Of a stretch of DNA of 30,102 bases, positions 1-30,102 are shown one piece after another. A program made the position numbers and the translations under genes. Within the stretch, counting starts at the first letter, position 1; every line of letters begins with the position of its first letter. The DNA is taken from positions 1-30,102 of IMG/VR virus record IMGVR_UViG_3300034062_003134; one strand, written 5' to 3'. The notes beneath the pieces are model-generated. The model worked only from the letters and a program-made list of their open reading frames with translations. It did not search any database and was not told the DNA's origin. The DNA comes from a virus.

Positions 1-1
1 G

Positions 2-124
2 GGCACGGTCACCCAGACGCCGCCGGCTACGACCGCGTGGACGCCCGAGGCAATCATGCGTCTCTCGCCCGCAGAGTTCAAGGCGAACGCGGCAGCGATC
101 AAGGCAGCGTTCTCGGCCCCTTGA
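2..124 (+). CDS. Scaffold protein, C-terminal end (continues the gene at 29485-30048)
   Basis: The frame opens at the window edge and stops at TGA 122-124. The 40 residues are identical to the C-terminal 40 residues of the protein at 29485-30048, although the DNA differs at five codons here, all synonymous. This is the same gene cut by linearisation of a circular contig. The stop codon lies inside the TTGACA of the capsid promoter. See the full-length copy for the functional description. Confidence 0.9.
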   Translation, partial: GTVTQTPPATTAWTPEAIMRLSPAEFKANAAAIKAAFSAP

Positions 125-150
125 CATTCTGTCACGCGTAGGCATACCCT
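121..150 (+). promoter_or_regulatory. Putative promoter of the major capsid gene
   Basis: A perfect TTGACA (121-126) is followed after 18 bases by TACCCT (145-150), and the capsid start codon is 89 bases further on. The -35 overlaps the scaffold stop codon. The same element recurs at 30045-30074 in the right end repeat. A dedicated promoter would let the capsid protein be made in excess over its scaffold and portal. The -10 match is only moderate. Confidence 0.5.
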
Positions 151-153
151 AGC

Positions 154-172
154 CGTGGGGACACTCCCCACG
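154..172 (+). promoter_or_regulatory. Hairpin at the 5' end of the predicted capsid transcript
   Basis: CGTGGGGA (154-161) and TCCCCACG (165-172) form a perfect 8-bp stem with a three-base loop. It starts a few bases before the start point expected from the promoter at 121-150. No T-run follows, so it is more likely a 5' stabilising structure of the capsid mRNA than a terminator of the scaffold gene. Confidence 0.4.
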
Positions 173-238
173 CGCTCGGGGCAAGCTCCCGTAAAAAGCG
201 ACAGGCGCGGCAACCTCGAACCTCTTTAGGAGGCCATC

Positions 239-1162
239 ATGGCCAACATCGATTTTGCCGCTCTCGACGGCTTCTCCCGCGTCGCCGCGGTCCTCTATCA
301 GTCGATCGTGATGAAGCTCGCCGACACCGGCAGCCTTCGCAACGCGCCCTGCTTCCTCAACGTCGGCTCGATCAACGGCACCGGCAGCGACAGCATCCAG
401 GTGCCTGTGGTCGGCCTCAACGGCACCGACATCATGAGCGCCCCCGGCGACGGTGTGAGCGTCAGCAACACCTCGATCACGAACTCGTCCGCGACGGTGG
501 TTGTCGCTCGGCAAGCTCTCCGATACGATCTTACTGACTTGGCGCGCGTATCGAACTCCGTGCCCGGCGGCGTCGACCTCGACGGCCTGAGCAACGCGAT
601 GGTCGCGGCCTTCAACGGCCGTTTCAATCAGCTGGCGTGCGCGTTGTCCTCGGGCTTCTCGACGCAGGTCGGCAGCACGGGCGTGGACATGACCACGGAC
701 ACGTTCTACTCCGCGATCTTCGCGCTCCAGCTCCAGAGCGTCATGGGCGAGTACGACGTGATCCTGCATCCGCAGCAGTACAACGACCTCATGTCCAGCC
801 TCCGCGCGGAGACGGGCCCGGGTCAGTACCTCCCCGCCAACCAGGAGCAGACAAACGCGCTGGGTACGAGCTACCGTGGAAAGCTGTTCGGCGTCAACGT
901 CCACCTGTCCTCGTATGTGCCGTCTGTAAGCGGCACCGACTACCGCGGCATGATGCTCGGCAACGGCGCCATCGCCTACGCCCTCGGCACCCCGGCGCCC
1001 ATCGCGGCGGCGGGCGGCGTCATCATCCCGGCCGGCGCCCCCGTGGCGGTCGAGTGGGAGCGTGACGCGGCCTCGGGTCTCACCAAGGTCGTCGGCAGCG
1101 CCTTCCTCGGCGTTGCGGAGCTCCAGGACCTCAAGGGCGTCGGCATCCTGTCCGACCTGTGA
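239..1162 (+). CDS. Major capsid protein
   Basis: This 307-residue protein is assigned as the shell-forming coat protein, probably of HK97-type fold. The assignment rests on its place immediately after the scaffold gene and before the connector genes, its length, a strong AGGAGG (228-233) five bases before ATG 239, and its own promoter and flanking hairpins. It is an even mixture of short helices and strands with no catalytic motif. The C-terminal third is rich in Gly, Ala and Val, as in coat-protein A-domains. No separate prohead protease is visible, and the start is not long enough to suggest a cleaved delta domain. The fold is inferred; the role is well supported by synteny. Confidence 0.85.
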   Translation: MANIDFAALDGFSRVAAVLYQSIVMKLADTGSLRNAPCFLNVGSINGTGSDSIQVPVVGLNGTDIMSAPGDGVSVSNTSITNSSATVVVARQALRYDLTDLARVSNSVPGGVDLDGLSNAMVAAFNGRFNQLACALSSGFSTQVGSTGVDMTTDTFYSAIFALQLQSVMGEYDVILHPQQYNDLMSSLRAETGPGQYLPANQEQTNALGTSYRGKLFGVNVHLSSYVPSVSGTDYRGMMLGNGAIAYALGTPAPIAAAGGVIIPAGAPVAVEWERDAASGLTKVVGSAFLGVAELQDLKGVGILSDL

Positions 1163-1168
1163 TGGTCT

Positions 1169-1221
1169 GCTAGGCTCTGCCTAGCGCCGAGGCGTGTCCG
1201 TGCTTATGGTACGGGCACGCC
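1169..1221 (+). promoter_or_regulatory. Two tandem hairpins after the capsid gene
   Basis: GCTAGGC (1169-1175) pairs with GCCTAGC (1179-1185) around a three-base loop. The 11-base arms 1191-1201 and 1211-1221 then pair with one G-U wobble around a nine-base loop. Neither is followed by a T-run. They lie between the capsid stop and the next ribosome binding site (AAGGAG, 1231-1236). The likely role is 3'-end protection of capsid mRNA or partial attenuation of downstream genes. Confidence 0.5.
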
Positions 1222-1243
1222 TTCGTGCGTAAGGAGAAACAAG

Positions 1244-1876
1244 ATGGCAGCGAACTTCGGAACGGCTGACGGTGGCAACTTCGCGGCGCAGCCCGCGTCT
1301 CGTCCGCAGGGGATGGCAACCCTGCTCAACCTGCCGAGCAACGCGGCATGGTGGTACACGCATCATCCGGCGCACTGGCAGTGCGTGGAAGGCGAGTGGC
1401 TTCCGGACCTCGGGCAGATGCTGGCTATCCCCGGGCTCAACCGGGTGGACAAGAACGGCGACACGGCCCTCGCTGAGGTCCACCTCGGGAAGAAGGGCGT
1501 GACCATCATCCCCTGGGAGGTCGAGCCGGGTGGCTACTGCATTCAGTACGCGGGTGCGAACGGTCCCGTGTTCCTCAGCAAGTGGGAGCGACCGAAGCTC
1601 GTGGCGGGTCAGACGCGCATGACGGTGGACACCGAGGGCTACCGGGCCTTCTGCCGTCGTCTCGTCGCGGACGGCGTGATCAAGATCCCCGACCCCGACT
1701 TCATCGGTGTGATCATCGAGCGCCAGGAGCGCGTGGTCAGCGAGCACCAGACCCGCGCGCCGACGCATCCCGGCAGCGCGCTCGCGCTCCCCGTCGAGAG
1801 CAAGCGCCTCGAGGACATGCGCGCAGCGCGTGAGCGCATGTATACTCCCGTCAAGACCACGAAGGCGAAGGCATGA
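1244..1876 (+). CDS. Unknown head-region protein
   Basis: This 210-residue protein starts at ATG 1244 with AAGGAG eight bases upstream. I do not recognise the family. The N-terminal third has many aromatic residues around 35-55 (Trp, His, Tyr). The C-terminal 50 residues are charged and probably helical, with a Lys/Ala-rich tail. Its place between capsid and connector genes suggests a virion or head-completion role, such as a decoration or internal protein. Its last codons carry the TGTATACT element at 1839-1846, and its stop overlaps the next start (ATGA). Confidence 0.75.
   Translation: MAANFGTADGGNFAAQPASRPQGMATLLNLPSNAAWWYTHHPAHWQCVEGEWLPDLGQMLAIPGLNRVDKNGDTALAEVHLGKKGVTIIPWEVEPGGYCIQYAGANGPVFLSKWERPKLVAGQTRMTVDTEGYRAFCRRLVADGVIKIPDPDFIGVIIERQERVVSEHQTRAPTHPGSALALPVESKRLEDMRAARERMYTPVKTTKAKA
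1839..1846 (+). promoter_or_regulatory. TGTATACT element, candidate -10 promoter
   Basis: TATACT (1841-1846) preceded directly by TG lies 27 bases before the small gene at 1873. The same octamer occurs at 25476 and 27273, also just upstream of gene starts. No -35 match is found 16-18 bases upstream, so this is only a candidate. Confidence 0.3.
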
Positions 1877-2016
1877 GCGGGGAGCGTAAGGACATCGCAG
1901 CGGCGAAGGAAGCCATGACGCGCCGGCTGGTCGAGGGCGGCATGCCGCCGCAGCGCGCCGAGCAGGTCGCGCGCCAGCAAGCGCAGAAGGCGGATCGTCG
2001 CGAACGCGATAAGTAA
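1873..2016 (+). CDS. Small basic helical protein, unknown (47 aa)
   Basis: ATG 1873 overlaps the previous stop as ATGA, and TAA is at 2014-2016. The 47 residues are rich in Arg, Lys, Ala and Gln, with a likely helix-turn-helix outline around a GGMPPQRAEQ turn. It is too short for most gene callers. Third codon positions are strongly G/C like the neighbours, and translational coupling with the upstream gene supports it. The function is unknown; the location suggests a small head or connector accessory protein. Confidence 0.65.
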   Translation: MSGERKDIAAAKEAMTRRLVEGGMPPQRAEQVARQQAQKADRRERDK

Positions 2017-2031
2017 CGGCAGGGGGACACG

Positions 2032-2793
2032 ATGAGCATCAGCGAGACGCTCTACACGGCACGGTTTCGCTCCGGCGAGACGATCGAGCGTGGGCGTAAC
2101 CAGGATCTCACGTGTCCCGTCTACCGTGCGGGTGCGCTCGTCGCGCCGATCTCGGGCACGCTCACGGTCTACCGTGCGGATGGGACGGTCGTGGTCAACG
2201 CCGCGGTCGTGACCATCACGGGCAGCGTTGCGACCTACGCGCTGCTCGGCACGGTGACCAGCTCGCTCGCGCTGGAAGAGGGCTGGCTTCTGGAGTGGAC
2301 GCTCCAGATGACGGCCACAATGCAGAACGTGTTCCGCAACGACGGCGCCCTCGTCCGTCGCACGCTCTACCCGGTCATCACCGACGCGGACCTGTTCCAG
2401 CGCCACAGTGACCTCCCGGCGCTGCTCGCGACCGGAACGACCTCGTATCAGTCCTACTTGGACGAGGCGTGGGGCACGCTCACGAACCGGATCACGGCGC
2501 AGGGACGCCGGCCGTACCTGATCATCCAGCCGAGCGCGCTGCGTGACGCGCACCTCGCGCTGACGCTGCAGCTCATCTTCCTCGACTTCCAGACGAGCGC
2601 CGGAGAGGGCGGTCGCTGGCAGGCCCTCGCCGAGCACTACGGCCGCGCCTACACCGAGGCGTGGGGCCAGCTGCGCTTCAACTACGACGAGAGCGACGAG
2701 AACAAGGTCAACCCGAACACGAAGAAGAGCGGCACCTCGACGGTGTGGCTGAACGGCCGCGGCGGCTACCCGCGCTTCGGTGGCTTCTACTAA
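2032..2793 (+). CDS. Putative head-tail connector/head completion protein
   Basis: This 253-residue protein starts at ATG 2032 after a purine-rich AGGGGGA. Residues 1-115 form a strand-rich region with alternating Val, Thr and Ala. Residues about 120-200 look helical (beginning DADLFQRHSDLPALL) and resemble head-completion or adaptor proteins. The C-terminus is Gly- and aromatic-rich. It lies one small gene after the capsid region and its stop overlaps the next start (TAATG), the usual place for an adaptor that docks on the portal. The call is by position and outline, not by a diagnostic motif. Confidence 0.55.
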   Translation: MSISETLYTARFRSGETIERGRNQDLTCPVYRAGALVAPISGTLTVYRADGTVVVNAAVVTITGSVATYALLGTVTSSLALEEGWLLEWTLQMTATMQNVFRNDGALVRRTLYPVITDADLFQRHSDLPALLATGTTSYQSYLDEAWGTLTNRITAQGRRPYLIIQPSALRDAHLALTLQLIFLDFQTSAGEGGRWQALAEHYGRAYTEAWGQLRFNYDESDENKVNPNTKKSGTSTVWLNGRGGYPRFGGFY

Positions 2794-3236
2794 TGGCCAG
2801 CAAGACCGTCAGGCAGCTGCGCGAGGACGTGACCGCACGGATCCTCACGCTCACGGGCTGGAAGGAGTCGCGCGTGGCTCCCGACAACTTCGGGCGGGAT
2901 GCGGACTCCATCGCTCATAAGGCGTTCGCCGTGCATCCCACCTCGACCGATGACCTGCGCGCCTACCGAGGGCGCCCGGCCGAGGGCCTCCTCGTGGAGA
3001 CTACGCTCGAGGTGCGCTACTCCTGGCGCCTCGCGCCGAAGGGCATGAGCGACAGTTACGACGATGCCCTCGATGGAGAGCAGAGCGTCATCAACAAGCT
3101 CATGGCCTACGATACGACGTGGCCGCAGTCCTACAAAGTGCAGGTCATCAGCACCACGCGAGAAACGTCGGTACTCGGCGAATGGGTCGTAGGTGTGATA
3201 ACGTTCCGCATCATCCACACGCTTCCGCTGCAGTAA
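2793..3236 (+). CDS. Putative tail terminator / tail completion protein
   Basis: ATG 2793 overlaps the previous stop (TAATG), giving 147 residues. An N-terminal helix with basic residues precedes a stretch of strands such as LLVETTLEVRYSWRL and a C-terminal strand pair ending FRIIHTLPLQ. Its length, mixed alpha/beta outline and place just before the tail-tube gene fit the family that caps the tail tube and joins it to the connector. An upstream in-frame start exists at 2661 but would overlap the preceding gene deeply, so it is not used. Confidence 0.6.
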   Translation: MASKTVRQLREDVTARILTLTGWKESRVAPDNFGRDADSIAHKAFAVHPTSTDDLRAYRGRPAEGLLVETTLEVRYSWRLAPKGMSDSYDDALDGEQSVINKLMAYDTTWPQSYKVQVISTTRETSVLGEWVVGVITFRIIHTLPLQ

Positions 3237-3246
3237 GGGGGATCAA

Positions 3247-3738
3247 ATGGCGCTTCCAATCGTTAAGAACTACCGGGACGGCCAAATCGTTTTGAAGGAC
3301 GGGACCGGCACCCCGATCGCGATCACGGTCGAGTTCGAGGCTGGAGACTTCTCCATCTCGGGCGTGTCGGCGAACTCGAACACCGAGGTGACGACGTACC
3401 TCGACCGCGGCTCTCTGGGCACGGTGCGTCTCACGTCGCAGAGTTTCCCCACGTGGTCCTTCTCGGCGCATATGACGGAGCTGAGCGACTCCACCTCCAA
3501 GACGCTGTGGGACGCGGTCAACAAGACCGGCACCTTCGCGGCGGCTATCAGCACGATTACCAACAGCGATGCCTACGGCCTCGACTGCCTCATCGTCATC
3601 GAGGGAACCACGCTCGGGGAGGCCACGGATCACACCCTGACCCTCACCGGCAACCGCATCTCCATCGACTTTGCGGAAGGTGACCCCAACACGTTCACGC
3701 TCAATGGCACCTGCTACGGCACCATCACGGCGACCTAA
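3247..3738 (+). CDS. Major tail tube protein
   Basis: This 163-residue protein starts at ATG 3247 with a GGGGGA site upstream. It is almost entirely strands rich in Thr, Ser, Gly and Asp, with one short helix near TSKTLWDAV, as expected for the tube-forming fold shared by siphovirus tube proteins. It is followed by hairpins including a candidate terminator, and then by the frameshifted chaperone pair. Tube, G/GT chaperone and tape measure in this order is the canonical long-tailed phage arrangement, so the role is well supported. Confidence 0.8.
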   Translation: MALPIVKNYRDGQIVLKDGTGTPIAITVEFEAGDFSISGVSANSNTEVTTYLDRGSLGTVRLTSQSFPTWSFSAHMTELSDSTSKTLWDAVNKTGTFAAAISTITNSDAYGLDCLIVIEGTTLGEATDHTLTLTGNRISIDFAEGDPNTFTLNGTCYGTITAT

Positions 3739-3746
3739 CCCCGCAC

Positions 3747-3800
3747 GGGATAGCATCCCATGCCCGACGCCCCCCGTGCTACATGGTGCGGGGGGCGTTT
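3747..3800 (+). terminator. Tandem hairpins with a weak intrinsic terminator after the tail tube gene
   Basis: A small stem GGGAT/ATCCC (3747-3751 and 3755-3759) precedes a strong perfect 9-bp stem CGCCCCCCG/CGGGGGGCG (3768-3776 and 3789-3797) followed by only three T residues. The short T-run suggests partial termination. That would raise tail-tube mRNA over the tail-tip genes, or give 3'-end protection. No clear promoter follows, so some readthrough is required. Confidence 0.55.
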
Positions 3801-3820
3801 CACGTCTGAAGGAGGAAGGA

Positions 3821-4177
3821 ATGGAAGTCACTCTCGGGAAGCACAAGGTCACTCTCAAGAAGCCCACGTCGTTCATGTCGGCGCGCGAGGTCACGATCGC
3901 CGTGGGGACCTCGGCCCTCCGCGGGCTCGGCGCTGCGCTCGGCGTGTGCTGGACGGGGAAGGCCCTCAAGGCCAGCCTCTCCGGGTGCAAGTATGACATG
4001 CTTGCCTATGGCGGCGCCGTCGTTGATGAGCTGGTTGCCCTGGGCGTGACCGAGGCCGAGATCTACACGGCTGGCAAGGAAGCCCTCGACCTCGTGATCG
4101 AGGCGATCCCGCGCGAGCCAGAGGTCGCGACCGTCGCGGGTTTTACCGATCCGCAGACGGAGCCCTCGACTCCGTAG
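3821..4177 (+). CDS. Tail assembly chaperone, short form (G-like)
   Basis: This 118-residue protein starts at ATG 3821 after GAAGGAGG. It lies between the tail tube and tape-measure genes and is the unshifted product of a -1 frameshift pair. Chaperones of this kind coat the tape measure and recruit tube subunits, and are absent from the virion. The short form ends at TAG 4175-4177. An upstream in-frame start at 3671 lies in the tube gene and lacks a ribosome binding site. Confidence 0.8.
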   Translation: MEVTLGKHKVTLKKPTSFMSAREVTIAVGTSALRGLGAALGVCWTGKALKASLSGCKYDMLAYGGAVVDELVALGVTEAEIYTAGKEALDLVIEAIPREPEVATVAGFTDPQTEPSTP

Positions 4178-4371
4178 CCCTCGAGATCGGGCTCACGTTC
4201 TGCGGCGATCCCGACGCGTTCTATGGGTGGACACGCGACCAGCAAGAGCGCGTCCTCGCGTGGTGGCGCGTCAAGCACACGCCGCCGCCGAAGCCTCAAC
4301 GCGGGAAGGCGCGCGAAGGTGATAGTATGTCCCCCGAGGCGCGAGCCTTCTGGGGGATCGGTGGCGGGTAA
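3821..4371 (+). CDS. Tail assembly chaperone, long form by -1 frameshift (GT-like)
   Basis: The first 108 codons are those of the short form. A slip at 4138-4144 moves the ribosome back one base, and reading continues from TAC 4144 for 75 codons to TAA 4369-4371, giving 183 residues. The extension includes FYGWTRDQQERVLAWWRV, a pattern typical of the T-domain of tail chaperones, and the -1 frame is open through the site. The stop overlaps the next gene's GTG start by 11 bases. Production relies on frameshifting because the extension has no start codon with a ribosome binding site. Confidence 0.8.
4138..4144 (+). promoter_or_regulatory. Programmed -1 frameshift slippery site GGGTTTT
   Basis: GGGTTTT fits X XXY YYZ exactly in the zero frame (codons GGT TTT at 4139-4144). 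Downstream, ACGGAG (4157-4162) can pair with CTCCGT (4170-4175), enclosed by CCGATC (4146-4151) with GATCGG (4185-4190). These could act as a stimulatory structure. The zero-frame stop follows 30 bases after the site. Confidence 0.8.
4323..4328 (+). promoter_or_regulatory. TAGTAT element, weak promoter candidate
   Basis: TAGTAT lies 32 bases before GTG 4361. The same hexamer forms the -10 of the two better promoters at 18417 (minus strand) and 22333. No -35 match is seen here and the element is inside the chaperone extension, so it may be chance. Confidence 0.2.
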
Positions 4372-4936
4372 GAAGATCACGGTAGGGCGCGCATCGGTGG
4401 CCATCGGGCCACAGCTCGAGGCCGCGCTCGACCGCATGATCTCCACGACCTACGCCGAGATCAAGCGTGAGGTCGAGAGCATCGCGTCGGACGTGACCGA
4501 CTACGCTCGTGGCGAGTGGTATCAGAACGTCACGCGCCGCACGGGCAAGACCGGCGAGGGCATCGACTACGAGATGCGGATCACTCCCACGCACCTAAAG
4601 GGCATCGTGTTCTCGAACACGAAGGCGACGTACTACGTGCATCGCCCTGGTCCGTTCTCTCGCCTCGGGCGCCGCGTCGATGGCGAGGAGTTCTCGACCA
4701 TCATGCAGCAGTACCGCAACACCGGCACGATCCCCGAGGGCTACACGGTCGAGCGGTACACGCGCACCCGGCGTCCCATCGGCGTGTTCCGCATCAACAC
4801 CGAAAGCGCACGCCCACGCGACGGGAAGAACGTCTGGAAGATTGTAGTGCTTGACTACGGCAAGAAGCTGGTCAAGCAGCGCCTCCCGCAGATCGACAAG
4901 GCACTACAGGCTGCGACCCGCCGGCTCGCAGCGTAG
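4361..4936 (+). CDS. Putative HK97 gp10-like neck/tail protein
   Basis: This 191-residue protein is read from GTG 4361, chosen because GGGGGAT lies just upstream and it overlaps the chaperone extension by 11 bases. The longer ATG start at 4223 would add an Arg/Ser-rich shadow of the chaperone frame. The outline is a long N-terminal helix, a Thr-Gly turn (RRTGKTGEG), a strand pair with FSNTKATYYV, and a C-terminal helix KALQAATRRLA. This is reminiscent of gp10-like neck proteins but longer. Such genes usually precede the tube gene, so its place between chaperone and tape measure is unusual. Confidence 0.6.
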   Translation: MAGKKITVGRASVAIGPQLEAALDRMISTTYAEIKREVESIASDVTDYARGEWYQNVTRRTGKTGEGIDYEMRITPTHLKGIVFSNTKATYYVHRPGPFSRLGRRVDGEEFSTIMQQYRNTGTIPEGYTVERYTRTRRPIGVFRINTESARPRDGKNVWKIVVLDYGKKLVKQRLPQIDKALQAATRRLAA

Positions 4937-4944
4937 GGGGATTC

Positions 4945-7023
4945 ATGGCTAGCGTAGAACTGTCAGTCGATGCCAACCTCTCTGGACTGCGCCAGCAACT
5001 GGAGAGCATCCCCGGCCTGACGGCAGAGCAAGCGCGGCTAATGACCGCGGAACTCAACAAGAGCATCCGCGCGAGCGAGCGTGCTGCGAAGGCTGCGGCC
5101 GATGCCAGCAAGCGGGCGATGGCTAGCGCCTCTGAGAGCGCGCGTGAGGCGGCTGCGGATGTGGGCAAGGTCGGAGATCGCTTCGGGACCGTAGGCTCGT
5201 CTGCGGGCAAGCTGGCGGGCGCTCTGTCGATGCTGGGGCCGGCGCTCGGCGACAGTGCGCGCAACGTGGCCGACCTCGCGGACGTGGGCGAGGTGGGCGC
5301 GCTGGCGTTCGAGGGCTTCGGTGCGGTGCTGCTCCCGCTGACGGCTACGCTCGCGCTCTTTGCTGCCGGGCTGGCGCCGATCGGCGAGCTCATTGTCGAG
5401 GAGCAGCGCCGGGCGGAGGCAACCGCTGCAGCACTCAAGAAGTACGAGGCGGCGACCGCCGCTGCCGAGGCTGCGAACACGAAGTTCGCGGGAAGCCTCG
5501 CGGGCGTAAATGACTACATCAAGATCGCCACCGGGCTTGAGACGATGGCCACGCAGAGCGCCCGAAAGCGTGGCGAGGCCCTCCGCGCAGAAGCCGACGC
5601 GCAGATGGAGGCGACGAGGGCGCAGATCGCAAGCGCCGACGAGTTCCTCGCTCTGCGAAAGGTCGAACAGGATGCGATCACCACGCGCATCCTTCTCGGA
5701 AAGGCGACCGAGGAAGAGGTCGCGAAGCTCGCAACGCTCGGCCCCGAGATCGAGGCGATCAACGCCGCTCAGGCTCGCCGTCGTGCGCGTCTCGAAGAGG
5801 TCAACGCATCGACCGAGGACAGTATCGAGTTCATGCGTCTCGAGGCCGAGGCCATCGACCAAGTCGCCCGCAACGACAAGCGCGAGGCCGACGCAAAGGC
5901 CGCACGCGAGAAGGCATCGCGGGCGCATGCCGCGGCGCTTGAGGTCGAGGCAGAGAAGCAGCGCGAACTAGACGGCGTTATCTCGAAAGCGCGCAGCATC
6001 CTCGACTCGCAGCTCGACCAGACCGGCCGCATCTTCAAGCAGCAGCGCGAACTGCGCGCAGAGCTAGAGAAGCACCCCGAGGCTTTCGGAACGATCACGG
6101 CGGCTATTGGTGTACTCGATCGTCAGCTCGAGGAGTTGGACGACCAGGAGATCGACGCCTACCTCAAGCGGCAGGCAGCAGCGGCCGGCGAGCTGCAGGC
6201 GGCGTTTGAGGCGCTCATCCCGCCAGAGGTGCCGACGCGCCAGCAGCAGTTCGCCACGCTGACCGAACAGGTCACGCAGGCGATGCGCGACGGCACGATC
6301 ACCTTCGATGACTACCAGAAGAAGCTCAAGCAGATCCAAGAGGCGCAGGAGGAGACGTTCTCGCTTGAGACGCTCAACGCCTTCTTCGAGAACGTACAGA
6401 GCAAGAGCTCGCAACTGTTCAGCGACCTCTCGGCCGTCAGCGACTACTTCATGGCGCAGAGCGAGAACGCCGTCGCCGAGGCCGTCGCCGCGCGCAAGTC
6501 GCTTGGGAAGGACGCCACGGCCGACGAGCGCGAACAGGCGAAGGAGCGCGTCAAGAACGCGAAGGACGAGGCGCGCAAGCAGTTCGAGATCAACAAGGCG
6601 CTGCAGATGGCGCAGATCATCGTGAACACGGCAACGTCTGCGACGCAGGCGGCGCTCGTTGCGCCACCACCTGCAAACATTCCGTTCATCGCTGCCGCGC
6701 TCGCAGCTGGAGCAGTCCAGCTCGCGACGGTGCAGGCGACCACGCCGAAGTTCCACAAAGGCGGCATGGTGGGTCAGCCTGACGAGAGCATGGCGATCGT
6801 TCGGAGCGGAGAGGCGGTGCTCAACCCAATGGGGCGCACGATGCTCGGCGACGACGCGATCCGTCAGGCGAACGCCGGGATTAGCGGCGGGCACGGCGGC
6901 GCTGTGCAGATCGTCTATAAGCACAAGTCCTTCGACTACTTCGTGCGCGATCACCTGCGAACGAACGCTACCCTCCCGCGTGCGTTAAACGCTGGGCGTA
7001 GGCTCGGGCAGAGGGGAGGCTAA
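4945..7023 (+). CDS. Tail tape measure protein
   Basis: This 692-residue protein starts at ATG 4945 after GGGGGA. It is mostly long Ala-, Glu-, Lys- and Arg-rich helices with coiled-coil character. A hydrophobic stretch lies around residues 124-150, probably the part that enters the host envelope. The C-terminal FHKGGMVG...IVRSGEAVLNP segment is typical of tape-measure C-termini. At about 1.5 angstrom per residue it predicts a tail near 100 nm. It follows the G/GT pair as expected. No muralytic domain is visible. Confidence 0.9.
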   Translation: MASVELSVDANLSGLRQQLESIPGLTAEQARLMTAELNKSIRASERAAKAAADASKRAMASASESAREAAADVGKVGDRFGTVGSSAGKLAGALSMLGPALGDSARNVADLADVGEVGALAFEGFGAVLLPLTATLALFAAGLAPIGELIVEEQRRAEATAAALKKYEAATAAAEAANTKFAGSLAGVNDYIKIATGLETMATQSARKRGEALRAEADAQMEATRAQIASADEFLALRKVEQDAITTRILLGKATEEEVAKLATLGPEIEAINAAQARRRARLEEVNASTEDSIEFMRLEAEAIDQVARNDKREADAKAAREKASRAHAAALEVEAEKQRELDGVISKARSILDSQLDQTGRIFKQQRELRAELEKHPEAFGTITAAIGVLDRQLEELDDQEIDAYLKRQAAAAGELQAAFEALIPPEVPTRQQQFATLTEQVTQAMRDGTITFDDYQKKLKQIQEAQEETFSLETLNAFFENVQSKSSQLFSDLSAVSDYFMAQSENAVAEAVAARKSLGKDATADEREQAKERVKNAKDEARKQFEINKALQMAQIIVNTATSATQAALVAPPPANIPFIAAALAAGAVQLATVQATTPKFHKGGMVGQPDESMAIVRSGEAVLNPMGRTMLGDDAIRQANAGISGGHGGAVQIVYKHKSFDYFVRDHLRTNATLPRALNAGRRLGQRGG

Positions 7024-7025
7024 CC

Positions 7026-10000
7026 ATGGCGAGCGCCGTTACCGTCAACGCTCTGCGGGGCATCCTCGTCCACGACGAGCGCATCAATGCCTCGTCCTTC
7101 AGCGAGTCGCTCTCGACGCTCTCTCAGGCTGGCCCACGTCCAGGCGTGCCGGTCCCCACGCGCGCGACCGACATGGTCCTCGAGGCGAGCGGCGACAGCT
7201 TCGAGGGCAGCACGATCACAGTACGGACGGTGCGAGCCGGCGGCGTGTCGGCATCCCCTGACGGCGAGATCGAGCCGGGCGCCTTCGCGATGCGGACGAA
7301 CGGACTCAACTGGCTCGGGTGGAACGGGCCGCTCGTGTTCTCGGGCTGGAGCCCGCTGCACACGTTCGCTTCGGGCGGTGCTGCGAACCAGTACGGCAAC
7401 ATGCATGCCGTGCACACCGACGACGGGACGATGCTCACGACGGCGCAGCGATTCACGTCTGCCGGGTCCATCCGCAACCTCGTCGTGCTTCGCACAGTCG
7501 GCGCCACCACGACGACGGTTGTCGTGGACACACAGGCCGCGGCGCTCGTGGCGTACTGCCCCACGCTCGTGAAGCTCCCCGAGGGGCGTCTCCTTCTGCT
7601 CTCCACGAAGGCCGTGACCGGCGGGCAGTACACGATCCGCGCGTGGATCTCGACCGACGATGGCGCGACGTGGACGCGCAGCGCGGACAGTGTGATCCGC
7701 GACGAGCTCGACGGCGCAGTGGTAGTCCCCCGCCGACTGCGCGCGGCGTACAGCAACGGTCAGATCCTCATGCTGCTCGCCTTCCGCGACACGTCGGCGA
7801 CGGTAGACGACTCGTTTAAGCATTACGCGAGCGCAGACCTCGGGGCGTCCTTCGCGCTGGTCCAGAGCGTGGACAACACGACCGCGGCGAACGATTACAC
7901 GGGCGGCGTTCACGACATCGTGGCCACGCCCTCGGGCACGTTCGTCGTCGTGTTCTGCGCCTCGTCGCGTAGCGCGCCATATGACTACGGCGCGAACTCC
8001 ACGGTGCTCTATAAGGTGCTGCCGTCTGCGTGGGTCGCGTGGCAGACAGTGGTCACGCAGACGATCACGGGGCTCGGATCCCCGAGCGCGAACCTCACGG
8101 TGGGCGGGCAGCTCTCGAGCAGCACCGAACTTTGCGCCACGCGCGACGAGGACGGCACGGTCTACGTGTTCGCCCTCGACTTCGCGACGAACCAGCAGAC
8201 GCAGATCGTGCGAAGCACCTCGGACGTGTTCACCGACTGGGTCGAGGTGGGGCTCCCGAACGCCAGCACGCCGAACGTCGCGTGGAACTCTGGCGGCTTC
8301 GAGTGGATTAGCGGCACGATCTCGGCGTACAACGGAACGCTCCGGCTCGTCTCCTCGTGGGACTCCGCGACGTGGCCGGGTCAGATCGGGATCACCACGT
8401 TCGCCGGGTACGCGACGGCGTGCATGCCCTGGTATCCGGCGACCGAAGCCGCCTCGGATAAGCTGCTTGGGTCGCGCCTTACGTGGACGCCGCACTGGCT
8501 CCCCGATGCAGCTGGATGGACGCTCGCGACGGCCGGCGTCCCCACGGTGGCGCTCAACGCCGCGGGGTACCTGTCCATCGTGTCGCCTGCTGCGGCCGTC
8601 AACACGTACACGCAGGCAGGCCCCGCGCTCACGGCGAACCACACGGTGGCGGCGTTTGCAGAGTGGATCGCCACGACGGAGCGCAGCGAGATTCGGCTTG
8701 CCTCGAGCAACGGGACGAACACCTACGGCATCCGGGTGCGCTGCTCGGGAACGACGGTCGATGTCCTCGACAGTAACGGCGGCGCCTCGCTCGGATCGAC
8801 TAGCATCACTGCCGGCTCGCGCATCCAGATCCGCGCCTTCTTGGAGAATAACGGAGCCACGGCAAACGCAGTCGTGTACCTCGGCACGGGAGCGGGCGGC
8901 TTCATCACGCTGCGTCCGTCGAACCGTATCGTGAACGTCAACACGGTTAGCGATGCAGGCGTGACGGCCGCGGGGACGTCGGTCACGTGGGGGCAGTTCT
9001 CGCTCGTGAACCCGGCCGAATCCCGCTGGTACGGCGTGGGCTGGATGGCGGCTGCGGGTGTGTCCTCGGTCTATAATCTCACGCTGCCGACCGACCTCCC
9101 CGGTCGCCCATTCTCGGCGTACCCGCAGACGCTGGACTACGGCACGCTGGTCCGCGCCGTGGCTGGCCCGACGCTCGCAGGCGACGAGTGGACGATCACG
9201 CCGCGGTATGACTACGGCATCTCGAACGTGCTCGTCAGCGAGGCCCCCTCGCCGCGTCAGTCGTGGCGCTCGGTCGACGCTACGCAGCATGAACTCACGT
9301 GGGTCATCGAGACGGGAGCCGGCGCAGTCACTCCGCTGCGAGGGCCTCTCGGGGCGCTCTACCTGGGCGGCGTGAACTTTCGAACGGCTACCCTTGAGGG
9401 TCGGAACGGAGCCGGCGCGTGGGTAAGCCTCGGCGTGATCGACATGGCGGCGCAGAGCCGCCCGCTGCGGTGGGTTCGCAACGGTACGATGATCGAGCCG
9501 GACACGAGCAGCGCCACCAGCGCCGGCTACTTCTGGCCGCATGGCATCCTCCGCGGGGCGCGCTTCGTGCCCGACGTGACCGCGGCCTCGGGCCTGACGG
9601 CAAAGGCCATCACGAACAGCAGCGAGGGCAACTGGACGAACCAGAGCGGGCGCCGGCTGCGCCTCGAGGTGGCGAGCACCTCGGGCCTTGGGTCGAGCGG
9701 CACGAACGGCGCGATCGTCCACAGGTCGGGCTTGCTCGTGTGGAACAATGACCCGCGCTACAACGCGTACAGGCTCACGATCCCGGCGCAGCACACGGTC
9801 GAGGATTACTTCGAGATCGGCACGCTCGTCCTCGGGCACATCCTCGCGTTCGGGCGCCGGTACAGCTGGGGGCGCACGGTGCAGACCTCGCCGAACACGA
9901 CCCTCACGACGGGTCGCAGCGGCGCACGACGGGCGCAGAACTTCGGCCCTTCGCGCCGGTCAGTAGAGTTTGGGTGGACGGATGGCACCGACCTGAGCGC

Positions 10001-10331
10001 AGTCCGACAGGCTGGCCCTGCGGACTACGTCAACGCCGCGGCCTCGGGAGGTGGCGAGGCCGCGGCTACCTGGTTCGACGCGCCGCTCTCGATGGAGGGC
10101 CTCGTGCGCGAACTCTACGGGAGTCAGACGCCAGTCGTTTACCTCCCGTGGATCGAGCGTCAGGCGCTCGGCACGGTCTACACGGCGAGCCATCCCGACC
10201 TGATGATGTACGGCCGGATCGTTTCCGACGTGAGCATCGAGACCGTTCAAGGCGAGGAGTGGATCGCCAGCGGGGCGGCTAACGGCGAGGTCGTGCGGAC
10301 CTCGGTCATCCGACTCGAGGAGGAGGTATGA
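7026..10331 (+). CDS. Large distal tail protein with sialidase-like Asp-box propeller
   Basis: This 1101-residue protein starts two bases after the tape-measure gene. It occupies the distal-tail slot but is much longer than usual. Residues about 100-480 contain a good Asp box, STDDGATW (209-216), a second SADLGASF (269-276) and a degenerate one near 397-405, spaced as in sialidase/BNR beta-propellers. Residues about 535-640 look like a jelly-roll, lectin-type strand region. The last 200 residues return to a tail-type fold. The sialidase catalytic Arg triad cannot be confirmed by eye, so glycan binding is safer than hydrolysis. Its stop overlaps the next start (ATGA). Confidence 0.7.
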   Translation: MASAVTVNALRGILVHDERINASSFSESLSTLSQAGPRPGVPVPTRATDMVLEASGDSFEGSTITVRTVRAGGVSASPDGEIEPGAFAMRTNGLNWLGWNGPLVFSGWSPLHTFASGGAANQYGNMHAVHTDDGTMLTTAQRFTSAGSIRNLVVLRTVGATTTTVVVDTQAAALVAYCPTLVKLPEGRLLLLSTKAVTGGQYTIRAWISTDDGATWTRSADSVIRDELDGAVVVPRRLRAAYSNGQILMLLAFRDTSATVDDSFKHYASADLGASFALVQSVDNTTAANDYTGGVHDIVATPSGTFVVVFCASSRSAPYDYGANSTVLYKVLPSAWVAWQTVVTQTITGLGSPSANLTVGGQLSSSTELCATRDEDGTVYVFALDFATNQQTQIVRSTSDVFTDWVEVGLPNASTPNVAWNSGGFEWISGTISAYNGTLRLVSSWDSATWPGQIGITTFAGYATACMPWYPATEAASDKLLGSRLTWTPHWLPDAAGWTLATAGVPTVALNAAGYLSIVSPAAAVNTYTQAGPALTANHTVAAFAEWIATTERSEIRLASSNGTNTYGIRVRCSGTTVDVLDSNGGASLGSTSITAGSRIQIRAFLENNGATANAVVYLGTGAGGFITLRPSNRIVNVNTVSDAGVTAAGTSVTWGQFSLVNPAESRWYGVGWMAAAGVSSVYNLTLPTDLPGRPFSAYPQTLDYGTLVRAVAGPTLAGDEWTITPRYDYGISNVLVSEAPSPRQSWRSVDATQHELTWVIETGAGAVTPLRGPLGALYLGGVNFRTATLEGRNGAGAWVSLGVIDMAAQSRPLRWVRNGTMIEPDTSSATSAGYFWPHGILRGARFVPDVTAASGLTAKAITNSSEGNWTNQSGRRLRLEVASTSGLGSSGTNGAIVHRSGLLVWNNDPRYNAYRLTIPAQHTVEDYFEIGTLVLGHILAFGRRYSWGRTVQTSPNTTLTTGRSGARRAQNFGPSRRSVEFGWTDGTDLSAVRQAGPADYVNAAASGGGEAAATWFDAPLSMEGLVRELYGSQTPVVYLPWIERQALGTVYTASHPDLMMYGRIVSDVSIETVQGEEWIASGAANGEVVRTSVIRLEEEV

Positions 10332-11920
10332 GCGATCGGTGGACCGAGGCTCAACTGCGCGGCGAGATCTACTGGGTGCTGTCCATCCAGTGGGCCGGCG
10401 GTACGTTCTACCTGTCCACCGACTCGCTCTACATCACAGACGGCGCGGACACGATCACCACAACGCCCGACCTTGTGGACTACCCGGCGGTCGAGGAGGC
10501 CCTTGAGATCTGGAGCGTCGAGGCTCCGCGCCTCTCGGTGCCGCTCTCGTTCATCCTTCCGGTCGATGTGCCTGGACTGATCGCCGAGGGGCACGCCCTC
10601 GACGGCGCAGTGGGCGAGCTGTCGCAGTGGGCAGCGGGTACGGACTGGGACGAGCGCCGGATCGTGGTGAGCGGCAAGCTGGTCGATCCCGAGTACGGCG
10701 CCGAATGGGAGCCGGTCACCTGCTCACTCGAGGAGATGGTCGCCGACGACCAGACGACCCTCCCCGTGCAGCCGATCACGATCGCGCCGTGGCTTGCTCG
10801 CGCCGTGAGCACGCTATCCTCGGCAGACGTAGGGGATGCTGGCGTGGTGATCCCGATGGTCTGGGGAACGCCGGGAGCAACGACCGCAGCCGGAAGCCCG
10901 GCGCCCATCATCGGGACGAGTGGCTCGCTCGTCTACCTGGGCATCGCGTGCCACTACGTCGAGGCGTTCTCGGTGGACATCATCGATAGCGCCGGCACGA
11001 CGGAGACGTTCGTCGTGTACTACACGGACATCCGTCAATACTGGGGCTATACACGAGGTATTCCTCTGGTTGCGTGGGTCGTGGTCGATACGAGTACGTC
11101 GTCGCTCGTGCTGACCGACCCGCTCTTCGCCATCTGGAATAACGGCGCGGCGCTCGTGGACGAGAGCAGTCAAGCCATTCGCGGCGTAGGCGATCTCCTC
11201 GCGCACGTCCTTCGCACCTCGGCGCTGCGCGTGGACTATGGCCGCGTCGATGCCGTGCGACCGTTGCTCAACCAGTATCAGACGAGCGGCTACATCGATG
11301 AGGTCGTGGCGCTCGGGGAGTACATCACCGAGGTGCTCGGCGCCGTGTTCCCGTTCGCGATGGCTGGCGGGCAGGGCGGCGTCTACCCGTTCCTCTGGCC
11401 GGTCTACCCGAACGCCACGTCGGCGATCACGGTCCTCTCCACCGACCTCGACCCGAACCTCGAGCGCGTCGGGCGCATCTCTTACGAAGGCTCTGACGAG
11501 GTCGCCACCGACATCGAGCTCCGGTACACGTGGAACCCGCAGACCGAGGGCTACATGGTCGCCCGCTCGATGGGCGGCGAGGTGTCCGTCGCGGACCCCG
11601 ACCGCATGACCATCGCGCAGCTCATCGGCCCGAGGTCACGCTACGGGCTGCGGCGCAAGGTGCTCGAGACGACGGTCGTGCATGACGCGACGACGGCGAG
11701 CAAGGTGCTGCTCGCCCAGGCGGCACGCTACGGCCAGCCCGCGCGCATGATGCAGTACATCGCGCCACGCCGATACGGCTGGCTTCGGCGTGGGGACCTC
11801 ATCGCGCTCACCGACATCGAGGTCGCGGCCTCGTCGCAGCTCTGCCTCATTGAAGGCGTGCAGTGGACCGAGGACGGCGCGCTCACGCTCACGCTGCGAT
11901 ACATCGAGGCGGGGGCCTAA
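10328..11920 (+). CDS. Tail hub / tail-associated protein (Tal-like)
   Basis: This 530-residue protein starts at ATG 10328, overlapping the upstream stop. It follows tape measure and distal tail protein, the usual place of the hub protein that closes the tail tube and carries fibres. The sequence is strand-rich. A late segment, GWLRRGDLIALTDIEV, followed by GVQWTEDGALTLTLRYIEA, resembles the C-terminal end of hub domains, where a directive on the coordinate system is followed by a final sheet. No lysozyme or peptidase motif is visible. Confidence 0.6.
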   Translation: MSDRWTEAQLRGEIYWVLSIQWAGGTFYLSTDSLYITDGADTITTTPDLVDYPAVEEALEIWSVEAPRLSVPLSFILPVDVPGLIAEGHALDGAVGELSQWAAGTDWDERRIVVSGKLVDPEYGAEWEPVTCSLEEMVADDQTTLPVQPITIAPWLARAVSTLSSADVGDAGVVIPMVWGTPGATTAAGSPAPIIGTSGSLVYLGIACHYVEAFSVDIIDSAGTTETFVVYYTDIRQYWGYTRGIPLVAWVVVDTSTSSLVLTDPLFAIWNNGAALVDESSQAIRGVGDLLAHVLRTSALRVDYGRVDAVRPLLNQYQTSGYIDEVVALGEYITEVLGAVFPFAMAGGQGGVYPFLWPVYPNATSAITVLSTDLDPNLERVGRISYEGSDEVATDIELRYTWNPQTEGYMVARSMGGEVSVADPDRMTIAQLIGPRSRYGLRRKVLETTVVHDATTASKVLLAQAARYGQPARMMQYIAPRRYGWLRRGDLIALTDIEVAASSQLCLIEGVQWTEDGALTLTLRYIEAGA

Positions 11921-11922
11921 CC

Positions 11923-12456
11923 ATGGCGCGCGTACCGCTCACACGGAACAGCACCGGACAGTTCGCCCGCGTGGCGCAGCTGGTAGCCGGAACGAACGTC
12001 ACGATCTCCGAGAGCCTCACGGGCGAGGTGCTGACAGTCACGGTCGCGGCCTCGGGCGGCGGCGGCGGCGGTGGCACGCCGGCATCGTCGGTGGTGAGCG
12101 AGACCTCTTTCGGGCAGAGCCCGGCCGTGGGAACCTCGACGGACTACGCCCGAGGGGACCACACCCACGGCACACCGGCCGTTCCTGCTCACTCTGCCCT
12201 GTCCTCGCTCGGATGGACCTCGAGCGGGCATACTGGCAGCAACACGAGCGTCGCTGCATTCAACGGATCGGGAGCCGCACAGGCAGTGCAGGCGACCGCA
12301 GATGAGACGATGCTCGTTCGTCGTGGTGGAACGCTCCAGTGGGTGGCCATCGTAGCGGCTCTTTCGTTGATGAACGATCCCGAGATGGTCGAGGACTTCA
12401 TCCTCGATCAGATCACCACGTCTAGCGCCGAAGTGGCGCCGGGGGTCATCTCCTAA
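11923..12456 (+). CDS. Tail fibre or fibre-adaptor protein with His-rich DHTHG motif
   Basis: ATG 11923 is two bases after the hub gene, giving 177 residues. A Gly-7 linker at about residue 45 precedes STDYARGDHTHGTP, a motif common in phage fibre proteins where paired His residues may bind metal in a trimer. More His residues follow (PAHSAL, SGHTG). The C-terminal 40 residues are acidic and probably helical. The role as a trimeric fibre shaft or adaptor is inferred from this motif and from the neighbours. Confidence 0.65.
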   Translation: MARVPLTRNSTGQFARVAQLVAGTNVTISESLTGEVLTVTVAASGGGGGGGTPASSVVSETSFGQSPAVGTSTDYARGDHTHGTPAVPAHSALSSLGWTSSGHTGSNTSVAAFNGSGAAQAVQATADETMLVRRGGTLQWVAIVAALSLMNDPEMVEDFILDQITTSSAEVAPGVIS

Positions 12457-13436
12457 TGGCACTCACTCCGCTCAACTGGAAGTATGTCGGTACGGCCACG
12501 CTCGCATCCAGCACAGTGCCAAACATGCTCGACGCGATCTATACACTCGGGACGGCAACGACTTATTCGAACGGCACAACGCGCACGCCCGGCAGCAACA
12601 GCGCCTGGACATGGGCACGCCAGCAGATCAGCGGAACGACCGAGGCCGCATACGGTAATCCCCCGACGAACGCGCTCGGGATGCGATACATCCTCGGCGG
12701 CACGACTTCGACAGCGCGTGCATACACGTTCCTATCACCTGACAACCAAACGGCGGTCAACCTGATCGTCGCTGGCATGAACAGGGGCAGCGGTACCTTC
12801 GGGAACTGGTACGACGCGCAGCCGTTCACGTCGGGCTTCTCGGGATACTGGCGTGCATCTCGCCTATTCTCTTCCATCGCCTACGACCGTGTGGCGATGT
12901 GGGAGTCTCAAGAGGGCTGCGTCGTGCAGATGTTCGTATCATCGAACGCGGCAACGACTTCGATAGCGGCCTTCGGCGCGCTCATTGACCCGCTCTCAAC
13001 GGCAGCGGGAACGGCAGAGAGCGATGGACGTATCTACTGCATGAGCACGCAGGGTGGCACGACGAACCTCTCCGCGACGTGGGCTGGCATCGGTGCCGCA
13101 GACGGTGGGTTTTTCGGTCATTACACAGTCGCCCACACGTCACACTTCGGCGCGTTCAATAACGGCGCCACCACGGTCACCGGTCTGATCCGCACGCTTG
13201 CGCCGATGACCTCGACCTCCTTCCCGACAGGATGGGCGAACCGAGCCGGCGAGATCCCGAGGATCCCCGTGCAGGTCAGCGTGTTTAACTCCACGTATTG
13301 GGGCCAGCTGCGCGAGATGTACCACACCTCGGACGCCGCAAGCACGACGACGTGGCGCTATCTCGGCGTCGAGCAGGGATACGTTGTCGCCTACCATCCA
13401 TCCACGGCGGGCGATGCCCTGCTTCTCAAGGTCTGA
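12456..13436 (+). CDS. Putative receptor-binding tail tip or fibre protein
   Basis: ATG 12456 overlaps the previous stop (TAATG), giving 326 residues rich in Thr, Ser, Gly, Ala and aromatics in a strand-dominated pattern, with no recognised motif. It is the last large tail gene before lysis, where host-range proteins usually sit. Parts of it are lower in G+C than the flanks (12721-12780 is 32 of 60 by count), with more A/T third positions. This suits recent exchange of a receptor-binding gene. The function is inferred from position and composition. Confidence 0.55.
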   Translation: MALTPLNWKYVGTATLASSTVPNMLDAIYTLGTATTYSNGTTRTPGSNSAWTWARQQISGTTEAAYGNPPTNALGMRYILGGTTSTARAYTFLSPDNQTAVNLIVAGMNRGSGTFGNWYDAQPFTSGFSGYWRASRLFSSIAYDRVAMWESQEGCVVQMFVSSNAATTSIAAFGALIDPLSTAAGTAESDGRIYCMSTQGGTTNLSATWAGIGAADGGFFGHYTVAHTSHFGAFNNGATTVTGLIRTLAPMTSTSFPTGWANRAGEIPRIPVQVSVFNSTYWGQLREMYHTSDAASTTTWRYLGVEQGYVVAYHPSTAGDALLLKV

Positions 13437-13437
13437 C

Positions 13438-13626
13438 ATGGACTGCACCGATTACATCCTCTCCGTCGTGTCGGCGAACCCGAGCGTCGTTACGATCGAT
13501 CTTCAGGCGGGCGCCACTGTGGATGCAGCACGCCTCCCGGCTGGCTTGACGGTCGAGCCGTGGGCAGAGGACTGGAGCGAGGGCCTCGACGCGACCGGCA
13601 CTCTGGTCGTGCGTTTCCGCGCGTAG
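13438..13626 (+). CDS. Small unknown protein (62 aa)
   Basis: ATG 13438 follows the previous stop by one base. The 62 residues form a likely small strand-rich fold with an acidic, Trp-containing stretch PWAEDWSEGLD and a final strand TLVVRFRA. Close coupling to the tip gene suggests a tail-tip accessory or fibre chaperone. I do not recognise it. The longer in-frame start at 13384 overlaps the tip gene and has no ribosome binding site. Confidence 0.6.
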   Translation: MDCTDYILSVVSANPSVVTIDLQAGATVDAARLPAGLTVEPWAEDWSEGLDATGTLVVRFRA

Positions 13627-13631
13627 TGCGC

Positions 13632-13637
13632 TAGTAT
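13632..13637 (+). promoter_or_regulatory. TAGTAT element before the lysis cassette, weak promoter candidate
   Basis: TAGTAT sits in the 33-base gap before the first lysis gene, 22 bases upstream of ATG 13660. It repeats the -10 hexamer of the primase and ERF promoters. No convincing -35 is seen. Its place at the start of a functional cassette raises its interest. Confidence 0.3.
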
Positions 13638-13659
13638 CGGGCCATCGGATGGGGGTCTG

Positions 13660-13935
13660 ATGGGCGCAGAAACACCGACAGCGTGGACGCAGAAGCTGGT
13701 CCCTGTCCCCGTGTGGGCGCTCCTTATGCTCGGCGCGGCTATGGCCGGCGGCGGTGGCATGCTCGGGATGTCGCAGGCCGAAGCCTCGGGTGCTCCAGAC
13801 CCGGCACAGATGGAGCAGATGCTCTCCTCGCAGCGCCGGATCGAGGGTCGCCTCGACGCGATCGAGCGCCAGCTGGCGACCGTCGCCGCGATGGCCCACA
13901 CGCACACAGGAGTCACCAGTGCCCCTCTCCCATGA
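13660..13935 (+). CDS. One-pass membrane protein, holin or spanin candidate
   Basis: This 91-residue protein starts at ATG 13660 after a GGGGG run. One hydrophobic segment (about residues 12-36, ending in a Gly-rich AGGGGMLGM) precedes an amphipathic coiled coil (QMEQMLSSQRRIEGRLDAIERQLATV). The short N-terminus, single membrane segment and coiled coil outside it fit an inner-membrane lysis protein in a cassette that ends in an endolysin. Holin and inner spanin cannot be told apart from the sequence. Confidence 0.6.
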   Translation: MGAETPTAWTQKLVPVPVWALLMLGAAMAGGGGMLGMSQAEASGAPDPAQMEQMLSSQRRIEGRLDAIERQLATVAAMAHTHTGVTSAPLP

Positions 13936-14104
13936 CGAAATTATGAAGCTCCCGGCCGAGGTGCTCGTGCTCCTCGACGCCATCAAGGATGCCCGCGCGG
14001 TCGACGGCGACGGAGGCACGAAGATCACCCGTGCCGAGCGCCGCAAGCTGCTCGCGATCGCTGGCAAGCTCGTCTACCTGCTCACTGTCGACGCGCTCGA
14101 CTAG
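13919..14104 (+). CDS. Small conserved-looking lysis-cassette protein (61 aa)
   Basis: GTG 13919 is chosen because ACAGGAG (13906-13912) lies six bases upstream, whereas the internal ATG 13943 has no such site. The gene overlaps the upstream one by 17 bases. Two helices flank an acidic DARAVDGDGGTKITRAE segment, which resembles a calcium-loop-like turn. The C-terminal helix is hydrophobic (LLAIAGKLVYLLTV). It may be membrane-associated. Its role is unknown, but co-transcription with lysis genes is clear. Confidence 0.65.
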   Translation: MPLSHDEIMKLPAEVLVLLDAIKDARAVDGDGGTKITRAERRKLLAIAGKLVYLLTVDALD

Positions 14105-14112
14105 GAGGCATC

Positions 14113-14463
14113 ATGGCCGCTCTCGACCTCTCCGGCATCAAGCAGTACCCCTACGTGTCCAGCACCACGACGCCGGGCACCTCGAACCTGTGCCGGATCA
14201 TTCTCCTTCCTCAGGGCGTGAGCCTGCAGATCACGCTCCACAACCGCGACAAGGCGTCCAAGGGGCTGGCCTTCTCGTTTGATCAGACGCTCACCGATGG
14301 CGGCGCGGCGCCCGCAACGTACTACTCGGTGTCGGACCCGGTCCACATGAAGTGCAGCCGCAACCGCATCAGTGGGTTCTCCGGCGTGACGCAGGTGGCG
14401 GTCTTCGCGCCGTCGCACACGTCCGTCAACTGCGAGATCCTCATCGAAGAGGACGGCATCTGA
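14113..14463 (+). CDS. Unknown strand-rich protein in the lysis cassette
   Basis: This 116-residue protein starts at ATG 14113 after a strong AGGAGG (14103-14108). It shows alternating strands with Ser/Thr and no membrane segment, signal peptide or catalytic motif. The appearance is that of a small virion or decoration protein, not a lysis enzyme. It is a misplaced-looking gene between membrane proteins, coupled to the next gene by TGATG overlap at 14461-14465. Confidence 0.65.
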   Translation: MAALDLSGIKQYPYVSSTTTPGTSNLCRIILLPQGVSLQITLHNRDKASKGLAFSFDQTLTDGGAAPATYYSVSDPVHMKCSRNRISGFSGVTQVAVFAPSHTSVNCEILIEEDGI

Positions 14464-15002
14464 TGGAGCCGATCCACGTGGAGGAGCTTGTCGTCGATCA
14501 GGCGCCCCCGGTGCAGACGCCCGAGAAGGACGCCATCGTGGCGAGAGTGACGGACGACGTCGCGCTCATCGCCCACGAGAGGCAGGCCGCTACCCCGTCG
14601 CCCGAGGAGATCGTCACGATCGCCCAGGGCGCGCAGGACGGCGGGATGATTGGTGTGGTCCTCGCCCTCGTCGCGGTCCTCGGGGGCGGCGCCGGGTGGA
14701 AGTTCTACTCGCAGTCGAGCAAGCAGAAGGCCGACCTTGCCACGAAGCAGGCCGAGCTCGCCCACGACCTCGCCATGGCCGAGATCAACGCGAAGATGCA
14801 GGCCCCTACCGTGAGCCCGCCGCCTTGCGTGGCAGCGCACACGTCGCTCGAGGCGCGTATCGCAGCAGTCGAGGCCAAAGCCTCGCGCATGACCTCGATC
14901 GACTTTCCCGACGACTTCGACGCCGAACTCTTGATCGCGCGCGTCGAGAAGCTCGAGAAGGCCGCGAAGAAGAAGCCCGCGCCCGCAGGGAGGAAGCCGT
15001 GA
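14463..15002 (+). CDS. Membrane-anchored coiled-coil protein, spanin- or holin-like
   Basis: This 179-residue protein starts at ATG 14463, overlapping the previous stop. Residues 1-55 are acidic and soluble. About 61-78 form one membrane segment (MIGVVLALVAVLGGGAG). The rest is charged and helical with coiled-coil runs and a Pro-rich break PTVSPPPC, ending in a Lys-rich tail. The order of membrane segment and long external coiled coil resembles an inner-membrane spanin or a regulatory holin partner. It overlaps the endolysin start. Confidence 0.6.
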   Translation: MEPIHVEELVVDQAPPVQTPEKDAIVARVTDDVALIAHERQAATPSPEEIVTIAQGAQDGGMIGVVLALVAVLGGGAGWKFYSQSSKQKADLATKQAELAHDLAMAEINAKMQAPTVSPPPCVAAHTSLEARIAAVEAKASRMTSIDFPDDFDAELLIARVEKLEKAAKKKPAPAGRKP

Positions 15003-15454
15003 ACCTGTCTCCGCACTTCACCTTCGATGAACTGACCCGCACCGGTCAGACCGCGCTCCAAGTGAAGAACCGTGAAGAGGCACAGGCGTGCATGGGCGCG
15101 CTCACGGCGCTTGCGGTCACGATCCTCGAGCCCATCCGTGCGAAGTACGGCCCGATCAAGATCAACAGCGCGTTCCGTGGACCTGCCGTGAACACGGCGG
15201 TCGGTGGCAGCAAAACCTCGCAGCATATGAGCGGACAGGCTGCGGACATCGTCGTGCCGGGGCATCGCCTCGAGGACGTGTTCGCGTGGATCGTGAAGGA
15301 GAGCGGGCTCCCCTTCGGCCAGGCGATCCTCGAAGGCCCCGGCGGTAAGGTGTCGTGGATCCACATCAGTCTCGGCGAGCCATGGCGTGCGAAGGATCGC
15401 AGCCGTCAGGCGCTCACGTGGGACGGCAAGACCTACGCGCCGTGGAAGGGCTAG
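14999..15454 (+). CDS. Endolysin, M15-family zinc peptidase
   Basis: This 151-residue enzyme is read from GTG 14999, preceded by GGGAGG (14988-14993) and overlapping the upstream stop as GTGA. The motifs SQHMSGQAADI and WIHISL carry the His, Asp and His expected to bind zinc in the M15 D-Ala-D-Ala carboxypeptidase-like endolysins, which cut peptidoglycan cross-bridge or stem peptides. The upstream NSAFRGPAVN segment is also typical of the family. There is no signal peptide, so it should need a holin for release. It is a single catalytic domain with no separate wall-binding domain. Confidence 0.88.
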   Translation: MNLSPHFTFDELTRTGQTALQVKNREEAQACMGALTALAVTILEPIRAKYGPIKINSAFRGPAVNTAVGGSKTSQHMSGQAADIVVPGHRLEDVFAWIVKESGLPFGQAILEGPGGKVSWIHISLGEPWRAKDRSRQALTWDGKTYAPWKG

Positions 15455-15771
15455 ACGTTTCCTGTGCGGTCGAGGTCGGCGAGGTGCTGTCCATCGCCGA
15501 CCCTCGACTTCACGACTGTGCGTGGCCCGAGGGGCTTACGCTCACGGCTCACGTGATCGAGGTCGACCCGGTCGTGGTGCGTGTGCGTGTGACCACGCAT
15601 CGGCTCTGCAACGAGGCCGACGACGAGGCCGCGCAGGTACGTCGCGTCTGGCGCCGTGCCGTGGCGAAGGCGCGTCAGGCGTGGGGGCCCGAGTTCACGG
15701 TCGAGACAGTGCGCGGTGACTGCTCCGATGCCGTGCGCTCTGCTGACGTAGACGTGCTCGAGACACGATAG
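15442..15771 (+). CDS. Unknown protein after the endolysin (109 aa)
   Basis: GTG 15442, 13 bases before the endolysin end, is the likely start. Its ribosome binding site is poor and an internal GTG is possible. Strands VLSIADPRLHDC and VVVRVRVTT precede a helix DDEAAQVRRVWRRAVAKARQAW. Third positions are strongly G/C in this frame, which supports coding. It is the last rightward gene of the late block, and its last 77 bases overlap the end of a leftward gene. The function is unknown. Confidence 0.55.
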   Translation: MEGLDVSCAVEVGEVLSIADPRLHDCAWPEGLTLTAHVIEVDPVVVRVRVTTHRLCNEADDEAAQVRRVWRRAVAKARQAWGPEFTVETVRGDCSDAVRSADVDVLETR

Positions 15772-15862
15772 CGGACAGCACACACACGGCGACCCGAGAG
15801 AGCAGCTGCACCATCGCGCCGACGAGCAGCACGATGGTCGCCACGATTAGCCACGCGAGCAT
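15695..15862 (-). CDS. Small membrane protein, end of the leftward operon (55 aa)
   Basis: ATG at 15862 overlaps the end of the upstream gene in the same operon. Residues 2-22 are strongly hydrophobic (LAWLIVATIVLLVGAMVQLL), and a second shorter hydrophobic stretch is followed by an Arg/His/Ser-rich tail. Third positions are G/C-biased in the membrane segment. The tail overlaps the rightward gene at 15695-15771, so the C-terminus is less certain. The function is unknown; early membrane proteins of this size can alter host envelope functions. Confidence 0.5.
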   Translation of the reverse strand: MLAWLIVATIVLLVGAMVQLLSRVAVCVLSAIVSRARLRQQSARHRSSHRALSRP

Positions 15863-16050
15863 GCTTCGTGGTACGCCGCGCGCATCTGCCGGTTCTCCTC
15901 GCGAACCTGCTCCAGCGCCGCGAGCCCCTCGGCCAGCACCTCGCCGGGCGTAACGCCCTGATGCTCGGGGTTCGCGCAGCGCCACGCCAGACGACGGAGA
16001 GCGGACTGTGCCCGGTCAATGGCTGGGCATGTATGGCCGGGGGGCTTCAT
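15847..16050 (-). CDS. Unknown small early protein (67 aa)
   Basis: ATG at 16050 overlaps the upstream stop (ATGA). The N-terminal HTCPAID and the middle WRCANPEHQG contain two Cys residues and one of the His pairs typical of small phage early proteins. The C-terminal half is a charged helix (EVLAEGLAALEQVREENRQMRAA). No ribosome binding site is strong, so translational coupling is likely. I do not recognise a function. Confidence 0.65.
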   Translation of the reverse strand: MKPPGHTCPAIDRAQSALRRLAWRCANPEHQGVTPGEVLAEGLAALEQVREENRQMRAAYHEACSRG

Positions 16051-16445
16051 GGTGCAGCCTGCAGCGCGGCGACGAGCGCCTCTGCTTCTAGTGTATGCAC
16101 TCCTGCAACTCGATCATGCGGAGAGCGAAGCCACACGCGAGAGACACTCCATCCCTTCCCGGTCGGAACGACCGCAAGGCGTGGTTCCTTGTGATGCTCA
16201 CGGACGAGCGCGAGCAGGCATCCGAGCGTGGAGTGGTCGGTGAGGTCGGGGAGTTCAGTATGAACGATGTAGGACGGGCGACCCCACGCTTCGAGCGTCG
16301 GCATTCGATAAGCCTTACCGGGTGGAAAGGCGACACGAACTGGATCGTTCATGCCATCAGGATCGAAGCCAAGCATCCCCGGCAGCCACTGCCAGCCCCT
16401 ACACGCGACGGCGCGACGGGCGAGCGCGATCTGCTCATCGGTCAT
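16047..16445 (-). CDS. Unknown early protein (132 aa)
   Basis: ATG at 16445 has GAGGGG upstream and overlaps the previous stop (ATGA). The N-terminal MTDEQIALARRAVACRGWQW helix is followed by a GMLGF turn, and the C-terminus is a helix AEALVAALQAAP. It looks like a small single-domain soluble protein. Such phage early proteins often describe local sequence content or act on host factors, but nothing diagnostic is present. One copy of the repeated 14-mer (16088-16101) lies inside it. Confidence 0.7.
   Translation of the reverse strand: MTDEQIALARRAVACRGWQWLPGMLGFDPDGMNDPVRVAFPPGKAYRMPTLEAWGRPSYIVHTELPDLTDHSTLGCLLALVREHHKEPRLAVVPTGKGWSVSRVWLRSPHDRVAGVHTLEAEALVAALQAAP
16088..16101. repeat. Repeated 14-mer, copy 1
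   Basis: CTAGTGTATGCACT is identical to 16518-16531, 430 bp away. On the coding (minus) strand it reads AGTGCATACACTAG and contains a TACACT, 40 bases before the start at 16050. In this gene it is read in a different codon phase from copy 2, so the identity is not due to a shared peptide. Confidence 0.8.
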
Positions 16446-16771
16446 TCGCCACCCCTCAGCGCCAGATCGATCAGGCTCGCGACCTGGGCGCGGTCCATGT
16501 TCGCCATGGTTTCGCCCCTAGTGTATGCACTATTCACGTCCACGAGGCCCATCGCGACGGCTGCGCCCTCGGCCTGACGCTGCGCGTCCTCGAGCGACGA
16601 GGCCCGGCCTCGCTGGTCGGTGATGGGGTCGCGCGTCATGAGCTCCCACGTGTAGTGCCCTGCGGCGCTCTGGTTCACGATGAGATGCGCCCCATCCCGC
16701 AGGCTGTGCGTCCACGCGATGTGCGACACGGGCTTGCTGATGGCGATCACGGTCCAGTCAAGGATGGGCAT
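16442..16771 (-). CDS. Unknown early protein (109 aa)
   Basis: ATG at 16771 has GGAG six bases upstream. The N-terminal strand pattern (WTVIAISKPVSHIAW, HLIVNQSAAGHYTWELM) followed by helices suggests a compact alpha/beta fold. It overlaps both neighbours (14 and 4 bases), so the operon is translationally coupled. I do not recognise the family. It holds copy 2 of the 14-mer near its 3' end. Confidence 0.7.
   Translation of the reverse strand: MPILDWTVIAISKPVSHIAWTHSLRDGAHLIVNQSAAGHYTWELMTRDPITDQRGRASSLEDAQRQAEGAAVAMGLVDVNSAYTRGETMANMDRAQVASLIDLALRGGE
16518..16531. repeat. Repeated 14-mer, copy 2
   Basis: CTAGTGTATGCACT is identical to 16088-16101. On the minus strand the embedded TACACT lies about 75 bases before the gene start at 16445. 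The 10-base core GTGCATACAC also occurs on the plus strand at 12718-12727 inside the tail-tip gene. Confidence 0.8.
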
Positions 16772-17426
16772 CGGATGCTCCGGAGAGAAGGTGATGGATG
16801 CTGCGCGTCAGCAGCACGTCGTTCAGACAGTAAGCGATGATCTCAGCCTTCTTGCCGGCGAGCCACATCGGGTGGACCTCGGAGCCGTGACCCGTCTTGC
16901 CATCGAGGCCGAGCAGCTCGGAGAGGTCCGCGAGGCTCACGCGCTCACGCGAGGGGAAGGCCATGAACATCGTGTCGGTGACCCGCTTGCGATGCTCCGC
17001 GTTCACGTCGTGGAACCATGCCGCGAGGTTGTGCCGCAGCCGTGCAGCCGTGAGGTGCAGCCGAGGCAGGTCGAACCCGAGCACGTTGTGCCCGACGATG
17101 TGAGCCGACCATGCGTCATGCTCACGTAGCCACCACTCCAGTTCGGTCAGCATGCGGCGCTCGTTGTCGTCGTCGGTTCCGCCGAGGAAGGTCATGCCGC
17201 GCACCTCCCGGCCGTCATCGAGCGCGACCCCGATGCACGCGATGCGCGACACGCGCCAGTCGAGGGCCGAGCGCCCCCACTCGCGGTCGAAGTTCTCCTC
17301 GACCCACGCGTTGATCGTGTCGGGCTTCTTGTGGGTCGCCGGCGTCTTCGAGCGCACGTAGGCGATCTGCCGGTCACGCGACCACGCCAGCGGCGGGAGC
17401 GTCTCGATGTCGATGTAGAGGTGCAT
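16758..17426 (-). CDS. PolB/DnaQ-like 3'-5' exonuclease
   Basis: The 222-residue protein starts at ATG 17426, five bases after GAGGAG. The GTG at 17429 is too close to that site. The three exonuclease motifs are visible: YIDIETL near the N-terminus, VGHNVLGFDLPRL in the middle and YCLNDVLLT near the C-terminus. These are the acidic residues of the RNase H-like DEDD family. Its partner in the same operon is the ERF annealing protein, so it probably resects ends for annealing or proofreads, because no phage DNA polymerase is present. Confidence 0.8.
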   Translation of the reverse strand: MHLYIDIETLPPLAWSRDRQIAYVRSKTPATHKKPDTINAWVEENFDREWGRSALDWRVSRIACIGVALDDGREVRGMTFLGGTDDDNERRMLTELEWWLREHDAWSAHIVGHNVLGFDLPRLHLTAARLRHNLAAWFHDVNAEHRKRVTDTMFMAFPSRERVSLADLSELLGLDGKTGHGSEVHPMWLAGKKAEIIAYCLNDVLLTRSIHHLLSGASDAHP

Positions 17427-17575
17427 CACTTCTCCTCGAGGTAGGGCGCGACGAACATGCCGATCGGCCCCAGCGTGAGCGAGAGCAGCGCCATCGGGAC
17501 ATCACCCGCCCAGGCGAACAGGCCGAAGAATATGGCGGCGACGATGGGGGACAGAGCGTAGACGGTAGAGGACAT
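17426..17575 (-). CDS. Small two-helix membrane protein (49 aa)
   Basis: ATG at 17575 has AAGGAGAT upstream, a near-perfect ribosome binding site, and its TGA overlaps the following gene. Two hydrophobic segments (VAAIFFGLFAWAG and MALLSLTLGPIGMFVA) flank a short polar turn, ending in a charged YLEEK tail. It lies between the annealing protein and the exonuclease. It is too short for most callers but strongly supported by its translation signal. The role is unknown. Confidence 0.7.
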   Translation of the reverse strand: MSSTVYALSPIVAAIFFGLFAWAGDVPMALLSLTLGPIGMFVAPYLEEK

Positions 17576-17603
17576 GGGATCTCCTTAAACGTAGGTCGGT
17601 TGA

Positions 17604-18377
17604 CTAGAACGGGATGTCGTCGTCGCCCGGCGGGGGCGCTCCGCGCATCTCGGCCTCGAGGTGACCGCCCGGGATCGGAGCCTGTGCCGGCGGGGCCTTG
17701 TAGCGCCAGATCACACCCGTGCAGGACTTGTCCTTGCACTTGAAGTCGGGCGCCTTGGGGTTCGTCTTCTTCTCCCGGTTGTCCCACATCTGCCCGCCGC
17801 ACTCGGGGCAATCGGTCGAGCGATGGTAGGAATCGACGGTCGCGCCCGGCGCCAGACGATCGGCCACGCGCTTCGCAGTCGCGTCGAGGCGAGCCTTCAC
17901 GTCGGGCGGCGGCACGATCGCCTCCTCGCGGGTGTACTCGGTGCGGGCCGTCTGCGGACGAGGCGCCATGCTGGCGGTACGCACGGGCTGGCTCGCGACC
18001 TCTCCGTCGTCGTCATCGCTGACCACGCCCACGACCGAGGCGAGCGTGTAACGGCGCAGGTAGGTGAGGATCGACCCGACTACCTGCGGGTTCTCCTGGG
18101 CGGGGCGCACCCCGATCGTGCTTCCGATGTACTGCCCGCTCGCGTGCATGAGCGTCGTCGTCAGCGTGACCTGTCCCGCCTCGTCGCGGCCGGGCAGCTG
18201 GGTGACGGAGAGGCCGTGCTTCGCGAGGGGACCGCGACACGCGTCCATGATGGAAGCGAGGTCGGCGTAGCGCGTCTTGAAATGCGGGTTCGTGGCGTCC
18301 TTGCTGGCGGCGTTCATCTCGCCCTGCGCGGCGGCTAGGGCCTTCGCCAGTTCGCCGAGGTTCTCACTCTGGTACAT
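17604..18377 (-). CDS. erf: ERF-family single-strand annealing protein with SSB-like tail
   Basis: The 257-residue protein starts at ATG 18377 after GAAGGAAG. The upstream start at 18416 would lie at the promoter. Residues 1-130 match the ERF core: a helical N-terminus, then HFKTRYADLASIMDACRGPL, and GSILTYLRRYTLASVVGV. A four-Cys zinc ribbon (CPECGG...CKDKSC) follows near 190-215. The protein ends PPPGDDDIPF, matching the acidic tip of bacterial SSB, and no SSB gene is seen in this genome. ERF proteins anneal single strands for recombination and concatemer formation. It is first in the leftward operon. Confidence 0.85.
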   Translation of the reverse strand: MYQSENLGELAKALAAAQGEMNAASKDATNPHFKTRYADLASIMDACRGPLAKHGLSVTQLPGRDEAGQVTLTTTLMHASGQYIGSTIGVRPAQENPQVVGSILTYLRRYTLASVVGVVSDDDDGEVASQPVRTASMAPRPQTARTEYTREEAIVPPPDVKARLDATAKRVADRLAPGATVDSYHRSTDCPECGGQMWDNREKKTNPKAPDFKCKDKSCTGVIWRYKAPPAQAPIPGGHLEAEMRGAPPPGDDDIPF

Positions 18378-18397
18378 CGTCTTCCTTCGTCGGGGGG

Positions 18398-18426
18398 TTG
18401 ACGACCCGACACCCACATACTATGAA
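18398..18426 (+). promoter_or_regulatory. Rightward early promoter
   Basis: TTGACG (18398-18403), a 17-base spacer and TATGAA (18421-18426) precede the HTH gene (ATG 18463). Its -10 overlaps that of the leftward promoter, so the two cannot be occupied by polymerase at once. It should drive the whole rightward early operon. Confidence 0.6.
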
Positions 18427-18445
18427 TGGGTTCACGGAACGTCAA
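18417..18445 (-). promoter_or_regulatory. Leftward early promoter
   Basis: On the minus strand TTGACG (18445-18440), a 17-base spacer and TAGTAT (18422-18417) precede the erf start at 18377. This is the best consensus promoter in the window and faces the rightward one. Confidence 0.7.
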
Positions 18446-18462
18446 CCCGTGGAGAGAGAAAA

Positions 18463-18672
18463 ATGGGATCGCTCGCAGACAGACGTAAAGCCGCCGGGCT
18501 CACGCAGGCGCAACTGGCCGACCTCGTCGGCGTCGGGATCAGCGCCATCAAGGCATACGAAAACGGGCGCCGCCGACCGGCCGCTCGCGTGATCATCGAA
18601 CTCTACAAAGCCCTCGGCCTAACGTCGAAGGACATCGCTGAGCTCTACATGACCGAAGGAGGTGGACAGTGA
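18463..18672 (+). CDS. Cro/C1-type HTH regulator (69 aa)
   Basis: ATG 18463 follows a GGAGAGAG stretch. The 69 residues form essentially one HTH_3/XRE domain: LADRRKAAGLTQAQLADLVG, then SAIKAYENGRRRPA, and a final helix. There is no dimerisation or LexA/S24-like domain, so it resembles Cro and not a lysogeny repressor. It is the first gene after the divergent promoters, whose inverted repeat is a likely binding site, suggesting feedback control of early genes. Confidence 0.8.
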   Translation: MGSLADRRKAAGLTQAQLADLVGVGISAIKAYENGRRRPAARVIIELYKALGLTSKDIAELYMTEGGGQ

Positions 18673-18860
18673 CCGCAGATGAGATCTTGGACCTGCGAAT
18701 GAGGATGGAGAAGCTGATCACGCACGCGGGCGACTGCGAGCGCCGGCTCGCCCTGGAGCGTGGCCGCAGCGAGCACCTCGAGCGCCTCGTGATCGAGTGG
18801 GCGGCGCGTGCCGGGAAGGCCGAGGCTCGCCTCGACGCGGCCGACAAGGTGAAGCCGTGA
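18669..18860 (+). CDS. Small coiled-coil protein (63 aa)
   Basis: GTG 18669 overlaps the regulator stop (GTGA) and is preceded by AAGGAGGTGG, a near-ideal ribosome binding site. The sequence is one long helix of charged heptads (LRMRMEKLITHAGDCERRLALE...). It could be a dimeric accessory factor or antagonist of the adjacent HTH protein. I do not recognise the family. Confidence 0.65.
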   Translation: MTADEILDLRMRMEKLITHAGDCERRLALERGRSEHLERLVIEWAARAGKAEARLDAADKVKP

Positions 18861-19036
18861 GGACGAGCATCTACAAACGATGGACCACGCGTGAACTGTC
18901 GAAGCTCAAGAGCATGATGCTCGACGGCATGCGCGATCGAGAGATCGCCGCGGCGCTTGGCGTGTCCTACATCGCGTTGAGTGGTGTGAAGCGCCGTTTC
19001 GGCATTACGCGAAAGGCACTGCGAGGTGAGACGTGA
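18857..19036 (+). CDS. Small HTH DNA-binding protein (59 aa)
   Basis: GTG 18857 overlaps the previous stop (GTGA). WTTRELSKLKSMMLDGMRDREIAAALGVSYIAL is a homeodomain-like (Myb/GcrA-type) helix-turn-helix, with RRFGITRKALR after it. It is a single domain with no effector part and could be a transcription modulator of the phage or its host. Its own stop overlaps the RusA gene. Confidence 0.7.
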   Translation: MRTSIYKRWTTRELSKLKSMMLDGMRDREIAAALGVSYIALSGVKRRFGITRKALRGET

Positions 19037-19479
19037 CCGAGCGCAACTACACCATCCTCCTCGAGCCGCGAGGCAAGGGCCGTCCCGTGTTCACGCGCGC
19101 GACCGGGAGCGCCCGCACGCCGGAGACGACGCGTGCGTGGGAGCATGAGGCGGCGCACCAGCTGCGCGAGCAGCACGAGGACGTACCGTGCGACGAGACG
19201 AGCCCGCTGTGGGAGGCCGAGATCCGCGCCTACCATCCGCGCCCGAAGGCCCGTCCGGCGTACATCGAGCGCGGCGTGTGGGCGCTGCCCGACTACAGTC
19301 TGCGGGCGACCTCGCGGCACGACCTCGACAACGTCATCAAGATCACGCTCGACGCGATGCAGATCGCCCGCGTGGTCCAGAACGATCGGTGCATCGTCAG
19401 CATCGCCGCGTCCTCGTGGTTCGCTTGGGGGAACGAGCAACCGCGGGTCGAGGTCACCATGCGTCAGGTGTGGCCATGA
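19033..19479 (+). CDS. rusA: RusA-like Holliday junction resolvase
   Basis: GTG 19033 overlaps the previous stop, giving 148 residues. The family signature is clear: an N-terminal strand with PRGKGRPVFTR, and the acidic and basic core HDLDNVIKITLDAM (residues 96-109), which places the Asp residues that bind magnesium. RusA enzymes cut branched DNA as dimers. In phages they resolve recombination intermediates before packaging. It fits with ERF and the exonuclease across the divergent promoter. Confidence 0.88.
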   Translation: MTERNYTILLEPRGKGRPVFTRATGSARTPETTRAWEHEAAHQLREQHEDVPCDETSPLWEAEIRAYHPRPKARPAYIERGVWALPDYSLRATSRHDLDNVIKITLDAMQIARVVQNDRCIVSIAASSWFAWGNEQPRVEVTMRQVWP

Positions 19480-19718
19480 CCAAGGACGTGGTCTACTACG
19501 GCCCTGCCTTTCTTGAGAGCCTTCAGCGAGAGGTCGAGAACGAGAACATCGCGCAGTCCTACGACATGGGGCGTGACCTAGAGCGCGCCGCGGTCCTCGA
19601 CTTGCTCGATCGCGAACTGGAGATCGCCGAGGTGCATGACCTACTCGTCGGCACGGTGCGGCTGCGGCAGCTGCGAGACATCATCGAACGCGGCGAGCAT
19701 CGCAAGGAGAAGGCATGA
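19476..19718 (+). CDS. Unknown helical early protein (80 aa)
   Basis: ATG 19476 overlaps the RusA stop (ATGA). It consists of charged helices (AFLESLQREVENENIAQ, DLERAAVLDLLDRELEIAEVHDLL) with alternating hydrophobic positions and no Cys or catalytic motif. It may bind a host factor or another phage protein. The stop again overlaps the next gene. Confidence 0.65.
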   Translation: MTKDVVYYGPAFLESLQREVENENIAQSYDMGRDLERAAVLDLLDRELEIAEVHDLLVGTVRLRQLRDIIERGEHRKEKA

Positions 19719-19942
19719 ACTGCACCCGATGCGGTAAGCCGTCGCGCGTCGTGGACACCCGCCAGCCCGACGCCACGGGCGGCGTCTACAACGGGCGCAT
19801 CCGCAAGGCCGGCGAGGTCGCCAGCTGGTACACGTCGGAAATCGTGGTCCGGCGCCGTGTGTGCCCGGAGAAGCACGAATGGTTCACGGTCGAACTCACG
19901 ACCGAGGACGTGACCTCGATGGTTGAGGAGGGCAAGCCATGA
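19715..19942 (+). CDS. NrdR-like zinc ribbon protein (75 aa)
   Basis: ATG 19715 is overlapped by the previous stop. The N-terminal CTRCGKPSRVVDTRQPD and later RRRVCPEKHEWFTVEL resemble the zinc ribbon of NrdR, including the VVDTR segment. The second Cys pair appears as C...H, and the ATP-cone domain of NrdR is absent. It may bind DNA at a short site. Its role in the phage is unknown. Confidence 0.7.
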   Translation: MNCTRCGKPSRVVDTRQPDATGGVYNGRIRKAGEVASWYTSEIVVRRRVCPEKHEWFTVELTTEDVTSMVEEGKP

Positions 19943-20208
19943 GCCAGACGCTCAACACAGAACTAGCCGCTACGGTTTGCCCTGACTGCGGAGAGAAGAA
20001 CGCAGTGATGGAGAGAGTCGATATCGGCACGCCCGGCATGTCACCCATTACGAGCGGTACGGCGCGGTACCGCTGCTTCTCGTGCCACTTCGTCGCATGG
20101 GGAGCCGATGCCCTGCGCGCGAACGGCGTAGCCACCGATGCCCTAGTGCCGGCCTCGTGGAGAGAGTCAGCGAGAAAGTACACGGCGCGCATGCGAGGTG
20201 GAGCATGA
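19939..20208 (+). CDS. Small zinc-finger protein (89 aa)
   Basis: ATG 19939 overlaps the previous stop. CPDCGEKN (residues 14-21) and CFSCHF (about 46-51) form a four-Cys zinc ribbon. The C-terminal helix carries Arg and Lys (WRESARKYTARMR). The general outline is like topoisomerase- or primase-type ribbons without a catalytic domain. It is part of a row of small nucleic-acid-binding proteins ahead of the methyltransferase. Confidence 0.65.
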   Translation: MSQTLNTELAATVCPDCGEKNAVMERVDIGTPGMSPITSGTARYRCFSCHFVAWGADALRANGVATDALVPASWRESARKYTARMRGGA

Positions 20209-20570
20209 CCAGCGAGATTGAGCCTGGCCTCGTGCTGCTCTGGATCATGGAGCGCATGGACGGCGTGTCCATCGAGTACATCGCGAACCGTGAGCGGATG
20301 AACGTCCGACGCGTGCGGCGCACGCTCATGGAGTGGGGATGCCCGAAGCCGCGCTATCGGATGCGCGACGAGTACCACGAGGCCCTCGCGCTGTGGAACA
20401 CCGGGACGTTTACGTGGAAGGAGATCGTGGAGGAGACGCGCTCCACCATGGACCACAAGACCTTGCAGTGCGCCGTGACTACCTGGGCGAGCAAGGAGGG
20501 CCTCGAGTACCGTGTCGGACGCCAGCGAGGCGCACGCACGATGCGGCAGCGCAAGGAGAAGGCGGCATGA
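20205..20570 (+). CDS. Putative tandem HTH DNA-binding protein (121 aa)
   Basis: ATG 20205 is coupled to the previous stop (ATGA) and preceded by GAGGTGGAG. GVSIEYIANRERMNVRRVRRTLMEW resembles a helix-turn-helix, and TFTWKEIVEETRSTMDHKTLQCAV may be a second one. The C-terminus is Arg/Lys-rich. Two HTH units with a basic tail suggest a transcription or specificity factor. The upstream start at 20082 is rejected because it overlaps deeply and lacks a site. Confidence 0.65.
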   Translation: MTSEIEPGLVLLWIMERMDGVSIEYIANRERMNVRRVRRTLMEWGCPKPRYRMRDEYHEALALWNTGTFTWKEIVEETRSTMDHKTLQCAVTTWASKEGLEYRVGRQRGARTMRQRKEKAA

Positions 20571-21667
20571 GGTACCTGTCTGTCTGCTCAGGCATTGAAG
20601 CCGCATCCGTCGCCTGGCACCCGCTCGGGTGGGAGCCAGCTGCGTTCTGCGAGATCGAACCATTCCCCGCTGCCGTCTTGAAGGAGCGATACCCGCATGT
20701 CCCGAACTACGGAGACTTTACTCGTCTCTTTGAACCAGATCACCCTATTCGATCTGCTGGCATCGACCTCCTCGTCGGTGGAACTCCCTGCCAGGCATTC
20801 TCCGTCGCTGGACTCCGCAAAGGACTCGCCGACCCTCGAGGTGGCCTCACGCTGGAGTTCGTCCGACTGGCGAAGGCACTTCAGCCACGGTGGATCGTCT
20901 GGGAAAACGTCCGCGGCGTCCTGTCACAAGACGGAGGACGGGCTTTTGGAGCCTTCCTCGGGGCGTTGGGCGACCTCGGGTATGGGTGGGCCTACCGAGT
21001 CTTGGACGCGCAGTATGTGCGAGTGGACGGATACCCTCGTGCCGTCCCCCAGCGACGACGGCGTGTGTTCGTTGTCGCATGTGCTGGAGGACAGTCGGGA
21101 CGTGCCGCCTCGGTTCTTTTTGAGCCCGAAGGCGTGCGCCGGGATTCTCCGCCGCGCCGAGCGTCGAGGCAAGACGCTGCCGCCTCTGCTGCTGGCGGCT
21201 TTGAAGTCTGCGGCACGCTCTCCAATGGGGCGCACCACGGAGGAGGACTGAACGGTCAGGACGCCTACTCCGGGCGCATCCTCCCGGTCGCCTTCGACGC
21301 ACGGCAGACGGACGTGTGCGTGTACGGCGACAAGTCCGGCCCGCTGGACACGGACCCAGGCACGATTGATGTTGTGGTCGCTCCACCGCTTACAGCAACG
21401 AACGATCCTAGCCGCAGTCCACAGTCCGCAGAGGTGACCGCGCAGGTCGAGGCTGTACATGCAGCCACCATGTCCGTCCGTCGCCTCACTCCGACCGAGT
21501 GCGAGCGGCTGCAAGGGTTCCCCGATGGATGGACCGCCATCCCGTGGAAGGGCAAGCCCGCGAGCGAGTGTCCCGATGGGCCGCGCTACCGGGCACTCGG
21601 CAACAGCATGGCCGTCAACGTCATGCGCTGGATCGGTAGGCGCATCGAGATGGTTGACGCGCTCTGA
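20567..21667 (+). CDS. dcm: C5 cytosine DNA methyltransferase
   Basis: ATG 20567 overlaps the previous stop, giving 366 residues. The conserved motifs appear in order: I (LSVCSGIEAASVAW), IV with the catalytic Cys (GGTPCQAFSVAG), VI (WENVRG), VIII (QRRRRVFVV), IX (LTPTECERLQGFPDGW) and X (YRALGNSMAVNVM). The residues between VIII and IX are Gly- and Ala-rich and would include target recognition. Methylation probably protects phage DNA from host restriction or marks phage DNA, and no partner endonuclease is seen. A second frame is open across its first half (20697-21251). Confidence 0.92.
   Translation: MRYLSVCSGIEAASVAWHPLGWEPAAFCEIEPFPAAVLKERYPHVPNYGDFTRLFEPDHPIRSAGIDLLVGGTPCQAFSVAGLRKGLADPRGGLTLEFVRLAKALQPRWIVWENVRGVLSQDGGRAFGAFLGALGDLGYGWAYRVLDAQYVRVDGYPRAVPQRRRRVFVVACAGGQSGRAASVLFEPEGVRRDSPPRRASRQDAAASAAGGFEVCGTLSNGAHHGGGLNGQDAYSGRILPVAFDARQTDVCVYGDKSGPLDTDPGTIDVVVAPPLTATNDPSRSPQSAEVTAQVEAVHAATMSVRRLTPTECERLQGFPDGWTAIPWKGKPASECPDGPRYRALGNSMAVNVMRWIGRRIEMVDAL
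20697..21251 (+). CDS. Overprinted protein inside the methyltransferase gene (184 aa)
   Basis: This frame is +1 to dcm. ATG 20697 has AAGGAG ten bases upstream. The C-terminal part (DVPPRFFLSPKACAGILRRAE, then RRGKTLPPLLLAALKSAA) is like a motif I recall from phage proteins annotated near or across DNA methyltransferase genes. I have not verified this by a search. Over 21057-21218 (54 codons), 42 third positions are G or C in this frame, versus 30 in the methyltransferase frame, so the overprinted frame carries the stronger coding bias there. The middle is Ser/Thr/Trp-rich (SSGKTSAAS, SGMGGPTESW). The function is unknown. Confidence 0.65.
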   Translation: MSRTTETLLVSLNQITLFDLLASTSSSVELPARHSPSLDSAKDSPTLEVASRWSSSDWRRHFSHGGSSGKTSAASCHKTEDGLLEPSSGRWATSGMGGPTESWTRSMCEWTDTLVPSPSDDGVCSLSHVLEDSRDVPPRFFLSPKACAGILRRAERRGKTLPPLLLAALKSAARSPMGRTTEED

Positions 21668-21678
21668 TGGGTGGGGTG

Positions 21679-21687
21679 TGCTATCCT
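21679..21687 (+). promoter_or_regulatory. Extended -10 promoter before the virion-type gene
   Basis: TGC followed by TATCCT (21682-21687) fits an extended -10 (TGnTATAAT with two mismatches), 30 bases before ATG 21718. A TTGACG at 21654-21659 is 22 bases from the -10, too far for a normal -35, so the TG extension may compensate. Confidence 0.4.
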
Positions 21688-21717
21688 AGGCGCGCACCCG
21701 CCCCGTAGGAGTCCACA

Positions 21718-22305
21718 ATGAGCAAGCTTCCCGAGTTCATGCAGAGCCGCAGCCTCGACCACGACGCCGCCGTGACCGGCGTCATCACCACCAAGCGCGC
21801 CCTCAGCACGCACCCCGCGGCGAAGGTCGGCGGGCAGATCTACGCCGTGCAGAGCGCGCTCGTGCAGAACACGACCGTGGCCACGTCCTTCGGCAGCGTC
21901 AGCCTCCCGGCCGGCGCGCTGACCGCGGGCACGCACATTCGCGTCATGGCCCTCGGGACCATCGTCGGCCAGAACAGCACGGACACGTTCGGCGTGGTGC
22001 TCAAGCTCGGGTCGGCGACCATCACCACGATCGCCGCGCGTGACCCGGCCACCAGCGACGTGTTCCACCTTCGCGCCGACATCCTCGTCCGCTCGACGGG
22101 GGCCTCCGGTGCCGTGCGTGCGGCGAGCGAGCACCTGTTCGCCGCGGCGGGCGGGTACGTGGCCGGCGCCGAGGTCGTGGGCACTGCGAGCGTCACGGTC
22201 GACACGACCGCCGACCAGCTGCTCGACCTCGTCGGCACGTGGTCGGTGGCGAACGCCGGCAACGTCGCGCGCCTCGACGCCATGACCGTCGAGATCATCG
22301 GGTAG
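21718..22305 (+). CDS. Virion-type jelly-roll protein, possible decoration or fibre protein
   Basis: This 195-residue protein starts at ATG 21718 after TAGGAG. Residues about 45-110 follow a pattern common in phage structural proteins: NTTVATSFGSVSLPAGALTAG, then strands and NSTDTFGVVLKLGSATI. There is no catalytic residue set, membrane segment or nucleic-acid motif. Its surroundings are replication and regulatory genes, and it has its own promoter-like element upstream and the primase promoter after its stop. It could be a virion protein that needs separate timing. The role is inferred from outline only. Confidence 0.6.
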   Translation: MSKLPEFMQSRSLDHDAAVTGVITTKRALSTHPAAKVGGQIYAVQSALVQNTTVATSFGSVSLPAGALTAGTHIRVMALGTIVGQNSTDTFGVVLKLGSATITTIAARDPATSDVFHLRADILVRSTGASGAVRAASEHLFAAAGGYVAGAEVVGTASVTVDTTADQLLDLVGTWSVANAGNVARLDAMTVEIIG

Positions 22306-22308
22306 CCG

Positions 22309-22338
22309 TTGACGGCAGCGAGGAGACGCCGTTAGTAT
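22309..22338 (+). promoter_or_regulatory. Primase-helicase operon promoter
   Basis: TTGACG (22309-22314), an 18-base spacer and TAGTAT (22333-22338) predict a start near 22345, right at a compact RNA structure. It uses the same two hexamers as the leftward early promoter and sits three bases after the previous stop. Confidence 0.6.
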
Positions 22339-22348
22339 ACGGATGTCC

Positions 22349-22414
22349 TCGCAGGGACGCGGGCTTGATCACCCGCTCGCGGGGGGCGCAAAGCCCCCCG
22401 CTTCTCCCCTGCGA
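22349..22414 (+). ncRNA. Predicted three-way-junction leader RNA
   Basis: Three helices pair without conflict. P1 is TCGCAGGG (22349-22356) with CCCTGCGA (22407-22414). P2 is GCGGG (22359-22363) with CCCGC (22372-22376). P3 is GCGGGGGGC (22379-22387) with GCCCCCCGC (22393-22401). P1 closes the other two and begins only a few bases after the predicted transcription start. The primase start codon follows 18 bases after P1. It may be a structured regulatory leader, an attenuator (P3 resembles a terminator stem but has a weak T-run) or a small RNA. Confidence 0.5.
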
Positions 22415-22432
22415 CAAGACCTGCGAGACATC

Positions 22433-23284
22433 GTGAACATCCGTTACGCGCTGCGATACGCAGCCGCGGGACTGCGCGTGCATCCGCTCTACGAGGTCGA
22501 ACCGATCTCGCAGAAGTGCGCTTGCCCGCGTGGGACCGAGTGCGTCGAGAAGCAGAGAGGCAAGCACCCGAGGCTCGGGGGCTGGCAAGAGAAGGCCAGC
22601 ACCGATGAAGCGCAGGTGCGCGAATGGTGGGGCCGATGGCCTACAGCCGGCGTCGGCATCGCGACCGGAGCCACCTCGAAGGTCTGGGTGCTGGACGTGG
22701 ACGGCCCAGAGGCCATGGCATGGTACGACGCGCAGTGCGTGGCGAATGGCCTGACCGAGACGCTCGGTGTCCGCACGGCTCGAGGCGCTCACCTTTACTG
22801 GCGCTGGCCCGAGGTCATGGTCCGCAACGCGCAAGGCATCGCGCCCGGCGTCGATGTGCGAGGCGAGGGTGGGTACGTCTGTGCCCCACCGACCGTGCAT
22901 CGGAGCGGGCACGTCTACGCGTGGATCAATGAGCCGGGCTTCACGCGTGAGGCTGCACTAGCGCCCGCGTGGTTGCTCGACATGGTGAAGGAGAAGCCGA
23001 AGGCTCCCGTCCCGAAGGCCGTGCATGTCCCGACTCGCGTGCCGTGGTCGCGTGACGCTGCCGACCGAGAGCTCGCGCGAGTGCTGCGCCTCGACCCGCA
23101 CGCGCGCACCACGCTCGGGCAGCAGCTGGGCGCGGACATCGCCGCTCTGCACGTTCGACACGTCAAGTGCCCACAGTGCGGAGACAAGTCCGTATGGTGG
23201 ACGATCTCCGGACCAGGGCACGCCAAGTGCTCGCATCTCAACTCCTGCGGGTGGCACGCGCCGCTCGTTAGCCTTCTCTCCTAG
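22433..23284 (+). CDS. Bifunctional primase-polymerase (AEP/Prim-Pol type)
   Basis: The 283-residue protein is read from GTG 22433. The ATG at 22343 would lie at the transcription start and within the leader structure. Residues about 1-25 (NIRYALRYAAAGLRVHPLYE) match Prim-Pol N-termini. A Cys/His cluster with GKHPRLGGW follows. Then come the metal-binding VLDVDGPEA, a conserved RTARGAHLYWRWP, and GVDVRGEGGYVCAPPTVH with the sugar-binding pattern. The C-terminus is a zinc ribbon (CPQCGDKS...KCSHLNSC). It should make primers and possibly extend DNA with the adjacent helicase. Confidence 0.85.
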   Translation: MNIRYALRYAAAGLRVHPLYEVEPISQKCACPRGTECVEKQRGKHPRLGGWQEKASTDEAQVREWWGRWPTAGVGIATGATSKVWVLDVDGPEAMAWYDAQCVANGLTETLGVRTARGAHLYWRWPEVMVRNAQGIAPGVDVRGEGGYVCAPPTVHRSGHVYAWINEPGFTREAALAPAWLLDMVKEKPKAPVPKAVHVPTRVPWSRDAADRELARVLRLDPHARTTLGQQLGADIAALHVRHVKCPQCGDKSVWWTISGPGHAKCSHLNSCGWHAPLVSLLS

Positions 23285-23295
23285 AGGACCATTCC

Positions 23296-24537
23296 ATGCC
23301 CACGAAAGACGAAATGCGCGCCATGCTGAACCTCGCGCCGCCAGACGAGGAGGAGCCCTTCGACCTCGACCTCGAGATGAACCCGCCTAAGATCGTCGCG
23401 GGACAGATCGTGCCGAGCCGGCCGAAGTCCAGCCTCCTCAACCTCGACACGATCCTCCGTGGCGACCCGATGTTCGCAGGGGACATCAAGTACAGCGAGC
23501 TCAAGCAGAACATCATGGTCAACGGCAAGTCGATCGCCGACCATGACGTGACGGAGATGCGACTCAAGATCGCCAGCCGTCACCGGGTCGAGTTCAAGAA
23601 GGTGGACACAAACGAGGTGCTCGAGCTCATCGCCTACGAGAACCGATACCATCCCGTCCGCGACTGGCTCACGTCGCTGGAGTGGGACGGCGTCCCGCGC
23701 CTCGACACGTGGTTGACCCGCTGGGCGCAGGTGATTGACACGCCGCTCCACCGGGCCTACGCGCGCAAGACGTGCATCGGCGCCGTACGACGCGTGATGG
23801 AACCCGGTTCGAAGCTCGACACGGTCCTCGTGCTCCACGGCGCACACGGCAAGGGCAAGAGCACCCTCTGTCAGATCATGGCCCACGATCCGGCGTGGTA
23901 CTCGAACACCAAGATCGACTGGGACAGCAAGGAGAAGTACGTGGCGCTTCAGGGCGTGTGGATCTACGAGCTCGCCGAGCTGGCCGGCAAGCGCAAGGCA
24001 GATCAGGACACGGTCAAGAACTACATCAGCTCGGCGACCGACAAGTACCGTCCGTGGTACGGCAAGCACACCATCGAGGTCCCGCGCACATGCGCGTTCT
24101 TCGCGACAACGAACGATGACGAGCCCCTTCACGACCCGACCGGCAACCGGCGATGGTGGGTCGTATCGGTCGATGCGGTGGACACCGATCTCGTGAAGGC
24201 CGAGTACGAGCAAGTCTGGGCCGAGGCCATGGAAGCATGGCGGCAGGGCGAACAGCACTGGCTTGAGCCCGAACTTGAGCAGCAACGCGAGGAACAGAAC
24301 AGCGGGTACGAGACGCAAGACCCGCTCTTCCCGCGCCTCGTCCAGTACGCCCGCGCGAAGCATGCGTTCACTGTCGCCGACTTCCTCGAGGAGCAAGAGG
24401 TGCCCGCTTCGCAGTGGGCGCCCATGGCCACGAAGGTCGGCATGATGATGGCCCGCATCGGCACGCACCGACGCGTGGAGCGCAAGATCGACGGCGCCAA
24501 GGTTCGTCGGTACGAGATGGTCCACTCAGGCTCTTGA
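23296..24537 (+). CDS. VapE-like SF3 helicase/primase-associated ATPase
   Basis: This 413-residue protein starts at ATG 23296 with an AGAGGA site, 12 bases after the primase. Walker A is GAHGKGKST (about residues 182-190), Walker B is VWIYELAEL (221-229), the sensor is FFATTNDD (about 268-275) and PTGNRRWW follows near 281. These match the virulence-associated E / SF3 family of replication helicases. The N-terminal 130 residues are a separate helical domain typical of this family. It probably unwinds at the adjacent repeat cluster, paired with the Prim-Pol enzyme. Confidence 0.88.
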   Translation: MPTKDEMRAMLNLAPPDEEEPFDLDLEMNPPKIVAGQIVPSRPKSSLLNLDTILRGDPMFAGDIKYSELKQNIMVNGKSIADHDVTEMRLKIASRHRVEFKKVDTNEVLELIAYENRYHPVRDWLTSLEWDGVPRLDTWLTRWAQVIDTPLHRAYARKTCIGAVRRVMEPGSKLDTVLVLHGAHGKGKSTLCQIMAHDPAWYSNTKIDWDSKEKYVALQGVWIYELAELAGKRKADQDTVKNYISSATDKYRPWYGKHTIEVPRTCAFFATTNDDEPLHDPTGNRRWWVVSVDAVDTDLVKAEYEQVWAEAMEAWRQGEQHWLEPELEQQREEQNSGYETQDPLFPRLVQYARAKHAFTVADFLEEQEVPASQWAPMATKVGMMMARIGTHRRVERKIDGAKVRRYEMVHSGS

Positions 24538-24540
24538 TCG

Positions 24541-24730
24541 GGTGGCACCCTCCCCAACCCGGTGGCACCCTTTTTACGGTGAGGGTGCCACCCGAGAAAC
24601 GTAGGTAGAACCGTTTATAGGTCTGAAAGGTGGCACCCTCCCCAACCTCTTTTTCCTAGAAAGAGTGTAAGTATTAGAGAGAGTGTAGAGGGGAGGAAAG
24701 TGGGTGGGGAGGGTGGGGAGGGTGCCACCT
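24541..24730. repeat. Origin-like repeat cluster
   Basis: The interrupted palindrome GGTGGCACC occurs in five copies: direct at 24541, 24561 and 24629 and inverted at 24583-24592 and 24720-24729, each with a matching flank. The first and third copies share 19 identical bases (24541-24559 and 24629-24647). Copies 2 and inverted 1 form a 10-bp hairpin. Arms 24628-24644 and 24714-24730 form a perfect 17-bp inverted repeat. The enclosed DNA is A+T-rich for this genome and carries AGAGTGTA twice (24662 and 24680). No gene lies here. It is placed directly after primase and helicase genes, and no T-run follows, so an origin is more likely than a terminator. Confidence 0.7.
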
Positions 24731-24749
24731 CAACGCGAGGAGGTAGGTC

Positions 24750-25031
24750 ATGTTGAGAGAGACGGTCAAGATCCATCAGGTCATCACGGCCGCGCCGGGT
24801 ACGAGGGCGGTCCTCGAGGTGCTGAATGCTGACGCCACCAAAGGTCGCAGGCTCGAGCCGGTGATCCTCTTTGCCCTGGTCGAAGACCTCGAGCATGGCG
24901 GCAACCGTTACGTGATCCCGATGGACGAGATGGGCGGATGGTTCGAGGCCGACGTGAACACCAACTACGTGAAGGCGATCCTCGCACCGGGTCAAGATCC
25001 AGATCCGTGGATGATGGACACTGACACCTAG
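24750..25031 (+). CDS. Unknown protein after the repeat cluster (93 aa)
   Basis: ATG 24750 follows GAGGAGG (24737-24743), and its start lies 20 bases after the last repeat. The sequence is strand-rich (VKIHQVITAAPGTRAVLEVL, RYVIPMDEMGGWFEAD) with no Cys. It could be an origin-binding or small regulatory protein given its position, but this is only contextual. Its composition matches the neighbours. Confidence 0.65.
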   Translation: MLRETVKIHQVITAAPGTRAVLEVLNADATKGRRLEPVILFALVEDLEHGGNRYVIPMDEMGGWFEADVNTNYVKAILAPGQDPDPWMMDTDT

Positions 25032-25069
25032 GGTGCGCGTTCCGCGACCCCACGTTAGAGGATCGATGC

Positions 25070-25450
25070 GTGGATCTTCACGCGAACGTAGGGATCGGCG
25101 TCCCGGCAATGGTGCCGGGCGCCACTCCCGGCGACAGCCAGAGGCGCGACATGCCCACCGAGTACGTCAGGGGATACCAAGACCAGAGCGGCGGCTCGCA
25201 TATGTTCGCGCTGTGGACGCGCGAGTCCGAGCCAGACGAGTCCGATACGGACGGATGGACATGGGTCATGGCAGACAAGGTCACGCACCTGTGGCGTCGT
25301 CACGACAGCACGTGGGGCAAGATCGTGACTGTCGTTTGCCTCGTTGACTTCAACTGCTTCTTGTTGACCCTTGCCGCGGCCGAGGATGTGCGCTGGGGCA
25401 TTGACCTCGCGCTCAACGGCGGCAAGCATCGCGACCGAGACGGACAGTGA
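25070..25450 (+). CDS. Unknown protein before the terminase genes (126 aa)
   Basis: GTG 25070 with TAGAGG eight bases upstream is the preferred start. ATG 25151 is an alternative, giving 99 residues, with only a weak AGAGG. Third positions before 25151 are mainly G/C, which favours the longer form, although a 7-bp hairpin (25102-25119) lies there. The middle is acidic (ESEPDESDTDGW), a hydrophobic stretch VTVVCLVDFNCFLLTLAAAE follows, and the C-terminus is basic. The family is unknown. Confidence 0.55.
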   Translation: MDLHANVGIGVPAMVPGATPGDSQRRDMPTEYVRGYQDQSGGSHMFALWTRESEPDESDTDGWTWVMADKVTHLWRRHDSTWGKIVTVVCLVDFNCFLLTLAAAEDVRWGIDLALNGGKHRDRDGQ

Positions 25451-25475
25451 CGGGCCAGAACGCGCACAAAAGGCG

Positions 25476-25483
25476 TGTATACT
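25476..25483 (+). promoter_or_regulatory. TGTATACT element, candidate promoter before the terminase genes
   Basis: TATACT (25478-25483) preceded by TG lies 82 bases before the small-terminase start. The gap between 25450 and 25566 holds no gene. It contains this element, a run of eight C (25492-25499) and no clear -35. It is a plausible start of late transcription. Confidence 0.4.
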
Positions 25484-25565
25484 GACCGATACCCCCCCCG
25501 ACCCCGTATGGTTCTCGACTTTCTCTCGCTCGACCGGTACCTTGAAGCCAAAAAACGGAGCGCAC

Positions 25566-25934
25566 ATGGCGATCGAACGCCGCAAGCCACGCGACCGGGC
25601 GACCAACTACGGCAAGCTTCCCGACACCCAGGAGCGCGTGGAGTACCTGCGCGATGCCCTGCGCCACGCGGAGAGCATGGTCACGCAGGCCGAGGAGGCG
25701 CGCAGCTGGCAGGCCGCGGTCAGCGCAAAGCGCCTCGCGCTCCAGACGCGTGACGAGCTCGACCTCGCGCTTGCCAAGGCCTCGGCCCCTGACGACACTA
25801 TGAGCGATGAGCAACTCCTCTCGATCATGGTCCAGGCCATCGCCTCGTTACCGGCTCAGCACCTCGAGCGGCTTGAGGACGCGATCGGCATCCGACGTGG
25901 CGCTCCGCCCGTGCGACTGGTTGAGACTGCTTGA
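25566..25934 (+). CDS. terS: Putative small terminase subunit
   Basis: ATG 25566 has GGAG upstream, giving 122 residues, almost all helix: a basic N-terminus (MAIERRKPRDRATNYGK), a long central helix with many Ala and Glu, and a C-terminal helix DEQLLSIMVQAIASLPAQHLERL. It immediately precedes the large terminase and overlaps its TTG start. Small terminases recognise the packaging site and assemble as rings. The sequence is not diagnostic by eye, so the assignment relies on position, size and helicity. An earlier in-frame start at 25371 lacks a ribosome binding site. Confidence 0.65.
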   Translation: MAIERRKPRDRATNYGKLPDTQERVEYLRDALRHAESMVTQAEEARSWQAAVSAKRLALQTRDELDLALAKASAPDDTMSDEQLLSIMVQAIASLPAQHLERLEDAIGIRRGAPPVRLVETA

Positions 25935-27319
25935 ACCTCGCCTCCCTCGCTACGGCGACGAACACGCTTGCACGCCGGGCACACGCGGACCCGCTGGCCT
26001 ACTTCCGGCCGACGCCCCCGCAGCTCGCCTTCCTCTCGAGCAACCATCCGATCCGGCTGCTCCGCGCCGGGAACCAGTTGGGCAAGACGTGGGCGGGCCT
26101 CGCCGACTGCATCTATCGGTGCCTCGGGTCGCACCCGTACACGCTGGTCAAGGCCGCGCCTATTGAGGCGTGGGTCGTGGTCGTGTCGTGGGAGCAGAGC
26201 CTCTCGATTCAAGCGAAGCTCTGGCAGCTGCTCCCGAAGGACGCCATCGAGCCAGACTGCGAGTACACGCCGGGTAAGGGCTTCCGCGGTCGCACGCCCA
26301 TCGTGCGGTTCAAGAACGGTAGTGTGCTCCGCATCCGCACGGTCAATCAGGGCGCCCTCGCGCTGGCTGGCTCGACCATTGACTACGTGCTGATAGACGA
26401 GCCCCCGCCGGAAGAGATCTGGTCGGAGCTGGCGGCACGCGTGCTGCGCCAGCGAGGGCGCATCGCGATCACGCTTACGCCCATCGGGCTCCCCCTCGGG
26501 TGGCTGAAGAAGCTGGTCGAGGAGCAGGTCGTGCAGGACCTGCACTTTCCGCTCACGGTCGAGAACACCACGCCCATCGGTGGGCGTCCACTGCTTACGC
26601 GCGAGGACATCGAGAAGCTCGAGGGGCAGGTACTCCCGCAAGAGCGCGCTCAACGCATACACGGAGAGTGGGATGCGGGCTGGACGGAGGGGAGGATTTT
26701 TCGCATGTTCGACCCGACGACGCACGTCCGCGCCGACGTACCGGCCGGCGAGGCGCTTATCGGCGTGGGCATCGATCACGGCACCGAGGCCGGCGCACAG
26801 GTCGCCGTCCTGACGGCGCTGGTCCGCGACGGCGGAGAGGGACACCCGAAGATCTGGGTGCTCGACCAGATCGTTTCGGATGGCATGACCACGCCCGACC
26901 AGGACGCCGCGGCGCTCCTCGCGATGCTCAAGCGATGCGGGCTGCGCTGGGAGAACGTGGATCGGTGGGTAGGCGACCGCAAGGTGTACGGCAAGAGGAA
27001 CGGCTCGCTCAAGTCGAACGCGATGCTCATGTCCTCACTCGAGCGCGCGCTCAAGCTGCCCACCGGGAGCCTCCCCTTCCGCATCCATACGGCGTATAAG
27101 CCTCGCGGGTCGGTGTTCGAGGGCTATCGGGTGCTGTCCGCGGCGATGCTCCGCAACGACTTCAGCATCAACCCGCGGTGCCGCGGCCTCATTGACGACC
27201 TACAGAAGTTCGACGGGCGCGAGGCCAGCGAGCATAAGCACAGCATCGACGCGCTGCGCTACACGCTCGAACTGTATACTAGGCGTCTGTATCAGCCGAC
27301 CGCGATAAGACTAGGCTAG
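25931..27319 (+). CDS. terL: Large terminase subunit
   Basis: TTG 25931 overlaps the previous stop (TTGA), giving 462 residues. The ATPase domain carries Walker A RAGNQLGKTW (residues 45-54) and Walker B YVLIDEPP (152-159) with the catalytic Glu. The nuclease domain begins near IGVGIDHGTEAG with Asp 282. A late HSIDALRY (about 441-448) provides the last acidic residue typical of the RNase H-like nuclease. It is the packaging motor that cuts DNA and drives it into the prohead through the portal. The rare TTG start may limit its level relative to the small subunit. Confidence 0.92.
   Translation: MNLASLATATNTLARRAHADPLAYFRPTPPQLAFLSSNHPIRLLRAGNQLGKTWAGLADCIYRCLGSHPYTLVKAAPIEAWVVVVSWEQSLSIQAKLWQLLPKDAIEPDCEYTPGKGFRGRTPIVRFKNGSVLRIRTVNQGALALAGSTIDYVLIDEPPPEEIWSELAARVLRQRGRIAITLTPIGLPLGWLKKLVEEQVVQDLHFPLTVENTTPIGGRPLLTREDIEKLEGQVLPQERAQRIHGEWDAGWTEGRIFRMFDPTTHVRADVPAGEALIGVGIDHGTEAGAQVAVLTALVRDGGEGHPKIWVLDQIVSDGMTTPDQDAAALLAMLKRCGLRWENVDRWVGDRKVYGKRNGSLKSNAMLMSSLERALKLPTGSLPFRIHTAYKPRGSVFEGYRVLSAAMLRNDFSINPRCRGLIDDLQKFDGREASEHKHSIDALRYTLELYTRRLYQPTAIRLG
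27273..27280 (+). promoter_or_regulatory. TGTATACT element, candidate promoter before the portal gene
   Basis: TATACT (27275-27280) preceded by TG and followed by AGGCG lies in the last codons of the large terminase, 49 bases before the portal start. No -35 is evident. It shares the octamer with 1839 and 25476. Confidence 0.35.
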
Positions 27320-27329
27320 TGGGGGGTCC

Positions 27330-29054
27330 ATGTACGCTTACACGAAGATGCCGCAGCCGCCGGCGCCGAGTAACCCCGACGAGGCCGCGCGCTGGGAGCA
27401 CACCCGGCATCGCCGTGCGCTGATGGAGGGACGCTGGCAGCGTCTGCTCGAGGACCGTCTCCAGATGCAGCTGGGCAGCACGCGCCGTCAGGCGTGGGGC
27501 ATCCCAGACGTAAGCAGCAACCCGTTCAAGGTCGTGGCTACCGAGCTGGCGACTTTGTACGATGCCCCCCCGGACGTTTCCCACAACACGGCCGGCGGCG
27601 CAGTCGATGCACTCTGCGGGTCGAATGGGCTGATCGCGCGCGCCGGCCTTTGGCCGCAGATGGCACGGTTTCAGTCGATGGTGATCGCGCTTCGCGAGAT
27701 GTGGATGCGGATCGATGTCGAGGACGATCGTGTGACCTACCGGCCGGTATCGCCGGACATGACGATCGCCGAGGCCGACCCGAGCCGGCCGACCGTCCCC
27801 CTGGCTTACGCGGAGATCCGTCTGCGGCACTTCCGCGGCGAAGCCGTGTGGCTCTGGGATGTGCTGGACATCCGCGACCCGGCGAACCCTTCGTACACGG
27901 TGCGTGTGGCGAAGGATGGCGGCATGGGCGAGGACGTGACCCTCGAGGTGCTCGGAGCCACCTACTCGGGCGAGGCGTACCCCTACCGGCGTGCGGACGG
28001 CACCCCGATCCTCCCGGTCGTGCTCTACCACGCGAGCCTCTACGGAGACCGACTGTTCGACGCCTTCAACGGCATCGAGCTCTATGAAGGCTCCCTCAAC
28101 CTCGCGGTGTACTACAGCTTCCTCGCGCACACGCTTCGTGATGCATCGTTCCCGCAGCGATGGGCTATCGGCGTGCGGGTGGCTGGTTCCGACATGGTGG
28201 ACGGCGGCACGCGCGGGCAGCGCGTCGAGGTCGTGACCGACCCGACGACGATCCTGATGCTTGACGCTGCGATGGAACAGCAGCCACAGGTCGGACAATT
28301 CGACGCCTCGGCGGACGTGGAAAAACTCGAAACAGTGATCGGCTCGCTGGCCCATCGCCTCGCAACCGACGCGGGCCTCTCGCCGAGCGAGATCCAGCGC
28401 ACGAGCGGGAGCGCGAAGAGCGGGTACGCCATCAGTCTGTCCTCCGAGGGTAAGCGGACGGCGCAGAGGAAGTACATCCTTCAGCAGCGTGACGCGGACG
28501 AGCGGCTGGTCGCGATCTCGGCGGCGCTCTTCAACCGCGCCACCGGGTCGCAGTTTCCCGAGGGCGGCTACTCGGTCATGTACCGGGAGATCCCGCTCTC
28601 ACCCGAGGAGATGCAGAGCCGGCGAACCCACGCGCTCGAGATGATGGAGGCCGGCCTCATGGACAAGGTCGAGGCGCTCCGTCTCTTCGGCAGCATGACC
28701 CACGAGGACGCCGTCGCGCGCCTCGAGCAGATCACGCTCGCGAAGGCGGCAGAGGCCCGCATGATGGAGAGCGCGCCGCCGGCCGTGGAAGAAGGAGAAA
28801 CAGGAGGACGGCCGGCGACGGCCGCACCCGATGTATCCCCTGCACACGCCGAGGCGATGTCTGAAGTCGGCGAGGAACTCGACGCGGCCGAGGAGGCCCT
28901 CGCCGCTCTCGACCTGGACGAGGCGAACGCCGCCGTCGTCGCGGCAGTCATCGAGAGCCTCCGCGAGGCCCGCGGCTACCTCGGACTCGGCCCGAAGGTC
29001 GAGGCAGAGGTCGAGATCCACGACGACATGGAAGAGGACGAGGCGACTACCTAA
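27330..29054 (+). CDS. Portal protein
   Basis: This 574-residue protein starts at ATG 27330 after a GGGGGG run. The N-terminal helix-rich part (WEHTRHRRALMEGRWQRL), the middle with WIRIDV-like and YAEIRLRHF strands, and the long C-terminal acidic helical tail fit portal proteins, which form the dodecameric ring that docks the terminase and the connector. The Glu/Ala-rich C-terminal 100 residues could be a barrel or scaffold-binding extension. It follows the large terminase directly and its stop overlaps the next start (TAATG). Length is normal for this class. Confidence 0.85.
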   Translation: MYAYTKMPQPPAPSNPDEAARWEHTRHRRALMEGRWQRLLEDRLQMQLGSTRRQAWGIPDVSSNPFKVVATELATLYDAPPDVSHNTAGGAVDALCGSNGLIARAGLWPQMARFQSMVIALREMWMRIDVEDDRVTYRPVSPDMTIAEADPSRPTVPLAYAEIRLRHFRGEAVWLWDVLDIRDPANPSYTVRVAKDGGMGEDVTLEVLGATYSGEAYPYRRADGTPILPVVLYHASLYGDRLFDAFNGIELYEGSLNLAVYYSFLAHTLRDASFPQRWAIGVRVAGSDMVDGGTRGQRVEVVTDPTTILMLDAAMEQQPQVGQFDASADVEKLETVIGSLAHRLATDAGLSPSEIQRTSGSAKSGYAISLSSEGKRTAQRKYILQQRDADERLVAISAALFNRATGSQFPEGGYSVMYREIPLSPEEMQSRRTHALEMMEAGLMDKVEALRLFGSMTHEDAVARLEQITLAKAAEARMMESAPPAVEEGETGGRPATAAPDVSPAHAEAMSEVGEELDAAEEALAALDLDEANAAVVAAVIESLREARGYLGLGPKVEAEVEIHDDMEEDEATT

Positions 29055-29488
29055 TGCCGTTCATCAGCGAGAGGCAGCGCGACTATCTCAAGCGTGAACA
29101 CCCCGAGGTGTACCGGCGCTTCTTGCGCGACGAGCGCGCGATGGGGTTCGAACTCCGAGCGCCCGTCGAGGTTGCAGCCGTCGCGAAGCGGGGGCTCGAG
29201 AACCGGCGCAAGTACGGCCGAGGTGGAACGCTGGTAGGCGCGCGTCGCGCGTCGCAGCTCGCGAGCCGCGACGTGGTGAGCATCGAGACCATCAAGCGCA
29301 TGGTCGCGTACTTCGAGCGTCACGAGGTGGACCTCGAGGCGCCGGCCGCACGACCAGGGCATCCGCAGTATCCGAGCGCCGGGCGCATCGCGTGGGATCT
29401 CTGGGGCGGCGCCCCCGGCCGTGCATGGGCGAAGCGTCAACTAGCAGTCTGGGAGCGCGTGCAATCCGCACGCGAGGAGGAAGCATGA
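29054..29488 (+). CDS. Conserved phage head-region protein (144 aa)
   Basis: ATG 29054 overlaps the portal stop (TAATG). The segment RGLENRRKYGRGGTLVGARRASQ and then SIETIKRMVAYFERHEVD followed by SAGRIAWDLWGGAPG matches a pattern I recall from many phage head proteins, often next to or fused with prohead protease or head morphogenesis domains. No catalytic Ser, His or Asp of a protease is recognisable. It lies between portal and scaffold, so a head assembly role is inferred. Its stop overlaps the scaffold start (ATGA). Confidence 0.65.
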   Translation: MPFISERQRDYLKREHPEVYRRFLRDERAMGFELRAPVEVAAVAKRGLENRRKYGRGGTLVGARRASQLASRDVVSIETIKRMVAYFERHEVDLEAPAARPGHPQYPSAGRIAWDLWGGAPGRAWAKRQLAVWERVQSAREEEA

Positions 29489-30048
29489 CCGAGGAAGGAA
29501 CCACGACCACGACCACGACCACGGCAGAAGCCAGCGACAACGGAGCGGGCGCCCGCATCCGGCAGCTCGTGGCGCGAGTCAAGGAACTCGAGGGTCGCGT
29601 CAGCGAGCTGACCCCGCTCGCCGAGAGCGCCGAGAAGTACCGGGCGCAGATCGAGGAGGTCAAGGCCGCGAGTAAGGCCGAGCGCGAGGCGCTCCGAACC
29701 GAGCGTGAGATCGCCGCGGCTGGCATCACCGACGCCGAGGGCATCGACTACGTGCAACATGCCTACAGCCGACTCCCCAGCGAGGGCCGTCCCCCGCTCG
29801 CGGAGTGGCTCGCCAACAAGGACACGCTCCCGAAGGCAGTGCGCGCCTACCTGCCCGAGGCCGCTCCCGCTGCGCCCGCAGCCCCGGCGGCTCCCGTTAC
29901 GACGGCGATGCCGAAGGTCAACGCCGGCACGGTCACGCAGACGCCGCCGGCAACCACGGCGTGGACGCCCGAGGCGATCATGCGTCTCTCGCCCGCAGAG
30001 TTCAAGGCGAACGCGGCAGCGATCAAGGCAGCGTTCTCGGCCCCTTGA
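29485..30048 (+). CDS. Scaffold protein
   Basis: This 187-residue protein starts at ATG 29485 with GAGGAGG just upstream and overlaps the previous stop. An N-terminal run of eight Thr precedes a coiled coil (RIRQLVARVKELEGRVSEL and onward). A Pro/Ala hinge (APAAPAAPAAPV) and a C-terminal helical module ending MRLSPAEFKANAAAIKAAF follow, the latter a common capsid-binding end of scaffolds. It is just upstream of the capsid gene. Its last 124 bases recur at 1-124. It is probably removed before maturation. Confidence 0.8.
   Translation: MTEEGTTTTTTTTAEASDNGAGARIRQLVARVKELEGRVSELTPLAESAEKYRAQIEEVKAASKAEREALRTEREIAAAGITDAEGIDYVQHAYSRLPSEGRPPLAEWLANKDTLPKAVRAYLPEAAPAAPAAPAAPVTTAMPKVNAGTVTQTPPATTAWTPEAIMRLSPAEFKANAAAIKAAFSAP
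29500..29523 (+). repeat. Six-base microsatellite encoding Thr8 in the scaffold gene
   Basis: ACCACG is repeated four times in frame (29500-29523), coding eight consecutive Thr near the N-terminus. Such tandem repeats can change length by slippage without losing the frame, so the Thr tract may vary between strains. Confidence 0.75.
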
Positions 30049-30102
30049 CATTCTGTCACGCGTAGGCATACCCTAGCCGTGGGGACACTCCCCACGCGCT
30101 CG
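29925..30102. repeat. Right copy of the 178-bp terminal redundancy
   Basis: It repeats 1-178 with six differences, all in its first 52 bases and all at third positions of scaffold codons. It carries the scaffold 3' end, the stop 30046-30048, the capsid promoter (TTGACA 30045-30050 and TACCCT 30069-30074) and part of the leader. Confidence 0.9.

Follow-up and report, generated by a model that had tools for sequence, protein, structure and literature searches.

A probable iteron-type replication origin behind a VapE-type helicase gene in a phage genome, with counterparts in other VapE phages

The helicase gene and the repeat block behind it

The window, by which we mean the whole stretch of viral DNA analysed here, is a record of 30102 bases. 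Positions 2–178 and 29926–30102 form end repeats of 177 nt that are 97% identical, not perfect, which suggests that the genome is circular or has terminal redundancy, or else that the assembly left an overlap containing errors; on the basis of these repeats the window is probably a circularly closed phage genome. On the plus strand, a gene for an archaeo-eukaryotic primase-polymerase (Prim-Pol; 22343–23284; PF09250, E = 4.7e-38; PHROG primase/polymerase families) is followed by the gene for a VapE-type helicase (23296–24537; PF05272, E = 3.5e-72; match to PriRep1, PDB 7PDS), which we propose as the origin-binding initiator. Behind it lies the longest gap without genes in the genome according to our own gene model, 212 bp at 24538–24749. 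An earlier note on this DNA had pointed to a longest gene-free stretch just downstream of primase-polymerase and helicase genes, and the gene model and the domain matches agree with it in both respects. Two further genes bear on the interpretation below: the gene for the terminase large subunit (25931–27319), which starts 1.2 kb downstream of the repeat region, and one at 18460–18672 that encodes a small helix-turn-helix, Cro/CI-like protein.

The gap contains five copies of the 9-mer GGTGNCACC, starting at 24541, 24561, 24584, 24629 and 24721, with none elsewhere in the genome. Dinucleotide shuffles gave a mean of 0.73 copies per genome and never five, and in 200 simulated 30-kb genomes any 190-bp stretch held at most two copies. 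Since the 9-mer is an odd palindrome, the orientation of a copy can be told from nothing but its middle base and the CCCT beside it. Read as the 11-mer GGTGGCACCCT, copy 1 (24541–24551, 4 bp past the helicase stop codon), copy 2 (24561–24571) and copy 4 (24629–24639) are on the plus strand, and copy 3 (24582–24592) and copy 5 (24719–24729) are inverted, on the minus strand; together they span +4 to +192 from the helicase stop. Copy 3 could form an 11-bp hairpin with copy 2, and copy 5 lies on the far side of the proposed unwinding element described below. All five copies reported in the earlier note, three direct and two inverted, were located at 24541–24730, together with the 17-bp inverted repeat it had described. 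This is the longest perfect one (24628–24644 with 24714–24730), and it grows to 22-nt arms around a 59-nt loop when one mismatch is allowed. The 19 identical bases that the note had assigned to copies 1 and 3, GGTGGCACCCTCCCCAACC, are present at 24541–24559 and 24629–24647, but the second of these is copy 4, only direct copies having been counted there. We conclude that the repeat layout at 24541–24729 is beyond chance expectation. The end of a tandem of GGGTGGGGA at 24702–24724 is overlapped by copy 5; this tandem has several G runs from which a G-quadruplex might fold, both in the window and in the relatives closest to it. The G-quadruplex was dropped as a candidate feature, being without conservation in two relatives with five repeat copies, L131 and L132.

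The weakest-paired segment sits between copy 4 and the inverted copy 5. By nearest-neighbour stability on the circular, 29.9-kb genome, 24642–24701 has the lowest duplex stability of all 60-bp windows in the genome; the least stable windows of 40 and 60 bp start at 24642–24647 and that of 100 bp at 24601. What had been noticed as an A+T-rich segment amid the repeats is the least stable duplex that the genome has, and we propose 24642–24701 as a DNA unwinding element. It contains both copies of AGAGTGTA (24662 and 24680), the only two in the genome and the pair that the same description had placed in this segment. GC skew, which had been suggested as a check, showed no extremum at the site, the extrema lying elsewhere in the genome; having no turning point at 24538–24749, the skew neither helps nor decides on an origin here.

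The AlphaFold2 model of the helicase (mean pLDDT 87.7) has a predicted winged helix at its C terminus (residues 344–408; domain alone 88.9), with the recognition helix at 371–388 and the wing at 391–408. Most of this domain, residues about 351–409 as delimited with AlphaFold2 and Foldseek, is encoded by the plus-strand segment 24346–24522. The closest solved structure is that of PriRep1, from a staphylococcal pathogenicity island, bound to dsDNA (PDB 7PDS; profile E = 8.7e-101, fold TM 0.72–0.77). A Foldseek search with the C-terminal domain alone returned general winged-helix matches only (best E = 3e-3).

Repeat blocks at related and distant VapE loci

Relatives were picked by helicase profile against IMG/VR, the best 80 loci being kept, and the repeats were not used for finding them. 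Helicase identity to the window is 96–98% for L128, L129 and L007, 77% for L004, 73% for L130 and 68% for L131 and L132. Five copies are kept in L128, L129, L007, L131 and L132 at nearly fixed distances from the helicase stop (about +2/4, +23/24, +47/48, +89/92 and +181/185); L130 has four copies and L004 a degenerate set, both without an intact copy 4. The genes behind the block are of three unrelated kinds among the relatives, and the block therefore travels with the helicase. The earlier note had held that absence of the repeats from close relatives keeping the helicase would speak against an origin. Close relatives that keep the helicase also keep the repeats, as four or five copies and in one case as a degenerate set, and more distant ones carry another word.

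This other word, CTGTCCCACC, makes up each copy in L133 and L134, whose helicases are 59 and 56% identical to that of the window. The copies lie at corresponding distances from the stop and follow the window in their order (direct, direct, inverted, direct, inverted), with one extra direct copy at the block start of L134. CTGTCCCACC is not palindromic. The C-terminal domain of the two helicases is 40–46% identical to that of the window and the ATPase core about 64%, and the window's SQW..MATKVGMMM, in and before the predicted recognition helix, is replaced by SQLTGGIATRIGHMM or GQLTTGVATRIGTMV. The C-terminal change thus tracks the change of word, a correlation from two sequences and not a demonstrated code. 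We regard this coordinated switch as the useful part of the result: that from GGTGGCACCC to CTGTCCCACC between helicases 56–59% identical is a natural series for studying site choice by a winged helix, and it would also suit a test of whether swapping the winged helix swaps the origin. L133 and L134 each have an additional inverted pair of CTGTCCCACC about +266 to +298 from the stop; this pair makes a hairpin beyond the main repeat block, beside or inside the small gene that comes next.

VapE genes more distant from that of the window are followed by blocks of other words, including GAGAGGGGT, GAGAGACC, TCTGACTCA, GGTCGTGGA, AGGTTAGGA and GTAGGGACA. The counts that follow come from mutually related loci and describe a tendency rather than independent trials, so that the P value of the first comparison overstates independence. 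Among the best 80 viral loci, 22 had some 8-mer occurring four or more times within 300 bp downstream of VapE, compared with 11 of 1301 windows taken elsewhere in these loci. When viral and named loci were set against shuffles, 28 of 90 beat every shuffle, and 27 of these 28 contained direct as well as inverted copies. For loci drawn from bacterial genome assemblies, 11 of 70 were positive (22 of 880 control windows held such an 8-mer). The least stable 60 bp of the locus fell within 400 bp after VapE at 23 of 77 loci, 3.8 being expected. Not all VapE loci have such a block; roughly a quarter to a third do. Five of the nine isolated phages checked have it (Acutalibacter phage Fontainebleau, Corynebacterium phage Troy, Enterococcus phage phiFL4A, Synechococcus phage S-LBS1 and Paenibacillus phage Lena), and four are without it; its absence from these four and the limited share of VapE loci that have it both count against the origin reading put forward below. 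Neither 'origin of replication' nor 'iteron' is used in the main text of the S-LBS1 paper. Searching the region against named phages with blastn gave a single short match in the helicase and nothing else, and a literature text search found nothing on the motif among the papers listed. At five loci with Bacteroidota VapE genes (L269, L273, L288, L290 and L305) the gene is followed by an 8-base word in two direct and two inverted copies, about 100 bp apart; the word often resembles CTGTCAC.

The proposed origin and alternative readings

The predicted winged helix, the homology to PriRep1, the repeat layout, the weak duplex, and a block that is kept with the helicase or switched in concert with it lead us to read 24538–24749 as an iteron origin of the island-Rep kind. 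We consider it very probable that the region is a replication origin of the initiator-helicase type represented by SaPI Rep and pRN1, with VapE driving the opening and Prim-Pol the priming. The C-terminal winged helix of VapE would bind the five iterons, and one or more VapE rings would assemble on the two oppositely oriented iteron groups, facing across 24642–24701. ATP-driven opening of this weak duplex would then expose DNA on which the neighbouring Prim-Pol could make the first primers. The probable iteron origin of the earlier note is in this way supported by the relatives, by the weak duplex and by the equivalent blocks elsewhere, and the comparisons argue well for an origin of a known kind.

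Iterons flank an easily melted segment in island origins, and the phage has the features that mark the SaPI type: a VapE/PriRep helicase, a predicted C-terminal winged helix, downstream iterons and an easily melted segment. Initiators of the lambda O type are likewise winged-helix proteins on iterons adjoining A+T-rich DNA; they differ in that O, unlike VapE, has no helicase and that its iterons are located inside the initiator gene. SaPI Rep is reported to recognise iterons directly downstream of its own gene through its C-terminal domain (PMC7581432). PriRep1 and the phage protein belong to the same helicase family and have a C-terminal DNA-binding domain, predicted in the phage, and short iterons lie directly behind the helicase gene in both, for SaPI as described in PMC7581432; the phage differs in being a tailed phage, in its separate Prim-Pol gene and in its other surroundings. 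SCCmec Cch2, a 3'-to-5' helicase, binds direct repeats behind its own gene via its C-terminal domain, and a polymerase partner primes there (PMC7581432). Cch2 differs in its type, given as D5_N/Primase_Cterm in PMC7581432, in its A-family polymerase-based primase and in a 23-bp direct-repeat region with AAGTG. pRN1 resembles the phage in combining Prim-Pol, helicase and winged helix with a putative origin 3' of the gene, in its case a putative stem-loop just 3' of the primase-helicase gene orf904 whose loop contains GTG and CAC one base apart (PMC4234260). However, pRN1 lacks iterons and encodes a single fused protein, whereas the phage has five iterons and two proteins. With the pRN1 protein, which has a similar arrangement of domains, neither gel-shift nor footprinting revealed specific binding to the region downstream of its own gene (PMC4234260), and we count this against the iteron-origin reading.

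pRN1 also provides the model for a structure-driven origin, in which the long stem-loop of copies 4 and 5 matters and the word is secondary. The 22-nt arms and 59-nt loop are close to the 21-nt stem and 58-nt loop of pRN1 (PMC4234260), and single-strand folding is strong (z = -6.2 and -7.8). Folding cannot separate this idea from that of iterons, because inverted iterons pair by construction. We consider it unlikely, and the relatives speak against it: pairing in L133 and L134 is reduced to the iteron itself, and L130 and L004 are without an intact copy 4, while iteron number and orientation are in other respects retained. A conserved-palindrome operator, the main alternative of the earlier note, would have a dimeric repressor, for example the 18460–18672 protein, bind GGTG-N-CACC to regulate the genes downstream of the helicase gene. 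In favour of this, the 9-mer has good dyad symmetry and a Cro/CI-like protein is encoded by the phage; an initiator, once bound, might repress nearby transcription as well. We nevertheless consider an operator block improbable, since the layout stays in L133 and L134 with a word that is not a palindrome, so that the palindromic look of GGTGNCACC is incidental. Moreover, the block goes with the helicase while the genes downstream differ between relatives, the word has no copies elsewhere in the genome, the repressor gene included, and a promoter scan, the reach of which was sigma-70-like promoters, found none.

Packaging sites often have repeats close to terminase genes, and the large-subunit gene begins only 1.2 kb downstream. 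A pac or cos site for terminase is nonetheless very improbable, given that in Fontainebleau, phiFL4A and Lena what follows the block is not terminase but a second helicase gene and a gene for a VRR-Nuc protein or an endonuclease, and that the repeat word changes with the helicase clade. We attach equally little weight to an intrinsic transcription terminator behind the helicase operon. The 11-bp hairpin of copies 2 and 3 is suitably placed just past the stop codon, but no T run follows it on either strand, a terminator scan finds none, and copies 1, 4 and 5 and the weak duplex would be left unexplained.

The same word at O-like genes and other VapE loci

Three clustered copies of GGTGNCACC were found in at least 120 stretches in a scan of IMG/VR, and the composition-matched word GTGGNCCAC in 33. 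Among the matches listed (L012–L127), the GGTGNCACC cluster lies inside an O-like HTH_36 gene at 48 of 116 loci and beside one at 2 more; with the control word, at most 2 of 33 loci have an HTH_36-type gene close to the cluster or overlapping it. The same nine bases therefore seem to serve unrelated initiators. Further listed clusters resemble repeats inside coding sequence. That all clustered GGTGNCACC in viral contigs are VapE origins was ruled out, about 50 of the 116 listed being at HTH_36 genes.

A broader reading of the iteron origin is possible, and we put it forward tentatively. VapE-helicase phages of hosts from several bacterial phyla would share one origin layout (iterons a few bases past the stop, an easily melted segment and opposite iterons behind it) in which lineage-specific words are exchanged. 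The exchange would follow a helicase-iteron code, with the recognition helix of the winged helix and the iteron word changing in concert, and GGTGNCACC would have been reached independently by unrelated O-like initiators. Most phages for which only sequence is available have unmapped origins; should the block that follows VapE be an origin, the sequence alone would reveal it in a recognisable subset of the phages and prophages with Prim-Pol and VapE.

As a general VapE word GGTGNCACC was ruled out, since among VapE loci outside the close clade it occurs at only a few distant ones, such as L031 and L081. Ten copies each, with A or T as the middle base, are found directly after the VapE gene in L031 (2914–3290) and L081 (6440–6788); these VapE proteins are only 24% identical to that of the window, and the word may possibly be in convergent use there. 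Two further loci of the 33 in the control set have repeat blocks of the control word GTGGNCCAC directly behind VapE genes, at 10369–10417 of L208 and 6070–6371 of L219.
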